Shown one piece after another: positions 1 through 64,000 of a DNA stretch of 64,000 nt. The notes under the pieces are model-generated. The model was not told where the DNA came from. It did not search any database and was given only the letters and a program-made list of their open reading frames with translations. Within the stretch, counting starts at the first letter, position 1, and each line of letters begins with the position of its first letter. A program made the translations under genes and the position numbers. Source of the DNA: Fervidobacterium pennivorans DSM 9078 (lineage in GTDB: Bacteria; Thermotogota; Thermotogae; Thermotogales; Fervidobacteriaceae); assembly GCF_000235405.2 (NCBI RefSeq), contig NC_017095.1, positions 1,513,501 through 1,577,500 of the forward strand, in the 5' to 3' direction.

Positions 1-908
1 AACAAACAAACTACATCCAAAACCTCGTCGCTTCAAGGGATAAAGTGAACGAACTTTCAGCATCTTCTGTAAAGTACTTTGAAGAAATCGAAGCACTATA
101 TAAAAACCTCAGTTCTTCGGTGCAAAATGCAGGAAACACTCTTGAGAAACTGCAAAACACGGTTGAATACTTCGAAAGTTTCTTAGATGAAATGGTAAAA
201 ACCTCTTCTTTGCTGGAAGAAACCGTTGGTAAATCAGATAAAGTTATGTCCGATATTATCTCTATATCGGAAAGCAGCAAAGAAAACTTTTCCGAAATCG
301 AAAATATAGTCACAAACTTTAATCAAATGAGCAATAAATTGAAATCAACATTCGATGAGCTTTACAATGACTTTGCAAAAATAAAAGACATTTCGAACCT
401 TATAAAATCCATAGCAGTTCAAACCAACTTACTCTCCCTCAATGCATCTATCGAAGCAGCAAGAGCTGGAGAAGCAGGAAAAAGCTTTGCGGTAGTTGCG
501 AATGAAATTAGAAAACTGGCAAACGAGGCATCTGAGTTCGCAGAACGAATAGAAAACAACATCACATCTATCTCAAACAGATTTGAAGGTTTTTCAGCAG
601 AACTGCTCAATTTGTTTAAAAATGTAGAAATCATAAGCGAAAGTAACAGAAAGTTCTCGGAAGCTATTTACCGATTCTTTGATAGCGTACAGTTGCTAAC
701 CCAAGATTTCGAGAAAGTAGAAGAAACATTTGAAAAACAGTCGTCTGAAATCAGCAATTTAAAAGACAGCATATACGAGATAACAAAAATCTCAGAAGAA
801 TTAAAGCAGGCTTTAGATTTATTTGGCGAAACACAAAAGAAGATAGAAGAAACATTCTCCATCATCATGAACCAAATCGTGGAGGTTCAAAACGCTTTGA
901 AAATTTGA
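1..908 (+). CDS. Methyl-accepting chemotaxis protein, C-terminal part (5' end outside window)
   Basis: The reading frame is open from base 3, so the visible part is the C-terminal half of a longer receptor and the GTG at 45 is not the true start. It shows the long heptad-rich helices of an MCP cytoplasmic signalling domain. The hairpin tip is clear: [20 protein letters not shown] followed by [14 protein letters not shown], the part that in this family contacts CheW and CheA. No sensing domain or membrane segment is visible because the N-terminus is missing. No CheR-docking pentapeptide is seen at the C-terminus. The gene ends 27 bases before purH, which has its own ribosome site, so the two are probably only neighbours. 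Confidence 0.93.
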
Positions 909-934
909 AAAATCAACGTGGGGGTGACTTTTTC

Positions 935-2233
935 GTGAATATCAAAAGGGCTTTGATAAGTGTCTCTGATAAGACCGGTGTTGTTGAATTTGCGAAAGAA
1001 CTCCATGCTCGAGGTGTGGAGATAATAAGCACAGGTGGAACGGCAAAACTTTTGGCAGATGCAGGTATCCCTGTGAAGCAAGTTTCAGAAGTAACAGGCT
1101 TTCCTGAAATCCTTGGTGGTCGCGTAAAAACTTTGCACCCTTTTATTTTCGGCGCTATTCTTGCTAACCTCGATGAACAGTCCCATATCGCAGACTTAGA
1201 AGAACACTCCATCGTTCCTATTGATATGGTAGTCGTTAACTTGTACCCATTTGAAGAAGTTCAAAAACAGACACGCGACGAAGATACTTTAATAGAAAAC
1301 ATCGATATCGGCGGCGTTGCACTGTTAAGAGCAGCCGCAAAAAACCACAGAAACGTAGTCGTTGTGTGTGACCCAAACGATTACCAAAAAATCATAAAAT
1401 TGATAGATTCTTGTGGGGACATTCCTCTTCACGATAGAAGAATGTTCGCTCTTAAGGCATTTTATTACACCATGAAATACGATGCCACAATCCATAAAGT
1501 TCTCTCGGAACTATTCGCTTCTGAAAAATATGAACACATGACATTTGAAAAATTCTCCAGTCCTCAAACTAGCTATGAAATCCTCGACGACGTGAACGAA
1601 AAATTTGTAAAGCTCAGTAAATACACAAAACAAGCCACTGCAATAACACTGGGAGCCATTGTTGTTGCAAGTGAACCAGATTTGGTTATTGGATTTAATG
1701 ACTCACTTCCGCTCTCCATGGTCAACTTAAAAGCCTCTGGAGGAAGAATATGCGACCTTACAGGGTCAACGCTTGTTTTGAGAAAACTTACAAACGACAT
1801 GGCGAGGAAACTCAGAGAAAGTACATTCACCACAATCGCATTTGAAGAAATCGAGGATGAAGAATACGCAAAAGATACGCTCAAAGGAAAAGAACTAATT
1901 AGATTTTCTTACACAATCGATATCACTGAAGTTGATAAAATACCGATTGCACAGATGGTTGGAAATATGATGTTGAAAAAAATTGTAAAACCGTGGAATG
2001 TCTTCCAACTACTCCTAAGCTTCATGCCAAAGAACACATTAATCGCTGAGCAAGATGATGGATTCTTCAAATTTGAAATATGTACAAACAATGCATTGGA
2101 AATCCTTGAAAGACTTCTAATTATGACCGAAAAGATGGGAACCAAGATACTAAATATCTATACGAACGCGGAAATTGATAGTTTGTTCACAAAAATTTGT
2201 GGTGAAAGGGCTATTAACATTTTCACTTTCTGA
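935..2233 (+). CDS. purH: Bifunctional AICAR formyltransferase / IMP cyclohydrolase (short form)
   Basis: Catalyses the last two steps of IMP synthesis. The N-terminal methylglyoxal-synthase-like cyclohydrolase domain is recognisable from IKRALISVSDKTGVVEFA, STGGTA and GGRVKTLHP; the rest is the AICAR transformylase part. At about 432 residues it is much shorter than the roughly 510-530 usual in bacteria, as is known for Thermotoga PurH. I chose GTG at 935 because GGGGGTGA at 920-927 lies 7 bases upstream; a TTG at 905 overlapping the previous stop has no such site. No other pur genes are in the window. A terminator follows at 2288, inside the convergent gene. Confidence 0.93.
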   Translation: MNIKRALISVSDKTGVVEFAKELHARGVEIISTGGTAKLLADAGIPVKQVSEVTGFPEILGGRVKTLHPFIFGAILANLDEQSHIADLEEHSIVPIDMVVVNLYPFEEVQKQTRDEDTLIENIDIGGVALLRAAAKNHRNVVVVCDPNDYQKIIKLIDSCGDIPLHDRRMFALKAFYYTMKYDATIHKVLSELFASEKYEHMTFEKFSSPQTSYEILDDVNEKFVKLSKYTKQATAITLGAIVVASEPDLVIGFNDSLPLSMVNLKASGGRICDLTGSTLVLRKLTNDMARKLRESTFTTIAFEEIEDEEYAKDTLKGKELIRFSYTIDITEVDKIPIAQMVGNMMLKKIVKPWNVFQLLLSFMPKNTLIAEQDDGFFKFEICTNNALEILERLLIMTEKMGTKILNIYTNAEIDSLFTKICGERAINIFTF

Positions 2234-2245
2234 AATTAAAAGCCA

Positions 2246-3256
2246 TTAGTTCAATGAGACGGTTTTCAAAATAACCCCCTTAGTCAGGCTTGCGAGCACG
2301 CTCGCAAGCTTTTTTGTTAATTCATACAACCTACCTAATTCTCCTTTTTCTTCCGCTCTTTTGAAATCTTCCATGGATGCTTTTCTTTCGTATAGTATCT
2401 GTCCAAAAACCCTTTTAACTTCCGCATGAATATCAAAAAACATCGAGTAGGAATACATTATCGCTTCATATATCAGTTGTTCATCTGAAACCGGCAGTAT
2501 CAAAGGCTTTGCATCCCTTATCATCTGTCGGAACTCCTCTTTATATTTTGAACTATTTAGCAAGAAAGTCATATAACGATCGTACGTGCTATGCGCATTT
2601 CTAAGAAATTTTCTGATTTTCGGATCGAAGATATATTGGATAAGTTCTGGAACCGTTCCAGGTCTGACATGGTATGGTTGCATTAAATCTTCGAGATAAT
2701 GAAGAGCGTACGCAAGAAACCTGTAGCCCCAATACTCATCTCCCTTTTTAAAAGCTTCACGTGACATCCTGACAAAGTGCAAGAAAGATTTATCACCCTC
2801 AAAGTATTCAAAGAATGAAACCTTCAGATATGCATGCCTATTCGCTTGTGTATCTCCGATTAAGTTTCTTAAAATCTCTGATTGTTCAACAAAATCCATA
2901 CCGTTATCTGGGAAGCAAGCATATACAAGAAATACAGCCCATACAGGAAGTCTACCATCTTGAACAAGTTGATTTGGCGAAAAGCTTATTCCACTTTTTC
3001 TTACCAAATCTTCGTCAATATTTATCCTTGCCTTATCCGTCAGGATAAGATCTTCTGTCACATACCTTTGTCCATTGTAAGCTCGTTTCTCCAAATAAGT
3101 GTATTGCCTTATCTCAACAAGCCTTTGATAATCAAATTCCGGAATAGATGTAACAACCAAAAACGTGAAAACATCGTGACCTCCCCATGCTAAAATTATG
3201 CAAGAGGATACCAGGAGCACCATTACAATCGTAATCAATATTATATAACTCTTCAT
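2246..3256 (-). CDS. Predicted secreted zinc-dependent phospholipase C / S1-P1 nuclease-fold protein
   Basis: About 336 residues with an N-terminal signal peptide (MKSYIILITIVMVLLVSSC...) followed by AWGGHDVF. A tryptophan directly after the cleavage site, used as a zinc ligand, is typical of the zinc-dependent phospholipase C and S1/P1 nuclease fold. Further in, ALHYLEDLMQPYH fits the family signature HYxxDxxxPxH, and NAHSTYDRYM fits the later H-x-x-[FY]-[DE] zinc site. It therefore probably acts outside the membrane as a phosphodiesterase on lipids or nucleic acids; the substrate cannot be told. Start: ATG at 3256 with GGAAGGTG upstream; an in-frame GTG at 3265 overlaps that site. Divergent from the YhaO-like gene. 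Confidence 0.6.
   Translation of the reverse strand: MKSYIILITIVMVLLVSSCIILAWGGHDVFTFLVVTSIPEFDYQRLVEIRQYTYLEKRAYNGQRYVTEDLILTDKARINIDEDLVRKSGISFSPNQLVQDGRLPVWAVFLVYACFPDNGMDFVEQSEILRNLIGDTQANRHAYLKVSFFEYFEGDKSFLHFVRMSREAFKKGDEYWGYRFLAYALHYLEDLMQPYHVRPGTVPELIQYIFDPKIRKFLRNAHSTYDRYMTFLLNSSKYKEEFRQMIRDAKPLILPVSDEQLIYEAIMYSYSMFFDIHAEVKRVFGQILYERKASMEDFKRAEEKGELGRLYELTKKLASVLASLTKGVILKTVSLN
2288..2315 (+). terminator. Intrinsic terminator of purH, inside the convergent CDS
   Basis: A perfect 9-bp stem, GCTTGCGAG (2288-2296) and CTCGCAAGC (2301-2309), with loop CACG, is followed by six T on the plus strand. It lies 55 bases after the purH stop and within the last codons of the minus-strand gene ending at 2246. 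Confidence 0.85.
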
Positions 3257-3288
3257 CAAAAACACCTTCCTTAACTTCTTGTATCATG

Positions 3289-3297
3289 ATTATACCA
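3289..3297 (-). promoter_or_regulatory. Extended -10 promoter element for the phospholipase-like gene
   Basis: Minus strand reads TGGTATAAT, a perfect -10 hexamer with a TGn extension, 33 bases before the ATG at 3256. No good -35 box is seen. Confidence 0.55.
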
Positions 3298-3326
3298 TCA
3301 GAAATGTCAGAAAATGCCAACCTGGG

Positions 3327-3335
3327 TGTTATAAT
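3327..3335 (+). promoter_or_regulatory. Extended -10 promoter element for the YhaO/YhaN-like genes
   Basis: TGTTATAAT, 50 bases before the GTG at 3385 and about 30 bases from the divergent -10 at 3289, so the two promoters lie back to back. Confidence 0.5.
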
Positions 3336-3384
3336 ACATGTGTATACTTAAAAACAATCATTAAAATACACCGAGGTGATTGCC

Positions 3385-4452
3385 GTGAAAATTCTTCATA
3401 CATCCGATTTGCATCTAAGAACGGACACACCTGAAAGATGGGAAGCACTTGAACTCATAGTGAACAAAGCAAAGGAGAATTCAGTTGATGTTTTGGTAAT
3501 CTGCGGAGACTTATTTGATAGCAAGGAAGACGCCATGAAAAGTTACGAAAAGCTAAGAAAAATATTCTCGCAAGCATCTTTTCAAACTTTAATTCTTCCC
3601 GGCAACCATGATGAAAAATTCTACGAAGACGGGCTTTATCTTGGAAACAACGTCACTATTATCTCGAGTGAAAACAATGTCTTTGAATTTGGTGATGTGA
3701 AAATAATCGCCATTCCATTTAAGAAGGAATACTCATCTTCTAAGGAAACAATTAAGATAATTCACGAAGCTAACACATATACATCTCACACCAAGCCAAA
3801 CATCCTACTTTTCCATGGAGAGCTGATAGCACCATTCTATGAACCTGACGACTTTGGTGAAAGAGGTCGTTACATGCCTATAGATTTGAATATCTTCAAA
3901 TCACTTAATTTTCAGTATATTCTGGCAGGGCATTTTCACACAAAACTCAGCATATTGAAAGCCTCTGATAAATTCTTTGTTTATTCCGGTTCACCCGTAT
4001 CTATCACAAAAAAAGAAAGGGGCAAAAGAAAAGTTAATCTACTGGAAGTAGGCAAAGAGCCAAAAGAATTAGAGATCGAATCATTCTATTACGAAGAATT
4101 CGAAATCAGACTAAGCATATTTGATGACCACAATCCCATCAACAAATTCACAGAAGAACTAAAAAGCTTCAACATCCCACCAAACTGCTCACCCATCTTT
4201 AAAATAACCGGTCACTTCGATGGTGCGAAACACGCTCTTAGCGAATCAGAATTAAACTACAAACTACAAACGCTTGCGAAAAACTTCAACACAAAATCTG
4301 AAGTCGAATTTTTAGCAAAGGACCTGGGAAGACTTAGCAACAACCCGATATTCGAAAAAATACTCGAGAAGGTTCGAAAAATAAACGATGAAGAACTCAA
4401 CGAAGAAGACAAAAGACAACTCATCGAGATATTCATTAACGCTATGATATGA
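3385..4452 (+). CDS. Metallophosphoesterase, YhaO/SbcD-like DNA exonuclease subunit
   Basis: About 355 residues. The N-terminal calcineurin-like phosphoesterase motifs are in order: ILHTSDLHLR, VICGDLFDSKED, LPGNHDE, LFHGE and LAGHFH, which carry the two-metal ligands. This is the Mre11/SbcD/YhaO nuclease family. The next gene encodes the SMC-like ATPase partner, starting 30 bases later, so they form a two-gene operon and presumably a complex for DNA-end processing. Start: GTG at 3385 with GAGGTGAT at 3373-3380; the GTG at 3376 is part of that ribosome site. The partner has the YhaN type of membrane-like insert, so I favour the YhaO/YhaN pair over classical SbcCD. Confidence 0.88.
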   Translation: MKILHTSDLHLRTDTPERWEALELIVNKAKENSVDVLVICGDLFDSKEDAMKSYEKLRKIFSQASFQTLILPGNHDEKFYEDGLYLGNNVTIISSENNVFEFGDVKIIAIPFKKEYSSSKETIKIIHEANTYTSHTKPNILLFHGELIAPFYEPDDFGERGRYMPIDLNIFKSLNFQYILAGHFHTKLSILKASDKFFVYSGSPVSITKKERGKRKVNLLEVGKEPKELEIESFYYEEFEIRLSIFDDHNPINKFTEELKSFNIPPNCSPIFKITGHFDGAKHALSESELNYKLQTLAKNFNTKSEVEFLAKDLGRLSNNPIFEKILEKVRKINDEELNEEDKRQLIEIFINAMI

Positions 4453-4482
4453 AAATAAACTCCTACCGGGAGGGGAACTATT

Positions 4483-6888
4483 GTGAGAATAAAAGAATTC
4501 CACATTAGGAAATACGGGCCTATAATGCTTTCAAAATCATTCCAGCTGGGTAATTTCACAATATTCTACGGAAAAAACGAAAGTGGAAAGACGTTAACAA
4601 TAGAGGCCATTCTGAAAATACTTGTCGGTAAAAAAGAGGCAAAGGAAAAATATTACGAAAACATTGACCGAGTAAAAGAATTTCCCGCTGGTTATCTCAT
4701 CTTGGAAGATGGTGAGAGGTCAGTTCGTGTAGAAAATGGAGAATTTTTAAGACAGTTCAATTTATCCCACGAAGAACTGAAGAACACAATCATCATTCGA
4801 AACAGCGATTTGAGTATCGAAACCCCTCAAAAAAGCAAAGAATCAGACATATACAGCATAGTCACTGAGAAACTGGTAGGTTCAAGGATATCAGAAATTC
4901 AGTCCATTAGAGCAAGAATTTTGGAAAACAGTATCATCACAGAAAGCGGAATATTTAAAGACCAAAAAGACGCAAGGTACAAACAGCGCTACGAAAAAGC
5001 AAGGGCTGTAATCCAAGAAATAAATGCACTATTACCTTCTCTTGAAAGTGCCGATTACTTCGAAATAGAAGAAAAAATAACAAAAATACAATCGGAAATC
5101 GAACTATTGAAGAAAAAACTAAACACTTTGGAAATTGTGAAACAAGAAAACCTTTGCAACGAACTACTAGAAGATATCCATAAACTCGAGTCGGTGGTAG
5201 AAAAGCTAAAAGAATACGAACCTTACACAAGCGAAAAATTGCAAAAACTAATCGAACTCGAAAACGAAATCAAAAACCATGAGGCAAGGGTAGAAGAACT
5301 AACAAAAAGAGCGGAACAAACAAAAGAATCTCTCACAAAAATTACAAGCGAGCTATCGGATATACAAAAGAACATTCCAAGGATACGAGAACAATCCGAA
5401 ATTGCAGCAAAAATAAAGGAAAAAATTTTGATTTACGAATCACAAGATTCAAGGTTTGAACAGTTAAAACGCAACAAAACTCTCTGGCTCATTTTAACTA
5501 TCTTTATGCTCATCGCTGGAACATTTTCTCTTGTCTTCGCACCAGGGGCTGTCCTCAAAAGCGCGCTTTCTTCCCTTTTCTATGGAATTTCTATCTTCAT
5601 GCTGTTAAAAACTTTCGAAGCAGTTAAATTAATCAACAACGTGGAACAAACTCTGAGAGAAATTCTAAAAGATGCAACCGAACTTTTCAGAATGCCATTC
5701 AATGATGTTACTGAAGTTAAAGCCAGATGCCTGGAAGCTGAATCACAGTACAAAGAAATCCTCCAAAGAGAAAGCCAACTCAGAACAAGTCAAATCGAAA
5801 TTGAAAATAGCAAAAGTAGTTTACACACCGAACTCGAAAGTCAGCAAAACGCACTTTCAAAAGCTCAAAGAGAGAGGGAGGAACTATTAAATCTATTATC
5901 TGTAAAATCACCTGATGAATTAAGACAAAAACTTGACGAAAAATCAAAACTCGAAGGACAGTACCAAGCACTAAAATCCCAAATCCTCACGAAATTGAAA
6001 ACCTTCGCTGTTAAGTTTAACGAACTTCCAAACGACTTACCAGAACTGTTCGATACGGACGCAATTCGAAACTTAGAAAACCTAAAAGATATTATACACA
6101 ATTATCTGAAGGAGCTCAGTATCAGCAAATCAAAAGAAACCAAAGAAACAAGAGAACCTGTCGAATTAGTCGAATCAGAGGAAGCGATAAAAAGTAAAAT
6201 TGACCAACTCCAAAAAGAACTGGAAATCCTAAAAAACAATCAAAGACAACAGCAAGAGAATATGAAATTTATCCTCATTAAAGTCCAAGAATCAAAGCTA
6301 ATAGACAGTCTATTCGACGAAATACCAGACGTTGTATACAAATCACACCTTGAAAAACTTAAATCACAACTTGAGAAGTTAATTACCTGCATGGATAAAC
6401 GAAAGAAAATCGAACTAACCGCTCTTAAGATACTCCAAGAAACCGAGGAGGAAGAAAAGAAAAACATATCCGACATCTTCAAACAAAGCAACCTAATAAA
6501 GCTCTTCACAGAGATTACTGATGGACGTTACGTAGATGTCGCATACGAAAGTAACCAAGGTAGCGGCAAAATAAAAGTCAAAGATATATCCGGAATCGAA
6601 TTTACACCCGAACAACTCTCAGCAGGCACTTACGACCAACTTTACTTTTCTATTAGACTCGCACTTGCAGAACATCTCTTTGGAAAAAACAGCGGTGAAA
6701 AAGCCTTCTTTATCCTCGATGACCCGTTCGTAAAATACGACAGAAACCGTCTTGAAAAACAAATCAAAAAGCTTGTGGACTTATCAAATCAAGGCTGGCA
6801 GTTTCTGTATTTCACGGCAAAAGACGAAGTTATTGAAATAGGTGAAAAAATCGGTATCGATATTATCAAACTTGAGGAATTTATATAG
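4483..6888 (+). CDS. YhaN/Rad50-like coiled-coil ATPase with central hydrophobic hairpin
   Basis: 801 residues. Walker A GKNESGKT lies near residue 30, long charged coiled coils fill the middle, the ABC-type signature LSAGTYDQLYFSIRLALAE lies near residue 711, and Walker B FFILDDPF is near 741. This is the arrangement of SMC/Rad50-type ATPases. Near residues 332-375 two hydrophobic stretches (LWLILTIFMLIAGTFSLVF and a second ending in FYGISIFMLL) interrupt the coiled coil. Such a pair of membrane-like segments is known for YhaN-type proteins and absent from SbcC. It may tether the nuclease complex to the membrane. Start GTG 4483 follows GGGAGGGG. No terminator is seen before the downstream insertion sequence. 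Confidence 0.85.
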   Translation: MRIKEFHIRKYGPIMLSKSFQLGNFTIFYGKNESGKTLTIEAILKILVGKKEAKEKYYENIDRVKEFPAGYLILEDGERSVRVENGEFLRQFNLSHEELKNTIIIRNSDLSIETPQKSKESDIYSIVTEKLVGSRISEIQSIRARILENSIITESGIFKDQKDARYKQRYEKARAVIQEINALLPSLESADYFEIEEKITKIQSEIELLKKKLNTLEIVKQENLCNELLEDIHKLESVVEKLKEYEPYTSEKLQKLIELENEIKNHEARVEELTKRAEQTKESLTKITSELSDIQKNIPRIREQSEIAAKIKEKILIYESQDSRFEQLKRNKTLWLILTIFMLIAGTFSLVFAPGAVLKSALSSLFYGISIFMLLKTFEAVKLINNVEQTLREILKDATELFRMPFNDVTEVKARCLEAESQYKEILQRESQLRTSQIEIENSKSSLHTELESQQNALSKAQREREELLNLLSVKSPDELRQKLDEKSKLEGQYQALKSQILTKLKTFAVKFNELPNDLPELFDTDAIRNLENLKDIIHNYLKELSISKSKETKETREPVELVESEEAIKSKIDQLQKELEILKNNQRQQQENMKFILIKVQESKLIDSLFDEIPDVVYKSHLEKLKSQLEKLITCMDKRKKIELTALKILQETEEEEKKNISDIFKQSNLIKLFTEITDGRYVDVAYESNQGSGKIKVKDISGIEFTPEQLSAGTYDQLYFSIRLALAEHLFGKNSGEKAFFILDDPFVKYDRNRLEKQIKKLVDLSNQGWQFLYFTAKDEVIEIGEKIGIDIIKLEEFI

Positions 6889-6960
6889 GAAAGGTGACAC
6901 CAAAAAAAGTAAATGATAGAATTTAAAACGGCGAGCTCGAAATATACAAAAACACGGGAG

Positions 6961-8178
6961 TCAACTATGTAAAATTAAATTTTGAGTAGAAGACGAAAAT
7001 GTATGATCGATGTTGAATTTCTCGCGCTTTTTCATCATAGCAAATATCGTCCTTAGCAATTTGTGCGCTACACTCATCATCGCTTTTTTGTATACTAACC
7101 CTTGCGCTCGTTTTCTTTGAAAATATGCTTTAAAATATTCGTTGTGTCTCACTACATTCACACTCATCAGCCAAATTATTCGTCTCAGGTGTGCATTGCC
7201 CCTTTTGGATATACGGCTTTCTCCTTTGTGTTTGCCTGATTCATCTACGCTTGGGTCAAGCCCACAATAGGCAATTAGTTTTTTGTAAGTGCTAAATCTT
7301 GAAATATCGCCAACTTCGGCAAGAAAATACAGTGCGCTATTTTCACCAATTCCGTCAATGGACGTGAGTATTTCAACATCTTGATTAAGCGAAGCACATT
7401 TGCAATATTCTTTGAGCATCTCATCAAACTCATTAAGTTGCTGTTGTAAAAATCGAAGTTCCTTGATAGTTTGAATAAGAATCTTCTCTTTCACTGGCCA
7501 ATACTGAGCGATGGAGTTGTTAGCAAGCTCTTTAAGAGTTTCTGGGGTAAGTTTTAACTTTCTACCGATTGTTTTTGAAAAGAAAACACGTAGAGAATCA
7601 ATGGAGGCTTTTTGGATAGCTTTAGCAGAAGGGAAAGAAGAAAGCAAATCCAAGATAGCATCATTGTAGATGTTGGTCACTTTTTCAAGTTCAGGGAAGA
7701 GGAGAGAAAGAAGCTTTTCGATGTCGTTTTTGACTCTTGAGATTTGATGAGTGATGCTTTCCTTTTTCCTTGCAATATCCCGAAAATCTGAGTTGAGGAA
7801 AGAAGAAGTAGGAAGAATGTGATGGGTATAGAAGATGGTAAGAGCAATAGAGCGAGCATCGATTTTGTCAGTTTTAGTTTTCCTAAGCCCAACGGGAAGA
7901 GATTTGTTAACAAGCAAAGGATTAAGAACGACACAAGAGAAATCATTGAGAGAGAGGAAAGAAAGAAGGTTAAGATGGTAACAGCCAGTAGACTCCATAG
8001 CGATAAGGACAGAAGACTTAGGGAAAACGGAGAGCTTTTGAACAAAGGAGGAAAACCCTTGTTTGGACATATCGAAAGCAGATTCGAAGATGATAGAATT
8101 AGGATTTTGGATAGCACAGGCGTTGAACTTATGCTTGGAGATGTCAATACCGACAAAGATGGAGAAGTTTTGAGACAT
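6961..8178 (-). CDS. IS110-family transposase (RNA-guided DEDD recombinase)
   Basis: 405 residues, apparently intact. The N-terminal RuvC-like DEDD domain shows FVGIDISKHK (D), VLIAMESTGCYH (E) and KTDKIDARSIA (D, D). The C-terminal Transposase_20 domain is recognisable from LTSIDGIGENSALYFLAEVG and the AYCGLDP...SRISKRGNAHLRR block, which holds the catalytic serine in this family. A coiled-coil-like linker joins them. The protein catalyses excision to a circle and site-specific insertion, guided by a bridge RNA encoded in the non-coding end. Start ATG 8178 has AAGGAGG upstream. Long overlapping frames on both strands between 7677 and 8310 are shadows of this gene. Confidence 0.93.
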   Translation of the reverse strand: MSQNFSIFVGIDISKHKFNACAIQNPNSIIFESAFDMSKQGFSSFVQKLSVFPKSSVLIAMESTGCYHLNLLSFLSLNDFSCVVLNPLLVNKSLPVGLRKTKTDKIDARSIALTIFYTHHILPTSSFLNSDFRDIARKKESITHQISRVKNDIEKLLSLLFPELEKVTNIYNDAILDLLSSFPSAKAIQKASIDSLRVFFSKTIGRKLKLTPETLKELANNSIAQYWPVKEKILIQTIKELRFLQQQLNEFDEMLKEYCKCASLNQDVEILTSIDGIGENSALYFLAEVGDISRFSTYKKLIAYCGLDPSVDESGKHKGESRISKRGNAHLRRIIWLMSVNVVRHNEYFKAYFQRKRAQGLVYKKAMMSVAHKLLRTIFAMMKKREKFNIDHTFSSSTQNLILHS

Positions 8179-8350
8179 ACTAAAACCTCCTTTCGATTGA
8201 ATAGGTTAAAAGGCGAGGGCAGGGGCCTGCTGAACCAAACCTCCAGTGTGACGAGGGTTAAAAACCCAACCAACTTATCATGGTTAAAGGCAGGCGACAG
8301 ACTCCCGTAATGGCTTGAAAGCCAAGGGACACTAAGTCGTCCTGCCCTGC
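8179..8350 (-). ncRNA. Candidate bridge RNA in the 5' non-coding end of the IS110 element
   Basis: About 170 bases upstream of the transposase have no ORF but several hairpins when read on the minus strand: TGGCTT-TC-AAGCCA (8311-8324), GGGTTttTAACCC-type (about 8255-8267) and a GC-rich pair around GCAGG/CCTGC (about 8217-8230). IS110-group elements are known to encode a structured bridge RNA of similar length here, with loops that pair to target and donor DNA. The transcript would contain ACGGGAGUC, complementary to the GACTCCCGT at the opposite end of the element. Position, length and structure fit. Loop assignment and RNA ends are inference. Confidence 0.6.
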
Positions 8351-8402
8351 CTATTTTTTGACTAAAATATTTATACCATACTTTTACGTAGGAGGAGATA
8401 TC

Positions 8403-9392
8403 GTGGCAATTTTAGTAGCCGGAGGCGCAGGATACATAGGTTCACATGTCTGCAAAATGCTAAAAGAGAAGGGATACGATGTAATCATACTGGACAACCT
8501 TTCTCATGGACATCGTAGCTTTGCAAAATATGGCGAATTCATACTAGGTGACATCGCAGATGAAAGTTTGCTTGATTTGGTATTCACTAACTACAACATA
8601 GAAGCTGTAATGCACTTTTGCGCTTACATCGAGGTAGGAGAATCAGTCAAAGACCCGAACAAATATTATAAAAACAACGTTTCAAACACTATTACATTAC
8701 TGAACGCTATGCTCAAACACAACGTAAAATACTTTGTATTCTCATCAACTGCTGCAGTATATGGCATGCCAGAGCGTATCCCCATAAAAGAAGACGACCC
8801 AAAAGCACCAATTAACCCCTACGGTAGAAGCAAGTACATGGTTGAACAAATACTCGAAGACTACGACCAAGCATACGGTTTGAAAAGCATTCGCTTCAGA
8901 TATTTCAACGCAGCGGGCGCTGATGAGTCTTTGGAAATTGGAGAAGCGCACGAACCAGAAACACATCTAATCCCTTTAATACTCGATGCTGCTTGCGGAG
9001 TGAGAGAAAGCATCAAGATATTCGGAACAGATTACGAGACAAAAGATGGCACTTGCATAAGAGATTTCATCCACGTTAACGACTTAGCAGACGCGCATAT
9101 AAAGGGTTTAGAATACCTTATGAGCGAAAACAAAACCGATTACTTCAACCTTGGCAATGGCTCAGGATACTCCGTTAGGGAAGTCATAGAAAAAGTCAAA
9201 GAAATCACAAAGATTGATTTTAAAGTCGAAGAAACTGGCAGAAGGCCAGGTGACCCAGCATATTTAATCGCCGATAACGAAAAAGCAAGAAAAATACTCA
9301 ATTGGGAACCAAAATACGACCTCGAGGCTATTATAAAAACCGCTTGGAACTGGCATAGAAAATTGAGAAAAGATTTTTGCAAAAACAAGTAA
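8403..9392 (+). CDS. galE: UDP-glucose 4-epimerase
   Basis: About 329 residues of an extended short-chain dehydrogenase. It interconverts UDP-glucose and UDP-galactose. The NAD-binding motif GGAGYIGSH is at the N-terminus, the SSTAAVYG segment carries the catalytic Ser, and YGRSKYMVE gives the YxxxK pair. RDFIHVNDLADAH and LGNGSGYSV are typical of GalE. Start: GTG 8403 with GGAGGAG at 8391-8397; a TTG at 8358 would add 15 unrelated residues reaching into the insertion-sequence flank. A strong terminator follows 9 bases after the stop. Its original promoter may have been altered by the insertion upstream. Confidence 0.93.
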   Translation: MAILVAGGAGYIGSHVCKMLKEKGYDVIILDNLSHGHRSFAKYGEFILGDIADESLLDLVFTNYNIEAVMHFCAYIEVGESVKDPNKYYKNNVSNTITLLNAMLKHNVKYFVFSSTAAVYGMPERIPIKEDDPKAPINPYGRSKYMVEQILEDYDQAYGLKSIRFRYFNAAGADESLEIGEAHEPETHLIPLILDAACGVRESIKIFGTDYETKDGTCIRDFIHVNDLADAHIKGLEYLMSENKTDYFNLGNGSGYSVREVIEKVKEITKIDFKVEETGRRPGDPAYLIADNEKARKILNWEPKYDLEAIIKTAWNWHRKLRKDFCKNK

Positions 9393-9400
9393 CATAACAA

Positions 9401-9431
9401 AAAGGCTTCGGTTTTTACCGAAGCCTTTTTT
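9401..9431. terminator. Bidirectional terminator between galE and the exported-protein gene
   Basis: A 12-bp stem, AAAGGCTTCGGT (9401-9412) with ACCGAAGCCTTT (9417-9428), has T runs on the plus strand and A runs upstream, so it can serve the convergent gene ending at 9451 as well. Confidence 0.85.
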
Positions 9432-9450
9432 CTTCCTGTCTTTTGTTGGA

Positions 9451-9930
9451 TTATCTTCTGTATCCTCTTGCCCGTGCTGGTCTTTTGGCTGTCCTAAATG
9501 CTTGCCCTTTTGGTCCTTTCAAACTTGCCGTATCGATAACTTTTCCATCTACCGTAACCTTTTCAGCCACTATGAACTTCCCTGTCTGCGTTGTTGCTAA
9601 CTTTCCAACTATTTCTATCGACTGTCCTGCTTTAAGTTCTACTGATTTGAATATTGGTCCTGCGTGGACATCGTACACCACATCTCCAACTTGCACTTTG
9701 AGGGTAAAGCCGTTGTTTACATCCCATGTGTACTCCTTGACCGTCCCTTTGAATGTTTGCGTCTCACCGAGTGTTGTTCCTTCTGGTAAGTTTCTGTAGA
9801 GCCTTGTTTGCACGCTTTGCTGAACCTGCGTTTGTTGAGTAGTTGCTGACTGATATCTAGCTGGACCAAATGCAAAAATACTACCTACCAAAAGCACACC
9901 TGCCGTTAAAACTACCAAGAACTTTTTCAT
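9451..9930 (-). CDS. Small exported protein of unknown function
   Basis: About 159 residues with a clear signal peptide (MKKFLVVLTAGVLLVGSIFAF). After a Gln/Thr-rich linker comes a beta-rich core of about 90 residues, with FKGTVKEYTWDVNNGFTLKV, GKLATTQTGKFIVAEKVTVDGKVI and alternating hydrophobic strands that suggest an OB-like or bacterial-OB fold. It ends in an arginine-rich tail, RTAKRPARARGYRR. I do not recognise the family. Start: ATG 9930 with AAAGGAGG at 9941-9948; an in-frame TTG at 9939 is too close to that site. Monocistronic, with its own 5' leader. Confidence 0.8.
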   Translation of the reverse strand: MKKFLVVLTAGVLLVGSIFAFGPARYQSATTQQTQVQQSVQTRLYRNLPEGTTLGETQTFKGTVKEYTWDVNNGFTLKVQVGDVVYDVHAGPIFKSVELKAGQSIEIVGKLATTQTGKFIVAEKVTVDGKVIDTASLKGPKGQAFRTAKRPARARGYRR

Positions 9931-9976
9931 ACCTATCAACCTCCTTTTAAGTTTGTAGTTTTCTTTTTCGTTTTTC

Positions 9977-9995
9977 GTCCTTTCTTACAAAGGAC
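9977..9995 (-). promoter_or_regulatory. Hairpin in the 5' leader of the exported-protein gene
   Basis: GTCCTTT (9977-9983) and AAAGGAC (9989-9995) form a perfect 7-bp stem with a 5-base loop, about 30 bases upstream of the ribosome site. It has no T run and is not a terminator. It may stabilise the mRNA; no known riboswitch is recognised. Confidence 0.35.
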
Positions 9996-10054
9996 AATGC
10001 AATTGTACTCAGCAAACCTTAGAATGTCCTTGTAGTTTCCTGAAAGTTTGCTTA

Positions 10055-10093
10055 GAAAATAAAAAAAGCAAGCCGATTCTCTCGGCTTGCTTT
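10055..10093 (-). terminator. Minus-strand terminator downstream of a decayed gene
   Basis: A 12-bp stem, AAAGCAAGCCGA (10065-10076) with TCGGCTTGCTTT (10082-10093), is followed on the minus strand by seven T. It lies 40 bases after the end of the broken reading frame at 10133 and would also end read-through from the glycerate kinase operon. Confidence 0.8.
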
Positions 10094-10132
10094 GGATGGT
10101 CTATTTTATCTTGGCGCTTAAAATACTAAACA

Positions 10133-10340
10133 CTATCTTTGATTAGCCTTAAGCATATCCTCAAACTTTTGTTTCAAACCTTTAGGTTCCCATCGTTGTT
10201 GAGTTGGAACCTAAGCCCCACGTTTGGATTATCCGGGTCTATACTCAAAACAATGAACGGAAGGTTGTTGATTATCAAACTTACATCCTCGTTTGTTAAT
10301 TGCCCATCTTTAAGTCTTTGCATAAAGCTCGTATAAGCCT
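10133..10340 (-). pseudogene. Decayed C-terminal gene fragment, frameshifted
   Basis: Between the glycerate kinase stop and the terminator, the minus strand reads AYTSFMQRLKDGQL...NNLPFIVLSIDPDNPN...FQLNNDGNLK and then hits a stop (TGA, 10174-10176). A one-base shift at that point continues as GLKQKFEDMLKANQR and a stop at 10133. Both halves look like protein, neither has a good ribosome site, and the 5' part is missing. I read it as the remaining 3' end of a lost gene whose terminator survives. The family is unknown. Confidence 0.5.
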
Positions 10341-10393
10341 ATTTAAAAAATGACTTCACAAGGACCGATCTTCATTCTATTGTACCTTTACAG

Positions 10394-11674
10394 TTACCCA
10401 ACAAGCAGAACGATAAGGTCATTCACATTTGTCCCTGTTGGTCCTGTGAGCAGTAAATCTCCTGCGATTTTGAGCGCGTTATATGAATCGTTGTTTTCCA
10501 AAAAGTTTTCTGGAGAAAGACCTACTTTCCTTATTTTTTGAGCTGTTTGTCCATCAACAATCCCACCTGCAGCATCAGTTGGTCCATCTGTTCCATCCGT
10601 TCCGAAACTGCAAAGTACGACGTTTTCAAGCCCTTCTACTGCAAGTGCAAAAGATAAAGCCAGTTCTTGATTTCTCCCGCCTTTTCCATTTCCTCTTACT
10701 TTCACAACAGTTTCTCCACCGAGTATTATCGCTGCTGGTTTTTTCACCGGTCTGTCGTAGTTTTTTATCTCCTTTGCTATGGAAGCCAGAAATCTTCCTG
10801 CTTCTTTTGCCTCGCAATCGAGTGTAGTTGTAAGAATAAGGGGGGTATATCCAAGTTCACTTGCAACTTTTTCAGCGCTTTCACAGGCAACCTTTACACT
10901 GCCGATTACGAACGTTTCAACATTTGATAATTCTTTTGGAGTTTCCTGCTCCAACGCTTTTAGGATTTTATCACTCACCGTTATGTTATACTTTCTCAGC
11001 ACCTCAATCGCTTGCTGAGATGTTGTTGCATCCGGATACGCAGGACCAGACGCAATGCTATCAAGCCTGTCACCCAAAACATCAGATAGCACAAGAGAAA
11101 TGATTTTTGCTGGGTAGACATGCTGAGCAAACCTTCCACCTTTTACTTTCGACAGATGCTTTCTAACAGTGTTTATCTCCACTATATTTGCACCACTTTT
11201 TAAAAGTTGTTCGTTCAGCTGCTGGATTTCTTCAAGGGTAATTCCTTCCATCGGCAGTTCGAATAAAGCAGACCCCCCACCAGAAATAAGGAAGAGAACC
11301 ATATCACTTTCCTTGAGGTTGTTCGTCAATTCAAAAACTCTTTTGGTTGCTATCAATGTGTTTTCATCCGGAATGGGATGCCCTGCCTCGTAAATTTCAA
11401 AATTCTCAATACTTCCCTCGGAATGGTTGTATTTTGTTACAACTACTCCATGAATAACCTTGTCGCTAATTCTTTCTCTAAGCATTTCATTAGTTGCCTT
11501 TGCCATACGCCATGCAGCTTTTCCAATGGCGACATCGTACAAGTTACCTTTTAAATCTTGAAATTTGGAAATGTTTTTCTCCAACCAAAACTTGACTGTG
11601 CTGTCTGGAAGAATTTCTTGTTTAACTTTCTCAATTATTCTCTTTATATCCTCTCTTAAGTTTCTGTCTCCCAA
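10394..11674 (-). CDS. Glycerate 2-kinase (MOFRL family)
   Basis: About 426 residues. Transfers phosphate from ATP to glycerate giving 2-phosphoglycerate, which enters lower glycolysis. Recognised by LISGGGSALFELP near residue 130, LSDVLGDRLDSIASGPAYPD in the middle, ILGGETVVKVRGNGKGGRNQ, and the C-terminal MOFRL-type stretch FGTDGTDGPTDAAGG. Start: TTG 11674 with GGGGAG at 11683-11688 eight bases upstream; the GTG at 11683 overlaps that site. The GntP-type permease gene ends 20 bases upstream on the same strand, so permease and kinase form a two-gene uptake-and-phosphorylation operon. Confidence 0.9.
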   Translation of the reverse strand: MGDRNLREDIKRIIEKVKQEILPDSTVKFWLEKNISKFQDLKGNLYDVAIGKAAWRMAKATNEMLRERISDKVIHGVVVTKYNHSEGSIENFEIYEAGHPIPDENTLIATKRVFELTNNLKESDMVLFLISGGGSALFELPMEGITLEEIQQLNEQLLKSGANIVEINTVRKHLSKVKGGRFAQHVYPAKIISLVLSDVLGDRLDSIASGPAYPDATTSQQAIEVLRKYNITVSDKILKALEQETPKELSNVETFVIGSVKVACESAEKVASELGYTPLILTTTLDCEAKEAGRFLASIAKEIKNYDRPVKKPAAIILGGETVVKVRGNGKGGRNQELALSFALAVEGLENVVLCSFGTDGTDGPTDAAGGIVDGQTAQKIRKVGLSPENFLENNDSYNALKIAGDLLLTGPTGTNVNDLIVLLVG

Positions 11675-11693
11675 ATATAGCACTCCCCTAACT

Positions 11694-13037
11694 TTAAATT
11701 ACGAAAAGGCTTATAACCCAGACAGTAACTGCCGCTGTAAAACCTTCGAGTAAGGTACCCAACGTCTGCAATTTGTACCCAGTTTTGACATCCATTTTTG
11801 AGAATTGCGTCACTACCCAGAAGTAACTATCGTTAGCATGGGATACAACCATAGAACCTGCTCCGATTGCTACTACCGTTAGTGCCTTTGCCAAAGGTGA
11901 AACAAATCCGAGAGAATCCATGAGTGGTGCAAGAAGTGATGATGTAGTGATTATCGCAACAGTTGACGAACCTTGCGCTGTCTTAATTGCAGCGGCAATT
12001 ATGAACGGCAACCACATTCCCAAATTTGCAGCTGCCAGAGATTGACCAATCACGTTCGCTATGCCAGAGTTTTGTAAAACCTTGCCAAATGCACCTCCAG
12101 CGGCAGTGATAAGGATTATAACACCTGATTGTGTAACAGCTTGTCCTACCCATCCACTCATAGAGAGCATATCCTTAACCAGCTTTTTGGGCAAACTGAG
12201 CGCTATCAGTACACCAATGATTAAAGCCGTAACCGGGTGCCCGATAAAGCCTATGAATTCTTTTAAAGCTCCTTCACCAAAAGGTTTTGTTGGAAAATCC
12301 GAAACCGATTTCAAAAGTATGAGAACTATTGGAACGACAATAGGTAAGAATGCTTTGGAAGAGCTCGGGGCTTCTTTCATTTTCTGCTCAATTTCTTCTT
12401 CAGTAAGTTCAGGCTCAGGATCTATATGAACCCTGGCAGCAAACTTTACTGCAAACAACCAACCAACGATTATGGCTGGAATCGAGACAATTAGCCCCAT
12501 GAGAATCGTTAATCCAAGGTCTGCCCCTAACGCACCCGCCGCCGCAACTGGTCCGGGTGTGGGTGGAACCATAGTATGTGTCGCATATAATCCTAAACTA
12601 AGAGCAATTGCCGTTGCAGCTAAGCTAAGATTGGCTCTTTTTGTTAATGCTTTGTTGAGCGGGCTGATTATAACAAATCCCGAATCACAAAACACAGGTA
12701 TTGAGACGATGTATCCGATAATACTCATAGCAAGTGGGACGTTTTTCTTTCCAGTTACTCTTAAGACGGACTCCGCCATGGTGAAAGCTCCTCCAGACTT
12801 TTCAAGAAAAACGCCGATAATAGTTCCAGCAACAATAACAATACCTATGGAACTAACAGTCCCTCCAAAACCATCGGTTATCGACTTTACCACATCAGCA
12901 AGTCTCATCTTGGAAAGTAGGCCATATAAAAACGCAGCAAATATAAGTGCCAAAAAAGGATGGAGTTTCCACCTAACCGTGGAGTAAACGATAAAAACTA
13001 TCGAAAGCAACAACAGGACAACCAGCCACACTCCCAT
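11694..13037 (-). CDS. GntP-family permease (probable glycerate or gluconate uptake)
   Basis: 447 residues, almost wholly hydrophobic, with about 12 membrane segments. IPVFCDSGFVIISPLNKAL, ATHTMVPPTPGPVAAAG and the C-terminal GAGSMVVSHANDSYFWVV stretch are hallmarks of the gluconate:H+ symporter (GntP) family. A hydrophilic loop with ELTEEEIEQKMKEA lies in the middle. Because the next gene is glycerate kinase, glycerate is the likely substrate, but gluconate-type acids cannot be excluded. Start ATG 13037 has GGGGGGAAG upstream. No regulator gene is adjacent. Confidence 0.88.
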   Translation of the reverse strand: MGVWLVVLLLLSIVFIVYSTVRWKLHPFLALIFAAFLYGLLSKMRLADVVKSITDGFGGTVSSIGIVIVAGTIIGVFLEKSGGAFTMAESVLRVTGKKNVPLAMSIIGYIVSIPVFCDSGFVIISPLNKALTKRANLSLAATAIALSLGLYATHTMVPPTPGPVAAAGALGADLGLTILMGLIVSIPAIIVGWLFAVKFAARVHIDPEPELTEEEIEQKMKEAPSSSKAFLPIVVPIVLILLKSVSDFPTKPFGEGALKEFIGFIGHPVTALIIGVLIALSLPKKLVKDMLSMSGWVGQAVTQSGVIILITAAGGAFGKVLQNSGIANVIGQSLAAANLGMWLPFIIAAAIKTAQGSSTVAIITTSSLLAPLMDSLGFVSPLAKALTVVAIGAGSMVVSHANDSYFWVVTQFSKMDVKTGYKLQTLGTLLEGFTAAVTVWVISLFVI

Positions 13038-13193
13038 ACTACTTCCCCCCTTGCAAAGAGTTCAAGTTTATTATACCACCGCTGTGCGAAGGAATGAAAA
13101 AATTGACATTTAGAAATAGATTTTGCTCACCAACTGTGATAAAATAATGTGTAAGACAACATAAAAAGCTACGGAAGACAAGGAGGAATGACG

Positions 13194-13895
13194 TTGAAGG
13201 TTTTCTCGATCGATACATCTACACCACGGGTTGTTGCCTGTTATTTTGATGAAGAAAAAAAGATAATGATTGAGCTCGATACAAAAGCCAAGCATGGTAT
13301 TCAAGTGTCTCAGGTAGTTGAAAAGATGAAAGAAGTGGATTTTGCCAATTTAGATGTTATTGGAATAGGAATTGGACCTGGAGGGTTAACAGGGCTCCGG
13401 GTTGGTATATCTTTTTGCCTTGGTTTGGGAATTAAAAAAAAGTTCGTTCAGATAAGCTCGCTGAAGCTTATCGCAATGAATGCCTTAATGTTCAACGGAT
13501 ACATCGGAGTTGTCAGAAAAGCAAGGGAAGGTTATCTTTACGCCGGGTTATATCATTCCGAAAATGGCAAATTGCAAACAATTGTTGAACCATTTATAGA
13601 ATCTATAGATGTGGTAAGAGAAAAGTTCAAAGAAGTTGTATCAAATAAACCAGCACTGATACTTGGAGATGGGGCTGAGAATTTTAAGGATATCGGCATC
13701 GTGCTTGAAGAACCAAAGTACTCGGAATTCAATTTACCAAGTGCAAGAAACCTATATCTCTTGACTATTGAAGAAATAAACTCAAACAATTTTGTCGATG
13801 CCCTGCACATAGAGCCGCTTTATTTGCAAAAAAGTATTGCTGAGTTGAATTTTGAGAAAAAGCAAAGGCAACTACAACAAATGCAGGAAAAATGA
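13194..13895 (+). CDS. tsaB: tRNA threonylcarbamoyladenosine biosynthesis protein TsaB
   Basis: About 233 residues of the ASKHA fold. TsaB forms the scaffold with TsaD and TsaE that makes t6A37 on ANN-decoding tRNAs. KVFSIDTSTPR at the N-terminus and IGIGIGPGGLTGLRVGISF near residue 60 are typical of TsaB. Start: TTG 13194 with AAGGAGG seven bases upstream; the ATG at 13188 is only one base from that site. The stop overlaps the ATG-containing leader of mutS, so the two are probably co-transcribed. The partners tsaD and tsaE are not in the window. Confidence 0.88.
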   Translation: MKVFSIDTSTPRVVACYFDEEKKIMIELDTKAKHGIQVSQVVEKMKEVDFANLDVIGIGIGPGGLTGLRVGISFCLGLGIKKKFVQISSLKLIAMNALMFNGYIGVVRKAREGYLYAGLYHSENGKLQTIVEPFIESIDVVREKFKEVVSNKPALILGDGAENFKDIGIVLEEPKYSEFNLPSARNLYLLTIEEINSNNFVDALHIEPLYLQKSIAELNFEKKQRQLQQMQEK

Positions 13896-13906
13896 GAGGT
13901 GGTTCA

Positions 13907-16396
13907 ATGGCTCATCGTCCAGAAACAAATTCAACCGATGCTCTCTTCCCTAATCTTAAGGATATGAAATTAACCCCCATGATGAAGCAATATCTTGATA
14001 TAAAAAAGAAATACCAAGATTCGATTTTGCTCTTCCGCCTTGGGGATTTTTATGAAGCATTCTTCGATGATGCACTTGTTGTGTCAAAGGTGCTGAACAT
14101 TGTGCTTACAAAACGTCAGGAAGCCCCTATGGCAGGTATACCCTACCATGCACTGGATAATTATCTGAAAAAGCTCGTAGATGGTGGCTACAAGGTAGCA
14201 ATTTGCGAGCAGATGGAAGACCCTGCAACTGCAAAGGGTATCGTTAAGCGGGAAGTGACAAGAGTAATAACCCCGGGAACGCTTATCGAAGACGAACTTT
14301 TGACAACGAGTAATAATTACATGGCATCTGTTTACGAAACAAAAGCAGGAGAATTGTACACTGTTCTCACCGATACTTCGACAGGAGATGTGATAGTAAA
14401 GAAATTTGATAACCTTGAAGAATTTTATGATTTTGTTGAAACACATGAAATCTCCCAAATCATCTGCCCTGAAAGTTTGTATCCCAAACTGAAAGATAGA
14501 ATCAAAATCTTCATTGACAGGCTGGATGATTGGTATTACACAGGAACAATCGATGCTATCAAAGAAGCGTACGGATTGGCAACAATAGAACATTTCGAAC
14601 TTGGTGAAGCACATTACCCACTGGGGGCAACAATCAAATACCTCAACTACACACTTAACAAACAAGCAAAGCTGAAAGCACCAAGAGTGCTTGATGAATC
14701 AATTTACATGGTGCTTGACTCTTCTACCATCGAGAACCTGTCACTCATTCCAGGTGAACGTGGAAAAAACCTCTTCGATGTTTTGAATAAAACTAAAACC
14801 CCCATGGGAGCAAGACTCCTAAAGTGGATAATTCTCCATCCGCTCAAAGATAGAAAAGCTATAGAGAAAAGACACGATATGGTAAGTGCATTCTTTGAAG
14901 ATACTTTGCTTACAAACGAAATCAGAGAATACCTCGATGGCGTGTATGACTTGGAGAGAATAATCAACAGACTCCAGTACGATAGTGCAAAGCCAAAGGA
15001 TTTAATCAGTTTGAAGAACACACTAGAAGTTATCGAGCCTTTGCGGGAAGCTTTGGAAAGTAATGAAAACCTGATAAGCCTCGTTGAAGAACTACCAGAT
15101 TTAAGCGTGGTTAAAGAAAAAATTCAAAACACGTTAAATGATGAAATAGAGGGAGACTTAGGAGAAGGGAAAATCATCCGAGAAGGTGTATCCAAAGAAC
15201 TTGATGAATACAGAGAACTTCTTTATCATTCGAACGAAAAACTCAAAGAATTCGAAGAAACAGAGCGAATAAGAACGGGTATTCAAAAGTTGAAGGTAGG
15301 GTTTAACAACGTCTTTGGGTATTACATCGAAATTCCGAAGGGTCAAACGAAAAATGCTCCGGAAGATTACACACGACTTCAAACACTCGTCAACGCAGAA
15401 CGTTACACAAACCCAAAACTAAAAGAGTTTGAACAAAAGATATTGGCAGCGAAAGAACGTGTGGAAGAACTTGAAAAGTTGATATTTGCAAACCTCTGCG
15501 ACGAACTAAAAACATACACGGAGGCATTGAGAAAAACATCTGAAACACTCGCTTGGATTGATATATACACATCGTTCGCCTACATAGCCAGACTCTATGG
15601 ATACATCCGGCCTGTTCTTTCAAACGGAGAGTTTGAAATACTACAAGGTAGACATCCTGTCGTTGAAAGGTTCGTTAACGAATTCGTTCCAAACGATACT
15701 TACATGGATGAAAACTTGAGAATGTACATACTCACTGGTCCAAACATGAGTGGTAAGAGTACGTATATAAGGCAAATTGGACTAATTGCGTTGATGTCGC
15801 AGATTGGCTCGTTTGTTCCCGCAAATTTTGCAAAGATTCCAGTATTTGACAGGATATTCACTCGTATGGGAGCAAGAGACGATATATCCACTGGAAAGAG
15901 CACGTTTTTAACTGAGATGAGTGAAGTTGCGCTTATCCTCAACAAAGCAACTGAAAATAGCCTTGTTTTGCTTGACGAGGTTGGAAGGGGAACGAGCACA
16001 TTTGATGGAATAAGCATTGCGTGGGCTATAAGCGAGTATATATATAATGAAGTGAAATGCAAAACAGTGTTTGCCACACACTTCACAGAACTGACTGAGT
16101 TGGCCGATATGTACCCAGGAATTAAAAATTTAACTATCGAGGTCAGAGAAACTCCAGATGGTGTTATCTTCCTTCACAAAGTTGTGGAAGGAGTTGCTGA
16201 TAGAAGTTACGGAATAGAAGTCGCTGCTATTGCCGGCTTACCACAGAGCATTGTTGAAAGGGCTAAAGAAATTCTGAATATAATCGTTGAAAAGAGCGAT
16301 ATAGAAAAGAAAGTGGGCATTTTGAAGGAAGGACAGATGAAGAAAATAAAATCGACGAAAAAAACTGTCCCAGAGGGACAGTTGAGAATGTTTTGA
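13907..16396 (+). CDS. mutS: DNA mismatch repair protein MutS
   Basis: About 829 residues, full length. The mismatch-recognition motif FYEAF lies near residue 48 in LLFRLGDFYEAFF. The connector, lever and clamp regions follow. The ATPase domain has TGPNMSGKSTYIRQI (Walker A), LVLLDEVGRGTSTFDG (Walker B and signature) and FATHFTEL. A short C-terminal helix-turn-helix region ends the protein. Start: ATG 13907 with GAGGTGG at 13896-13902; an ATG at 13892 overlapping the tsaB stop lacks one. No mutL is nearby. The terminator is inside the convergent nrdD gene. Confidence 0.96.
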   Translation: MAHRPETNSTDALFPNLKDMKLTPMMKQYLDIKKKYQDSILLFRLGDFYEAFFDDALVVSKVLNIVLTKRQEAPMAGIPYHALDNYLKKLVDGGYKVAICEQMEDPATAKGIVKREVTRVITPGTLIEDELLTTSNNYMASVYETKAGELYTVLTDTSTGDVIVKKFDNLEEFYDFVETHEISQIICPESLYPKLKDRIKIFIDRLDDWYYTGTIDAIKEAYGLATIEHFELGEAHYPLGATIKYLNYTLNKQAKLKAPRVLDESIYMVLDSSTIENLSLIPGERGKNLFDVLNKTKTPMGARLLKWIILHPLKDRKAIEKRHDMVSAFFEDTLLTNEIREYLDGVYDLERIINRLQYDSAKPKDLISLKNTLEVIEPLREALESNENLISLVEELPDLSVVKEKIQNTLNDEIEGDLGEGKIIREGVSKELDEYRELLYHSNEKLKEFEETERIRTGIQKLKVGFNNVFGYYIEIPKGQTKNAPEDYTRLQTLVNAERYTNPKLKEFEQKILAAKERVEELEKLIFANLCDELKTYTEALRKTSETLAWIDIYTSFAYIARLYGYIRPVLSNGEFEILQGRHPVVERFVNEFVPNDTYMDENLRMYILTGPNMSGKSTYIRQIGLIALMSQIGSFVPANFAKIPVFDRIFTRMGARDDISTGKSTFLTEMSEVALILNKATENSLVLLDEVGRGTSTFDGISIAWAISEYIYNEVKCKTVFATHFTELTELADMYPGIKNLTIEVRETPDGVIFLHKVVEGVADRSYGIEVAAIAGLPQSIVERAKEILNIIVEKSDIEKKVGILKEGQMKKIKSTKKTVPEGQLRMF

Positions 16397-16433
16397 TTAA
16401 ATTAGCAGAGCAAAGGGGGATGGGGATAGTGCT

Positions 16434-18359
16434 TTATGCTTTGTAGAATACCCGCTTTGGGTATTCTTCTTTTTTTCTTATGCTGTTAAACGAACTAACT
16501 GGCACCAAATAACCAACTATTCTCATGTATTCGTCTGATTTGTTTTTCCCACACGTTGGGCATTTGGAACCATAGAACGCATGCCCTTCTTCACATACGC
16601 TTATCTTTTGATTAAACGCGAAATAAACCACTCCCATCTTTGCAACCAAATTCACCATACGCCATGCTTCTTCTTCACTTCTGAACGGTGAGTCGATGTT
16701 TATATGCAATATAGCCCCACCTGAGACTTTTTTATCGAGTATTCCTGAATATTTTATCCTGTTGAGCATGTCTGTATCAGTTGTAAGAGGTAACCATTGG
16801 TTTGAGTAGAGAACATAGTCTGTATCGTAAATAAGTCTGTCTTTTCGTGCCAAAGTAACTGCTGCCTTTTCGGCTGGAACCTGTTCTATATTGAACGTAA
16901 ATCCATACTTTTCAAACGCTTTATCGTTGAGCTCTCTGATTTCGTCGAGCAACTGAATTGCGAACTCTTCCCCTTCTTTAGTGTATTTCACTCCATCTAT
17001 ATCGACTGTGGTTAAACCCATTATCTCCAAAGCTTCATACAATCCGTTTATACCAACCGTTCCGTACTGTCTGTTCAAATCCATCAAACCCAAATTGTAA
17101 AGTGGGAGAACACCTTGCTGAATTCTTTCCTGGATAATATTTCTTATCGTTGCAAGCACTTTTTGAACTAATATAACTTTCTCTTGAAGTTTTCGCATAA
17201 ACTCCTCTTTCGATTTGGTTTCCAATGCAATTCTTGGCAGGTTAATTGTAACCACCTTGAACGAACCTATGTTCAAATCAGAGCCACCAATAGAATTGAC
17301 CATTCCCGCTAATTTATCAGGTCCCATCTTGAACTTTAACTCCCTTGTCGAACTTGTTAGCCTACAGCACGAGGCAACTGCATCGATACTATCAGAGACG
17401 TACCAGTTCGTATCTTGCCATTTCATATTGACTTTGTTTATGAACCGTGCGCTATCCTCATCGACAAACTTTCCATCTTTGTAGAGCAAAGACGCTGTTA
17501 ATACAGGGAAGGTAAACATCTGCTTTTCCCTTTCTTTAGATATCCACAACCAGTATTCTTTTTGCAGGGAGATTATATCTTCCACATATTCCGTAATAGC
17601 CGAACCATCAGGGTATGTCTCACCTTCGAATATCGTTCTGATGTAATTCCTATCAAGGTATGTGAAGTTTGTATAAGGTGATTGGGTGCCTCTAATAGGT
17701 TGGTTAATGGAGTATGTGAATATCTGGAAGTGCTGGTGCAGATATTCCTGAGCCTTATCTTTTGGTATTACTCCGCTTTCTAAATCTTTTCTGTAAAAGT
17801 AAGCAAGCCAGACAAAGAAGTCAGGCAAACCAACCGCACCTGATTGCTGGTTGGAAGCAAACATGACAAACTGAATCACATGCTGGATGTATGAAGAAAG
17901 GTGCTTCGCAGGGACTGATTTTATACTGTCAATGAAGAACAATCCCTTTTCCACAATTGGTCTTAGTGAGTAAGCATAACAATATGGTTCGAATGCAGCA
18001 TGGTGAGCATCATGCAGGTATATGTCTCCATACATTTGGTATTTGAGGAATTTTTTTGCGTCCTCTTGCCCAAAGAGTGATTTCATACGTTCATAGATGT
18101 AGTAAATGGAATACAATTTTGACCATGGCTTCACAACCTCGTTGAAGTATGTGTACACATTCGTGCTCCTTACATTCGCGTTCGCATCTATTGTGGAATT
18201 CAAAATCCCATTATTGAAGAAATGTTCAGTAAACTTCACCACATCCAGTTGCCAGCTGAGACCTTCCAATTCCAAAAACTCTTCAGGCACATTTGAAATT
18301 TCATCAACAAAGTCATCTGAAAAGCTGAAAGCTTTTAGCATGTCTTTCAAAAGTTGCAT
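16434..18359 (-). CDS. nrdD: Anaerobic ribonucleoside-triphosphate reductase, catalytic subunit
   Basis: 641 residues, a class III glycyl-radical reductase making dNTPs without oxygen. The C-terminal zinc site CEEGHAFYGSKCPTCGK and the following RIVGYLVPV block match the family; the glycine in RIVGY is the expected radical site. Active-site region QQSGAVGLPDFF and NQPIRGTQSPYTNFT are also typical. The N-terminal ATP-cone regulatory domain of many NrdD proteins seems absent or short. Start ATG 18359 has GGGGGAAGAG upstream and overlaps the 3' end of nrdG by 13 bases, so they are translationally coupled. NrdR-like boxes precede the operon. Confidence 0.93.
   Translation of the reverse strand: MQLLKDMLKAFSFSDDFVDEISNVPEEFLELEGLSWQLDVVKFTEHFFNNGILNSTIDANANVRSTNVYTYFNEVVKPWSKLYSIYYIYERMKSLFGQEDAKKFLKYQMYGDIYLHDAHHAAFEPYCYAYSLRPIVEKGLFFIDSIKSVPAKHLSSYIQHVIQFVMFASNQQSGAVGLPDFFVWLAYFYRKDLESGVIPKDKAQEYLHQHFQIFTYSINQPIRGTQSPYTNFTYLDRNYIRTIFEGETYPDGSAITEYVEDIISLQKEYWLWISKEREKQMFTFPVLTASLLYKDGKFVDEDSARFINKVNMKWQDTNWYVSDSIDAVASCCRLTSSTRELKFKMGPDKLAGMVNSIGGSDLNIGSFKVVTINLPRIALETKSKEEFMRKLQEKVILVQKVLATIRNIIQERIQQGVLPLYNLGLMDLNRQYGTVGINGLYEALEIMGLTTVDIDGVKYTKEGEEFAIQLLDEIRELNDKAFEKYGFTFNIEQVPAEKAAVTLARKDRLIYDTDYVLYSNQWLPLTTDTDMLNRIKYSGILDKKVSGGAILHINIDSPFRSEEEAWRMVNLVAKMGVVYFAFNQKISVCEEGHAFYGSKCPTCGKNKSDEYMRIVGYLVPVSSFNSIRKKEEYPKRVFYKA
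16445..16477 (+). terminator. Terminator of mutS inside the nrdD 3' end
   Basis: AGAATACCC (16445-16453) and GGGTATTCT (16459-16467) form a 9-bp stem with loop GCTTT, followed by a T-rich run (TTCTTTTTTTC). It overlaps the last codons of nrdD on the other strand. Confidence 0.8.
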
Positions 18360-18955
18360 AACTCTTCCCCCTTCTTCTCTTGTTTGTTGATTTTCAAAGT
18401 CTCAAAAATTTGCTTAAGCTCCTCTTTGGTTAAGTAAAGTTGATTTGCTGAGGCAGGAAATCCGTCGCGATGATATTTTTGTAGATAACGTCCAAGAACA
18501 TACTCGTCAAAGTAGTCCAAAGGCACATCAAGTTCTAATAAATCTTTAGGAGTCCTCCAAGAGAAAATAAGCACAACTACTTTTTCTTGGAAAAATTCCT
18601 TGACAATTTTTGCAAGCATGTAGGCATACTTTCTGTTCCTCGGAGAAAGGGGCTCTCCACCAAGCAAAACGAGAGCAACTTTGTCATACACATTCAAAAG
18701 GGTATCAAGCTTAGCTACCACGTGCTTCACCAAATGAGAAAAATCAACAGCAAATTTTTCATCAAAGTCCCACGTCTCTGGATTGTGACATCCAAAACAC
18801 TTTGGATATGCGTCGCATCCTTGGAAGTAAACACTCACGGAAGGCAGGCTCGGATGGTCTCCTTGCATCATACGAACAACACGCAAAAGCGGTTTCCCTA
18901 ATACAGATGATTGCAAAGGTTCTAAAACAACACTCTCGGATTGCATAATCTCCAT
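18347..18955 (-). CDS. nrdG: NrdG-like radical SAM activase with CX5CX2C motif
   Basis: About 202 residues. It should install the glycyl radical on NrdD using S-adenosylmethionine and a 4Fe-4S cluster. The cluster motif is GCDAYPKCFGCHNPETWDF with cysteines near residues 47, 53 and 56, that is CX5CX2C rather than the usual CX3CX2C of NrdG. The codons are unambiguous in the sequence. VALVLLGGEPLSP fits the GGEP motif that binds SAM. Start: ATG 18955, six bases after GGGGG; an ATG at 18961 is too close to it. First gene of an nrdG-nrdD operon, the reverse of the more common nrdD-nrdG order. Confidence 0.88.
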   Translation of the reverse strand: MEIMQSESVVLEPLQSSVLGKPLLRVVRMMQGDHPSLPSVSVYFQGCDAYPKCFGCHNPETWDFDEKFAVDFSHLVKHVVAKLDTLLNVYDKVALVLLGGEPLSPRNRKYAYMLAKIVKEFFQEKVVVLIFSWRTPKDLLELDVPLDYFDEYVLGRYLQKYHRDGFPASANQLYLTKEELKQIFETLKINKQEKKGEELCNF

Positions 18956-19035
18956 ACACATCCCCCAAAGTCTAAGTTGGCGTTAGATAGAAGTAATAAA
19001 AAGCCGAAAGGAAGTCGATAAAACGAAGATAAAAT

Positions 19036-19080
19036 ACACTATGTTGTATTATTTTTACCACACCACACAATATATAGTAT
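19036..19080 (-). promoter_or_regulatory. Candidate NrdR boxes upstream of nrdG-nrdD
   Basis: ACACAATATATAGTAT at 19065-19080 agrees with the known palindromic NrdR consensus (ACACwATATaTwGTGT) at all but one position. A weaker copy, ACACTATGTTGTATTA, starts at 19036, 29 bases away. Paired NrdR boxes at about three helical turns are usual. They lie 80-125 bases before the nrdG start, next to AT-rich promoter-like DNA. Confidence 0.5.
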
Positions 19081-19103
19081 CATACCCCACCACTTGCTGT
19101 CAA

Positions 19104-19136
19104 GAAAAAAGGGTGGGAATTTCCAAAATCCCACCC
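19104..19136 (-). terminator. Terminator of the ABC transporter operon
   Basis: GGGTGGGA (19111-19118) and TCCCACCC (19129-19136) form an 8-bp stem; on the minus strand it is followed by six T. It lies 56 bases after the livF stop. Confidence 0.85.
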
Positions 19137-19191
19137 AAGATATTGTATTTATTGGCTTTTGACAACTATTCATTGGTGTTGATGTGACGTT

Positions 19192-19902
19192 TCACAATCC
19201 GAGGTAGGCTTTCTTTACTTGTTCGTTCTTTAGAAGTTCCTTTGCAGGTCCTTCGAGAACGATGTTCCCTGTTTCCAAGACGTATCCGTAGTGCGATATG
19301 TTCAATGCACCAACGGCATTTTGTTCCACAAGTAGAATAGTCATACCTTCGGAATTGAGTTTTTTGATAATCTCAAAAACCTCTTCAACGAGTATTGGAG
19401 CAAGACCAAGCGATGGTTCGTCCATCATGAGAACTTTGGGTCTACTCATGAGAGCTCTGGAAATTGCAAGCATTTGTTGCTCGCCACCGGAAAGTGTTCC
19501 ACCAAGCTGATTTTTCCTTTCAGCTAATCTTGGAAAGAGTGTAAATATCCATTCAAGATCTTGTTTGATTCCATCCTTGTCTTTTCTATTGAAAGCACCC
19601 ATCATCAAGTTTTCCATAACCGTTAAATTAGGGAATATCCTTCTTCCTTCCGGGACAAGACAAACCCCCATCCTGTTGATTTGGTGTGGAGGCAGGTTTT
19701 GAATATCCTTTCCATTGAACACTATTCTTCCCCTTTTTGGTTTTACCAAGCCAGCTATTGTGGAAAGTGTAGTTGTCTTTCCTGCACCGTTGGCACCAAT
19801 AAGAGTAACTATCTGACCTTGCTCTACTTTAAAAGAAATCCCCTTAATTGCGTGTATTGCGCCGTAAAAAACGTGGAGTCCTTCAACTTCAAGCACCGGC
19901 AT
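19192..19902 (-). CDS. livF: Branched-chain amino-acid type ABC transporter, ATPase LivF
   Basis: 236 residues. Walker A GANGAGKTT, signature LSGGEQQMLAISRAL, Walker B VLMMDEPSLGLAP. The combination of AIHAIKGISFKV and the short length is typical of LivF, one of the two nucleotide-binding subunits of HAAT-family importers. It is the last gene of the operon and overlaps livG by 14 bases. Energises uptake through LivH/LivM together with LivG. Confidence 0.93.
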   Translation of the reverse strand: MPVLEVEGLHVFYGAIHAIKGISFKVEQGQIVTLIGANGAGKTTTLSTIAGLVKPKRGRIVFNGKDIQNLPPHQINRMGVCLVPEGRRIFPNLTVMENLMMGAFNRKDKDGIKQDLEWIFTLFPRLAERKNQLGGTLSGGEQQMLAISRALMSRPKVLMMDEPSLGLAPILVEEVFEIIKKLNSEGMTILLVEQNAVGALNISHYGYVLETGNIVLEGPAKELLKNEQVKKAYLGL

Positions 19903-20770
19903 TTTCCCACTCCTTACCTAAGTAAGCTTCTATAACCTTTGGGTTTTTGCTAATCTGTTCAGGTGTGCCTTCTGCGATAATCTTTCCAGAATCCATAACT
20001 ATTATCCTTTCACACACGCCCATGACAACTTTCATATCGTGCTCAATGAGTATCACTGTAAGCTTAAACTCATCCCTGATGTATTTGATGAATTCCATCA
20101 ATTCTTCTGATTCCTTTGGGTTCATACCTGCTGCTGGCTCATCCAAAAGTAACAACTTCGGTTCTGTAGCCAATGCCCTTGCAATTTCAAGTTTTCTTTG
20201 TTGACCATACGGAAGTGATGAAGCAAGTTCGTATGCTAGATGATCGAGTCCAACCTTTTTTAAAAGTTCCATACCTTTTTCTCGCATCTCCATCTCTTTC
20301 TTCCTGTATCCTACTTTTGTCACAGCGCGCCAGAACCAAAGACTTCCCTTTATTTTAGGCTGTTTGCCGTGTTTTTTGAGAATCTCATCTGCATCCCTTG
20401 TAGAAAGTAGGTGGTGCATCGCTACAAGCACGTTATCAAGAACAGTCAGTGTTCCAAAGAGCCTGATATTTTGGAATGTTCTTGCTATTCCAAGGTGCGT
20501 AATTTGATGCGGTTTGTACGGTGTAATGTCTATATCGTCGAAGATTATCCTACCCTTTGTTGGATAGTAAATTCCTGTGATAACATTGAATGCTGTTGTC
20601 TTACCAGCACCGTTTGGACCTATGATTCCCAGAATCTCACCTTCGTAAGCAACGTTATCGAAATCATCTACGGCCGTTAGACCTCCGAATTGCATCGTGA
20701 CATGGTCCATTTTGAGAATTACTCGCCGACTATTGATATTATTTGCTTTATCTTGAACTACATTGCTCAT
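19889..20770 (-). CDS. livG: Branched-chain amino-acid type ABC transporter, ATPase LivG
   Basis: 293 residues. Walker A GPNGAGKTTAFNVITG, signature-region SSLPYGQQRKLEIARALA, Walker B LLLLDEPAAGMNP, and the switch histidine in LIEHDMKVVM. GIARTFQNIRLF is characteristic of LivG. It carries an insertion of about 30 residues (STRDADEILKKHGKQPKIKG) between the Q-loop and the signature, found in many LivG proteins. Overlaps livM by 4 bases and livF by 14, so translation is coupled. Confidence 0.93.
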   Translation of the reverse strand: MSNVVQDKANNINSRRVILKMDHVTMQFGGLTAVDDFDNVAYEGEILGIIGPNGAGKTTAFNVITGIYYPTKGRIIFDDIDITPYKPHQITHLGIARTFQNIRLFGTLTVLDNVLVAMHHLLSTRDADEILKKHGKQPKIKGSLWFWRAVTKVGYRKKEMEMREKGMELLKKVGLDHLAYELASSLPYGQQRKLEIARALATEPKLLLLDEPAAGMNPKESEELMEFIKYIRDEFKLTVILIEHDMKVVMGVCERIIVMDSGKIIAEGTPEQISKNPKVIEAYLGKEWENAGA

Positions 20771-21834
20771 CTTTCACCACTCCTTCTTAAGCTCATTCGC
20801 TTGAAGAAGTTGATTATTCCATCCCATGTAAGTTCGCTTCTTCCAAAAATACCCCTTTTCCACACAATCATCGTAACAACAAATAGTACCGAAAGAACAA
20901 GCATTCTCATACCTTGAATTGCTGGGAATTCTTTACCAAATAAAGTAAACGGCTGCTCAAAAACTCTCAACCATTCCATCAAAAATGCAAAGATTATCGC
21001 ACCAACAACTGAACCACTTATGCTTCCAAGTCCACCAAGAACAACCATTATAAGTACATAGTAAGTAAGTAACGGTCCAAAGGTTGTTATCCTTGGGTCG
21101 ATTGTTGTAAGCCAGTGTGCATAAAGTGCACCACTGACACCAGCAAAAAATCCACTTATCACAAACGACAAAAGTGTATGTTTAAAAACATTTATACCCA
21201 TAGCTTCTGCAGCAATGGAGTTGTCTCTTATCGCCAAAAGTGCCCTACCATAGGAGCTTTTTACAAGACTAACGATGAAAACTATTGTGACAAATAGCCA
21301 GCCCCAACTCCACCAGATGTTTGTGTAGTTCGGTAATCCTTTCAACCCGAGTGAACCGTTCGTAATGGATTGTAAGTTAAGTGCAAAAATTCTAAGCACT
21401 TCAGAAAAACCAAGTGAGGCTATCGCAAGATAATCACCTGAAAGTCTCAAAACCGGAAACCCTATGATGAACGCACCGAATGCCGCGACCAAACCTGCGA
21501 TTATCGTTGCCGTTAAAAAGTCCGTGTGTAAATTTGCAATCAAAGGGCTTGGCGGGGTTATAATAAATATCATCGCTTTCTGCTCTGGTGGTATCGTCAA
21601 GAGTGCCGATGTATAAGCTCCAAGCAATATGAAACCTGCATGCCCAAGTGAGAATACACCTGTAATTCCGTTGACAAGATTCAAACTCACCGCCATTATC
21701 CCGTATATTGCCATCAAAGAAAGGACCTGCTTTTTGTACGAATCAAACTTCGCATCGGCAATTGCCAGCAGAATAATGACAATTATTAAGAATAGAATTG
21801 TTAATCCCAAGTCTCTTTTTGCTTTGCTCTTCAT
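20767..21834 (-). CDS. livM: Branched-chain amino-acid type ABC transporter, permease LivM
   Basis: About 355 residues with roughly 10 membrane segments. GVFSLGHAGFILLGAY, RGALLAIRDNSIAAEAMGIN-like (here YGRALLAIRDNSIAAEAMG) and MVVLGGLGSISGSVVGA match the LivM permease signature regions. Start: ATG 21834 with TTGAGGTG upstream; a GTG at 21843 is inside that site. Forms the membrane channel with LivH. Confidence 0.92.
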   Translation of the reverse strand: MKSKAKRDLGLTILFLIIVIILLAIADAKFDSYKKQVLSLMAIYGIMAVSLNLVNGITGVFSLGHAGFILLGAYTSALLTIPPEQKAMIFIITPPSPLIANLHTDFLTATIIAGLVAAFGAFIIGFPVLRLSGDYLAIASLGFSEVLRIFALNLQSITNGSLGLKGLPNYTNIWWSWGWLFVTIVFIVSLVKSSYGRALLAIRDNSIAAEAMGINVFKHTLLSFVISGFFAGVSGALYAHWLTTIDPRITTFGPLLTYYVLIMVVLGGLGSISGSVVGAIIFAFLMEWLRVFEQPFTLFGKEFPAIQGMRMLVLSVLFVVTMIVWKRGIFGRSELTWDGIINFFKRMSLRRSGER

Positions 21835-21855
21835 CGCTCTCACCTCAACTCCGGC

Positions 21856-22767
21856 TTAAACTTTCTCCACAGCGCGTTTGCCAAGAAGACCTGCTGGCCT
21901 TACTAAAAGAATCAATATAAGTATAATAAAAGCGAATGCATCTTTGTATTGCATTAATGTTGGGAAGAACGTTATTATCATCATCTCTATAACGCCCAGT
22001 AAAATACCACCCAATACAGCTCCACCAATAGAGCCAATTCCACCAAGAACAGCTGCAATAAACGCTTTCAACCCAGGCACAAAACCTGTGTAAGGATAAA
22101 AGCTCGGATACCTCAGTGCCCACATAACTCCTGCAAGAGCTGCGAGTGCAGAAGAAATGGCAAACGTGAAACCTATTACGTTATCCACGTTCACACCCAT
22201 CAAAGATGTCGTAGGTATGTCAGCCGCTATTGCTCTCATAGCCATTCCCATCTTTGTTTTGTAAACGATTAAAAAGAGCACAAAAAGTGCAATCGCTGTT
22301 ATCCCAAGTATTATGAAAATAATCTTCGGCAAATACACATTACCAATAACAAACGATTCAAACGCTATTGTTTTATTCTGCAAAGCCTCCAAGAATGCCT
22401 TGTAATTAGGGCCAAAGAACACCACTGCAAAGCTCTCAATAAAGAATGAAACACCTATTGCCGTTATCAGGGCGGAAATCCTAGGCGAATTTCTCAGCGG
22501 TTTGTAAGCCAGCCTGTCGATTAGAACACCTAAAATCGCGGTAGCTCCAAGTGAGATAATCACAGCTAACGGGAAGCTCAGCCTTATCAAAGTAGCACCG
22601 TAGAAGGCAAAGTAAATGCCCATAACCATGATGTCACCAAAGGCAAAGTTAATCAACCTCAATATGCCATAGACCATAGTATAACCGACAGCTATCAGGG
22701 CGTACAGACCACCAACCATGAGTCCATTGAATAAGTTCTGAACAAAAATCGTCAGGTTTATAGTCAA
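21856..22767 (-). CDS. livH: Branched-chain amino-acid type ABC transporter, permease LivH
   Basis: About 303 residues with 8 or so membrane segments. GGLYALIAVGYTMVYGILRL and INFAFGDIMVMG are the classic LivH N-terminal motif; KAFIAAVLGGIGSIGGAVLGG is the EAA-like loop contacting the ATPases. Start: TTG 22767 with GGGGAGG eight bases upstream; the GTG at 22776 overlaps that site. It follows the binding-protein genes after a 74-base gap that holds a strong hairpin. Confidence 0.92.
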   Translation of the reverse strand: MTINLTIFVQNLFNGLMVGGLYALIAVGYTMVYGILRLINFAFGDIMVMGIYFAFYGATLIRLSFPLAVIISLGATAILGVLIDRLAYKPLRNSPRISALITAIGVSFFIESFAVVFFGPNYKAFLEALQNKTIAFESFVIGNVYLPKIIFIILGITAIALFVLFLIVYKTKMGMAMRAIAADIPTTSLMGVNVDNVIGFTFAISSALAALAGVMWALRYPSFYPYTGFVPGLKAFIAAVLGGIGSIGGAVLGGILLGVIEMMIITFFPTLMQYKDAFAFIILILILLVRPAGLLGKRAVEKV

Positions 22768-22804
22768 TACAGACACCTCCCCATTTCAAACCTAAACACA
22801 AATC

Positions 22805-22839
22805 AAGCCCCTACCTCACATCACGCGAGGTAGGGGCTT
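22805..22839 (-). promoter_or_regulatory. Intercistronic hairpin between binding protein 1 and livH
   Basis: A perfect 13-bp stem, AAGCCCCTACCTC (22805-22817) with GAGGTAGGGGCTT (22827-22839), and a 9-base loop. On the minus strand only TTGATTTG follows, so it is a weak or partial terminator, or an RNA-stabilising element at the 3' end of the binding-protein mRNA. It would make permease and ATPase expression lower than that of the binding proteins. Confidence 0.65.
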
Positions 22840-22849
22840 TCAATTATTA

Positions 22850-23962
22850 TTATTGCAAATCCTTAGGTTCTATCCTTGCTGCATATCTGAATTGCCCGTT
22901 TTGAACCTTGACTATTATCACATCTTTTATTGGGTTTCCGTTAGCATCTATAGTGATAGTACCGCTAACACCCTGGAAACCTTTTGTAGACCTGATAGCT
23001 TCGTTTATCTTCACTGGGTCCTTTGATTTCGCACGTTCAATTGCATCAACAATAAGCATATATGCATCATATCCAAGTGCGGCATTCATAGCTGGTAACA
23101 TTCCGTACTTCTTTTTGAATGCTTCAACAAAATCTTTTGATATCTTTGTATTCGCAGCTTCTGGAACGTAGTGTGTTGTGAAATAGAGCCCTTCAACCGC
23201 TTTTCCACCTATCTTAACTAGTTCGGGTGCATCCGCACCATCGCCAGCCAAGATGTAACCTTTGAATCCCATAGAGCGTGCTTGCTGTGCAATCAAGGCT
23301 ATTTCATTGTAAAAACCAGGAATCATTATCGCATCGCTACCAAATGCGATTGCTTGTGCGATTTGAGCACTAAATTCCTGGTCTCCCGATTTATATTGAA
23401 CCTTCTGAACCTGACCTTTATATTTTTTCTCAAAACGTTCAACAAAATAATTCGTCATAGATACGCTGTAGTCCTGTTCGATATCAATAAATATCGTTAC
23501 CTTTTTAACCTTAAGGTTCTTTCCTGCGAATTCTGCCAATGCAGTTCCTTGGAACGGATCGATAAAGCAAACCCTTGAAACGAACTTCTTACCCTGAGTG
23601 ACAAGTGGACTTGTTGATGTAACTGCAACTTGCGGAACTTTCCTCGCTTCTGCTATTTCTGCAGCAGCCATTGAATTACTGCTGGAGATTTCACCTATAA
23701 CTGCGACAACTTTTTCTTTATCTATAAGCCGTGCCATAGCGTTTGCCGCTTCTGTTTTTTCGCTTCTTGTATCAACATAAACAAGCACTATCTTTTCACC
23801 TAGCACTGTCTTTTTCTGTTCATAAGCAAGGTCAATACCTTTCTTTGTCCAATCACCAAAAGCAGAAAGCCCACCTGTCATAGGTAGGAGCACACCAATC
23901 TTAATATCAGCAAAGAGACTGAGGGTAATCAGGAGAATCAAGATACCGAGAGCTTTCCTCAT
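22850..23962 (-). CDS. Periplasmic amino-acid binding protein 1 (LivJ/LivK-like)
   Basis: About 370 residues with a signal peptide (MRKALGILILLITLSLFADI). The mature part begins KIGVLLPMTGGLSAFGDWTKKGIDLA, the usual start of type I periplasmic binding proteins of the LivJ family (Peripla_BP_6). Other landmarks are VVAVIGEISSSNSMAAAEIA and ILAGDGADAPELVKIGG. Start: ATG 23962 with AGGAGGTG seven bases upstream; an upstream in-frame ATG at 24004 adds unlike residues. It is a close paralogue of the next gene, sharing FVSRVCFIDPxQGTALAEFA. Ligand specificity cannot be read from sequence. Confidence 0.92.
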   Translation of the reverse strand: MRKALGILILLITLSLFADIKIGVLLPMTGGLSAFGDWTKKGIDLAYEQKKTVLGEKIVLVYVDTRSEKTEAANAMARLIDKEKVVAVIGEISSSNSMAAAEIAEARKVPQVAVTSTSPLVTQGKKFVSRVCFIDPFQGTALAEFAGKNLKVKKVTIFIDIEQDYSVSMTNYFVERFEKKYKGQVQKVQYKSGDQEFSAQIAQAIAFGSDAIMIPGFYNEIALIAQQARSMGFKGYILAGDGADAPELVKIGGKAVEGLYFTTHYVPEAANTKISKDFVEAFKKKYGMLPAMNAALGYDAYMLIVDAIERAKSKDPVKINEAIRSTKGFQGVSGTITIDANGNPIKDVIIVKVQNGQFRYAARIEPKDLQ

Positions 23963-24012
23963 GCTACAGCACCTCCTGTTTAGTTTTTTGTCTGGATGTT
24001 TCATCTAAAATT

Positions 24013-24033
24013 GGGGGGATATTTCATCCCCCC
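24013..24033 (-). promoter_or_regulatory. Hairpin between the two binding-protein genes
   Basis: GGGGGGAT (24013-24020) and ATCCCCCC (24026-24033) form a perfect 8-bp stem with a 5-base loop, in the 85-base gap between binding proteins 2 and 1. On the minus strand it is followed by AATTTTAG, so termination would be partial. Confidence 0.55.
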
Positions 24034-24047
24034 TTTACTGAGCGTAT

Positions 24048-25169
24048 TTATTTCAAATCGCTTGCTGAAATCTTTGCCGCAAATGCAGATTGCTGGTTCT
24101 TAATTGTTAGAATTACTACATCTTTTGTTGGATTACCCGTGTTCGGGTCTATCGAAATAATACCAGTGGCGCCTTGGAAGTTTTTAATTGACCTGATAGC
24201 AGTAGCTATAAGCTCTGGTTTTGTCGTCTTTGCTCTTTCAATTGCCTCAACAATAAGCATGTATGCATCGTACCCAAGAGCCGAAAGTGTTGATGGTTTG
24301 ACGCCATATTTCTTTACAAATGCCTCAGCGAATTTCTTTGAAACCTGTGTTACTGGTGCGTCTGGGTGGTAGTGGGCTGAGAAGTATATACCTTCAACAG
24401 CTTGACCACCGATTTTAATAAGCTCAGGTGCGTCAGCACCGTCCCCAGCCAGGATGTAACCTTTGAAACCAAGTGACTTTGCTTGCTGTGCCACAAGAGC
24501 TATCTCGTTGTAATAACCTGTAACGACTATTGCTTCACTACCAAATGCAAGTGCTTGTGAAAGTTGTGCACTGAACTCTTGGTCACCAGATTTGTATTGA
24601 ACTTGAAGCACTTGTCCACCGTATTTTTTAAACCTTTCAATAAAGTAGTTCGAAAGTCCAACACTATAATCTTGTTCCACATCAGTAAATACTGTTGCTT
24701 TCTTAATCTTTAGTGTCTTAACAGCAAATTCAGCAAGTGCAGTTCCCTGAAGTGGGTCGATAAAACAAACCCTTGAAACGAACTTCTTACCTTGAGTAAC
24801 GAGTGGATTTGTTGATGACGGACTTACCATAGGAACTTTTTTCTTTTCTGCTATCTCACCAGCTGCAATGGAATTACCACTGATAACTTCACCAATTACT
24901 GCTATAACTCCTTCTTTATCAATCAACCTCGCAATACCGTTCGCAGCTTCCGTTTTCTCACTGCGCGTGTCCATATACACAACTTCTATCTTTTGACCAA
25001 GAACCGTTCCTTTCTCTTCGTGTGCAAGTTCGATACCTTTTTTCACCAAATCACCAAACGCGGAAACACCACCAGTAAGCGGCAAAAGTGCACCTATCTT
25101 GATAGCGGCAAACATGCTAAGCGAACTAAGTAAAAGTGTGACCACCAAAAGTTTTCCAAGCTTTCTCAT
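24048..25169 (-). CDS. Periplasmic amino-acid binding protein 2 (LivJ/LivK-like)
   Basis: 373 residues, first gene of the transporter operon. Signal peptide MRKLGKLLVVTLLLSSLSMFA, then IKIGALLPLTGGVSAFGDLVKKGIELA. Long identical blocks with the next gene (SRVCFIDP, QGTALAEFA, YKSGDQEFSAQ, ILAGDGADAPEL) show a tandem duplication followed by divergence, most of it in GSEAIVVTGYYNEIALVAQQ versus GSDAIMIPGFYNEIALIAQQ and the C-terminal half. The two may bind different ligands for one permease. Start ATG 25169 with GGGAGGGAG-type site upstream. A good promoter lies at 25259-25288. Confidence 0.92.
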   Translation of the reverse strand: MRKLGKLLVVTLLLSSLSMFAAIKIGALLPLTGGVSAFGDLVKKGIELAHEEKGTVLGQKIEVVYMDTRSEKTEAANGIARLIDKEGVIAVIGEVISGNSIAAGEIAEKKKVPMVSPSSTNPLVTQGKKFVSRVCFIDPLQGTALAEFAVKTLKIKKATVFTDVEQDYSVGLSNYFIERFKKYGGQVLQVQYKSGDQEFSAQLSQALAFGSEAIVVTGYYNEIALVAQQAKSLGFKGYILAGDGADAPELIKIGGQAVEGIYFSAHYHPDAPVTQVSKKFAEAFVKKYGVKPSTLSALGYDAYMLIVEAIERAKTTKPELIATAIRSIKNFQGATGIISIDPNTGNPTKDVVILTIKNQQSAFAAKISASDLK

Positions 25170-25258
25170 ACCTACTCCCTCCCACCCTTGAAAAGATTAA
25201 AAAACCTTTCCCATCATGGAACGTATGGAAATGTAACATCCTTAATTTTTTTGTTTGT

Positions 25259-25288
25259 ATTTTAACACAATTCTCGGTTTTAAGTCAA
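25259..25288 (-). promoter_or_regulatory. Promoter of the ABC transporter operon
   Basis: Minus strand: TTGACT (25288-25283), 18-base spacer, TAAAAT (25264-25259). It lies 90 bases before the start of binding protein 2. Confidence 0.6.
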
Positions 25289-25363
25289 GCTAAAATTATC
25301 AAAATCACGCAAAATACTAAGAAACAAGTTAGAATAATGATTTGGACAACTTTTTTTGGCTGT

Positions 25364-25393
25364 AAAACGAGTTTTTTACAAAAAACTCGTTTT
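25364..25393. repeat. Orphan 14-bp perfect inverted repeat
   Basis: AAAACGAGTTTTTT (25364-25377) and AAAAAACTCGTTTT (25380-25393) with a 2-base centre. It lies in the 389-base gap between the divergent transporter operon and coaBC, where no gene ends nearby, so it is not an obvious terminator. Apart from this hairpin and the two promoters, I see nothing in that gap. Confidence 0.6.
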
Positions 25394-25496
25394 CAATACC
25401 TGAACTTAGTTAACCTCTGCATAAAAAATCTGCTCTCGAAACAGGATTTTTCAATAAGCTGTTCAGCGACAATAATATGTGAAACTACGGATATGG

Positions 25497-25505
25497 TGGT
25501 ATAAT
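25497..25505 (+). promoter_or_regulatory. Extended -10 promoter element for coaBC
   Basis: TGGTATAAT, 54 bases before the coaBC start. No clear -35 box. Confidence 0.55.
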
Positions 25506-25558
25506 TAGAGTGCGAAAGAGCACACTAAGTTTGAAGAATTACTTGCGGGGTGAGAATA

Positions 25559-26728
25559 ATGAACATTCTGCTGGGTGTATCCTCAGGTATCGCTATTTAC
25601 AAAGCAGTTGACTTGGCTAGTAAGATACGCAAAGAAGGATGGAATCTGAAAGTAATAATGACAGAAAACGCAACAAAGCTTATTAGTCCTATTGTCTTTT
25701 CTTCCGTTGGAAATTGCGAAGTGTTCACCGACACTTACGAAATAGAGCGTGGGTGGATTATCCACACAGAAGTTTCGAAATGGGCTGATGTGTTACTTAT
25801 CGCACCTGCAACGGCAAACACTATTGCAAAACTTGCACACGGCTTTGCCGATAATTTGCTGACAACAACGGCACTCGCTTTTAACAAACCCAACAAAGTT
25901 ATCGTTCCAACCATGAATTCTAGGATGTACGAAAACGATATGACAGTAGAAAATATCGAAAAATTAAAACAGCACGGATGGAAGATTGTGGAGCCAGAAG
26001 CAGGTCACCTTGCCTGCGGTGAGGTTGGGAAAGGGAGATATCCAGAAAATGAAAAAATAATCGAATTCATAAGGATTCTTACGGAAGAAAAGCCTTTGCT
26101 TGGAAAGAAAGTGTTAATCACAGCTGGTCCTACAAGAGAGGCTATTGACCCCGTAAGATACATTTCTAACCATTCAAGCGGTAAAATGGGATATGCTATA
26201 GCAAAGATAGCAAAGAGATTAGGAGCACAAGTATGCCTTGTATCTGGTCCAACTTGCCTGCAAATTCCTTATTACACAGATTCGTATGTTTCTGTAGAAA
26301 GTGCAAAAGAGATGTTCGAAGCTGTTTTGGAAAAATACAAGGAGTATGATATACTTATTATGTGTGCCGCTGTAGCAGACTATTCACCTACTCAAAGTGC
26401 GCAGGAAAAAATCAAAAAGACCCAGGACAAACTGATATTGGAACTTTCAAAAAATCCTGACATACTTGAGTTTGTGGGTAAAAACAAGCTACCTGGACAA
26501 GTAGTTGTAGGGTTCGCGGCAGAAACTCAAAATATCGTCGAAAACGCCTATGAAAAGCTTATGAAAAAGAACGCAGATGTAATCGTAGCTAACGATGCAA
26601 GGAAGGCTATGGGAAGCGATGAGAATCAGGTATACTTGGTTTTTAGAGACAAACCAACAATAATGGTTGAAGGCAAAAAGGAAGAAGTAGCAAAGGAGTT
26701 GTTGAAAAGAGTATGCGAGCTATTGTAA
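25559..26728 (+). CDS. coaBC: Phosphopantothenoylcysteine decarboxylase / phosphopantothenate-cysteine ligase
   Basis: About 389 residues. Carries out two successive steps of coenzyme A synthesis. The N-terminal flavoprotein CoaC domain has GVSSGIAIYKA, the PASANT-like motif here as APATANTIAKLAHGFADNLL, and PTMNSRMYEND with the active-site Asn. The C-terminal CoaB ligase has ITAGPTREAIDPVRYISNHS and SGKMGYAIA. Start: ATG 25559 with GGGGTGAG at 25547-25554; the GTG at 25550 is inside it. The other CoA genes coaE and panD lie 10-15 kb away. The stop overlaps the next gene by 16 bases. Confidence 0.94.
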   Translation: MNILLGVSSGIAIYKAVDLASKIRKEGWNLKVIMTENATKLISPIVFSSVGNCEVFTDTYEIERGWIIHTEVSKWADVLLIAPATANTIAKLAHGFADNLLTTTALAFNKPNKVIVPTMNSRMYENDMTVENIEKLKQHGWKIVEPEAGHLACGEVGKGRYPENEKIIEFIRILTEEKPLLGKKVLITAGPTREAIDPVRYISNHSSGKMGYAIAKIAKRLGAQVCLVSGPTCLQIPYYTDSYVSVESAKEMFEAVLEKYKEYDILIMCAAVADYSPTQSAQEKIKKTQDKLILELSKNPDILEFVGKNKLPGQVVVGFAAETQNIVENAYEKLMKKNADVIVANDARKAMGSDENQVYLVFRDKPTIMVEGKKEEVAKELLKRVCELL

Positions 26729-27753
26729 AAAAACTAACTGAAAAAGCCAAACTGAGTACTTATAAGACTTCTAAAACTCATTTTGCTATTTTCACTCTTT
26801 TGGTTCTACTAATTTTCTACAACACACTATTCGGTGTAGTTATCGAAAAAGTTTACGTGGGTATCAAGTACTCATTTAGAAACTACCGCACCAATGGCGA
26901 TGTCATCTTCATCGACCCATTCGGCAAAAAAATGGCACTTTATGAACTTTCAAGTAAACAAATTCTCGACTTTTATAACTACATTGGAAACTTTGTTATT
27001 GCAGTATACGATTTGAAGGATAGCTACATTATTGTAGATCGTACAGGTCCATATTTATCAAAAATGGCTCTCAGTGGTGAGCTGCTCTCTACTGTAAAAT
27101 TCGACAGAAGGATACAAGCCAGTATCTTTGATGGTGAGAAAATTTATATACTACTTGAAAGTGGAGCAGCATACACTTTCGATAAAAATTTGAAACAACT
27201 CTCTGTAGCTAATTTTACTGGTTCTCCGGCTTATATGTTCTTGTGGAAAGGAAGGCTTTTGGGAACTTACCTTTGGAACGATAATTACGATGTGGAATTT
27301 TTGGGTGAGAAACCTCTCAAAATCGGATTAACAACTCCTTCCATTCTTGTAAATGATTTACTTGTTGACACACGAGGTGGTAAAGTCTACAATCTAGCAA
27401 CTGGAAAAATAACAAAGCTGGCTTCATACATTTCGAGTGCATACTACGACAAAGATTCAGGAAATTATTATATTTGTTCGATGTCGAATTCAACTGTATA
27501 TGTAATAAAAGATGATACTGTAGTGAATTCATTCCAAGTGCCTTTCACACCAACCCAAGTTTCAAAAATTGGTAATTTCATCGTGGTATTAAGTGCTCCT
27601 TACAACAAGGTCATGGTTACAACAAATGGCAAAGACTTTACCGTCCTTGACACAGGTGACTATCCACTTGAGATATTCAAAATCGGCAATTCAAATACAT
27701 CGTTTGCCGTTTACTGTTCTGATAGCGGTGAGGTTTATTATTACTATTTCTAA
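26713..27753 (+). CDS. Membrane-anchored beta-propeller-like protein of unknown function
   Basis: 346 residues. A single N-terminal membrane segment (FAIFTLLVLLIFYNTLFGVVI, about residues 24-43) follows a basic stretch, giving an N-in topology with an outer domain. The remainder is beta-rich with repeating short blocks ending in aspartates and aromatic residues (SYIIVDRTGPYLSKM, DGEKIYILLESGAAYTFD, GNYYICSMSNSTVYVIKDD), suggesting a WD40/NHL-like propeller. I do not recognise the family. It overlaps coaBC by 16 bases, so it is probably co-transcribed, but no functional link to CoA synthesis is evident. Confidence 0.75.
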   Translation: MRAIVKKLTEKAKLSTYKTSKTHFAIFTLLVLLIFYNTLFGVVIEKVYVGIKYSFRNYRTNGDVIFIDPFGKKMALYELSSKQILDFYNYIGNFVIAVYDLKDSYIIVDRTGPYLSKMALSGELLSTVKFDRRIQASIFDGEKIYILLESGAAYTFDKNLKQLSVANFTGSPAYMFLWKGRLLGTYLWNDNYDVEFLGEKPLKIGLTTPSILVNDLLVDTRGGKVYNLATGKITKLASYISSAYYDKDSGNYYICSMSNSTVYVIKDDTVVNSFQVPFTPTQVSKIGNFIVVLSAPYNKVMVTTNGKDFTVLDTGDYPLEIFKIGNSNTSFAVYCSDSGEVYYYYF

Positions 27754-27802
27754 AAAACCAAAAATTCACAGCAGATAAGACTGCAAAGGAGGTATAAAAA
27801 AA

Positions 27803-28408
27803 ATGAAAGCAGTAAGATGGGTTAACACATTCTTTCCAAAAGTAAAGAACACGCAAACCATAACAGAAGCACTCCACGAAATGAGAAAACATTCTTGCGA
27901 TTATTGTATAGTTATCGACGAAGATGGAAAATTCGACGGTTTGCTTCACAAGTCAGTAATCAAAGAAGTGGAAATGGACGAAAAGGTAGGGCCATATGTT
28001 GTATTCCCAGACTTTTACATCGTCGAAGATTCAACTATCGAAGAAGCCGCGATGATGCTTATTGAAAACAAAGAAACGATACTACCCGTTGTGAACTCTA
28101 ACAGCGAAGTGATTGGTGTATTAACCATTCAAGAAGTTCTTGAGGCAATGACCGAAATGGCAGCTATGGATGAGCACGGTGTTAGAATTAACCTTACCTT
28201 ACCGGACAAACCCGGGGAACTAAAGAAGATTATCGACGTGCTTGCAAACAACAAAATCAACATCCTCTCGATTTTGACCATCAAAGACGGTGATTCAAGA
28301 CTTGTTTCAATAAAGGTTGACAGCAAGGATGCTGAGAGTGTCGCGAGCATTTTAGAGATATACGAAATTCCTTACGAATCCATAGTGGAGGAAGAAGGTT
28401 TCTTCTGA
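27803..28408 (+). CDS. CBS-pair and ACT domain protein (AcuB-like)
   Basis: 201 residues. Two CBS domains occupy about residues 1-120 (TITEALHEMRKHSCDYCIVID and STIEEAAMMLIENKETILPV, then NSEVIGVLTIQEVLEAM). An ACT domain follows (RINLTLPDKPGELKKIIDVL, NKINILSIL). CBS pairs bind adenosine nucleotides and ACT domains bind amino acids, so this is a small-molecule sensor. The layout is that of AcuB-type proteins, but no acuA or acuC is nearby, so I give no symbol. Start ATG 27803 has AAAGGAGG upstream. It ends 10 bases before scpA. Confidence 0.85.
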   Translation: MKAVRWVNTFFPKVKNTQTITEALHEMRKHSCDYCIVIDEDGKFDGLLHKSVIKEVEMDEKVGPYVVFPDFYIVEDSTIEEAAMMLIENKETILPVVNSNSEVIGVLTIQEVLEAMTEMAAMDEHGVRINLTLPDKPGELKKIIDVLANNKINILSILTIKDGDSRLVSIKVDSKDAESVASILEIYEIPYESIVEEEGFF

Positions 28409-28417
28409 TAAGAGATT

Positions 28418-29104
28418 ATGGAGCTATTATTTAAACTTGAGCAACTTGAATTCGAAGGTCCCCTTGACTTACTTCTGTACTTAGTGCAAAAGAAGAAGAT
28501 AGACATCCGTCAGTTGTCAATATCACAACTGGCGGATGAGTTTTTGTATTACGTTAACCAAATGGAGGAACTGAACCTTAACGTCACATCCGAATTTATC
28601 GCAACTGCCGCCTATCTCTTAGAGCTCAAATCAAAAAGCTTACTACCGATGAGTGAAAAGGAAAAGAAGGAATACGAATACAAAAGAGAATTGCTCATAA
28701 GGCGTATCGAAGAATACGCAAGGCTCAAGGAGTTAACCGAACAGATTATGAACAAAAGCTCTGCTGATCAATATCCTGTCAAAGTGCCATATACCTTCCC
28801 TAAGGTGGATGAGAAGAGACTGGTCAAAATCGTCAAAGCGGCATTGCAAGAGGTTGAGGTTAAACAGAAGGTCTACATAATAAAGAAAGAAAATTATTCT
28901 CTGGAGAGAATTATGGAGGAAATCGAGGAAAAATACGATGTGGTCAACCTTTTCGACCTACTTAGAAATAGTTCTTCTAAATACGAAATCATCGTAAAGT
29001 TTTTAGCTGTACTGGAATTAATCAGATTTGAAAAATACACAATAGACAATGATTTTGTTTTAAGAAAAGTGGTGAGACAAGATGTCGCAAATGTTCAAGA
29101 ATGA
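28418..29104 (+). CDS. scpA: Segregation and condensation protein A (kleisin)
   Basis: 228 residues. ScpA is the kleisin that bridges SMC heads in the chromosome condensation complex. FEGPLDLLLYLVQKKKIDI at the N-terminus and TAAYLLELKSKSLLP near residue 65 are diagnostic. The C-terminal winged-helix region contacts the other SMC head. The ribosome site before ATG 28418 is weak (AAGAG). It overlaps scpB by 23 bases, the usual arrangement. No smc gene is in the window. Confidence 0.93.
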   Translation: MELLFKLEQLEFEGPLDLLLYLVQKKKIDIRQLSISQLADEFLYYVNQMEELNLNVTSEFIATAAYLLELKSKSLLPMSEKEKKEYEYKRELLIRRIEEYARLKELTEQIMNKSSADQYPVKVPYTFPKVDEKRLVKIVKAALQEVEVKQKVYIIKKENYSLERIMEEIEEKYDVVNLFDLLRNSSSKYEIIVKFLAVLELIRFEKYTIDNDFVLRKVVRQDVANVQE

Positions 29105-29813
29105 TATAAACAAACCAATTCAAAGCTTGGACCCAACAAAGATATCCCTTGTCGAAGCCATTATCTTCGCTTCAAGGGGTGTATCTAAAACTACACTTGC
29201 TGAGCTAACTAAAATTCCAGAAGATGAACTTGACGAGATACTTAAATATCTAAGAGAAAAATATGATTCCGAGGAACATGGGATTGAGCTAAAGCAAATA
29301 GAAGATTATTACCGCTTCTACACAAAACCACAGTTTGCCGATGCGGTTTCAAAAGTAGCCAGGCGCAGAAATCTTGGTAGCCTTTCGCCTGCTCAACTTG
29401 AAATTGCTGTATTTTTGGCAGTTCGAAGACAAGCTACCAAACTCGAAATAGATAGCATGCGCGGAAAGGATTCTTCTAACCTTATAAAACAACTTCTCGT
29501 TGCCGGAGTCATCAAAAGAAGGAAACTCGGAAGAACATTTGTCTACAGCTTAACAGATACATTCAAAGATGAAAGTATGATTGAAGAATTGGTAAGACAA
29601 GCTGGTGGCGCTTCGTTTGAAAACATAGGTAAAATGCTCTTTGAAACTCCTGAACAATCAGAAATTCGTGAAAATCAAGAAAATCAAGAAAATCAAGAAA
29701 ATCAAGAACACCAACAACAAGGTCTTTCACAATCAGTCGAATCAAGGAACTTACAAAATGAGGCTTTTGAAGTTGTTCGAAAAGAAGAAATTGAAATACC
29801 TCGTGAAGAATAA
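29082..29813 (+). CDS. scpB: Segregation and condensation protein B
   Basis: 243 residues, the ScpB partner. Two winged-helix units are seen: LVEAIIFASRGVSKTTLAEL with EHGIELKQIEDYYRFYTKP, and LSPAQLEIAVFLAVRRQATK with LIKQLLVAGVIKRRKLGRTFVYSLTD. The last 40 residues are a Glu/Asn/Gln-rich tail with ENQ repeated four times, encoded by a 9-bp DNA repeat. The tail is not part of the usual family and its copy number may vary. Start ATG 29082 has GGTGAG upstream inside scpA. Confidence 0.93.
   Translation: MSQMFKNDINKPIQSLDPTKISLVEAIIFASRGVSKTTLAELTKIPEDELDEILKYLREKYDSEEHGIELKQIEDYYRFYTKPQFADAVSKVARRRNLGSLSPAQLEIAVFLAVRRQATKLEIDSMRGKDSSNLIKQLLVAGVIKRRKLGRTFVYSLTDTFKDESMIEELVRQAGGASFENIGKMLFETPEQSEIRENQENQENQENQEHQQQGLSQSVESRNLQNEAFEVVRKEEIEIPREE
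29670..29705 (+). repeat. 9-bp tandem repeat (four copies) in scpB
   Basis: GAAAATCAA is repeated four times without a mismatch, encoding ENQENQENQENQ in the tail of ScpB. The unit length is a multiple of three, so length changes keep the frame. Confidence 0.9.
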
Positions 29814-29836
29814 AAAGCAAACTAAAGAAGGTGAAA

Positions 29837-30889
29837 ATGTTGACTGTTCGTGAAGCAAAGTATCTATCAAGAAAAATAATGGAAGCAGGTGAAATCCCTC
29901 TGCTAATCGGTCATTTTGGTGTGGGAAAAACTGATATAGCACGTGAAATCGCCCAGGAGACCGGTAGGAAACTTGTCATACTGGTTCTTTCCCAAATGGA
30001 ACCAGGGGATTTAATAGGTCTGCCAGCGAGGGATGAAAATAAGACAAAATTTTTGGCTCCTGATTGGTGGCCCGAAGATGGGAATACAATTATTCTCTTG
30101 GATGAAATAAACCGAGCTCATAGAAGTATCAGAAACGCTATAATGCAGCTTCTAGTGGATAAAAGGATACATAACCACATCCTTCCAGAAGGCACGTGGA
30201 TAATGGCTTCCATGAATCCACCTGATGAAAACTACGACCAAGTCGAACTCATCACCGACCCTGCGTTCCTGAGCAGGTTTTTCATCCTCGAGATTCATCC
30301 AGACCCAAACGAATGGGTAGAATGGGCAAGGAAAAATCAGATAGAAGAAGAAGTAATAGACTTTATATCTAAATATCCAGAATTTCTCTCCGTTCACGAA
30401 AGTGTTTCCCTCAAAGCTTCTATCAAACCCAGTCCAAGGAGTTGGCACAAATTAAGCAAAGTCTTGTCACTGATGTCCGAAGAGGATAAAAAAGAATACC
30501 TGTATATTCTTGCAAGTGGTATCGTTGGACCGGAAGCTGCAAAAGTGTTTATAGACAAATCGCTCGCAGGGAAAATACATAGTCCTTCCGAGATATTGTT
30601 GGAAGGGAATATCCCTGCATCCTTAGATATCCACCAAGCAAACGGTCTTCTGATTAGGTTAATCGATTACCTAACAACTGTTGACGACAAAGAACTCGAG
30701 AAACTTTCAAACCAAGCAGAAACTATCGCGCAGAACCTTTTAAAACTTTCGCATGTCGTACCAAAGGATTCTTTTGAAGCATTCATAAGAATGTTGGTCA
30801 ACCTCTCAAACTTGCCCGGTCTGAAAGGTGAATTTTCAGATAAATTGCTCAGAAGGTTGATAAGTGAAGTGACTGAAGAAAATAAATGA
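29837..30889 (+). CDS. MoxR-type AAA+ ATPase
   Basis: About 350 residues. Walker A GHFGVGKTD near residue 24, Walker B IILLDEINRAH near 85, sensor 1 in WIMASMNPPDENYDQV, and the arginine finger region DPAFLSRFFILEI place it in the MoxR/AAA_5 group, which remodels or activates partner proteins. MoxR ATPases usually sit beside a von Willebrand A domain gene; none is present here. Start: ATG 29837 with GAAGG upstream; GTG 29831 overlaps that. It follows scpB by 23 bases and is probably co-transcribed. Confidence 0.85.
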   Translation: MLTVREAKYLSRKIMEAGEIPLLIGHFGVGKTDIAREIAQETGRKLVILVLSQMEPGDLIGLPARDENKTKFLAPDWWPEDGNTIILLDEINRAHRSIRNAIMQLLVDKRIHNHILPEGTWIMASMNPPDENYDQVELITDPAFLSRFFILEIHPDPNEWVEWARKNQIEEEVIDFISKYPEFLSVHESVSLKASIKPSPRSWHKLSKVLSLMSEEDKKEYLYILASGIVGPEAAKVFIDKSLAGKIHSPSEILLEGNIPASLDIHQANGLLIRLIDYLTTVDDKELEKLSNQAETIAQNLLKLSHVVPKDSFEAFIRMLVNLSNLPGLKGEFSDKLLRRLISEVTEENK

Positions 30890-30976
30890 ATCTTTCATTT
30901 CCCAAAGAACACCAATCTGCATTAAGATAAACAAAACGTAATGTTAACTAAGATTTAAACCAAAAATCCCATTCTG

Positions 30977-30985
30977 TGGTATGAT
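30977..30985 (+). promoter_or_regulatory. Extended -10 promoter element for the His-rich protein gene
   Basis: TGGTATGAT, 41 bases before the ATG at 31027, in an AT-rich gap of about 140 bases. Confidence 0.45.
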
Positions 30986-31026
30986 ATTACTTGTATTTTT
31001 ATCTTTTTAAGGAAGGAGAGATTGAC

Positions 31027-31398
31027 ATGTTTGACCACGAACACAACCATCATCACCATGATCATGACCATGAACACCATGATCACATCGATGCATTCAC
31101 TCTTATGGACGAGGAAGGAAATGAGCACCACTTTGTTCTTCTCGGAGAAGTTGAGAACAAAGGAAAGACATACTGGGTATGTGAAGAAATCTTCGTAGAA
31201 AATGATGAAGTTTCCGAATTTGGAGATACATACCTTTTCGTCAAGACAGAAGATGAAGACGGTAACGTCTTCCTCGACTCAATTGAGAGTGAAGAAGAAT
31301 TCAACGAGGTAGCAAAAATTTGGGAAGAAATGATGGGTGGCGAAGACTTCTTCGTAGACTTAGACGAAGAAGACGAAGATGAAGACGAAGAAGAGTAA
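31027..31398 (+). CDS. DUF1292 (YrzB)-like protein with His-rich head and acidic tail
   Basis: About 123 residues. The head MFDHEHNHHHHDHDHEHHDH is nearly all His, Asp and Glu, a likely divalent-metal binding stretch. The core (AFTLMDEEGNEHHFVLLGEV, KTYWVCEEIF, FGDTYLFVKTEDEDGN, FLDSIESEEEFNEVAKIWEE) matches the DUF1292/YrzB pattern of a small beta sheet with Glu-rich helix. The tail DLDEEDEDEDEEE is polyacidic. Start: ATG 31027 with AAGGAAGGAGA; an ATG at 30991 lacks one. Function unknown; possibly nickel, zinc or cobalt storage or buffering, as inferred from composition only. Confidence 0.82.
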   Translation: MFDHEHNHHHHDHDHEHHDHIDAFTLMDEEGNEHHFVLLGEVENKGKTYWVCEEIFVENDEVSEFGDTYLFVKTEDEDGNVFLDSIESEEEFNEVAKIWEEMMGGEDFFVDLDEEDEDEDEEE

Positions 31399-31424
31399 TA
31401 TTTTCAAAATCGTATTGCGCAGTC

Positions 31425-31453
31425 TTGACCATTTTAGGAGTATTTGGTAAAAT
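31425..31453 (+). promoter_or_regulatory. Promoter of the tRNA-Thr gene
   Basis: TTGACC (31425-31430), a 17-base spacer, and TAAAAT (31448-31453). It lies 34 bases before the tRNA, the best -35/-10 pair in the window. Confidence 0.75.
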
Positions 31454-31486
31454 AAACATCGGTTAAACGCCCAAATCTTACCTGGT

Positions 31487-31563
31487 GCAGGCGTAGCTTC
31501 AAGCGGTGGAGCGCCTCCTTGGTAAGGAGGAGGGTGTGGGTTCGAGTCCCACCGCCTGCTCCA
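31487..31563 (+). tRNA. tRNA-Thr (anticodon GGT)
   Basis: Acceptor stem GCAGGCG pairs with CGCCTGC; D arm GCTTCAAGCGGTGGAGC; anticodon stem CCTCC/GGAGG with loop TTGGTAA, so anticodon GGT; T arm GTGGG-TTCGAGT-CCCAC; discriminator T and encoded CCA. All arms are perfectly paired. It is monocistronic between its own promoter and terminator. Confidence 0.96.
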
Positions 31564-31581
31564 AAATAATGAAAAGTTGTG

Positions 31582-31620
31582 AAAGAGGGTACAAAGATGA
31601 ACTGTACCCTCTTTTGTTTT
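31582..31620 (+). terminator. Terminator of tRNA-Thr
   Basis: AAAGAGGGTACA (31582-31593) and TGTACCCTCTTT (31603-31614) form a 12-bp stem, followed by TGTTTTT. Confidence 0.85.
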
Positions 31621-31794
31621 TATAACTTTCAAAAAAAACATGTTTAATCGTGTTCTTTCATTTTCAACTATCGTTCAAACTGGGAGAAATATGTAGTATA
31701 ATATTTTGCTACCGTACTTCATATTCTTCAACATCGGAACAATATTTTCACAAACAATATAACTCGTTTTGATAGGGGGAGGCGCTTGTAAGCA

Positions 31795-32736
31795 GTGCAC
31801 ATATTTGATATTTTAGTTTTCCTACCTTCGATATTTCTTGGCATAATAATGGGTGGAAATGACGCAGGAAACACGTTAGGTGTTACAGTTGGAAATGGAA
31901 TTTTCAAAGTAAAAAAAATGATAACTATTGCTGCTTTGGTAGTTATAATTGGTGCTTTACTTGGTGGTAAGCCTGGTCTTAAAGTATCTTCGGGCATAGT
32001 AAAAGTTGATTTGCCCGGGATGGTTATAATCAACATCTCAGCAGCAATAGTGACGCTATTTTTTCTAAGGAAGGGCTTACCTATTTCCATGACACAAGCA
32101 ATAGTAGGCGCAAATGTTGGAGTTGGTATTTTACTCAAGAATATCAATACACAACTACTTTTGTACATAGTCTTAGGATGGTTCTCAACACCCGTGGTTG
32201 CATTTTTACTTGGTTTCACTCTTCAAAAAGTTTTGGCGACTGTGTTCAGAGGTATACGTAACTTGCAAGTTAGAACTTACATCTTGAGAATTTTCCTGTG
32301 GATTTTCACAATATATGGAGTATATTCTATGGGGGCAAATGACGTCGGAAAGATTACCGGAATACTTTATCAAAAAGGCTACAATGCCTATTTGCTTTTG
32401 CTAATAGGTGGTTTGTCCTTAAGCGCAGGCGTCATTTTCTTAAGCAAAAAGACAATTTACACACTTGGACGAGAGCTGATAGCTCTCGACGATTTTACAG
32501 CAATGGTTACAATAGCAACGCAAGCCCTAACTGTGGGGTTATATTCTCTTATCGGGCTTCCAGTTTCACCAGCCCATGCAATAGTTGGCAGTTTGGTTGG
32601 TGTAGGCTTTTCAAAGGGTACAAAATTACAAAACCCAAAAACATTTAACAAAATACTCTTTTCATGGTTACAAGCTCCTGTATACGGTGGAATATTATCC
32701 GCATTCATGTATTCAATCTACAAACTTTTGTGGTAG
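31795..32736 (+). CDS. PiT-family inorganic phosphate permease
   Basis: 313 residues with about 9-10 membrane segments. The two inverted family motifs are present: GGNDAGNTLGVTVGNG near residue 20 and GANDVGKITG near 180. Both GxNDxxxxxG signatures are diagnostic of PiT transporters, which couple phosphate uptake to H+ or Na+. At 313 residues it is a compact version without the large cytoplasmic loop. LPISMTQAIVGANVGVGI and LPVSPAHAIVGSLVGVGF are internal repeats of the two halves. Start GTG 31795; the nearest ribosome site GGGGGAGG is about 13 bases upstream, rather far, so the start is less certain. No phoU-like gene is adjacent. Confidence 0.85.
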   Translation: MHIFDILVFLPSIFLGIIMGGNDAGNTLGVTVGNGIFKVKKMITIAALVVIIGALLGGKPGLKVSSGIVKVDLPGMVIINISAAIVTLFFLRKGLPISMTQAIVGANVGVGILLKNINTQLLLYIVLGWFSTPVVAFLLGFTLQKVLATVFRGIRNLQVRTYILRIFLWIFTIYGVYSMGANDVGKITGILYQKGYNAYLLLLIGGLSLSAGVIFLSKKTIYTLGRELIALDDFTAMVTIATQALTVGLYSLIGLPVSPAHAIVGSLVGVGFSKGTKLQNPKTFNKILFSWLQAPVYGGILSAFMYSIYKLLW

Positions 32737-32739
32737 AAT
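32731..32739 (+). promoter_or_regulatory. Extended -10 promoter element for apt, over the phosphate permease stop
   Basis: TGGTAGAAT; the TAG inside it is the stop codon of the upstream gene. It lies 44 bases before the apt start. Confidence 0.4.
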
Positions 32740-32782
32740 ATATACGTAAAAAATACGAAGCACGATGGAGGTGTAAAAAGAT

Positions 32783-33295
32783 ATGGACTTGAAAGCTTTT
32801 ATTAGAGACATCCCAGACTTCCCACAAAAGGGTGTTATATTCCGTGATATAACCCCTCTCATCAAGAACCCAGAAGCATTTAAATATGCTATTGATACCA
32901 TCGTGGAAGAAGTCAAGAAATATGAATTCGATTTGGTTGTTTGTCCAGAAGCTCGCGGGTTTATTATCGGTGCTCCAATTGCTTACCTTCTTGGCAAAGG
33001 TTTTGTTCCTGTTAGAAAACCCGGAAAATTGCCATACAAAACTGTCAGCGATACATACGAACTAGAATATGGCAAAGCAGAACTGCATATCCACGAAGAT
33101 GCAATTCAACCAGGTCAAAAAGTTTTGATAATAGATGATGTTCTTGCTACCGGTGGAACTGCACTCGCACTGAAAAGACTTGTTGAAAAAGTTGGAGGGA
33201 CCGTTGTTGCTAGTGCTTTCTTAATTGAACTCACATATTTGAATCCAAGAAACCTACTCAAAGACTTACCGATAATAGCTCCAATTAAATACTAA
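32783..33295 (+). CDS. apt: Adenine phosphoribosyltransferase
   Basis: 170 residues. Salvages adenine with PRPP to AMP. DIPDFPQKGVIFRDITPL at the N-terminus and the PRPP loop VLIIDDVLATGGTA near residue 120 are diagnostic; PEARGFIIGAPIAY and PVRKPGKLPY are also typical. Full length for the family. Start ATG 32783 has GGAGGTG nine bases upstream. Confidence 0.96.
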   Translation: MDLKAFIRDIPDFPQKGVIFRDITPLIKNPEAFKYAIDTIVEEVKKYEFDLVVCPEARGFIIGAPIAYLLGKGFVPVRKPGKLPYKTVSDTYELEYGKAELHIHEDAIQPGQKVLIIDDVLATGGTALALKRLVEKVGGTVVASAFLIELTYLNPRNLLKDLPIIAPIKY

Positions 33296-33406
33296 AGGTT
33301 TTAATATACTCCATAGACACCAATAGTCGAAGTAAGCATCGCAACATTCATCAAGAAAAATGTTGAAAACACTATTGCTGTATAAGGCAGTATGGAGGTG
33401 TGACTC

Positions 33407-34768
33407 GTGCTAAAATTCGATTTTACGTACACACTTGCGGAAAATGTGCAGGGCGGACTTGACACTGCAGAAATTGATTCATACTCTGCGAAAGTAGAGG
33501 AATTTTTAAAAAGGCTCGATGAAAATAAGCCCGGTTTTGTCAATGCTGTGTTAACACGAAAATGGATTGACTCAGTTAACGAATTAAGTGACTTCATATT
33601 CACATTCGATAACTTAGTCGTTTTGGGAATCGGAGGTTCCGCGCTTGGTAATATTGCAATTCAAAATGCACTCAGACCTGCAAACTGGAACTCATTGAGC
33701 GTTGATGAAAGAAATGGATACCTAAGAATTTTCGTTGTGGATAACGTTGACCCGGATTATTTATCCTCTGTCCTCGATTGCGTTGACCCAAAAACCACGT
33801 TGTTCAACATTATCTCAAAATCCGGCACCACAGCCGAACCCATGGCAAATTACCTCATAGTGAGGGGGATTCTTGAGTCATATGGACTTGACCCAAAAGA
33901 ACACCTTATCTTCACAACAGACCCAGAAAAAGGTGTCTTGAGAAGGCTTGGAAGAGCAGAAGGTATCAGAATGCTTGAAATACCACCAGATGTTGGAGGA
34001 AGATTTAGCGTTTTGACACCTGTCGGATTACTTTCAGCTAAAGCTGCTGGAGTCGATATCGAAGAACTGATAATTGGAGCAAAAGATGCTTACGAAAAGA
34101 CCATAAACTCTTCACTTTGGGAAAACCCAGCAGCGTTAATTGCCGTTACGCACTATCTACATTATTTGAAAAAGCGCAACATATCCGTTATGATGGCTTA
34201 CTCAAATAGATTGTATTACCTCGCCGACTGGTACAGACAACTATGGGCAGAAAGCCTTGGAAAAATGTATGATAACGATGGAAATAAAGTGCACGTAGGT
34301 CAAACACCTGTAAAAGCACTTGGTGCAGTCGACCAACACTCCCAAGTCCAGCTTTACAATGAAGGACCAGATGATAAGATTATCACGTTCCTCAGAACGG
34401 AGCAATTTGACAGAGAAATCATAATACCAAAGATACATGAAAGCGAACCCGAACTTGCTTACCTTGGTGGTAAGAAGCTTTCAACATTGCTTAACAGCGA
34501 ACAACTCGGTACACAACTTGCGCTTGCAAAGCACGGAAGACCTTCAATAACAGTAACATTCCCAAAAATCGACGAATACCATATTGGTCAATTCATTATG
34601 TACTACGAACTTGCGACCGTTATCGCCGGTCACCTATTCAACATTAATCCGTACGACCAACCCGGTGTCGAACTCGGAAAGAAAATCACCTATGCACTTA
34701 TGGGACGTGAAGGTTTTGAGGAATACAATTACTCAGACAGCGCACAGAAAAGAGTTGAGGTAGAATGA
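33407..34768 (+). CDS. pgi: Glucose-6-phosphate isomerase
   Basis: 453 residues, the compact bacterial form. Interconverts glucose 6-phosphate and fructose 6-phosphate. [35 protein letters not shown] (sugar-phosphate binding SIS motifs), [12 protein letters not shown] and the C-terminal QPGVELGK are all present; GVDQHSQ-like [15 protein letters not shown] carries the catalytic His region. Start GTG 33407 has GGAGGTG upstream. The stop overlaps the ATG of the next small gene. Confidence 0.95.
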
Positions 34769-34986
34769 TGAAAGAATACGTAGAGATTCTTAAGAGTGTT
34801 TTCGACCCAATTGCTGTCTTTATAAAGGATGAAGAATTCATAGTCGTTGTAAAAGATGAAAGGAATCTACAACAAGCCATTGCAGAACTATCAAACAAAA
34901 TTAACGATGATATAAGCTTGGTAGTACTCAGCAAAGAGGAATACGAAAAAATGAGCCACGAAGACTTGGGAGAAAAAATTGTCTAA
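34765..34986 (+). CDS. Small conserved-looking protein of unknown function
   Basis: 73 residues. It starts within the pgi stop (ATGATG at 34765) with GAGG upstream, and ends 27 bases before coaE, so it lies in a pgi-orf-coaE operon. The sequence ([50 protein letters not shown]) looks like a small alpha/beta domain. I do not recognise a family. The reading frame is well formed for a real gene. Confidence 0.65.
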
Positions 34987-35013
34987 ATCATATATAGCCA
35001 TTGGTGAACGAAC

Positions 35014-35553
35014 ATGGTAGTCTGCATTACCGGGAAGATTGCAACTGGAAAAAGTACTGTGTCACAGTTCTTTGTTCAAAAAGGTTTTGACTATATAAAC
35101 GTCGATAAACTCGGACATCTTGCCTTTGAAATGAACAAAGAGCATATAAATAAAGTTTTTGGAACTTGTGATAGGAAAGAAGTTGCAAAAATCGTCTTCT
35201 CAGATGCCGAAAAGCTTGCGTTACTCGAAAGCATTGTTCATCCCACGATGCTTAAGCTTTTGAAAAATGAATTAGATGCAAGGAAAGGTAAAGATATCGT
35301 CATAGAAGCGGCAATTAAACGAAGGTTAGGAATAAACTGTTGCGATATTACAATTACCGTTGTCTGCGATGAAAATGTGATAAAAGAAAGACTCAAGGGA
35401 AGATATGAGGAAGAATTAATCGAAAAAATATTGGAAAGACAGAAAGATATCGAACCAGAAGGAATTATAATAATTAACAACTCTTCAATAGAAGACCTAC
35501 ATGTCCAACTTGAGAAAATATACGAGCAGTTAACAAAGAAAGTGAAGGGGTAA
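35014..35553 (+). CDS. coaE: Dephospho-CoA kinase
   Basis: 179 residues. Last step of coenzyme A synthesis. P-loop ITGKIATGKSTVSQFF, FDYINVDKLGHLAFE (the DADxxxH-like motif, here VDKLGH), SIVHPTMLKLL and the LID-like KERLKGRYEEELIEKILERQ. The usual DADK motif is changed to VDK, a common variation. The stop codon TAA is the loop of the terminator stem. Confidence 0.9.
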   Translation: MVVCITGKIATGKSTVSQFFVQKGFDYINVDKLGHLAFEMNKEHINKVFGTCDRKEVAKIVFSDAEKLALLESIVHPTMLKLLKNELDARKGKDIVIEAAIKRRLGINCCDITITVVCDENVIKERLKGRYEEELIEKILERQKDIEPEGIIIINNSSIEDLHVQLEKIYEQLTKKVKG

Positions 35554-35571
35554 CCCCTTCACTTTTCTTAT
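35540..35571 (+). terminator. Terminator spanning the coaE stop codon
   Basis: AAGTGAAGGGG (35540-35550) and CCCCTTCACTT (35554-35564) form an 11-bp perfect stem; the 3-base loop TAA (35551-35553) is the coaE stop. TTCTTATTTTT follows. Confidence 0.85.
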
Positions 35572-35573
35572 TT

Positions 35574-35945
35574 TTAATACTCACTGCTTCCATTCCCCTT
35601 TGTAAACAACAAATTAATAAAACTCCCAACAACAACTCCTATCAGCATCCACGCAATTCCAAATCCAACAGCCCCGCGCGCTAGAACTGTCAATAAGATA
35701 TTGTAAGTAGCATAGCTTCTAAAATTGAAATACGAAACTACTTGAAGAAGGAAAAAAGAAACTATCGGTGAAATAACAGATACGACAAGTAAATCTCTAA
35801 GTTTGGTGTTCAAACCCAGAAGAACAAAAGCAAATATTACAAACATTATCGGATACCATCCTACTGAAAAATTTGGGAACAACAAATAGAAAGTGGCGTA
35901 TGATTCTATCAATGAAACACCTAGTATGAAAAGTATCTTCTCCAT
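35574..35945 (-). CDS. Small integral membrane protein of unknown function
   Basis: 123 residues with four predicted membrane segments (FILGVSLIESYATFYLLF, YPIMFVIFAFVLLGL, LVVSVISPIVSFFLLQVVSY, VGFGIAWMLIGVVVGSFINLLF). The pattern recalls small transporter-accessory or rod-shape type proteins but I do not recognise a family. Start ATG 35945 has GGGGA close upstream and GGAAGGGAG further away. Convergent with coaE; the last codon is 20 bases from the coaE stop, so the coaE terminator lies between or at both ends. Confidence 0.7.
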   Translation of the reverse strand: MEKILFILGVSLIESYATFYLLFPNFSVGWYPIMFVIFAFVLLGLNTKLRDLLVVSVISPIVSFFLLQVVSYFNFRSYATYNILLTVLARGAVGFGIAWMLIGVVVGSFINLLFTKGNGSSEY

Positions 35946-36069
35946 AATCCCCGTATTCTCCCTTCCTTAGATTTGATATTCACGGTCGTCTCTGTATATT
36001 TTAACATGTTTTACGAAAATGTGTTAAAATATTAATATGAAGAATCTGAAAACCATCGAGGGGATACAA

Positions 36070-36936
36070 ATGACCAACTTCAATCCTTCGGCTGAAGTTG
36101 AACGGATAGTAAACTTTATCAAAAATACAATCCAAAAATACAACTTCAAAGGTGCTGTCATTGGTGTCAGCGGTGGAATTGATTCCGCAGTTGTCTTGGC
36201 TTTGCTTGTAAGGGCTTTAGAGCTTGGTAAAGTAAGGGCACTAATTCTTCCGGAACGCGATAGCTCAAAAAACAGTATCGAAGATGCAAAGGCGGTATGC
36301 AAATATTTCAAAGTAAACTACGAAATCATCTCAATAACTGGTGTGCTTCGTGCAATGGGCGTATATAGACTATTCCCTCCTGCGCTATTTATTCCGGAAA
36401 AAATAAAAATTGATTATGCAAAAAGAAGGTGGCAAAGATACCCCGACCCATACGTTATGGACCTTAAAAACAAAGGCGATGAACTATTCTTGAAAGGCAT
36501 AGCATATTACAGAGCCAAACACAGGGCAAGAATGTGCAAGTTGTATTTTGAGGCTGAAAAGCTCGGCTATTGCGTGGTGGGAACAACGAATAAGACAGAA
36601 CTTACCCTCGGATTGTACGTCAAATGGGGCGATGATTCGGTCGATATAGAACCTATCAAACATCTTTACAAAACACAAGTTTACGAACTTGCAAAGTATT
36701 TGGGAGTTCCAGAAAGGATCATCCAAAAACCACCAACACCAGACCTTGTTCCTGGTGTCACAGATGAAGAAGCTTTTGGTTTGACCTATCCTGAAATTGA
36801 TGAAATTTTAATGAAGCTGGATTCCGGAGAAGAAATAAACACAGAGAAAGCAAGAAGGGTCAAAGAACTAATGAAGTTAGCAAAGTATCGAGAACTCAAA
36901 TCGTTGGGAATCGAAGATGAGCAAGCAACAAGATGA
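36070..36936 (+). CDS. nadE: NH3-dependent NAD+ synthetase
   Basis: About 288 residues. Amidates nicotinic acid adenine dinucleotide to NAD. The ATP-pyrophosphatase P-loop GAVIGVSGGIDSAVV is near residue 28, followed by KARMCKLYFEA-like HRARMCKLYFEAEKLGYCVV and GTTNKTELTLG, then WGDDSVDIEPIKHLYKTQVYELAKYLGVP. No glutaminase domain, so it uses ammonia. Start: ATG 36070 with GAGGGG six bases upstream; the ATG at 36037 has no ribosome site. It contains an insert (ALFIPEKIKIDYAKRRWQ) that may replace the usual lid. Overlaps the next gene by 20 bases. Confidence 0.92.
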   Translation: MTNFNPSAEVERIVNFIKNTIQKYNFKGAVIGVSGGIDSAVVLALLVRALELGKVRALILPERDSSKNSIEDAKAVCKYFKVNYEIISITGVLRAMGVYRLFPPALFIPEKIKIDYAKRRWQRYPDPYVMDLKNKGDELFLKGIAYYRAKHRARMCKLYFEAEKLGYCVVGTTNKTELTLGLYVKWGDDSVDIEPIKHLYKTQVYELAKYLGVPERIIQKPPTPDLVPGVTDEEAFGLTYPEIDEILMKLDSGEEINTEKARRVKELMKLAKYRELKSLGIEDEQATR

Positions 36937-37417
36937 ATTAAAGTTCCTTTGTGATTTAACCGTAGTCAAGCTCGGGAAAAAATTAAGAATTCTAGGCTTT
37001 GATACCGAGATTATCAAAACAGTAAATCAACAAGCAATTAAGGAACTTCTGAAACACACAAATCGAACATTGGTTACAAAATCAAAAGAGCTGGTTAAGG
37101 CTTGTGGCGGAATACTTATCACGAAAAATAGAACATCTGAACAGCTCGAAGAGCTTTTGATGATACTGAACAACACAAATCCACAACTGCCGAATACTCC
37201 TGCACGTTGTGCTTACTGCAACGAGGTCTTGGTAGACTGCCCAAAAGAAGAAGTAATTGGGAAGGTCCCCATATATGTTTTTGAAACAATCGAGCATTTC
37301 AAACGGTGTCCAAAATGTGGGAAAATTTACTGGCGGGGGACTCATGTAGTAAGGCATTTGGAATTCTTTTCTTCCCAAGGGAAAGAAACTGATACGCGAG
37401 GTGATAATAAATGGTAG
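36917..37417 (+). CDS. Mut7-C (DUF82) PIN-like RNase domain protein with zinc ribbon
   Basis: 166 residues. The N-terminal part (KFLCDLTVVKLGKKLRILGFD, KHTNRTLVTKSKELVKACGG, EQLEELLMIL) matches the Mut7-C PIN-like fold with its acidic CD...; the second half holds a zinc ribbon, RCAYCNEVL and RCPKCGKIYWRGTHVVRH. Members are predicted RNases of unknown target. It overlaps nadE by 20 bases and the histidine kinase by 7, so all three are translationally coupled. Confidence 0.85.
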   Translation: MSKQQDELKFLCDLTVVKLGKKLRILGFDTEIIKTVNQQAIKELLKHTNRTLVTKSKELVKACGGILITKNRTSEQLEELLMILNNTNPQLPNTPARCAYCNEVLVDCPKEEVIGKVPIYVFETIEHFKRCPKCGKIYWRGTHVVRHLEFFSSQGKETDTRGDNKW

Positions 37418-40140
37418 GCAAAAAAATATGCTATGCGTTAACTGAAATATTCGAGAAAGATAAATACTCTCCAGAAGCGGAGAATGTGGCGAATATATTG
37501 GCCGAATTCGTTGGTGTTGAAAAACTCTCGGTAGCTTTTTACGAAAAATCCAGAGATGTTTACAGAATTCTTTTAAGTAACTTTCTCCCTCTCCAATTCA
37601 AAATCCCTGTTTCGGACATAGGAGATAGAAATTCACTTTCAAAGTTATCTATACAACTCAAAGATGGCACCATTGTAGAAGCACACGTTGAACAGCTGAT
37701 TCACAGCTCTGTTGAAACCGGCGATGAGAAGGTTGGAATTATTTTGACGAACGAGATTCCAAAAAAGATGACAAACTTTGCCGAAGTTGTTGATTTTCTT
37801 GCATACGCTCTTTGGTTTATTCCATCATACGAAAAATCAAAGAGCTACCTTTCCAAGTATCGTTCCCTGTGGATGCTTACAAATCTATTTGAATCTGCTA
37901 AATCGAAAGAAGAACTTTTAGAAGGGTTTCTAAAGGTTATCTCCGAAATCATCGAATCGGAAATCACTGCTGTTTTGAGTCGTACAAAAGAAGTAAACGA
38001 AGAATATGATATGATGATTTACGACTCTCAAAACTCACAAATAATTTGTAAAAAGCTTAACCTTTCAGAACTTCCTACTGAAACACTCCGTTACTTCAAA
38101 GGTATGGAAAAAATAGTTTACAAACCAAACGGACTGAGTGAACTCTTTGCTACAAAGATTCTATCTGCTCTCATTGTACCCGCAGAAAATTACTGGTTTG
38201 TTTTTGCCAACAAAAGAAACACAAATATTTACCTACAAACAAAATCTTTTGATTCAATGGATTTAGATCTCGCTCGTGATTCCGTTAAACGCTTCCTGCT
38301 TGCCAAAGGACGTATCGAATTTGAGAAAAGATTGGAAGAAGAGGTTGCAAAACTAAGAGAACTCCGAAAACTCCACGAATCACTCATTGAAGACCAGAAA
38401 GAGCAAATTAAGAGGATGAACGCAGTCCATTACATAAGCCAGGCAATGCGGACAATGTACAGCGTCAAGAACGTGTACAAAACTCTTTTGCTTGGTCTAA
38501 CCTCCGGAAGATTGCTTGGTTATAACCGGGCTTTGTTACTAACGTACGACGAACAGCGTGACGTACTTGTTGGTAAAATTTGGCTTGGTCCCGATACGGA
38601 AAATGTCGAAGAAGATTGGAAAAAAGCTAATCTCAGAGCGATGCGCTATGCCGATGTGGTCCAATATCTACGCGAAGAAGCAATGACATTGGAAATCAAC
38701 AATAGACTTACCCAACAAATTGAAAACAAAATATTCCCATACAAAGCACACCCGATACTTGAAAAATGCGTGCTTAGAAAGAAGATATTTGTTGCAAATG
38801 AAAGAATTGTTAACACAATGGGCTTAGAAGTGGCTGATTTAGTCAATCTGTTAGGGGTCAAAGAATTCGCTGTTCTGCCACTTGTTGGACGCGAAGAAGT
38901 TTTTGGCGTAGTTATTGTCGACAACTACTACACAAAAAAGCCAATAAAAGAAAGCGATATCGATATCCTCAAGATACTGTCAGATAGCGCAGGCTTAGCA
39001 ATTGAAACTGCTCAAAACTACGAAGAACTAAGAAATAAAACACTTTCTCTGGAACGTCAAAAGAGCCTTATCGAATATCTGCGCGAGTTTTCCGAATCAA
39101 TTTTGCAGAATATGTCTTCTGCAATTATTGTTATCGACAAAGAAGGTAAAGTAACCGAATGGAACAAAAGAGCTGAAGTTTACTTCAACCGTCCGAAAGA
39201 ACAGATGACGGGCGTTGAGCTCAGAGCACTTGGCCCTGAATTTGAAGATATCGAAGAAATGGCGTTCCAAGCAATGAGAATTAAAGAAGAAATAACCCTC
39301 AGCAATTACTTGATCCAGGTCGGTGGGCGAGAACGATACTACGATGTGAAAATCACACCTTTCTGGGATGCTGATAAACTCATGCTCAGAGGAGTCATTA
39401 TTACCCTAGATGATGTTACCGAACGAGTTAATCTGGAAAAGGAGAGGAAAAAGCAGGAAAAGCTCGCAGCTCTTGGCGAAATGGCTGCAAGAGTTGCTCA
39501 CGAACTAAGAAACCCAGTCTCTGTGTTGGGAGGCTTCATCAAAAGACTAGAGAAAAACGCCGACAACCCAGAGGCAAGGGAAAGGTATATAAACATTATC
39601 AAGGATGAAATACTAAGACTTGAAAATATAGTGAACGAGATCCTGGACTTCAGCCGTGAACCAAGGTCTTTGGAATTTACGTATTTCAACATAAACAAGC
39701 TCATCAACGACGTATACATTCTACTAGAAGAAAAGATCCGAGAAAAAAATATACTCTTTAACTTTGAAACAGACGCTGAAGAAATTACCGTATATGCCGA
39801 ATACTCAAGAATGAAACAAGTTATTATAAATCTTCTCCAAAATGCGATTGAAGCAACTCCAAAAGATGGTAAAATATTAGTTGAAACACGTATCAAACTT
39901 GATAAAATCATTGTGTCGATATGGAATGAAGGCACACCTATTGACAAAGAAACTGCAGAAAAGCTCTTTACTCCGTTTTTTACAACTAAAGTTCATGGCA
40001 CCGGTTTGGGATTAGCTATTTGTAAAAAGATAGTAGAAGATGAGCACAAAGGAAAGATCTACCACGAGTCAACAGAGGACGGTAACAAATTCGTCGTTGA
40101 GCTACCAAAACCAGAAATGCAGTCAAGTAATGTTGAATAA
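37411..40140 (+). CDS. Soluble hybrid-free sensor histidine kinase (GAF-PAS-HisKA-HATPase)
   Basis: 909 residues with no obvious membrane segment. Two GAF-like regions occupy about residues 1-540 (the second is clear: VLPLVGREEVFGVVIVDNYY). A PAS domain follows at about 560-665 (SSAIIVIDKEGKVTEWNKRA). The H box AARVAHELRNPVSVLGGF is near residue 694, the N box INLLQNAIEATPKDG near 808, and the G box GTGLGLAICKKI near 864. It should autophosphorylate on His in response to an internal signal. No response-regulator gene is adjacent, so it is an orphan kinase. Start ATG 37411 has GAGGTGAT upstream. Confidence 0.92.
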   Translation: MVGKKICYALTEIFEKDKYSPEAENVANILAEFVGVEKLSVAFYEKSRDVYRILLSNFLPLQFKIPVSDIGDRNSLSKLSIQLKDGTIVEAHVEQLIHSSVETGDEKVGIILTNEIPKKMTNFAEVVDFLAYALWFIPSYEKSKSYLSKYRSLWMLTNLFESAKSKEELLEGFLKVISEIIESEITAVLSRTKEVNEEYDMMIYDSQNSQIICKKLNLSELPTETLRYFKGMEKIVYKPNGLSELFATKILSALIVPAENYWFVFANKRNTNIYLQTKSFDSMDLDLARDSVKRFLLAKGRIEFEKRLEEEVAKLRELRKLHESLIEDQKEQIKRMNAVHYISQAMRTMYSVKNVYKTLLLGLTSGRLLGYNRALLLTYDEQRDVLVGKIWLGPDTENVEEDWKKANLRAMRYADVVQYLREEAMTLEINNRLTQQIENKIFPYKAHPILEKCVLRKKIFVANERIVNTMGLEVADLVNLLGVKEFAVLPLVGREEVFGVVIVDNYYTKKPIKESDIDILKILSDSAGLAIETAQNYEELRNKTLSLERQKSLIEYLREFSESILQNMSSAIIVIDKEGKVTEWNKRAEVYFNRPKEQMTGVELRALGPEFEDIEEMAFQAMRIKEEITLSNYLIQVGGRERYYDVKITPFWDADKLMLRGVIITLDDVTERVNLEKERKKQEKLAALGEMAARVAHELRNPVSVLGGFIKRLEKNADNPEARERYINIIKDEILRLENIVNEILDFSREPRSLEFTYFNINKLINDVYILLEEKIREKNILFNFETDAEEITVYAEYSRMKQVIINLLQNAIEATPKDGKILVETRIKLDKIIVSIWNEGTPIDKETAEKLFTPFFTTKVHGTGLGLAICKKIVEDEHKGKIYHESTEDGNKFVVELPKPEMQSSNVE

Positions 40141-40159
40141 AATAAAAGGAGGAAATAAA

Positions 40160-40513
40160 ATGATGGAGTTTATGTTAAAAGCCAAAATCCACATGGCTAC
40201 CGTAACTGAAAAAGAAATCGAATACGAAGGAAGTATTGGCATTGATGAAGAACTATTAGAACTGGCAGGAATAAAAATTAACGAGATGGTCTTAGTATCC
40301 GATGTTAATAACGGTAACAGGCTTGTCACATACGTTATCCCTGAACCACGTGGTTCAAGAAAAATTTCATTAAATGGTGCCGCCGCAAGACTTGTTGAAA
40401 AAGGTGACAGAATTATCATCATGGCGTTCGCTCTGTACAATCCCGACGAATACAAAGGACCTAAGATAATAATTCTCAACCCTGATAACAGTGTTAAAGA
40501 GATAAGGGGATAA
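40160..40513 (+). CDS. panD: Aspartate 1-decarboxylase
   Basis: About 117 residues, the usual length. Makes beta-alanine for pantothenate and CoA. FMLKAKIHMATVTEKEIEYE then GSIGIDEELLE carry the Gly-Ser self-cleavage site (YEGS) that forms the pyruvoyl cofactor; LNGAAARLVEKGDRIIIMAF is the typical C-terminal core. Start: ATG 40160 with AAAGGAGG at 40146-40152; the longer frame starting inside the kinase gene is not real. Co-transcribed with the kinase or the following fapA. Confidence 0.94.
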   Translation: MMEFMLKAKIHMATVTEKEIEYEGSIGIDEELLELAGIKINEMVLVSDVNNGNRLVTYVIPEPRGSRKISLNGAAARLVEKGDRIIIMAFALYNPDEYKGPKIIILNPDNSVKEIRG

Positions 40514-40549
40514 AATATCTATATTCCAAAAATTCCAAGGGGGATTCAG

Positions 40550-41935
40550 ATGAATATATCAGTAACCACTTCACCCGATAAAATGGAAGCGTACATCAAA
40601 ATATCAAACATACTGCCTGGTGAAGAGATTACGCTTGAAAAACTAATGGAAGCAATAAGGGATGCAAAAGTCGTTCACAACATAGACATCTCTGCGTTAA
40701 AACATCTTTGTGAGAATCCTGTTGAGGATGTCCCTGTTTTGTTTGCAAAAGGGGATGAACCAAAAAATGGTGAAGATGGGCGAATAGTATTTGAAGTTTT
40801 GCAACAAAATCCCTCATTCACCCCTTCTGGTAACCGTGTTGATTTCAGGGAATTTCCTGTCCAAAAAAGAATTATTGTGAAAAAGGGACAAAAAATAGCT
40901 ACCATATATCCCCCTACCGAAGGCATCCCTGGAAAGAACGTTTATGGCGAACCTGTCCCAGCAAAACCAGGCAATGAAGCAAAAGTATCTTTGGGAAAGA
41001 ACGTTGCACTCAGCGAAGATGGGCTACACGTAATTGCAACATCAGATGGTATACTCAAAGTTGACCCAGAAAAAGGCTTAATTGAAGTAAGCGAATACTT
41101 GGAAATAGAAGGAAATGTTGATTATGTAACTGGCAATATAGAATTTCCTGGGACTGTTTTGATAAAAGGAGATGTAAAACCCGGATTCATAGTTCGAGCA
41201 AAGGGTGACATAGAAATACAAGGTGTAGCAGAAGCTTCTACCGTAATCTCCTTAGAAGGCAGTATTAAACTGACAGGTGCAAAGGGAAAAGATAAAGGAT
41301 TGATAAAAGCAAGAAAGGATGTTCGCCTCAAGTATGCAGAATCTGTGACTATAGAATGTGAAAATCTTTGTTTTGAATCAAACTTGCTGAATTGTACCGT
41401 TAGGGTCACAAATTCCATAATTGGTCAAGGTAGAAATAGTGCGATAATTGGTGGGGAGTACGTTGCTACATCCCGCATAGAGGCTGATGAACTTGGTTCA
41501 GATTTTGGTGTTAACACTTACCTTGAGGTTGGTGTCAATCCGTACCTCAGAGAAGAGCTCAAATTAATTAACACACAAATAGAAGTCGACAAAACCAGCC
41601 TGCAAAAACTTATCAACATCGTCAAACAGTACAAAGAATTAAAAGAACGGGGTGTTAAGCTCTCCCCTGATAAAGAAGAGCAATTTTCAAAAGCAACAAG
41701 AACACTTATCAACTTAAGAGAGCAACTCGAAAAGAACATCCAAAGAAAACAAGAACTTGAAAAAAAGATTAATGAAATAAAATATCAGTGCGAGATAATA
41801 GCACGCAAAGTACTGTACCCCGGTGTTGAAGTGCATATGCACGATGCAAAATACACAGCCGATATTCCTCTTCCAAAAGTCGTTTTGAGATATGAAGATG
41901 GGAAAATTGTCGCAGGTGGATATTCTGGAACTTAA
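40550..41935 (+). CDS. FapA (DUF342) family protein
   Basis: 461 residues. N-terminal FapA domain, then a right-handed beta-helix-like polymer-forming region (VEVSEYLEIEGNVDYVTGNI-type repeats: GNIEFPGTVLIKGDV, GFIVRAKGDIEIQGVAEAST, ISLEGSIKLTGAKG), then a coiled coil (about residues 345-425). DUF342 proteins are linked with flagellar assembly or polar organisation in other bacteria; no flagellar genes are nearby here, so the role is uncertain. Start ATG 40550 has AAGGGGG upstream. Followed 26 bases later by manA. Confidence 0.88.
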   Translation: MNISVTTSPDKMEAYIKISNILPGEEITLEKLMEAIRDAKVVHNIDISALKHLCENPVEDVPVLFAKGDEPKNGEDGRIVFEVLQQNPSFTPSGNRVDFREFPVQKRIIVKKGQKIATIYPPTEGIPGKNVYGEPVPAKPGNEAKVSLGKNVALSEDGLHVIATSDGILKVDPEKGLIEVSEYLEIEGNVDYVTGNIEFPGTVLIKGDVKPGFIVRAKGDIEIQGVAEASTVISLEGSIKLTGAKGKDKGLIKARKDVRLKYAESVTIECENLCFESNLLNCTVRVTNSIIGQGRNSAIIGGEYVATSRIEADELGSDFGVNTYLEVGVNPYLREELKLINTQIEVDKTSLQKLINIVKQYKELKERGVKLSPDKEEQFSKATRTLINLREQLEKNIQRKQELEKKINEIKYQCEIIARKVLYPGVEVHMHDAKYTADIPLPKVVLRYEDGKIVAGGYSGT

Positions 41936-41961
41936 CAACTCCAAAAACTAGGAGGTTCGAT

Positions 41962-42837
41962 ATGAATTACTGCTTAGCAAAAGCCCTTCCACAATTCCGC
42001 CCCATGGTCTGGGGAAATCCTGAATTAAACAAAGAGTTCAATATACCAGAATCACAAACTAACCTTCCGATAGGAGAAATTTGGCTTCTATCCGGTCATC
42101 CATTGTATGAAACTACTTTAGAGAATGGTTTAACAATCAATCAATTTGGCCACAACCTATACAATGGTAAATACCCACGATTCCCCATTTTAATTAAACT
42201 TGTTTCCACAAATCAATGGCTCAGTGTTCAAGTCCATCCCGACGATGAATACGCGCGCAATGTTGAAGAAGAACCGTGGGGAAAAAGTGAAGCATGGTAT
42301 TTTTTAACGGATGGGGAATTTGCAATATGTGAAGATGTGGAAAAAATGAAGGAATATATAAATTCTGGACGTATTAATCAACTTGATGAAATTCTCACAT
42401 TTGTGAAGGTAAAAAAGGGAACATTTGTTAACATCCCAGCCGGAACAGTTCATGCACTGGGACCTAACAGCACTGTTATCGAAGTGCAACAATCATCAGA
42501 TTTGACCTACCGCATATACGATTGGGGCAGACCAAGGGAGACGCACCTGGAAAAAGCATTGCAGGTAAGCAAGACTATTTCGCTAAATGATATCGTTTTT
42601 GAAAATAGCGATACTCTCAAAACGGAGTACTTTTGCATGCAAAAATCGTTATCACAAGATGACCTAAATAGAAACAACCTCATCGTTCACATACCTACAC
42701 AAATTTCAAAAAACTACTGTGCCAAACTGATTATCAATGAAAATATTTGCAAAGACTACAATAGTTATAGAAAAGTTGGTAACCCAATTGAAGAACTTGG
42801 TAGTGGTATTTTTGTTACCAACTTTCTAACAATTTAA
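41962..42837 (+). CDS. manA: Mannose-6-phosphate isomerase, class I
   Basis: 291 residues, short form. Interconverts mannose 6-phosphate and fructose 6-phosphate with a zinc cofactor. The zinc ligands are in SVQVHPDDEYA (QxHPxD), ...WGKSEAWYFL (E) and NIPAGTVHALG (H). Also PMVWG and GRPRETHLEKAL are typical. Start ATG 41962 has AGGAGG upstream. It ends with its own terminator at 42871. Confidence 0.92.
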   Translation: MNYCLAKALPQFRPMVWGNPELNKEFNIPESQTNLPIGEIWLLSGHPLYETTLENGLTINQFGHNLYNGKYPRFPILIKLVSTNQWLSVQVHPDDEYARNVEEEPWGKSEAWYFLTDGEFAICEDVEKMKEYINSGRINQLDEILTFVKVKKGTFVNIPAGTVHALGPNSTVIEVQQSSDLTYRIYDWGRPRETHLEKALQVSKTISLNDIVFENSDTLKTEYFCMQKSLSQDDLNRNNLIVHIPTQISKNYCAKLIINENICKDYNSYRKVGNPIEELGSGIFVTNFLTI

Positions 42838-42870
42838 GCCATTTGCACGAACATACAAAAGGCATAAAAC

Positions 42871-42897
42871 AAAGCGGGCTTTTCGCCCGCTTTTTTT
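42871..42897. terminator. Terminator between manA and acpP (bidirectional)
   Basis: AAAGCGGGC (42871-42879) and GCCCGCTTT (42885-42893) form a 9-bp stem with loop TTTTC, followed by T on plus; A-rich DNA precedes it, so it can end the convergent acpP transcript too. Confidence 0.85.
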
Positions 42898-42916
42898 CGT
42901 TTCTATTTCACTGAAC

Positions 42917-43168
42917 TTATTCCCTATCTTTCAGTTTCTCCTGGAGCAAGCTAACTATATCTTTTACAGTCATCAACTTCTCAATTTCATCGTCCTCGAG
43001 TTTTATACCGAACTCATCTTCGAAGACCATAACCAAATCAAACGCATCTAGAGAATCTGCGCCAAGGTCTTCAATTAAGTGGCTATCTTCCTCAATATCC
43101 TCGATAGGAACGTTCAACTTCTCAGAAATAATCTCTGCAACTTTTTTGAAGAGTTCTTCTCTTTCCAT
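42917..43168 (-). CDS. acpP: Acyl carrier protein
   Basis: About 83 residues, acidic. The phosphopantetheine site GADSLDAFDLVM has the modified Ser. VAEIISEKLNVPIEDIEEDS and FGIKLEDDEIEKL are typical. Start: ATG 43168 with AGGAGG upstream; GTG 43177 overlaps it. It stands alone with no fab genes beside it. Confidence 0.95.
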   Translation of the reverse strand: MEREELFKKVAEIISEKLNVPIEDIEEDSHLIEDLGADSLDAFDLVMVFEDEFGIKLEDDEIEKLMTVKDIVSLLQEKLKDRE

Positions 43169-43317
43169 ATTTTGCACCCTCCTAACTCTCTCATATTTTT
43201 GAAATATTTCCTACTACCCCAGAGTAGAACGAACATTTCCCAGAATAGTTGCAAAGAAAGAAGCATAAATTTTCTTGCTATATTTTAATCAAAGCCATTC
43301 CCTTTGTCAATATTTAA

Positions 43318-45054
43318 TTACTGCTTTTCCATAGCCACCAATTCTTCAACAAGCCCGTCGACAAATTTGAACGCATTCTCCCAAAATCCTTCTTTTCTTA
43401 GGTCTATACCCACCTTTTCAAGCAATTTTTCCGGAGAATACCTTCCTCCACTTTCCAAAAGTTCTAAATACTTGCCCACAAAAGCCTTTCCTTCTTCTAA
43501 ATATTCTTGATAAAGCGCAATAACTAGGCATTGCGCAAAGTTGTAAGCGTAAACATAAAATGGAGTTTCGTAAATGTGCGGTATCGAAGCCCACTCGTTG
43601 TTGTACCACTCTGGAATTTCAACAACATTTCCGAAAACTCTTTCGAGTTCCTCATGGTATATATTGTTTAACTCATCCCATCCAACGTATCCATTCTTAC
43701 TTGCTAAATCGTGCGCCCTTATCTCGAAGTTTGTGAACATATTCTGCCTGAACGTTGTTGCAAAAATATCCTCGATTTTAGAGGCAATAAGCGCCATTTT
43801 TTCCTCTTTCGAAAGCTTGTTCTTTAAATTATCAAACACCAAAAACTCTCCAAATACAGACGCAAGTTCTGCCAGTGTTAACGGTGTGTCGTGATTAAAG
43901 AACGTCTGTTTTCTGGACAACGAACCATGTAATCCGTGACCAAGCTCATGAGCAAGGGTCATAACATCGTACATATCATTTGTAAAATTAGTCAGTACAT
44001 ATGGAGGTAGTTTTGTCGTTGCGTATATACAATACGCCCCGCTTACTTTTCCTTTCCTTGGGTACAAATCTATCCGCTCTTCTTTGAAGAAAGATTCCAC
44101 TACACTTCCTGCTTTCTCATCGAAGGCATAATAAGATTCCAAAATTATATCTTTCGCCTCTTCAAAACTGAACTCTTTCTTTTTATTCGAAATCGGCGCA
44201 TATATATCTGCTAAAGTGAGCCTCTCGCCGAGAATTTTGGATTTCCAATCATAATACCTTCTCAAAATTTCTGTCTTCTCGTTTGTTACCTCTATAAGCC
44301 TATCAACAATTTCATCACTTACCTCATTTGCAAAATTCATCATCGAGATAGGCCTTGGAAACCTTCTGAGTCTGCTCTCCGTATCGTAATCTCTAACCAC
44401 CAGGTTGTAAACTTCAGTTAGGACTATCGCATCATCTTGGAACCTTTCAAGGAACAACTTCATTGCTTGTTTGCGTAGTTCACCATTTGTAGACCTTCTC
44501 AAAGCCTTTATCTCTTCAACCGTAAGTACTTTCTTCTCTCCGTTGAGTTCCATTTCAAATGTATATGAACTCTGCAACCTGCTGTGTATCTTCGCAATCC
44601 CGTCTCTTCTTGAAACGGAAGTTAGCGCAAGCACTTGCTCGGCATCTTTTGAAAGAAGGTGTTTTCTTCTTTCAATGATGCGTTTAATCATATGCTCATA
44701 ATTCCCATCCAGTTTTATAATCTCTTCAAGCACATCATCACTTAACGATGCGAGTTTAACTTCCACAATTGCATCCTGTTCTTGCAATTCTGATGATAAC
44801 TGCTGGATAATACCCAAAACCTTCTGACTTTCCACACTCCCAGTATCAACAGAATACTTCATCCACGCATACTGAATAGACTTGGCGAACTCATCCATGT
44901 GCTCTTCAAAATCCCTTATTAATTTCGCCAATTGTTGAGGAGCGGTTTCACGTTCTATCTCATTAGCAATTCTTTTTACTTCTTCTAAATGTACCCTTGC
45001 ATTTTCTATCGCAGCCTCATCATTTGCAAATATCCTTTCTAGTTTCCACTCCAA
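43318..45054 (-). CDS. M3-family oligoendopeptidase (PepF-like)
   Basis: 578 residues. The metalloprotease motif HELGHGLHGSLS (HExxH) is near residue 365, with the third ligand Glu in LAELASVFGEFLVF. The N-terminal helical domain and GAYCIYATTKLPPYVLTNF fit the oligoendopeptidase F group, which cuts short peptides in the cytoplasm. Start TTG 45054 with GGGGGG upstream; the ATG at 45066 is in another frame. It follows lepA by 58 bases and may be co-transcribed. Confidence 0.9.
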   Translation of the reverse strand: MEWKLERIFANDEAAIENARVHLEEVKRIANEIERETAPQQLAKLIRDFEEHMDEFAKSIQYAWMKYSVDTGSVESQKVLGIIQQLSSELQEQDAIVEVKLASLSDDVLEEIIKLDGNYEHMIKRIIERRKHLLSKDAEQVLALTSVSRRDGIAKIHSRLQSSYTFEMELNGEKKVLTVEEIKALRRSTNGELRKQAMKLFLERFQDDAIVLTEVYNLVVRDYDTESRLRRFPRPISMMNFANEVSDEIVDRLIEVTNEKTEILRRYYDWKSKILGERLTLADIYAPISNKKKEFSFEEAKDIILESYYAFDEKAGSVVESFFKEERIDLYPRKGKVSGAYCIYATTKLPPYVLTNFTNDMYDVMTLAHELGHGLHGSLSRKQTFFNHDTPLTLAELASVFGEFLVFDNLKNKLSKEEKMALIASKIEDIFATTFRQNMFTNFEIRAHDLASKNGYVGWDELNNIYHEELERVFGNVVEIPEWYNNEWASIPHIYETPFYVYAYNFAQCLVIALYQEYLEEGKAFVGKYLELLESGGRYSPEKLLEKVGIDLRKEGFWENAFKFVDGLVEELVAMEKQ

Positions 45055-45112
45055 AGCACATCCCCCCTTGTTCGATTTGTTCGATTATCTAACCATCTGC
45101 AGTTACTGAAAA

Positions 45113-46927
45113 TTATTCCTCTTCCTCGCCAATTCTTAACATAGCAAGGAATGCTTCCTGAGGAATTGTCACGTTGCCGATTTCTCTGAGCCTCTTCTTA
45201 CCTTCCTTTTGCTTCTCTAATAGCTTCATCTTTCTTGTCACGTCTCCACCATAACACTTTGCAAGCACATCTTTCCTAAGCGCTTTGACTGTAGAGCGTG
45301 CAATGAATCTTCCACCGGCTTTTGCTTGAATTGGTATCTCAAATTGGTGTTGTGGTATAAGCTCTGCAAGCTTATCGACAAGTTTTCTTGCTATTGTATA
45401 AGCCTTTTCTCTATGCGCAATAAACGAAAGCGCATCTACTGGTTCTTTATTAACATATATCGTTATCTTAACAAGGTCGCTCTTTCGATATTCCAAAAAT
45501 TCATAGTCCATCGATGCGTAACCACGACTGACAGCCTTCATCTTATCGAAAAAGTCAAAAATAATCTCTGCAAGTGGCACCTCAAAATGCATCACAACAC
45601 GCTCATGACCTGCATTCTCGGTAGACACCAAAGTGCCACGTTTCTCATTCTGCACCAAATTCATCAACTTACCAATATATTCAGGAGGTGTGATTATCGA
45701 GAGTTTCACATAAGGCTCATAAATCTCCCTAACTTCGCCTTCTTCCGGGAATTTTGCCGGGTCGTTTATAAAAATCTCCTCGCCACTGTGAGTTACAACC
45801 TTGTACTCAACGTTTGGCGCAGTAAGAATAACCGCCATATCAAACTCTCGTTCGAGCCTTTCTCTAACAACATCCATGTGCAACAATCCCAAAAATCCAC
45901 ACCTGAAACCAAACCCAAGTGCCGGTGAATGGTCTGGCTTGAACACAAGTGCCGCATCGTTCAGCTTGTATTTCTCCAAAGCCTTTCTCAACTCTTCATA
46001 ATACTCTGGCAAACCAGGATACATGCCGGCATACACCATCGGCTTGACCTCTTTGTAACCAGGTAACGGCTCAGGTGCTGGATTATCGGGCTTGGTAATA
46101 GTGTCACCTATCCTTGCTTTAGAGACATCCTTCAACCCAGCAATAACATACCCTATATCTCCAGCTTTTAGAATATCGACGGGGACCATCTCAGGTGTAA
46201 ACGTTCCTACTTCACCCACCTCGTAAACCTCGCCAGAAGACATCATCATTATCTTATCTCCAGCTTTTATCTCACCATCAAAAACCCTAACGTACGCGAT
46301 AGCACCACGGTATTTATCATATTTCGCATCAAAAATCAAAGCCCTCAGATGCCCATCATCTGCCGTTTTTGGCGCTGGCACTAATTTAATCACCGCTTCA
46401 AGTAACTCCTTTACACCAATTCCTTCCTTCGCACTAATTCTAAACACATCTTCGCCGGGTATACCTATCAAATCCTCAATTTCCGCAACCGTTTCCTCAA
46501 TATTCGCATTCGGCATATCTATCTTGTTAACTGCAGGAATTATCTCAAGATTGTGCTCAAGTGCCTTGTATGTATTCGCCACCGTTTGCGCCTGAACACC
46601 TTGAGTCGCATCAACAAGCAAAATGGCACCTTCAACGGCTGCCATACTCCTGTCAACTTCGTAAGAAAAATCAACGTGACCTGGAGTGTCAACGATATTT
46701 ATCTCATATTCATTCCCATCATCTGCTTTGTAAAACACCCTTAGCGGGTGAGACTTAATTGTTATGCCTCTCTCCCGCTCGATATCCATACTATCCAGAT
46801 ATTGTTCCCTCATCTTTCTCTTTTCCACAGCATTTGTCATTTCCAAAATCCTGTCAGTAAGAGTAGTCTTCCCATGATCAATGTGGGCAATAATACAAAT
46901 ATTCCTTACATTCTCAACCGTCCTCAT
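45113..46927 (-). CDS. lepA: Elongation factor 4 (LepA)
   Basis: 604 residues. G1 AHIDHGKTTLTDR, G2 region ERERGITIKSHPLRV, G3 VDTPGHVDFSYEV, G4 NKIDM and G5-region SAKEGIG are intact. The C-terminal domain unique to LepA is present (AKCYGGDVTRKMKLLEKQ and KEGKKRLREIG). It back-translocates or clears stalled ribosomes. Start ATG 46927 with GGAGGG upstream. Typical gene order of an isolated lepA. Confidence 0.97.
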   Translation of the reverse strand: MRTVENVRNICIIAHIDHGKTTLTDRILEMTNAVEKRKMREQYLDSMDIERERGITIKSHPLRVFYKADDGNEYEINIVDTPGHVDFSYEVDRSMAAVEGAILLVDATQGVQAQTVANTYKALEHNLEIIPAVNKIDMPNANIEETVAEIEDLIGIPGEDVFRISAKEGIGVKELLEAVIKLVPAPKTADDGHLRALIFDAKYDKYRGAIAYVRVFDGEIKAGDKIMMMSSGEVYEVGEVGTFTPEMVPVDILKAGDIGYVIAGLKDVSKARIGDTITKPDNPAPEPLPGYKEVKPMVYAGMYPGLPEYYEELRKALEKYKLNDAALVFKPDHSPALGFGFRCGFLGLLHMDVVRERLEREFDMAVILTAPNVEYKVVTHSGEEIFINDPAKFPEEGEVREIYEPYVKLSIITPPEYIGKLMNLVQNEKRGTLVSTENAGHERVVMHFEVPLAEIIFDFFDKMKAVSRGYASMDYEFLEYRKSDLVKITIYVNKEPVDALSFIAHREKAYTIARKLVDKLAELIPQHQFEIPIQAKAGGRFIARSTVKALRKDVLAKCYGGDVTRKMKLLEKQKEGKKRLREIGNVTIPQEAFLAMLRIGEEEE

Positions 46928-46954
46928 CTATTCACGCCCTCCGTGTGTTTCTCC

Positions 46955-47737
46955 TTAGTTTTTCAAGCCAATAACTTCTACAATCGTATACGGTATCTTG
47001 ATGTCCTCTTGTTCAAACACGCTTTTAATTCTTGATGCTACCGCGTTCAACGTGTCAAAATAAGTCGCACGTTCCGTCCAGAATCTGACTGTCAAAGTTA
47101 CACCACTGGCATCAAACGATTTAAAAACAACAGCATTTTCAACACTTTCATCCTTAACAACCAAAGGCTCCTCCTCAAGCACACGCTTCAAAACAGAAAT
47201 TGCTTTCTCCATATTTACTGTATAATCTACCGTCACATCCACATCTATCCTTCTGTAATTACCTGGCCAGAATTTTGTAACAACCCCAGACCAAACCTTC
47301 CTGTTTGGGATAAGAATAAGCTTTCCATCGAACGTCTTCAAATGCGTATGGTTCATCTTGATAACATCAACAATACCTGTTAAACCATCAATATCAACAA
47401 CTTCACTCTCAAAAACTTTCCTTGTCACTAAGACCAAAATACCAGACAGAAAATTCGTTAAAGGTTCTTGGAATGCAAGACCGAGCACGATACCAGAAAT
47501 TCCAAGACCTGCAAGGTATGGTGCAAGGTTTACATCCCAAATCGCTAAAATAACAGCAATTGCAAATCCATAAACCAGAAAACCTATAATCATCGAAACG
47601 GTCTTTGGAGCTTTTACTTCCTTACCAAGTGTAGACGTAAACTTATCGATTGAACGCATTATAACCTTGTGAACAACATACGCGACTGCAATGGTAATGA
47701 TAGACAGGACAATGTTCTTAATCAACTCTGCAGACAT
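46955..47737 (-). CDS. MscS-family mechanosensitive channel
   Basis: 260 residues, three N-terminal membrane segments. The pore-lining helix region LAPYLAGLGISGIVLGLAFQ and the following EPLTNFLSGILVL match TM3 of MscS. The cytoplasmic vestibule beta domain (GIVDVIKMNHTHLKTFDG, ILIPNRKVWSG) follows. It releases solutes on hypo-osmotic shock. Start ATG 47737 with AAAGGAGG upstream. It ends 28 bases before lepA and lies 31 bases after trpS, so the three may be co-transcribed. Confidence 0.93.
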   Translation of the reverse strand: MSAELIKNIVLSIITIAVAYVVHKVIMRSIDKFTSTLGKEVKAPKTVSMIIGFLVYGFAIAVILAIWDVNLAPYLAGLGISGIVLGLAFQEPLTNFLSGILVLVTRKVFESEVVDIDGLTGIVDVIKMNHTHLKTFDGKLILIPNRKVWSGVVTKFWPGNYRRIDVDVTVDYTVNMEKAISVLKRVLEEEPLVVKDESVENAVVFKSFDASGVTLTVRFWTERATYFDTLNAVASRIKSVFEQEDIKIPYTIVEVIGLKN

Positions 47738-47768
47738 TCCTCACGCCTCCTTTCACATTTTCATCGCT

Positions 47769-48752
47769 TTAATACATTATCTTAATAGCTTCTCGCACTT
47801 CTTCCATCGTTTTCTGAGCTACACTTCTCGCCCTTTCGTTTCCCTCTTCCATTTTTACTTTCACCTCATCATCAGAAATAGCATTATACCTATCCCATAT
47901 CGGCTGAAGCTTATTGACCATATTCTTCAAAAGCAGCTTCTTACAATCCACACAACCAATCTTTGCTTGTGTGCATCCCTCGTAAACCCACTGCTTTTCT
48001 TCGGGATTATCCGCCGTTCCGAACGCTTTGTGATAACCCCAGACAGGGCAAACCTCTGGATTACCTGGATCCGTTCTCCTCTTTCTGTTAGTATCCGTAA
48101 CCATCGGCATAACCATCTTAGAAAGCTCTTGTTCGGTTGTTATTAAAGGAATCGTATTTCCGTAGCTTTTACTCATCTTCCTTCCGTCCGTTCCTAGCAA
48201 CTTGGGAACTTTAGAAAGCAACTCTTTTGGTTCTGGGAAAACTTCCCTTTTGAAAATGTAATTGAACCTTCTGGCAATTTCTCGAGTAAGCTCAATATGA
48301 TACACCTGGTCTTCTCCAACTGGAACACCATCAGCCTTGTAAATCAAAATATCGGCAGCCTGAAGAACAGGGTACATAAGAAATCCTGCGTTCGAAAGGT
48401 CCCTGTCTGTAACTTGCTGGCGCATTTCCTTGTAAGTTGGGACTCTTTCAAGCCAAGACAATGGGGTAACCATCGCAAAGAGCAAGAAAAGCTCCGCATG
48501 CTCTTTCACAGCCGATTGGACAAAAAGAGTTGACTTCTCAAGCCCAACCGCCATCATCGTCTTTACAAGCTCAAATGTGTTGACTCTCAGTTCTGACGTA
48601 TCTTCATAATGCGTTGTCAACGCATGCCAATCGGCCACAAAATAAAATGTATCATTCCCTTCATTTTGAAGCTTAACCCAATTCTCAAAGACACCAACAT
48701 AATGACCAATATGAACCTTTCCAGTTGGTCTAATTCCACTGAGTATGCGCAT
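47769..48752 (-). CDS. trpS: Tryptophanyl-tRNA synthetase
   Basis: 327 residues, class I. HIGH-type motif KVHIGHYVG and KMSKSYGNTI are both present, with the AIDQ-like region replaced by DADWHALTTHY-type FVADWHALTTHY. Cysteines near residues 232-274 form C-x24-C-x6-C-x2-C (VCPVWGY ... EGCTQAKIGCVDCKK); Thermotoga TrpRS is known to hold a 4Fe-4S cluster on a similar motif. Start ATG 48752 with AAGGAGG upstream. An extended -10 promoter lies at 48791. Confidence 0.95.
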   Translation of the reverse strand: MRILSGIRPTGKVHIGHYVGVFENWVKLQNEGNDTFYFVADWHALTTHYEDTSELRVNTFELVKTMMAVGLEKSTLFVQSAVKEHAELFLLFAMVTPLSWLERVPTYKEMRQQVTDRDLSNAGFLMYPVLQAADILIYKADGVPVGEDQVYHIELTREIARRFNYIFKREVFPEPKELLSKVPKLLGTDGRKMSKSYGNTIPLITTEQELSKMVMPMVTDTNRKRRTDPGNPEVCPVWGYHKAFGTADNPEEKQWVYEGCTQAKIGCVDCKKLLLKNMVNKLQPIWDRYNAISDDEVKVKMEEGNERARSVAQKTMEEVREAIKIMY

Positions 48753-48790
48753 TAATTTTTCCTCCTTGCAATACGAATTTATCGGAAGTT

Positions 48791-48799
48791 ATTATACCA
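48791..48799 (-). promoter_or_regulatory. Extended -10 promoter element for trpS
   Basis: Minus strand TGGTATAAT, 38 bases before the trpS start and directly after the terminator at 48818. Confidence 0.55.
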
Positions 48800-48807
48800 T
48801 AAATATA

Positions 48808-48837
48808 TAAAATCAAAAATCCCCAAAGCTGGGGATT
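48808..48837 (-). terminator. Minus-strand terminator downstream of a decayed gene
   Basis: AATCCCCA (48818-48825) and TGGGGATT (48830-48837) form an 8-bp stem; on the minus strand TTTTTGATTTT follows. The only coding-like DNA before it is the broken frame at 48864. Confidence 0.75.
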
Positions 48838-48863
48838 GGTTTCTTTACAGCAAATAATCGCGG

Positions 48864-48998
48864 CTATATTTCTTTGAAACTCAATACATTTATATCAAAA
48901 TCTTTTAGCAAAGCTCGAGATTATTCTTAAACATTCATCATCCGAAAATCCCTCGCAGTTAAACTTTCAGACTTTTTTGTCGTATAAGATGCTCTCAA
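48864..48998 (-). pseudogene. Decayed gene end on the minus strand
   Basis: The minus strand reads GIIESILYDKKV, a stop, KFNCEGFSDDECLRIISSFA, and then KRF-stop or, after a one-base shift, KDFDINVLSFKEI-stop at 48864. The segments look like one protein broken by a nonsense change and a frameshift, ending 27 bases before an intact terminator. No family recognised. The rest of the 347-base gap from 48753 to 49099 holds only the trpS promoter and two terminators. Confidence 0.4.
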
Positions 48999-49052
48999 TT
49001 ATCCCCTACAAATTTACCATATGTTCCTGATTTAGTGAGATTTTGGCATAAT

Positions 49053-49090
49053 GAAAAAAAAAGCTGGGCTAATCAATCATTACCCAGCTT
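49053..49090 (-). terminator. Terminator of the first M15-like peptidase gene
   Basis: AAGCTGGG (49061-49068) and CCCAGCTT (49083-49090); on the minus strand eight or more T follow. Confidence 0.8.
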
Positions 49091-49099
49091 TTGTTTGAT

Positions 49100-49690
49100 T
49101 TATTTTATATACCTTCTCCAATTTTTCATTTGCAAATGTGGATGGTCAGGAAAATCTTTCCAGCTTCCTCCCCACTCTATTCCCAAACTTTCAGCTATCT
49201 TTCCGCATTTGTGCCATAGTGTATAATTGTTCCATACTGCCTTTCCATCAATCAGTGGTACAAAATCAACTGCCAATCCATGGCAATGTGGTGAATCTTT
49301 GAGCATTGTCACTACTTTGTTTTCCTTCTCGCTTATCGGTGGCATCCCCGCTTTCTTTCGTGCATTGTTGACAACTTCAAGTGGTGCTCTTCCTTGAAGA
49401 TACAGTGCATATTGCTCTTCTTTCCTTCTGTATGTGTTGTAAATCAACACTTCTATGCCTGCAGTTTTGCAACTTTCGATAAATCTTTCCACAAGAATTC
49501 TAAATTCAGGCCTGAGCTTTTGCAAACTTCTTTCCACATCATCACCCAAAAAGATGTATCTACTTTGTATAAGTACAAGTCCAAACATGTTCAAGGCAAA
49601 AGTATACACAACCAACGAGCTTTTCGCATTGTTCAAAGTGCCAGCAGTCCCTACATTTGTGTTGGTGAAGGATGATAACGCAATACACAC
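49100..49690 (-). CDS. M15-like D-Ala-D-Ala / L-Ala-D-Glu peptidase (start uncertain)
   Basis: The C-terminal domain of about 150 residues is clear: FIESCKTAGIEVLIYNTYRR, PHCHGLAVDFVPLIDGKAVW (zinc ligands H and D), and IEWGGSWKDFPDHPHLQMKN (H). This is the VanY/CwlK-type peptidase that cuts peptidoglycan stem peptides. A hydrophobic stretch (SSLVVYTFALNMFGLVLIQ) before it may be a signal or anchor. Start GTG 49690 has AGGAG 13 bases upstream; TTG 49636 and ATG 49591 are alternatives. The frame extends upstream across a terminator, so longer forms are excluded. Paralogue of the gene at 53926. Confidence 0.75.
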   Translation of the reverse strand: MCIALSSFTNTNVGTAGTLNNAKSSLVVYTFALNMFGLVLIQSRYIFLGDDVERSLQKLRPEFRILVERFIESCKTAGIEVLIYNTYRRKEEQYALYLQGRAPLEVVNNARKKAGMPPISEKENKVVTMLKDSPHCHGLAVDFVPLIDGKAVWNNYTLWHKCGKIAESLGIEWGGSWKDFPDHPHLQMKNWRRYIK

Positions 49691-49757
49691 ATAAATTGGA
49701 TATTCTCCTACGAGTGAGTATTTAAAGCTGTTGAAAACAAAAGAGTGAATTATAATC

Positions 49758-49785
49758 AAAAAAAGAGGGGACAAGACGTCCCCTC
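49758..49785 (-). terminator. Terminator of the ATPase gene, copy A of a repeated hairpin
   Basis: GAGGGGAC (49765-49772) and GTCCCCTC (49778-49785), loop of 5; minus strand continues TTTTTTTG. The same 19-base core recurs at 51794. Confidence 0.85.
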
Positions 49786-49900
49786 GTTGTTTATTTGTTC
49801 GACTGTATTTAATAGAAGAATTGCATAAATCCCGAGAAGAAACGGAATTCATTAAGTATACATCTTCTACTGACGTTGTAGAAAACTTTCCTCACATTTT

Positions 49901-51283
49901 CTACCCTACTAACCCAAGGAACAACCATGTTGGAATCCCGACAATTCCTTCATCTTTGAATGACGTTTCTTGTGTAACAATAATACCTTTACCAAAGCCT
50001 TTCTTCATTCCTAGATAATCTGATTTTCTGATGTTTTTCTGGTATTTGACTTCTATCGGTATCAGCTTTCCATTACGTTCGCAAACGAAGTCAATTTCAT
50101 TTCCCCTTTCAGAATACCAGAAGTAAGGTCCTTCGTAAAGATTCAAGCCTGATGAAACGTCCTCATCTTTTAGAATATGCCGCAAAACCATAAGCTCAAT
50201 AAGTTGCGGTAGGTCTATCATTTTTCCACTAAGTTCAGTAATGACATCGGCAATAATTTTATCGATTGGATAAACCTTCTTTTGCTTCTTCGGTTTTATA
50301 CACTTCATCGATGGGTCTATGAAAAAGACGTTGAATGTTATAAAGCTATATGCAAGGTATTCCATGTACTTTTGTATTGTATCTACACTTCCAATACTGC
50401 CTGAGAAAATATCAACAAGAGAATTCCACGAAAACCTTTGACCAACTATCTCTGGGAGTTTCCTCAGAATTTCCAGCACCTTTGTTCTTGAACCTATGTA
50501 CTTTTCAGCATCACCAAGCACAAAATCTTTGTAAATATTTATGCTTTCTTGCACAGTTCCTTTTTCCAAAAACTCAGCTATAACCCTCGGAAATCCGCCT
50601 GTGCTGAGGTATCTGAGGAAATGTTCCTTGATAAACCCGTATTCCAATCTAAGTTTGTTGATTTCATTTTCAGTTAATGTAAGGATATCTGCCAAAGAAA
50701 GTCTTTCAACACTTATGCCTAGGTTTTTTAAATACTCGTTGAATGTTATTGGCATGTAAGCAAGATCCTTCCCTTGCCCCTTTCTGCCTGGCAGTTTCTC
50801 ACTCGAATGCTTAAGGTCGTAAGCGGACGAACCTGTAAGAATTACTACACTTCTATCAAACATCCCCAAATCAGCCAGATATTTAATCGTTAGTTGCCAG
50901 TCTTTTATAACGGTAACTTCATCTATAAGTATGTAATTCAGCTGATTCGACTTTGAACCATACGTCTGAAGATAGATTGTAAGTATCTCGCTGAATTCAA
51001 ATCGGTCTTTTATCCCATCACAGGTCAAAAAAATTAAATTTGTGGGTTTTACACCACTTTCCAAAAGATTCCTAATATACATCTTCAAAAATGTTGTCTT
51101 TCCTATTTGTCTCGGTCCACGAATTGTGTAAATTCCAGGTTTATCCTTTTGAATGCTTGAGAAAAGTTTTTCAGGGTAGTGCTTGAAAACACTGTGTTGA
51201 AAAGCCACGATATACCTATCTGTATAGATTGATTTAGGATCTCTCCACCACGGATTCAAGACATATAGTTCTTCAATCCTCAT
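49901..51283 (-). CDS. AAA+ ATPase of the AAA_14 / DUF4143 type
   Basis: About 460 residues. Walker A IRGPRQIGKTTFLKMYI near residue 55, Walker B YILIDEVTVIKDW near 125, sensor 1 VILTGSSAYDLKH. The C-terminal half has the DUF4143 features RVIAEFLEKG, EIVGQRFSWNSLVDIF and a nuclease-like region GNEIDFVCERNGKLIPIEVK that resembles a PD-(D/E)xK core (ID...EVKYQ). Such proteins are common in thermophiles; their role is unknown, possibly defence or toxin-related. Start: ATG 51283 with GAGGTGGG upstream. Preceded by tandem palindromes. Confidence 0.85.
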   Translation of the reverse strand: MRIEELYVLNPWWRDPKSIYTDRYIVAFQHSVFKHYPEKLFSSIQKDKPGIYTIRGPRQIGKTTFLKMYIRNLLESGVKPTNLIFLTCDGIKDRFEFSEILTIYLQTYGSKSNQLNYILIDEVTVIKDWQLTIKYLADLGMFDRSVVILTGSSAYDLKHSSEKLPGRKGQGKDLAYMPITFNEYLKNLGISVERLSLADILTLTENEINKLRLEYGFIKEHFLRYLSTGGFPRVIAEFLEKGTVQESINIYKDFVLGDAEKYIGSRTKVLEILRKLPEIVGQRFSWNSLVDIFSGSIGSVDTIQKYMEYLAYSFITFNVFFIDPSMKCIKPKKQKKVYPIDKIIADVITELSGKMIDLPQLIELMVLRHILKDEDVSSGLNLYEGPYFWYSERGNEIDFVCERNGKLIPIEVKYQKNIRKSDYLGMKKGFGKGIIVTQETSFKDEGIVGIPTWLFLGLVG

Positions 51284-51321
51284 ATTTCCCACCTCTTGTA
51301 TTTGCTGCTATGCCCGAGAAT

Positions 51322-51330
51322 ATTATATCA
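51322..51330 (-). promoter_or_regulatory. Extended -10 promoter element for the ATPase gene
   Basis: Minus strand TGATATAAT, 39 bases before the ATG at 51283. The first palindrome overlaps the -35 position. Confidence 0.55.
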
Positions 51331-51343
51331 CACACTGTCTGAT

Positions 51344-51397
51344 TTTATCGACTACACTAGATAAAAACGCACGAATTTATCGAATATATTCGATAAA
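51344..51397. promoter_or_regulatory. Tandem 22-bp operator-like palindromes TTTATC-N10-GATAAA
   Basis: Site 1 (51344-51365) is TTTATC, ten bases, GATAAA. Site 2 (51376-51397) is the perfect palindrome TTTATCGAATA / TATTCGATAAA. They start 32 bases apart, three helical turns, on the promoter of the ATPase gene. A further inverted repeat GTTTTTG...CAAAAAC lies at 51406-51428. This looks like cooperative binding of a dimeric repressor. The remainder of the 310-base gap (to 51594) has no ORF I can support. Confidence 0.6.
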
Positions 51398-51594
51398 ATG
51401 CGACAGTTTTTGCAAAGTAGACAAAAACCTGTGTAAGTGGTGCGATAAAAATCATCCGGTAGATGTTTTTTGCCAAGAAAGGTTAAAAGCATAGGAAGGG
51501 GGATGAAAAACTAGTGAAGATACAGAAAGGGAAGGAGGATGAAGAATACAAAGAAAAGATAAAAGATTAAAAGCGATAAAAAACATGGCTCTGG

Positions 51595-51770
51595 TCATTC
51601 AAAGTTATCATTCTGCTGTGGAATTAAGTTCAGCGTAACATACAAACTACCGCCAAGTTTTGCTGCAATCTCTGCAAGCTTCTTGACTGAAATATTAGCA
51701 TCACCTGATTCAAGTTTAGATACCATTGCCTGTGTTACTCCTAACATTTCTGCACCTTTTTCAAAAAAAA
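51595..51770 (-). pseudogene. 5'-truncated XRE-type antitoxin/regulator
   Basis: Minus strand reads FEKGAEMLGVTQAMVSKLES then GDANISVKKLAEIAAKLGGS and LYVTLNL: the C-terminal half of a HigA/XRE helix-turn-helix (recognition helix TQAMVSKLE). The N-terminal helices are missing, and the frame upstream runs into the terminator of the S9 peptidase gene. An ATG at 51747 with AAGGTG upstream could still give a 50-residue product. No toxin gene is adjacent. Confidence 0.65.
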
Positions 51771-51787
51771 TGAAATGTGCGTGATAC

Positions 51788-51812
51788 AAATAAGGGGACA
51801 AGACGTCCCCTC
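51788..51812 (-). terminator. Terminator of the S9 peptidase gene, copy B of a repeated hairpin
   Basis: GGGGAC (51794-51799) and GTCCCC (51805-51810) with the same loop and flank as copy A at 49767; minus strand continues TTATTTG. Confidence 0.75.
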
Positions 51813-51817
51813 TTTGC

Positions 51818-53824
51818 TTATTCATTGGCTTTAAGGTATTTATCAAACCACTCAATGATTTCTTTGAGTCTTCTTAATCTGTGCAGTGGTTTTCCTGTTC
51901 TGCTTAAATCGTGGTTCTCACCTTTGAATATCACCAACTTTGACTCTACCCCGTGGTATTTCAGCGATGTGAACATTTGGATAGCCTCTACAAGCCAGCA
52001 TCTGTAGTCTTCATCTGAATGAATAAAAAGTGTAGGTGTTTTCACTTTGTCTGCATATTTCATCGGTGAATGCCACCAGAGTTTTTCGTAGTTACTCCAT
52101 GGAGTTGCAAAATGCTGGTCTTCGACAAAGAAATACCCAATATCTGTTGTTCCAAACTTGCTTATCCAATTCGCAATACTCCTTTGCGATACTGCCGCTT
52201 TGAATCTATCTGTGTGTCCAATTATCCAGTTGGTCATGAAACCTCCATACGAACCGCCTGTAACACCTATTTTGTTTTCGTCTATGAATTCATATCTTTT
52301 AACAGCCTCATCTACAAATTGCATTATATCCTCATAGTCAATCGTTCCATATTTGCCACGTATATCAGCAAACTCATTTCCTCTTCCATCACTACCCCGT
52401 GGGTTACAGTAAATGACCACATATCCTTCACTTGCCAATAGTTGCATTTCGTGAACAAAAACCTCCCCGTAAGCTGTCTTCGGTCCACCGTGGATTTCCA
52501 AAATCGCGGGGAATTTCTTGCCTGGTTCGAAGTTGAAAGGTTTCATAACCCAGCCCTCAAGTGTTGTGCCATCCTTCGTGTTGAATGTGAAGCGTTCTGG
52601 TCGCGAGATATACCTTTCTTTTTGTACCCATTCGTTGAATTGACTGAGTTGCTTTTCTTGCCTTTCAATAAGTTCGTAAAGTTCTTGGAGTTTCATGTTC
52701 CTTAACCCAACAAAGAATATCTTTCCATTAGACACGTCAAACCCATCAACCGAACCTGTTTCAAATGTGAGTTGTTCGACGTTCCCGGAAATGTCAAGCC
52801 TAAACAACTGAGCATCATGCCATTGGGTGCTCACAAAATACAAGTATTTTCCATCCACCTTAACAATCCTGTTTCCGCCATATCTGCAGTCGCTATTAAC
52901 ACTGTTGTCTATATCTAAGTCAAAATCTGGGGTTATCAATTCCACACGTTGGGTGGAAATATCGAGAACATAAAACTTCGGATTTTCGTTTATACCATAT
53001 CTTTTCATATCGCTCCCGGCGAATATCACTTTTCCATCGATAAACTCAGCAAGCATATACATGAAGTGGTCGTGGTGAGTAAGTTTAACTGTTTCGTTCT
53101 TTTCTACATCGTAGAGAAATAAATCATTTGGCATTTTCATAACGTCTTTGAAGAAATTTGCAATGTATAGGACTGTTTTTCCATCTGGACTGTCGGAAAT
53201 ATATTCAACGTTGGAAAATTCATCTGTGATAGGTATGATGTCTTGAGTTTGAACATTGTATCTGAAAAGCCTTACCCTCTTTTTGTTAGTAAATCCTGCC
53301 CCGTTTGCCCAGAACGGGATTTCATCAAGAACTTCATAGTCTTTTTCATCTTTCAATGCTTTGAGCACTTTCTCTTTTTCTTCAGCACTCAGCTTCCAAA
53401 ACTCTCCCAATTTGTGGTCATATACAGCAGTGAATAAAAACACACTATCGGCTATCTTCTTAATCCGTTCAACAAAAAAAGGCAGCTCAAAAACCCGTTT
53501 TGCTTCCCCACCTGAGGTGTCTATTTCATAAAACGGAGTCAGTGGTTCGCCATCTTCCTTTCGCTTTCTATCCTTTTCATCTCTCCATGAAACAAAGAGC
53601 AACCTTGAATCATCCAACCAGATTGGAGAGCTGTCCCGATTTGATGAAGTAAGTTGTGATAAAGACCCTGTGGTGGTGTCATAGAGCCAAATGTTAGAAT
53701 TGTAACTATTGTCGTCTTTGTTCATTTCATGGACAACGAAAGCCAGTTTTCCACCGTTTGGAGAAACCACCAAGCTTGAGAGAAATTTAAATTTGAGCAA
53801 ATCTTCCAGCATAATTTTTCCCAC
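51818..53824 (-). CDS. S9-family prolyl oligopeptidase / acylaminoacyl peptidase
   Basis: About 668 residues. N-terminal seven-bladed propeller with TolB-like WD repeats (LAFVVHEMNKDD, SPDGKTVLYIANFF), then the alpha/beta hydrolase domain with GVTGGSYGGFMTNWIIG (catalytic Ser), HSDEDYRCWLVEA (Asp) and KGENHDLSRTG (His). It cleaves short or N-acylated peptides in the cytoplasm; no signal peptide. Start: GTG 53824 with GGAGGTGG upstream; ATG 53839 overlaps that site. The end of the gene carries copy B of the repeated terminator. Confidence 0.92.
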   Translation of the reverse strand: MGKIMLEDLLKFKFLSSLVVSPNGGKLAFVVHEMNKDDNSYNSNIWLYDTTTGSLSQLTSSNRDSSPIWLDDSRLLFVSWRDEKDRKRKEDGEPLTPFYEIDTSGGEAKRVFELPFFVERIKKIADSVFLFTAVYDHKLGEFWKLSAEEKEKVLKALKDEKDYEVLDEIPFWANGAGFTNKKRVRLFRYNVQTQDIIPITDEFSNVEYISDSPDGKTVLYIANFFKDVMKMPNDLFLYDVEKNETVKLTHHDHFMYMLAEFIDGKVIFAGSDMKRYGINENPKFYVLDISTQRVELITPDFDLDIDNSVNSDCRYGGNRIVKVDGKYLYFVSTQWHDAQLFRLDISGNVEQLTFETGSVDGFDVSNGKIFFVGLRNMKLQELYELIERQEKQLSQFNEWVQKERYISRPERFTFNTKDGTTLEGWVMKPFNFEPGKKFPAILEIHGGPKTAYGEVFVHEMQLLASEGYVVIYCNPRGSDGRGNEFADIRGKYGTIDYEDIMQFVDEAVKRYEFIDENKIGVTGGSYGGFMTNWIIGHTDRFKAAVSQRSIANWISKFGTTDIGYFFVEDQHFATPWSNYEKLWWHSPMKYADKVKTPTLFIHSDEDYRCWLVEAIQMFTSLKYHGVESKLVIFKGENHDLSRTGKPLHRLRRLKEIIEWFDKYLKANE

Positions 53825-53886
53825 AATTACCACCTCCATTTAGTTCGTAGTACTTACTATTATTCTACCATATATTCATTAAAATC

Positions 53887-53913
53887 AAAAAAAGTCCCGG
53901 TTTTAACCGGGAC
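53887..53913 (-). terminator. Terminator of the second M15-like peptidase gene
   Basis: GTCCCGGTT (53894-53902) and AACCGGGAC (53905-53913); minus strand continues with seven T. Confidence 0.85.
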
Positions 53914-53925
53914 AGTTAATTACAA

Positions 53926-54498
53926 TTACTCAATTATCAATCTCTCTAAATGATTAAATGTTGCTACTTTTCTCCAGTTTTTCATCTGAATATGTGGTTT
54001 GTCTACAAGTCCTTTCCACATTCCACCCCATTCCATACCCAGATTGAGCGCAATATATCCACACCTTAGCCAAAGTTCATCGTTATACCACTGAGGTTTA
54101 CCATCAACAACAGGCACAAAATCTGCCGCAAGGCCATAGTTATGTGCCGACACTCTCAGTTTGGTAACCACGTATCTATTCTTTCTCTCATCGATAGGCT
54201 CAAGCTTTGCTTTTTGCCTTAGCAAATTCACAACTTCCAACGGCTCACGACCTTGGGCATACAAAGCATTTTGAACTGCTCTTGACCTGTAAGTATTGTA
54301 AATCCAAACACTGATGCCTTCTTTTGAACATTCCATTACAAACTTCTCAACATACCTTCTGAACTGGTAATTCAAATTGCTTAATCCTATTTCCAACCTT
54401 ATTTCCCATCGATATGACTCCAATGATACTGGCAACAGAAGAAAAAAGAAAAGGATAACGACAAAAACAATCTTTAAGACTCCGTTTGGTACTCTCAT
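53926..54498 (-). CDS. M15-like peptidase with signal peptide
   Basis: 190 residues. Signal peptide or anchor KIVFVVILFFFLLLPVSLES, then a catalytic domain close to that at 49100: SAHNYGLAADFVPVVDGKPQW (H and D ligands), MEWGGMWKGLVDKPHIQMKN (H). GISVWIYNTYRSRAVQNALY matches the paralogue's substrate-groove region. The His in PHCHG is replaced (RVSAHNYG), as in many members. Likely an extracytoplasmic peptidoglycan peptidase. Start ATG 54498 has GAGGGA upstream. Confidence 0.85.
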   Translation of the reverse strand: MRVPNGVLKIVFVVILFFFLLLPVSLESYRWEIRLEIGLSNLNYQFRRYVEKFVMECSKEGISVWIYNTYRSRAVQNALYAQGREPLEVVNLLRQKAKLEPIDERKNRYVVTKLRVSAHNYGLAADFVPVVDGKPQWYNDELWLRCGYIALNLGMEWGGMWKGLVDKPHIQMKNWRKVATFNHLERLIIE

Positions 54499-54566
54499 AA
54501 TTATCCCTCGATATGATAAACCTATCTGTATTCACAACACTTCCTATCTTATTTTTTGGTAAACCG

Positions 54567-57500
54567 CTATATTTTCTCCAGCTCTGCTTTTAAACTTCTC
54601 AAAATTTGCTGGTAATCTTCTTCACCACTTTCAACTTTGTCCATTAGCACTTCCAATTCGCGCGTGAAATCTTCGCTGACAAATTTAAATTTCTCTCTAT
54701 CAGAATTGAAGAAGTTGTATACCTTCTCACCAAGAGCTGTGGGTAGTAAGTATCCGTTTCTCTCTATCACATACCCCCTTTCAAGCAATCTACTCACTAT
54801 TGTCGCATACGTAGATGGTCTCCCAAGTCCGCGCTTCTTCATTTCTTCAACAAGTGAGCCTTGCGTGAACGGATAGACCTTCGGAATAGCACGTATGAAT
54901 TTGTTAGCTGATACTTCTATTGTCCCTTCTGGAATTCTTGCGAGCTTAACTGGAAAGACTTTGTTAAAGCCTTCTTCAATTATCTCTTCGTACACTTCCA
55001 TTTCCTGGACTTTATCAACAACTTCAAATTTCACATCGTATCCTTTGAGCACAATATTTTTCATCTGAGAAGCTATGAAGCGTTTGAATATCAAATCATA
55101 TATCGCAATATGGTCTTTCGTAAATCCCTCAAGCTCACCCGAGTAAATCATCGCTTTGATATCCTCTATATCCAAAGCCCTGGTTGGTCGAATACATTCG
55201 TGTGCTCCGCCTTCACCCCACGTTCGCGGTTTGAAGAACCCTTCGCCAAACGTTTCGGAAATGTATTCCTTTGCCACGTTCATTCCAAAATCAGAAACCC
55301 TTGTTGAATCCGTTCTGTGGTATGTAATAAATCCTCGCTCGAACAAATCTTGGAGCACTTCCATTGTTCTGGAAACCGAGAGCTTGTATTTCTCAGATGC
55401 ATCCTTCAATATCACATCCGTCGTGTAAGGTGGTAAAGGTGATTTCTCTATTCTTTTTTCCTCGCCTTTTGTTACCTTGACCACCTTTATCTCATTGAAA
55501 AACTTTTCTGCTTCGTGTTTTTCTTCAAATTCAAACCTTAAATCCACCCCATCTTTAGAGATAGTCACAACATATTTCTTTTGCTTGCTTTCCTTTGCGC
55601 GTTCTATTACCCATCCAAGAACAGGTGTCTGAACCCTTCCAGCGGACAGGTTACTCCGTCCGAAAAGTCTTTGGATGAGCTGTGAAAGTTCAAATCCTAC
55701 CCATCTATCCGAAATTCTTCTCACAACTTGCGCTTTGACAAGATTTTCATCTACTTCTCTGTACTCACGTAACGCGTTTAAAATCGCTCGCTTTGTGACC
55801 TCGTGAAATTCCATTCGCTTGATATTTTTCGCATATACACTGCACAAGTTCTTCAAATCCCAAGAAATCTTTTCACCTTCTGTATCAGGGTCAGTTGCAA
55901 TAAGTATCTGTTCAAATTCTTTGCTCGCTTCTCTGATAGCGTTCACTATGCTTTCTTTTCCCTCGATAGTCTCATACACAGGAACATACTTTCTACTACC
56001 ATCGTTAGAACTTTCCAAAACGCCAAAATAACCTTCCTCTTTATTTAAATCAAACACATGACCAAAAGACGCAGTGATGACCACGTATTTGTCTTCTGTA
56101 ATAACCTCATACAACTCGTGACCTTCAAGACTGCGGGAGATTGGCTTTCCAAAGAAGTTTGCAATTGTTCTTGCCTTGTGAGGAGATTCAACGATTACAA
56201 GTACAGGTTTCAAGAAATCGTCTCTTCTACCTTCTTTCTTACGCACACGCTCTCTGTCGTTATCTATCTCTTTTATCAACATTCCGAAATCTATACTCTG
56301 CGCTTCTTTAAATACCACATCTGAGCTGAACCACCAGCGAAGCTTTCTAATCAAATTGTTGAAAACCTTTTTATCATCCACAAGTACATAGCTCAGTCCC
56401 TTTGTAATACCACCAACAAAGAGCCTCGAGGTACGTCCAGAAGCTTGGAGATAACCTGTCACATCAGCAACAACTAGATACCACTTTCCACCTTCTTGCC
56501 TCAGTGTAATATCATCCGCAGACTTTATTTTCTTGGTAATCTCTTCAGACAGAATAAACTTTTTTATTTCCTCTCTCAACTGCTCCACACGGTCTTTTGG
56601 AGGATTTGGAATATTTCCGAGTTTTTTTAATTCCTTCATCCATTTATCTATCGTCATGGTCCATTTTTCTAACTCTTTGTCCCTTGCTATCAGAGGTCTC
56701 AACGTCGAAATAGCCAGGAGAATGTGTTTGACATTCCCTTCTAAATCCAAACTCACAACAATCTTGGGAACGCCGTAAAATACGGCGTAGCGAATTACCT
56801 CAGGTATGTCCAACCCACGTGCCAGCGGGTTTCTATATGAGGAAATACCTATAAGAACTTGGATTTCTCTATTTTTGTACTTTTCTAAAACTTCTTCTGA
56901 AAAATTCTCATAACTTTCGCTTGTAATTCCGTGTTTACTCAGAAGTTCTTTTAATTCGTCAACCTTTTCTTTTCCATAATCGGAAGACACAAATACAAGC
57001 CCACCGTCACCGAATTGTTTTATCTTCTCCACAAGCATGTTATCCAAAATCGTTTGATTGGCCCCAACGACTTCGTACACATCCTCAACATTCCTCAGAT
57101 AGAAAACAGGACGACCAACATCGAACGAAAGAAGTTCCTTGAAGAGTCTTATTCTTTCAGACTTTGGATTGCTCGTGGCAGATGAAACAACCATCACACC
57201 TTTTGCTTTTTTCGAAATTCTTTTAACTTGCTCACGTAATGAGTTAATTTCCTCTACATTCTCTTCTGTCACATTTCTCCTCATCCTTATATACTTCATC
57301 GTCAACTCAATATCCCTTGGCTCAAATCCCAACAAATACAATGCCTTGTCTATATTCTTCGCTGTTTTCAAGAACGAATCAACATCGTCAACAAAAATAA
57401 AACTAAAATCACGAGGAATTAGGTCGACATTTTTGTAAAGGAACATAGAAGTAGTCACAAGTATTTTGAACTGACCATTCGCAAGTCTTTCTTTGTTTTT

Positions 57501-58019
57501 GTCCTTTTCCTTTTTCGATTCCTCCATTCCTATTACCAACAAATCTTCAGCTGGGACTTTATCTTTTAGCTTTTCATAGCTTTGGAGGACCAGAAGCCTG
57601 GTTGGAAGAATAATATAAGACTTTTTGTTGTGCTTTGCAAAGTATATCGCCGAAGCGAATCCCCATGAAGTCTTTCCAATTCCTGTTGGTGCCAAAAGCG
57701 CAAATGAGCGTTTCAAAAGCAGCTTTCTTGCCCAGAACTTTTGCAATTCCCAAGGTTCAAACCCCACGTATTTTCTAAATGTTCTTTCCCACTCTTCATA
57801 CTCTTCGTTCAATTTGCAAAATCCCTTAAGCCCTTTTAAATTACTAAGACGACAAAGGGCTTCCTTGCCCTCGATGTCTTCTTTCAAACAATTTTCACAA
57901 GGAAGCCCCTTAACCAACCTTATTGAAGATATATCTCCACCACAATTAGGACACAATTGCTTAAATACTGCCTCTAGTGCGGATGCTTGCTGTGCCACTA
58001 CCTCCATTGGCTCAATCAC
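54567..58019 (-). CDS. rgy: Reverse gyrase
   Basis: 1150 residues. N-terminal zinc finger LCPNCGG...PCENC (residues 23-43), helicase-like module with Walker A LAPTGIGKTSWG near 110, DDVD in place of DEAD (FIFVDDVDSFLKTAKN) and the latch, then a topoisomerase IA module: VIVESPHKARTIANFFGKP near 610, ATDPDTEGEKISWDL near 708 and the catalytic Tyr in GFITYHRTDSTRVS near 900. It introduces positive supercoils and marks a thermophile. The second zinc finger usual before the IATDPD region is missing. Start GTG 58019 overlaps the recF stop; ATG 58007 is an alternative. Confidence 0.97.
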   Translation of the reverse strand: MIEPMEVVAQQASALEAVFKQLCPNCGGDISSIRLVKGLPCENCLKEDIEGKEALCRLSNLKGLKGFCKLNEEYEEWERTFRKYVGFEPWELQKFWARKLLLKRSFALLAPTGIGKTSWGFASAIYFAKHNKKSYIILPTRLLVLQSYEKLKDKVPAEDLLVIGMEESKKEKDKNKERLANGQFKILVTTSMFLYKNVDLIPRDFSFIFVDDVDSFLKTAKNIDKALYLLGFEPRDIELTMKYIRMRRNVTEENVEEINSLREQVKRISKKAKGVMVVSSATSNPKSERIRLFKELLSFDVGRPVFYLRNVEDVYEVVGANQTILDNMLVEKIKQFGDGGLVFVSSDYGKEKVDELKELLSKHGITSESYENFSEEVLEKYKNREIQVLIGISSYRNPLARGLDIPEVIRYAVFYGVPKIVVSLDLEGNVKHILLAISTLRPLIARDKELEKWTMTIDKWMKELKKLGNIPNPPKDRVEQLREEIKKFILSEEITKKIKSADDITLRQEGGKWYLVVADVTGYLQASGRTSRLFVGGITKGLSYVLVDDKKVFNNLIRKLRWWFSSDVVFKEAQSIDFGMLIKEIDNDRERVRKKEGRRDDFLKPVLVIVESPHKARTIANFFGKPISRSLEGHELYEVITEDKYVVITASFGHVFDLNKEEGYFGVLESSNDGSRKYVPVYETIEGKESIVNAIREASKEFEQILIATDPDTEGEKISWDLKNLCSVYAKNIKRMEFHEVTKRAILNALREYREVDENLVKAQVVRRISDRWVGFELSQLIQRLFGRSNLSAGRVQTPVLGWVIERAKESKQKKYVVTISKDGVDLRFEFEEKHEAEKFFNEIKVVKVTKGEEKRIEKSPLPPYTTDVILKDASEKYKLSVSRTMEVLQDLFERGFITYHRTDSTRVSDFGMNVAKEYISETFGEGFFKPRTWGEGGAHECIRPTRALDIEDIKAMIYSGELEGFTKDHIAIYDLIFKRFIASQMKNIVLKGYDVKFEVVDKVQEMEVYEEIIEEGFNKVFPVKLARIPEGTIEVSANKFIRAIPKVYPFTQGSLVEEMKKRGLGRPSTYATIVSRLLERGYVIERNGYLLPTALGEKVYNFFNSDREKFKFVSEDFTRELEVLMDKVESGEEDYQQILRSLKAELEKI

Positions 58020-59044
58020 TCCTCAATCGTTAGCCCTATGTTGTGTGCACCAAGAAGCGGTGTAATTGAAGCGATAATCACCTGACCAGAAAGGTTGGAT
58101 ATGAACCTTTCAAGAAGATGAGTATCAAGCACGTTGAATGGTTCATCAAACAAGAATACCGGTTCGTAGTGTTTCGTCTCCTCTATGAGCTTCTTAAACG
58201 CAAGCACTATTGACAGATACAACAAACGTTTTTGACCTTCTGAAGCATAATGCCTAGCAAGAAGGTCTTTGTAGTAAAGCAAATAGTCATCTTGCGAATG
58301 TGGACCTACTGTTGTTACCTTTTCAGCAATATCTTGGTCAACGTAATCCAAGAAATTCTTTCCTTTGAAATCACTTTTGTACTCTATCTTAAACGTTTTG
58401 TCCAGATACTTTGAAAGCTCATTAATCATATGCTCTCTTTTTTCCACAATCTTATCCGCCATTATCTGCAAATCTTTCGCTGTTTCTATCAAGTATTCCC
58501 TATCTATTAATTCTGGTTCTTGCTTAAGATATTCGTTCCTTTCATCTAACAATTTTTCATATGCACGCAAAGTTTCATAATAATCTAGGTCAAGCAGTGA
58601 GAATATTTCATCAAAAAACTCTCTTCTTTGAGCTGGTCCACCATCAACCATGGAGTAATCCCTAAAACTGAAAGGTATAGCAATAAATATCTCCTGAATG
58701 TCTCTAAACCTCTTGACCTTCGAACCATCAAGATACGCTACCTTTTCTTTCTTGTCGTCATCTTGTACATACACTATTTCTATCGTGTGTTTCTCTTCAC
58801 CACTTACTATCCTACCCTTAATTTCAAAATGCTTTTCTCCAACTTTCAATACTTGATAATCTCTTGCGCCTCTGAAAGAACGGGGGTTTGACAAATACGC
58901 AACGGCTTCCAGAATAGATGTTTTACCAGATCCGTTCGGACCATAGATAACGTTTATACCATCACTAAACTGGACTGTGTGCTCCGAAAAGTTCCTGAAG
59001 TTTTTCACAGTCAGTTCCTTGATAACCATCCTCTTCTTTTCCAT
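58016..59044 (-). CDS. recF: RecF-type recombination mediator ATPase
   Basis: About 342 residues. Walker A YGPNGSGKTSILEAVAYL near residue 36, signature ASEGQKRLLYLSIVLAFK near 265 and Walker B VFLFDEPFNVLD near 300. KNFRNFSEHTVQF and AYLSNPRSFRG are typical of RecF. It loads RecA at gaps. Start: ATG 59044 with GAGGGGG upstream; GTG 59053 is too close. Its stop overlaps the reverse gyrase start by 4 bases, so the two are translationally coupled. No dnaN or gyrB beside it. Confidence 0.9.
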   Translation of the reverse strand: MEKKRMVIKELTVKNFRNFSEHTVQFSDGINVIYGPNGSGKTSILEAVAYLSNPRSFRGARDYQVLKVGEKHFEIKGRIVSGEEKHTIEIVYVQDDDKKEKVAYLDGSKVKRFRDIQEIFIAIPFSFRDYSMVDGGPAQRREFFDEIFSLLDLDYYETLRAYEKLLDERNEYLKQEPELIDREYLIETAKDLQIMADKIVEKREHMINELSKYLDKTFKIEYKSDFKGKNFLDYVDQDIAEKVTTVGPHSQDDYLLYYKDLLARHYASEGQKRLLYLSIVLAFKKLIEETKHYEPVFLFDEPFNVLDTHLLERFISNLSGQVIIASITPLLGAHNIGLTIEE

Positions 59045-59053
59045 CCCATCCAC

Positions 59054-59669
59054 CCCCTCTGAGATAATCTTCCACTACGTATTTTACTACTTTTATCCAA
59101 AAATTCAAAATCAGCATAAACATACGGTTCCAAAAACATTGATAAATACAAAGACTCCAAACCATTTTCTCCTGGCCTTTGATTGAATTAACTATGAGCA
59201 TAAATAAAAAAACCGCGGCACAGTTGCCACGGTACTGATTTCAAACCCACAGTTAATAAAAAAAACCGTGTTTTCTAATTGCCTTCTCCAACTATACGCT
59301 TTTTAGTTGTGTAAGAACAACTATTTTTAAATTCCCTGGTACAAAGAGACCAACAGTAAACAAACCCACAAGTGCGAAACACACTATTTAAGATAACAGA
59401 CACAAACACATACTGCCACCCTTGATTTCCATCTTTGTCAAAGGGAAATTCTTTCCTAAAGGTGTCGCACAGCTGGTACACCCCGAGACGTTGCAGATTT
59501 CTTAAGCAAAAAGCATTAGTTCTTCTTTCCAACACCTCACCTCAGCCTAAATACGTACCATTTTGTAAACAAGCCCGATGAAAAAAGCTGATGTTCCGAA
59601 TATACGCAAACCTAAATTTACCTACTTAGTATATAACTAAAAAGCTCACATAAAAAACTCTTCGCTCTG
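59054..59669. other. Poorly coding gap with terminator and broken frames
   Basis: No gene is supported here. A minus-strand frame of 86 codons (59275-59535, seven Cys) has GGTGAGG at its start and ends 40 bases before a terminator, so it might be a small gene, but I see no family or convincing codon pattern. Just upstream a fragment GLRIFGTSAFFIGLVYKMV is framed by stops. The whole gap looks like decayed coding DNA. Confidence 0.45.
59204..59233 (-). terminator. Minus-strand terminator in the gap upstream of recF
   Basis: ACCGCGGCA (59212-59220) and TGCCACGGT (59225-59233) pair with one G-U; minus strand continues with seven T. It separates recF from whatever lies at 59.3-60.7 kb. Confidence 0.75.
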
Positions 59670-60728
59670 TTATCTTGAGATAACTGCTTGGAGGTAGCCT
59701 GTATGTGTTTTACTAACGTGCTGAAGCAAAAGTCCATTTGCTGAGTATTCATAAATGGCGACTTTTACTCCGCCGATATAAATCCCTGTTTGGATTCCTC
59801 CAAATTGACCTTGCCCTTCAACAACCCATCTGAAACCTACCTCTGGTATGTTAACGATTTCTCCTTTAAGCAAATCTGGGTTGATGTATGAAGGACCTAA
59901 GACATTTGTCCCAAGAATCTGTTTTTGGGAACTTCCTAAGTTTGTAAGATTATTAACCATGAACGAATAAAATCCTTCAGAAATCGTTTTTGAGTAAACC
60001 ACACTCATTTGTCCATACAGCATTGTCGCACCCGTCATCTGTTCTATTACAACATACTGATAACTAGGATTCGCCTTTATGAGATTCTCCGACAAACCAC
60101 GGAACTTCAAATCTACATCTTTCACAAACACAAGCTCCATCTGACCAACAGAAGAACTCGAACCTGATTGTTCAAGGAAACCTGAAGACACTAAGATTCC
60201 TTCTCTATTAAATTTATAGTTATATCTCGTAAAGCCTTGGTAATCTCCACTTGCATATGCAAAGTAAAAACCTCCGTCGGGCAAGTACCCTCCTTGGACT
60301 TGTACACCATAGGGAGCTGTTTGAGAAAGGTCCGCGAGAAATTTTTCCAAAGAACTTAGTTCCACAAATTGTTCAGAGATGATTTGGCTTGTGTAGTCTA
60401 TGTTCCCACGCAAATCTGACATTATCTTCCATTCGCAGACAGCAACATAATTCGAAGTCTTATCAATTCCGATAACCATTCTGATAACATACCCTTGTGT
60501 GGTGAAACCACTCTCTCCTTTTGTCCCAGCACCAACTTGCATCCTGTACACAAACGTCGTACCGACTTTGACCCAACTTGGTGGTAATGGCAATCTCCCG
60601 TTTGTTTTATAGTATTCTTGGATATAAAGACCCAGCGGCTCAGCTGCTTCTACCAAAGTCACGGTTGCAAGAAACAAAAAAAGAACGACGATTAATATCT
60701 CTTTCTCAAACAACTTCCAGGTCTTCAT
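59670..60728 (-). CDS. Exported protein of unknown function
   Basis: 352 residues. Signal peptide FEKEILIVVLFLFLATVTLVEA (about residues 7-28), then a long beta-rich extracytoplasmic part with many Gly, Tyr and Ser (VGTTFVYRMQVGAGTKGESG, SVGQMELVFVKDVDLKFRGL, GIQTGIYIGGVKVAIYEYS). No motif is recognised. The overall look is that of a Thermotogales-specific outer-face protein. Start ATG 60728 has GGAGGGAG upstream. Monocistronic. Confidence 0.8.
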   Translation of the reverse strand: MKTWKLFEKEILIVVLFLFLATVTLVEAAEPLGLYIQEYYKTNGRLPLPPSWVKVGTTFVYRMQVGAGTKGESGFTTQGYVIRMVIGIDKTSNYVAVCEWKIMSDLRGNIDYTSQIISEQFVELSSLEKFLADLSQTAPYGVQVQGGYLPDGGFYFAYASGDYQGFTRYNYKFNREGILVSSGFLEQSGSSSSVGQMELVFVKDVDLKFRGLSENLIKANPSYQYVVIEQMTGATMLYGQMSVVYSKTISEGFYSFMVNNLTNLGSSQKQILGTNVLGPSYINPDLLKGEIVNIPEVGFRWVVEGQGQFGGIQTGIYIGGVKVAIYEYSANGLLLQHVSKTHTGYLQAVISR

Positions 60729-61583
60729 ACCTCTCCCTCCTTCTACACCTGGATAATGTTAAGCATAGATCATTGAAACTTTCAAAAAACCTCATTATTC
60801 TTTAAAAAGTGATGCCACATCCAAATCTTAACAAAACCAAGTTTCCCAAGATAAATAACCAAACACCTTCTTGCCCAAAGTGCGATTTTCCTAACTTTAG
60901 CAATAAAGGTCGCTACAAATACAACAACCAGCAATCTAAGTTACTTCCTACTAATTAATTTGACTCTCAACACATACAAAAAGTTCAAAATCACCCGCAA
61001 AAGATGAAACAATCGCACTTTTCCTTGTCTTCCCAAACAGGTAAAACCTCTTTGCCCTTATTTGTCTTATCTGCCTTACTCACTTCTGCCTTTCGTCTTT
61101 CCTTTTCCATTGAGCACTTACGTATACTGTGGACTTATTAACCCTTATAGTTATTCCAGAAGCCTTGTCAGCGAAAGTTACTAAGGTACTACGAGAGTTT
61201 CCATCTCTTTCAGAGAGTAGTTCCTTCCTAAGAGTAGCCTTTCCAGGGTGCGCATAAATAGATATGTTCCGGAAGGCAATTTTTCCTAACTCCTAAGTTA
61301 GGCACTCTGAAAAATGTTTTGAATTGACTAATATTTGTGCTGAATCATTTATTCATGCAGATTTCCAACTGGTAAATCGACAAGTTCCTTATTGCATAGC
61401 TTAGATACGAGCTTTCTGTTATCTTTTCAATTTGAAATGTGGTGGTAACAATAGGTAGGGAAATTGGTGTTAGACGTTGTGTAAAATACGAAAATAGGCT
61501 TAATTTCTTGATTATTGAAAAATCTGCGGTGTGAAAATATGTTGTTTTCTCAGTAAAGTCAAGTGTAAGTAATCTGTAGTCAT
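60729..61583. other. 855-bp decaying region between exported-protein gene and RNase H-like ORF
   Basis: No intact gene is supported. On the minus strand there is a 50-codon frame (60782-60934, TTG start, LVVVFVATFIAKVRK then WHHFLKNNEVF), weak ribosome site AGGAAG; a frameshifted gene at 60991-61292 (own entry); and an 80-codon frame at 61345-61587 whose start overlaps the stop of the RNase H-like ORF. A small palindrome CCTAACTCCTAAGTTAGG is at 61285-61302. The frames look like relics. Confidence 0.45.
60991..61292 (-). pseudogene. Frameshifted gene relic near the CRISPR array
   Basis: Minus strand frame with no start codon reads LGKIAFRNISIYAHPGK, ATLRKELLSERDGNSRSTLV, TFADKASGITIRVNKSTVYV, SAQWKRKDERQK-stop (61080). 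Another frame overlapping its end reads MEKERRKAEVSKADKTNKGK, EVLPVWEDKEKCDCFIFCG-stop (60991). The two join by a single shift in the run of AAAGG/GAAAG, giving one protein of about 100 residues. No family recognised. Confidence 0.45.
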
Positions 61584-61587
61584 TCAA
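61345..61587 (-). CDS. Doubtful small ORF after the RNase H-like gene
   Basis: 80 codons from TTG 61587, which overlaps the stop of the RNase H-like ORF (TTGA). No ribosome site of its own, no recognisable motif; rich in Ser, Thr, Leu and Ile. It could be translationally coupled or may be chance. Confidence 0.25.
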   Translation of the reverse strand: MNDYRLLTLDFTEKTTYFHTADFSIIKKLSLFSYFTQRLTPISLPIVTTTFQIEKITESSYLSYAIRNLSIYQLEICMNK

Positions 61588-62618
61588 CTGAGAGTGGTAT
61601 ACTTACCATTGGTTTTTGTTATCCGTCCTTCCTTAACTAACTCCTCCAACAGTGCCTCAAATGTTTTCATTCCTGAAGATTTTTCTTGTCTCCACGGGTA
61701 CTTGCGCTCAATAGTTACTGCTTTTATTTGTTGCACGGTCATTGGCTTCTTATTCTTTTTCAATATGTTCACTAAGAAATTTTTATAATCGGACTCGTAT
61801 TTATTGTTTTGCATTGTGCTTTTGGTTTTTGTTCCTATCTGTTCTGAAGTTTCCTTTCTCAAATTGATCGTTGCGTATACTATTTTCTTAATATTGTTTG
61901 CCTTGTATCTGCAGCTGTTTCCTTCATCTCCAACTTTGGTAAGTACTTTGTATCGAACAGCGTCTTCAAGCAGTTCTTCAAATTTTCTTTTTAGTTTTGA
62001 TTTATGTGGTTCGTATATAAATCCATTATTCCTCATCATTAGTTTAATTGATAATGGTGTTTCTTCAGATTTTGTTTCGGATAGGATTTTATGTAGTTCT
62101 TTAATGTATTGAAATTCAAACTCCGAAAAGATATGTGAAGGAAGGTAAGCAACTGCCAATCCTGATTTGTTACTTTGTTTGTCATTTGCAATAATCTCTT
62201 TTTCTGTCGCTATTCTTTTGTTTATTATTCTCAGAAGCGTGGAATCTACGCTGTTGTGGAGTACATTCATCCAGTGTCCTCTAACATATTCAAATGAAAG
62301 CTTACAACCCAAATGCCTGACAATTTCACGAAATTGTGCGATTAGTGCTTCTTGGAATTTTTTCTCCTTAGTAGCATCAGAGTTTTTTTCACTACTATTT
62401 TTTTGGTCAATTGAGATATAAATTTGATTTTTAAATGCATTTCCATAAAAGTTTCGAACCTCGGTTAAATCTGAGGCAATTACTACTCGTTCCCCTTTCA
62501 ACGAACAATATAATTCCTTCAGCTTCGTTAATGCAGCCATGACAGCAAGAAGTTCCGCCTCAACGTTTTTCAACGAAGTCTCTGGACGTCTTAAACACAG
62601 GTATTGGATAGTTTCCAT
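61584..62618 (-). CDS. RNase H-like domain protein with C-terminal winged helices; 5' end in the CRISPR repeat
   Basis: 344 codons. Residues 1-130 match the RNase H fold: NVEAELLAVMAALTKLKEL (Glu22), RVVIASDLTEVRN (Asp50), and FEYVRGHWMNVLHNSVDSTL with His115 and Asp125, ten apart as in E. coli RNase HI His124/Asp134. The first catalytic Asp (first strand) would lie upstream and is missing. The rest looks like two winged helices (SKLKRKFEELLEDAVRYKVL and FEALLEELVKEGRITKTNG). The only ATG before residue 27 is at 62618, inside the terminal CRISPR repeat; upstream of it all stops are in the repeat. Either a 5'-truncated gene or one read from the array transcript. Family not recognised beyond the fold. 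Confidence 0.6.
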   Translation of the reverse strand: METIQYLCLRRPETSLKNVEAELLAVMAALTKLKELYCSLKGERVVIASDLTEVRNFYGNAFKNQIYISIDQKNSSEKNSDATKEKKFQEALIAQFREIVRHLGCKLSFEYVRGHWMNVLHNSVDSTLLRIINKRIATEKEIIANDKQSNKSGLAVAYLPSHIFSEFEFQYIKELHKILSETKSEETPLSIKLMMRNNGFIYEPHKSKLKRKFEELLEDAVRYKVLTKVGDEGNSCRYKANNIKKIVYATINLRKETSEQIGTKTKSTMQNNKYESDYKNFLVNILKKNKKPMTVQQIKAVTIERKYPWRQEKSSGMKTFEALLEELVKEGRITKTNGKYTTLS

Positions 62619-63974
62619 CCCTCATAGTCACTTCTAAAACGATTTTAGAACATGTTGAATGGAGAACAAGTTCAATGGTCAGGTTTCCATCCCTCATAGT
62701 CACTTCTAAAACTAAATAATCCTGTCATCCTTAAACAGACTATACACAAATGTTTCCATCCCTCATAGTCACTTCTAAAACGGTTTGTAAGCGGATTCAT
62801 CGGAGGATGGTATGCGTGTTTCCATCCCTCATAGTCACTTCTAAAACCTTACAATATTGGTTAACATAGATAAATATCTTCAACAAGTTTCCATCCCTCA
62901 TAGTCACTTCTAAAACGGATATGATCAGAGGATCACTACTTGATAACGTATTTGTTTCCATCCCTCATAGTCACTTCTAAAACAAAGGTTCGGTATTGAA
63001 TACCGGACCACACCAAGGAAGACTATAGTTTCCATCCCTCATAGTCACTTCTAAAACTGAGGAAGGTAAGATTCTCAATGAGGATGAGCTTAGAGTTTCC
63101 ATCCCTCATAGTCACTTCTAAAACTTTTACAGTAAGGAATTATTCACAACAGTAAGTAGTTACATTGGTTTCCATCCCTCATAGTCACTTCTAAAACCCG
63201 TCAAAGAAGCGTTCTACTTTTTCGACTTGCATAAGCACGGGTTTCCATCCCTCATAGTCACTTCTAAAACCTGGAAGAAATCGCGGTTTGGTATGTTGGA
63301 GCAGTTGAAGAGTTTCCATCCCTCATAGTCACTTCTAAAACAGGTGGGTATTTAGAGGGTTTAATAAAGACTTCGGTAATTGGGCGTTTCCATCCCTCAT
63401 AGTCACTTCTAAAACTTTCTTGCTTCTCTTTCTCAATCTTTCTCATCGCTTTGTTTCCATCCCTCATAGTCACTTCTAAAACAAAAAACTAGATGTAGAT
63501 TTAGAAAAGTATGATATTTCAAGTTTCCATCCCTCATAGTCACTTCTAAAACCTCTATGCCTACGACGGAGAAAACGTCGTAGAAGTTCCACGTGTTTCC
63601 ATCCCTCATAGTCACTTCTAAAACTCAAGTCAAGGCAAAAAAATCAGCTGTACGATTGGCTGTTTCCATCCCTCATAGTCACTTCTAAAACCGGACGGTA
63701 TATGAGGGATAAAAGCGATTTCTTCAGGTACTAGTTTCCATCCCTCATAGTCACTTCTAAAACGAAAATACTTGAAGGGTTAAGAAGTTTAAAAAGTCAA
63801 AAAGCCAGTTTCCATCCCTCATAGTCACTTCTAAAACTTTCTTGCTTCTCTTTCTCAATCTTTCTCATCGCTTTGTTTCCATCCCTCATAGTCACTTCTA
63901 AAACAGTGGAAAATTCCAGGAAAGGAACAGCCAAAGCTAAGAATGTTTCCATCCCTCATAGTCACTTCTAAAAC
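62611..63974 (-). CRISPR. CRISPR array, 20 repeats visible, continues past window end
   Basis: The 30-base repeat (plus strand begins GTTTCCATCCC and ends CACTTCTAAAAC) occurs 20 times without a mismatch from 62611-62640 to 63945-63974, with 19 full spacers of 36-44 bases and a partial one at the end. On the minus strand it ends GGGATGGAAAC, the usual crRNA 5'-handle side of Thermotogales repeats, so transcription probably runs from beyond 64000 toward 62611 and the visible low-coordinate end is the leader-distal end. No leader or cas genes are in the window. One spacer is present twice (63416-63452 and 63838-63874). Confidence 0.98.
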
Positions 63975-64000
63975 GATAGTATGGTGTTAGGAGGAAGAGT

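Follow-up and report, generated by a model that had tools for sequence, protein, structure and literature searches.

How far may the cysteine motif of a radical SAM activase depart from its textbook form? The standard signature is CX3CX2C, and the putative activase (NrdG) of a class III ribonucleotide reductase (NrdD) in Fervidobacterium pennivorans DSM 9078 is without that spacing, having CX5CX2C. Such an activase turns on the anaerobic synthesis of DNA precursors. The longer motif could mark an error in the sequence, a changed chemistry, or an enzyme that is unusual in the length of one loop. Very probably the last is the case: the window's NrdG would be ordinary in function, its loop stretched by D-x-x-P-K, a state common to its Thermotogales relatives with this gene, within a set of activases that mostly serve NrdDh-type reductases and are labile in loop length. 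The one activase role considered here spans loops of three, four, and five residues. The gene lies in a stretch of 64,000 nucleotides, referred to here as the window.

The nrdG Gene and Its Partner Reductase

The nrdG ORF (204 amino acids) occupies 18347..18961 on the minus strand and overlaps its neighbor nrdD by 13 bp. Translation may begin at Met3 (18955) rather than at Met1, judging from a GGGGG run that touches the first ATG. The sequence-only reading that drew attention to this DNA called the gene nrdG, an identification borne out by that overlap and by matches to two protein families: TIGR02826 (RNR_activ_nrdG3), the best-scoring NCBIfam model at 96.2 bits (E = 1.6e-27; curated cut-off 151.7), and TIGR02491 at 46.5 bits (E = 3.6e-12; curated cut-off 126.1). 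Though under both family cut-offs, the ORF can be taken from its sequence to be a relative of NrdG. A match to Fer4_12 (48.1 bits) passes its cut-off of 22. With canonical NrdG (TIGR02491) the protein would share its role as a radical SAM activase, and it shares the CHN after Cys2-xx-Cys3.

The cluster motif, GCDAYPKCFGCHN, covers residues 48–60 (18782..18820, minus strand). Its cysteines are C49, C55, and C58, with C49 to C58 spanning 18788–18817, and the five residues between the first and second cysteines are DAYPK (18800..18814, minus strand). The departure from CX3CX2C was thus rightly described at the outset; the ends of the interval given for it, 18790–18835, are off by 8 and 15 bases.

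An AlphaFold model of NrdG has a mean pLDDT of 88, and of 86 over residues 51–60, which include the second and third cysteines. The best match among solved folds is pyruvate formate-lyase activase (3cb8; Z 11.7, rmsd 3.1, 136 residues aligned), with a Z score well over those of unrelated proteins, so far as a model can tell placing the protein in the partial-barrel fold of radical SAM enzymes. QueE also resembles the model (Z 9.2–9.7). Pyruvate formate-lyase activase is likewise a glycyl-radical activase, but it acts on another target enzyme and is only 20% identical over the aligned part. Its motif is CX3CX2C.

The partner, nrdD (16434..18359, minus strand; 641 amino acids), encodes a class III ribonucleotide reductase of the NrdDh1 type. 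The protein scores 844.8 bits on NF006127 and 724.8 on TIGR02827, above their cut-offs of 545 and 568.3, and matches the NrdD of Thermotoga maritima (4u3e) at 973.6 bits. It bears the marks of NrdDh1, all encoded on the minus strand: SCCR at residues 330–333 (17361..17372), a finger-loop tip NSIGG with Ile at residues 355–359 (17283..17297), the zinc site CEEGHAFYGSKCPTC, which is exactly CxxxHx6CxxC (16551..16595), and the glycyl-radical loop RIVGYL (16506..16523), in which the radical glycine would be residue 616. SCCR is a motif of NrdDh, the Ile tip is common to all NrdDh1, and the zinc motif of T. maritima NrdD is CxxxHx6CxxC as well (PMC4493059). The NSIGG tip is also present in the T. 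maritima-type NrdD sequence.

Upstream of nrdG, at 19064..19083 (no strand assigned), lies CACACAATATATAGTATCAT, which resembles the consensus of an NrdR box. NrdR itself is encoded in the genome (G000:C1:1505907-1506347; 202.9 bits), as is the class II reductase NrdJ (653.6 bits).

Conservation of the Motif in Thermotogales

A protein search of 101 genomes (the organism's own and its relatives) found matches in 26. All 25 NrdG-type genes, from 24 of the 101 genomes and counting a second copy in the organism's own, have CX5CX2C; the other matches (in G078, in G087, and a second one in G002) are weak, at 20–22 bits, and have CX3CX2C. The motif is therefore no oddity of one genome but common to all 24 related genomes with this NrdG, one of which has an NrdD like that of T. 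maritima. Twenty-one of the 25 genes entered an alignment, the check that had been proposed for Thermotogales, and the spacing proved conserved there: C49, C55, and C58 are invariant in 21/21, together with D50, P53, and K54 of the gap. Also invariant is GGEP at residues 101–104 (a GGE-type strand), while the remaining cysteines, C2 and C202, are outside the invariant set. The window's NrdG is 62% identical to that of locus L001, a Thermotogota record. The cut-off of TIGR02826 is passed by 6 of 103 genomes in the phylum.

At the level of DNA, 45 genomes from the order were searched with a degenerate pattern for C-x3-PKC-xx-CHN, which occurs in 23 of them (reversed control, 0), the same 23 that have a CX5 gene in the protein search. 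In the phylum to which the Syntrophaceticus genome belongs, none of 398 genomes has the pattern. A sequencing error, which the sequence-only reading had said would undo its claim, is excluded by the 25 related genes and by the 23 genomes with the DNA pattern. More broadly, the chance that CX5CX2C stems from a sequencing or frame error or is a fortuitous pattern is negligible, for it recurs in all 25 genes with differing codons. The other thing that would have weakened the claim, a motif shared by a known subgroup, is largely what was found: the motif is shared, though no paper was found that names it.

The organism has a second nrdG-nrdD pair (L082, G000:C1:742054-742545), whose NrdG also has CX5CX2C and is 51% identical to the first. 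It adjoins genes that resemble cysE and cysK by a reading of the DNA, and two sites like NrdR boxes lie upstream. Its NrdD groups, on a starred branch, with that of L092, a locus in a different family within the order, and not with those of the window's genus, which suggests that the pair was acquired horizontally. In a draft genome of the T. maritima-like genus (L105/L108, G021:C5:5244-5776), nrdG is split into two frames, by either an assembly error or a true lesion. A draft genome of the window's own genus has a second gene of the NrdG3 type (L117, G003:C232) on a small contig that is possibly contamination. It scores high on TIGR02826 (143.5 bits) and is CX3CX2C, where the window's NrdG is CX5, so the relatives matched by this family mix spacings.

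A Relative Reported to Work

Whether such a motif supports activity may be judged from T. maritima. Aligned with PDB 4u3e, the 497-residue NrdD fragment from locus L098 matches it residue for residue throughout the native part, and it is by the identity of this one fragment that genome G031 is equated with T. maritima (the NrdDs of L099 and L100 differ from 4u3e at a few positions). The adjacent NrdG reads GCDAKPKCYMCHN, that is, CX5CX2C with D-x-x-P-K, as in the window. The resemblance extends to the overlap of nrdG and nrdD, which measures 13 bp in the window and 35 bp in T. maritima (PMC4493059), and to a partner NrdD with SCCR, the Ile tip, and CxxxHx6CxxC. The two activases differ in that the window's is 43% identical to that of L098, has 204 amino acids compared to the 183 reported for T. 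maritima, and reaches 96 bits on TIGR02826, a family on which the genome of L098 exceeds 151.7. When 14 control genomes were searched with this family, ten matched, including T. maritima, and one passed the cut-off.

The T. maritima activase (tmNrdG) was reconstituted and formed a glycyl radical on tmNrdD, and leaving it out reduced activity to a negligible level (PMC4493059). It needed an MBP tag, owing to its poor solubility at pH 7.0, the pH required for reconstitution of the cluster; assays with formate as reductant failed, and T. maritima cell extract gave activity (PMC4493059). The part of that paper available contains no mention of the cysteine spacing of tmNrdG. Since the T. maritima-type NrdG has CX5 and tmNrdG made the glycyl radical, the longer motif is evidently a working one. 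The published activity likewise argues that CX3CX2C spacing is not essential for NrdG.

By the reading preferred here, C49, C55, and C58 would bind a [4Fe-4S] cluster, with SAM on the open iron, and the 5'-deoxyadenosyl radical would abstract a hydrogen from what is presumably Gly616 of the NrdD encoded by the overlapping gene. The gap between the first two cysteines, two residues over the usual, is built as D-x-x-P-K, and the proline and the basic residue beside the second cysteine probably form a fixed bulge that holds the geometry of the ligands. The function would then be orthodox and the chemistry probably unaltered. The sequence-only reading held that the longer motif alters the cluster loop, which is true of the loop's length. 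That it alters the chemistry of the cluster as well (its potential, the binding of SAM, or sensitivity to oxygen) strikes me as improbable. The gap does directly flank two cluster ligands, and the invariant Lys54 adjoins Cys55; against this, the glycyl radical of T. maritima has a g-value of 2.0056, reported to be comparable to those of other NrdDs (PMC4493059), a value that reports on NrdD and not on the cluster of NrdG.

Searches of open-access PMC gave no paper on NrdG with either CX5CX2C or CX3CX2C as terms, which argues weakly for novelty, and among the radical SAM papers they gave on CX5CX2C or CX4CX2C, no title concerned NrdG. PMC2795772 and PMC11226230 do not use the term CX3CX2C. CX5CX2C has been described as unique to HcgA (PMC10100467), a radical SAM enzyme of the FeGP cofactor that shares this motif with the window's NrdG but belongs to another family and catalyzes another reaction; the common length presumably reflects convergence. 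Among the long-loop activases is one of T. maritima type whose activity has been reported, and searches based on the standard motif would overlook such activases.

Loop Length Beyond Thermotogales

Viral contigs in IMG/VR were scanned with patterns that fixed the cysteines, a glycine before the first, CHN, and one tryptophan, and nothing else. The scan for CX5 found 37 stretches, of which 29 are NrdG-like and 25 distinct, and the scan for CX4 found 29, of which 22 are NrdG-like and 17 distinct. The corresponding scan for CX3 met at least 120 stretches, so its sequences are a sample. A motif confined to Thermotogales is ruled out by these CX5 and CX4 NrdGs. The two residues before the second cysteine are PH in 16, PK in seven, PY in one, and VK in one of the CX5 set, and PH in all 17 of the CX4 set. 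Of the 42 distinct long-loop sequences from viral contigs, 41 thus have a proline, which the scans did not require, two before the second cysteine.

Phages as a group do not have long loops: of 12 named phage and plasmid regions, six gave a readable NrdG (L166, L169, L171, L172, L173, and L177), CX3 in every case, and in the other six no NrdG motif was read. PMC4493059 assigns two Clostridium phages to NrdDh1, and neither name appears among the matches listed here. Few cellular NrdDh were found outside the window's phylum for comparison: in the phylum of G113 none of 118 genomes matches TIGR02827 above its cut-off, in that of G108 none of 299, and in that of G114 one of 299 (L382). The NrdG of L382 is CX3, and so are those of the two nearest loci read below the cut-off (L412 and L413); G169 has further copies outside this reading.

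One CX5 contig (L140/L188, IMGVR_UViG_3300002494_000025) carries nrdG, nrdD, and mutS in the same order as the window, with about 82% identity in DNA. In this region the contig, which is catalogued as viral, consists of bacterial flank. The genes upstream of its nrdG look phage-like by a reading of the DNA, and the border of a provirus possibly lies directly upstream of nrdG.

Loop Length and the Type of NrdD

Three NrdDs, that of the window and two of canonical type, served as queries, and the NrdD of each locus was called NrdDh or canonical by its better match. Among all loci with one readable NrdG (26 of 197 had none), those with a spacing of three adjoin 86 canonical NrdDs, two NrdDh, and 25 unread; those with four adjoin no canonical, 18 NrdDh, and four unread; and those with five adjoin five canonical, 27 NrdDh, and four unread. 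After merging at 70% identity (n = 133) the corresponding numbers are 73, 2, and 18 for three residues, 0, 14, and 2 for four, and 4, 17, and 3 for five. The merged viral-contig loci thus have spacings of four or five with NrdDh in 31 cases and with canonical NrdD in four, and a spacing of three with NrdDh in two and with canonical NrdD in 73. Fisher's test, with the 23 of 133 rows of unread NrdD excluded, gives p = 1.2e-20, a value that overstates the association insofar as the rows are related. The zinc site (46 of 183 loci gave none) follows the same division: 30 CHCC and 4 CCCC among long-loop viral rows, compared to 68 CCCC and 2 CHCC among rows with a spacing of three. Longer loops follow NrdDh at the level of clades.

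These figures bring to mind a loop co-adapted with NrdDh, facing its compact and differently oriented zinc and glycyl-radical domain and aiding docking or the opening of the radical loop. The division by spacing and that by zinc site both speak for the idea, as does the assumption in PMC4493059 that the difference in zinc domain reflects a different NrdG. I nonetheless find it rather doubtful. The rows behind the p-value are related, and there are exceptions in both directions. CX3 NrdGs lie beside NrdDh-like NrdDs in phages and in cells (L166, from Desulfovibrio phage ProddE, L171, L172, L319, L333, L382, L412, and L413), five of them with a CHCC-type NrdDh (L166, L319, L333, L412, and L413), and all six NrdGs read in the named phage and plasmid regions are CX3. 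Conversely, CX5 NrdGs lie beside canonical NrdDs in five rows (L145 and L186, on one contig, L180, L187, and L195). TIGR02491 is the best-scoring family for the NrdGs of L145, L180, L187, and L195, and TIGR02826 for those of L141–L143. Most viral members of the canonical family sampled are CX3CX2C, and in this they differ from the window's NrdG, those four having CX5. At the CX4 protein of L222 the boundary between the two families is blurred, since its scores are 62.3 on TIGR02491 and 59.0 on TIGR02826.

History of the Loop

A quick maximum-likelihood tree was built from 56 NrdDs, with spacing scored on 54 rows, on the assumption that NrdG and NrdD travel together as a pair; 15 of its 53 inner branches have support below 80. 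All 14 rows of Thermotogales type fall into a single starred clade (support 100) and are CX5, and the motif was probably present already in the ancestor of their NrdG-NrdD pair. Elsewhere CX3, CX4, and CX5 are interleaved, requiring at least eight changes of spacing on the best tree, and the starred (well-supported) branches alone force at least four changes per spacing state. The tree rejects the idea that CX5 arose only once (p-AU 1.7e-12 when the CX5 rows are kept together), and the CX5 of canonical NrdGs counters it as well.

The tree of NrdDh bears on the pairing with NrdD. On it, the type of zinc site (CHCC or CCCC) changes once and long versus short spacing five times, and none of four independent contrasts in spacing differs in zinc type. 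The association therefore reflects mostly common descent and is no proof of co-adaptation. The co-variation with NrdD that had been proposed as a check holds between clades (31 to 4 against 2 to 73) but not as independent co-variation within NrdDh.

There is about an even chance that loop length drifts almost neutrally, a proline before the second cysteine being the easiest way to bear one or two extra residues. The interleaving of spacings on the tree and the rejection of a single CX5 origin fit such drift, and so does the recurrence of proline, unasked, in nearly every long-loop sequence. Drift accounts less well for a spacing uniform across 24 related genomes with D50, P53, and K54 invariant, and for the scarcity of long loops beside canonical NrdD: four of 77, with the true share lower still, given at least 120 CX3 stretches. 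Tentatively, the loop may instead be an evolvable element, changed repeatedly among three, four, and five residues, in almost every case by way of a P-[H/K/Y]-C bulge (with one V-K-C exception) and mainly in activases of NrdDh, where it would tune docking or the cluster, Thermotogales being a cellular lineage in which the longest form is fixed. Either way, the window's NrdG, as an ordinary activase with a stretched loop, would fall within a set of activases of labile loop length (three, four, or five residues) that mostly serve NrdDh-type reductases. As far as the literature searches show, three points are new: the lability of loop length across NrdDh-type activases, the convergence of long forms on P-[H/K/Y]-C, and the occurrence of CX5 in canonical NrdGs as well. 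With the natural series of lengths the role of the loop can be tested directly, and loop length is a feature on the side of the activase to set beside the different zinc domain of NrdDh described in the T. maritima NrdD paper (PMC4493059).

Several NrdDs encoded on viral contigs (L196, L197, L213, L217, L231, and L235) are unusually long, at about 880–1300 amino acids, with extra internal stretches that are possibly inteins.

Follow-up and report, generated by a model that had tools for sequence, protein, structure and literature searches.

The window analyzed here is a stretch of 64,000 nucleotides of Fervidobacterium pennivorans DSM 9078 (contig NC_017095.1) and contains a gene for an ATPase that combines AAA_14 and DUF4143 domains (Table 1). 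The listed GTG start of this gene (51292) falls within the presumed ribosome-binding site, and the ATG at 51283 was taken as the start. A pattern search of the window for TTTATC-N10-GATAAA, which the original prediction had described as tandem sites with a 32-base periodicity, recovered both copies, at 51344-51365 and 51376-51397 (period 32; no mismatches). The second copy reads identically on both strands and thus is the perfect 22-bp palindrome that had been announced; in the first, the symmetry is imperfect inside the 6-bp arms. These are the only two exact matches in the 2.17-Mb genome (mirrored control pattern, 0) and both precede the ATPase gene, in line with the expectation that the motif would be tied to a promoter rather than scattered genome-wide. 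When two mismatches were allowed, the genome yielded 250 matches versus 274 for the mirrored control; since the loose motif occurs at chance level, it is the exact pair in tandem that carries the signal. Together, the palindromes form the two halves of a single near-symmetric element of 54 bp, in which TTTATCGAA-N4-TTCGATAAA is followed by a 10-bp linker containing CGTACG and then by the second dyad. A PWM of this element, built partly from the window's own copy, scored 69.3 at 51344-51397, with a runner-up of 2.1 in the window. Of 25 distinct elements, 18 have CGTACG as the core of the linker, six have CGCACG and one has AGTGTG. Neither the linker nor the extended -10 element that adjoins the 54-bp element featured in the original prediction.

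Table 1 Features of the ATPase gene and of the region upstream of it (positions in the window)
Feature	Position	Strand	Basis
AAA_14 + DUF4143 ATPase, 460 aa from ATG 51283	49901..51283	-	Pfam AAA_14 2.4e-25, DUF4143 3.2e-16; PADLOC PDC-S01 4.2e-41
Putative PD-(D/E)XK-like segment (E396, D398, E411, K413)	49994..50131	-	E396, D398 invariant in alignment A1; E411, K413 invariant in A2
Putative winged helix-turn-helix, N-terminal part of DUF4143, residues ~265-325	50309..50491	-	Alignment A1; HTH matches in relatives
Predicted extended -10 element TGATATAAT	51322..51330	-	Sequence; position relative to dyads; T. maritima promoter pattern
54-bp composite twin-dyad candidate operator, clade-A type	51344..51397		PWM score; 25 distinct copies across loci
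Promoter-proximal dyad TTTATCGACTACACTAGATAAA	51344..51365		0 mismatches to TTTATC-N10-GATAAA
Conserved linker AACGCACGAA	51366..51375		Core CGTACG or CGCACG in 24/25 elements
Distal dyad TTTATCGAATATATTCGATAAA	51376..51397		Perfect 22-bp palindrome

The third inverted repeat of the original prediction, GTTTTTG-N9-CAAAAAC, is present at 51406-51428, but we rejected it as a part of the element and consider it fortuitous because any 85 bp of the window would be expected to hold about 0.24 repeats of this kind and because this one is not conserved among the relatives examined. A LexA/SOS-like box was rejected by eye owing to its unsuitable spacing, and an Rfam search gave no match to an RNA element. 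The element overlaps the predicted promoter of the ATPase gene, with transcription predicted to start at about 51315. Promoters of T. maritima are mostly TGn-extended, with the start site 7 bp from the -10 element, and the extended -10 type is the most informative one for 63% of the units in this organism (PMC3636130). Most promoters of the AAA_14 genes that we examined also look like extended -10 promoters.

Several other features surround the ATPase gene. At 51595-51855 lies a remnant of an XRE/HipB-like antitoxin that is truncated at its N-terminus (positions 16-52 of the 55 in HTH_3) and apparently cut at about 51780. The window holds exactly two copies of a hairpin, GGGGACAAGACGTCCCC, where 0.01 would be expected; located at 49767-49783 and 51794-51810, they bracket the ATPase gene together with the XRE fragment. 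A mobile-element end was considered and rejected, there being no clear empty site in the congeners that carry the S9 neighbor, and no close homologs of the ATPase were found in phage, plasmid or viral collections. The S9 peptidase gene adjoins the clade-A ATPase in three genomes (L054 3612-5504, L055 1455-3374 and window 51818-53839), the window's peptidase being only about 32% identical to the others. Two similar ORFs, at 49100-49852 and 53926-54498, share a LYxQGRxPLEVVN stretch, flank the ATPase/S9 region and are possibly paralogous peptidases. Farther on, a 1150-aa ORF (54567-58019) looks by eye like a reverse gyrase, with helicase and topoisomerase parts. Elsewhere in the genome (G000), an identical 22-mer, TTCATCAGCATGAACTGAGAAA, recurs many times (e.g., C1:18695, 30124, 143076), which suggests a multi-copy repeat or insertion sequence.

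Across genomes, the element and the ATPase gene are closely linked. An exact-motif search of 60 relatives showed that other Thermotogales, too, carry these pairs with the 32-bp spacing, and the 54-bp pattern with at most three mismatches was found in 22 of the 103 genomes of the class (mirrored control, one match), three of which (G005, G089, G100) matched without the linker and look like chance hits. Homologs of the clade-A ATPase (identity of 56% or more across most of the length) are encoded in 12 of the 103 genomes, all Thermotogota. The element is located at the promoter of 12/12 full-length or near-full clade-A genes, one of which (G032) is broken, mostly 35-65 bp upstream of the listed start. 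An exact scan of genome contigs showed that two Atribacteria MAGs also carry it before the same ATPase. The 54-bp element is missing from relatives that share about 45% identity. Neither the ATPase nor the element was found in eight other genomes of the window's genus; the element thus travels with the gene, and the ATPase gene, judging from this distribution, was probably gained by transfer.

In several Thermotoga-type genomes, the element is flanked by the ATPase on one side and, on the other, by a second, divergent ATPase, which we denote type B. A near-consensus element persists in two genomes in which only type B remains, with no DUF4143 match (G027, G029), and in one in which the ATPase gene is broken (G037); in another (G038), the element stands alone before a homoserine dehydrogenase gene. 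A solo element precedes thrA-like genes in a Pseudothermotoga MAG (L145 842-895), and in an Atribacteria MAG (L123 1787-1840) the ATPase and its element adjoin an asd/lysC/thrB/thrC-like cluster. AAA ATPases of type B, that of the window genome among them (L239, G000:C1:168500-172500; L150-L174), have their own upstream pattern, in which TGTCGA recurs every 9-11 bp ahead of the -10 element, with the spacing 9,11,9,9 kept in several genera; given also a weak C-terminal HTH match, type B is possibly a second self-regulated ATPase family. Yet another arrangement is found in L084, where an ATPase_2-like gene (MKFIDRIDEMNFLEKEY; ORF starting near 2983) follows tandem TAGTTTAAACTA palindromes at steps of about 15 bp.

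No conserved regulator gene was found beside the element in the relatives' loci examined. Searches of the window genome with the exact motif and the 54-bp pattern detected no second target of the element; what was expected to lead to a regulon thus led to a site private to one gene.

The promoters of other AAA_14 clades, first read by inspection, carry different palindromes at the same spacing. We scanned 56 non-redundant AAA_14 genes with no sequence assumed, anchoring the region on the Walker A codons and scoring the best dyad pair that shares one 7-bp half-site at periods of 20-60, with a threshold of 32 points. The best score averaged 31.2 for period 32 and 27.3 for period 33, whereas the other periods gave about 24-26 and dinucleotide shuffles about 24.2; the threshold was reached by 27 genes at period 32, nine at 33 and three at 34 (shuffles, 0.0-0.3), these being counts that include related genes and not independent events. 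A control set of 196 unrelated ORFs, taken from the same loci, showed no peak (three at 32 and two at 33, at least one of which is the element itself), and none of 24 canonical DUF4143 genes, which came from other phyla, reached the threshold at 32 or 33. A weaker peak was seen in other phyla, where, of 40 relatives selected by profile, nine reached 32 points at period 33 and two at period 32 (shuffles, 0.0), so that beyond Thermotogota the pair is present in a minority of the relatives tested.

About ten classes of half-site can be distinguished, in step with the protein clades (TTTATCGAA, TTGGTCA, TTGTGCA, TTGACCT, CGTTTCA, TTTCCTT, TTATGGA, GAACAGT, GGAAGTC). The second DUF4143 paralog of the window genome has a different operator-like sequence, GGAAnTCnACTTCC, with a period of 33 and a half-site of the GGAAGTC class. 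Operator similarity correlates with protein identity after relatives are collapsed (Mantel r 0.34, p 0.0015, n=17), and the same test on smaller sets gave r 0.35, p 0.002 (n=15) and r 0.35, p 0.011 (n=11). The putative recognition sequences have diverged between clades, with the spacing kept fixed. When protein segments were compared with the operators, residues 279-306 and 329-347 ranked highest in the full set, which pointed to the HTH and was suggestive of recognition-helix coevolution, but significance was lost once relatives were collapsed (p 0.50 and 0.12), and we do not retain this proposal.

The position of the pair with respect to transcription is also constrained. The dyad centers lie, depending on the clade, at about (-70,-38), (-58,-26), (-49,-17) or (-30,+3) from the predicted start, a few of the -10 assignments being doubtful, and the positions are set relative to the -10 element in steps of approximately one helical turn. 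Because the proximal dyad, with its center mostly between -40 and +4, usually falls on the core promoter, repression is favored.

In alignments, the ATPase displays a Walker A motif (GPRQIGKT) and an E-D...E-K motif in the putative nuclease-like segment. The N-terminal part of its DUF4143 region resembles a helix-turn-helix of the winged type: 45-residue segments of relatives match HTH_11 (6.5e-5), HTH_10, MarR (0.001) and IclR (0.0014), and the corresponding segment of the window ATPase itself matches DUF4143 only, weakly (E=0.1). The AlphaFold model of the ATPase is poor (pLDDT 46), so the putative winged helix rests on sequence.

Taken together, these observations make it probable that the ATPase represses its own gene through a private twin operator. 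With no linked regulator, no second target and a clade-specific sequence at a kept spacing, the ATPase is the most economical candidate for the binder, and the privacy of the site to a single gene also points to the linked ATPase as its own regulator. We infer the ATPase as the binding protein, the winged helix as the reader of the site, repression as the outcome and cooperativity between the dyads. Under this model, the 54-bp element would be the private operator of the ATPase gene, on which the protein would bind as two dimers, one per dyad, occupying the same face of the DNA at a distance of 32 bp (about three turns), with the contact probably made via the winged-helix part of the DUF4143 region; with the proximal dyad covering the promoter, the protein would shut down its own gene, and gene and operator would be inherited and transferred as one unit. 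The cooperative repression of the ATPase gene in the original prediction is thereby upheld in so far as the element is operator-like and repression is the best-fitting sign, given the proximal dyad over the core promoter family-wide; cooperativity is read from the fixed spacing only.

An unlinked transcription factor that represses the ATPase gene via the twin operator is, in our estimate, an unlikely alternative. Palindromes at a fixed spacing are typical of ordinary dimeric regulators, and the few genomes that keep the element without an intact clade-A gene fit such a factor as well. However, about ten unrelated half-site classes would call for about ten single-target factors, each of which would have to move with the gene despite being unlinked to it. 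It is also quite improbable that the dyads are activator sites at which the bound protein recruits RNA polymerase: the clade-A centers near -39 and -71, along with a poor -35, present a geometry that activators use too, but in other clades the center of the proximal dyad (-26, -17 or about +3) lies on the -10 element or beyond it, where activation is unlikely, and extended -10 promoters need no -35. We assign a similarly low likelihood to the dyads being recognition, self-marking or origin-like sites of an ATPase-nuclease rather than operators. Such a role is brought to mind by the dyad boxes bound by Orc1/Cdc6-type AAA+ proteins with winged helices, by the nuclease-like segment and by the solo element in L145, whereas positions keyed to the -10 element in helical-turn steps fit transcription control. 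Finally, the proposal that the XRE protein was the original regulator, of which the fragment from 51595 to about 51780 would be the remains, has next to nothing to recommend it beyond its location about 200 bp from the element in the window genome, as the fragment is an N-terminally truncated remnant and the other loci read have no XRE gene next to the element.

Autorepression by the ATPase through its twin operator, the reading that we prefer, can be compared with several known systems. The ATPase matches seven PDC-S01 models of PADLOC, the best being PDLC04787 (residues 45-456, E=4.2e-41; the library gives no curated cut-off), and its domain plan, in which a putative PD-(D/E)XK-like segment is joined to the AAA ATPase part, appears to be the same. 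PDC-S01 is described as a single-gene defense candidate in which an AAA ATPase is fused to PD-(D/E)XK, and is reported to be the fourth commonest defense candidate across prokaryotes, experimental validation being pending for most PDCs (PMC12988326). The passages that name PDC-S01 in two papers, which concern abundance and evolution, make no mention of an operator (PMC12988326, PMC13356809). In the literature searched, DUF4143 is mentioned only in an expression table. Unlike the clade-A ATPase, the 24 canonical DUF4143 genes sampled lack the 32-33 bp pair. From a private operator one can predict a binding partner and a resting state of repression, and it provides a route to the trigger of PDC-S01; private operators also offer a simple test of orthogonality between clades. 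As a tentative extension, lineages of PDC-S01 might be their own repressors, each clade with a private twin operator at 32-33 bp, such that co-resident copies would not cross-regulate; a trigger (e.g., invading DNA) that engages the ATPase would then free the promoter and amplify the response.

The operators of autoregulated toxin-antitoxin systems and phage repressors likewise place a pair of dyads over their own promoter and have lineage-specific sequences. In contrast to these, the system in the window has no second small regulator gene, and its putative repressor is the ATPase-nuclease; an XRE/HigA-type toxin-antitoxin operator in particular was rejected as there is no intact XRE gene beside the operator in relatives. 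A published parallel in plan comes from archaea, where Orc1-2, an AAA+/winged-helix protein, binds its own promoter (PMC9738581). In both cases an AAA+ protein with a winged helix (putative in the window ATPase) would bind short boxes, as Orc1-Cdc6 does and as Orc1-2 does in its own promoter too. The window ATPase gave no match to Orc1/Cdc6 models in NCBIfam or Pfam, and it differs from Orc1-2 and Orc1-Cdc6 in belonging to the AAA_14 family with a nuclease-like segment and in the tandem palindromes of clade-private sequence at a fixed period of 32-33 bp. If the proposed autorepression is correct, an AAA+ ATPase with a nuclease-like domain would act as a transcription repressor, on a plan comparable to that of archaeal Orc1-2.
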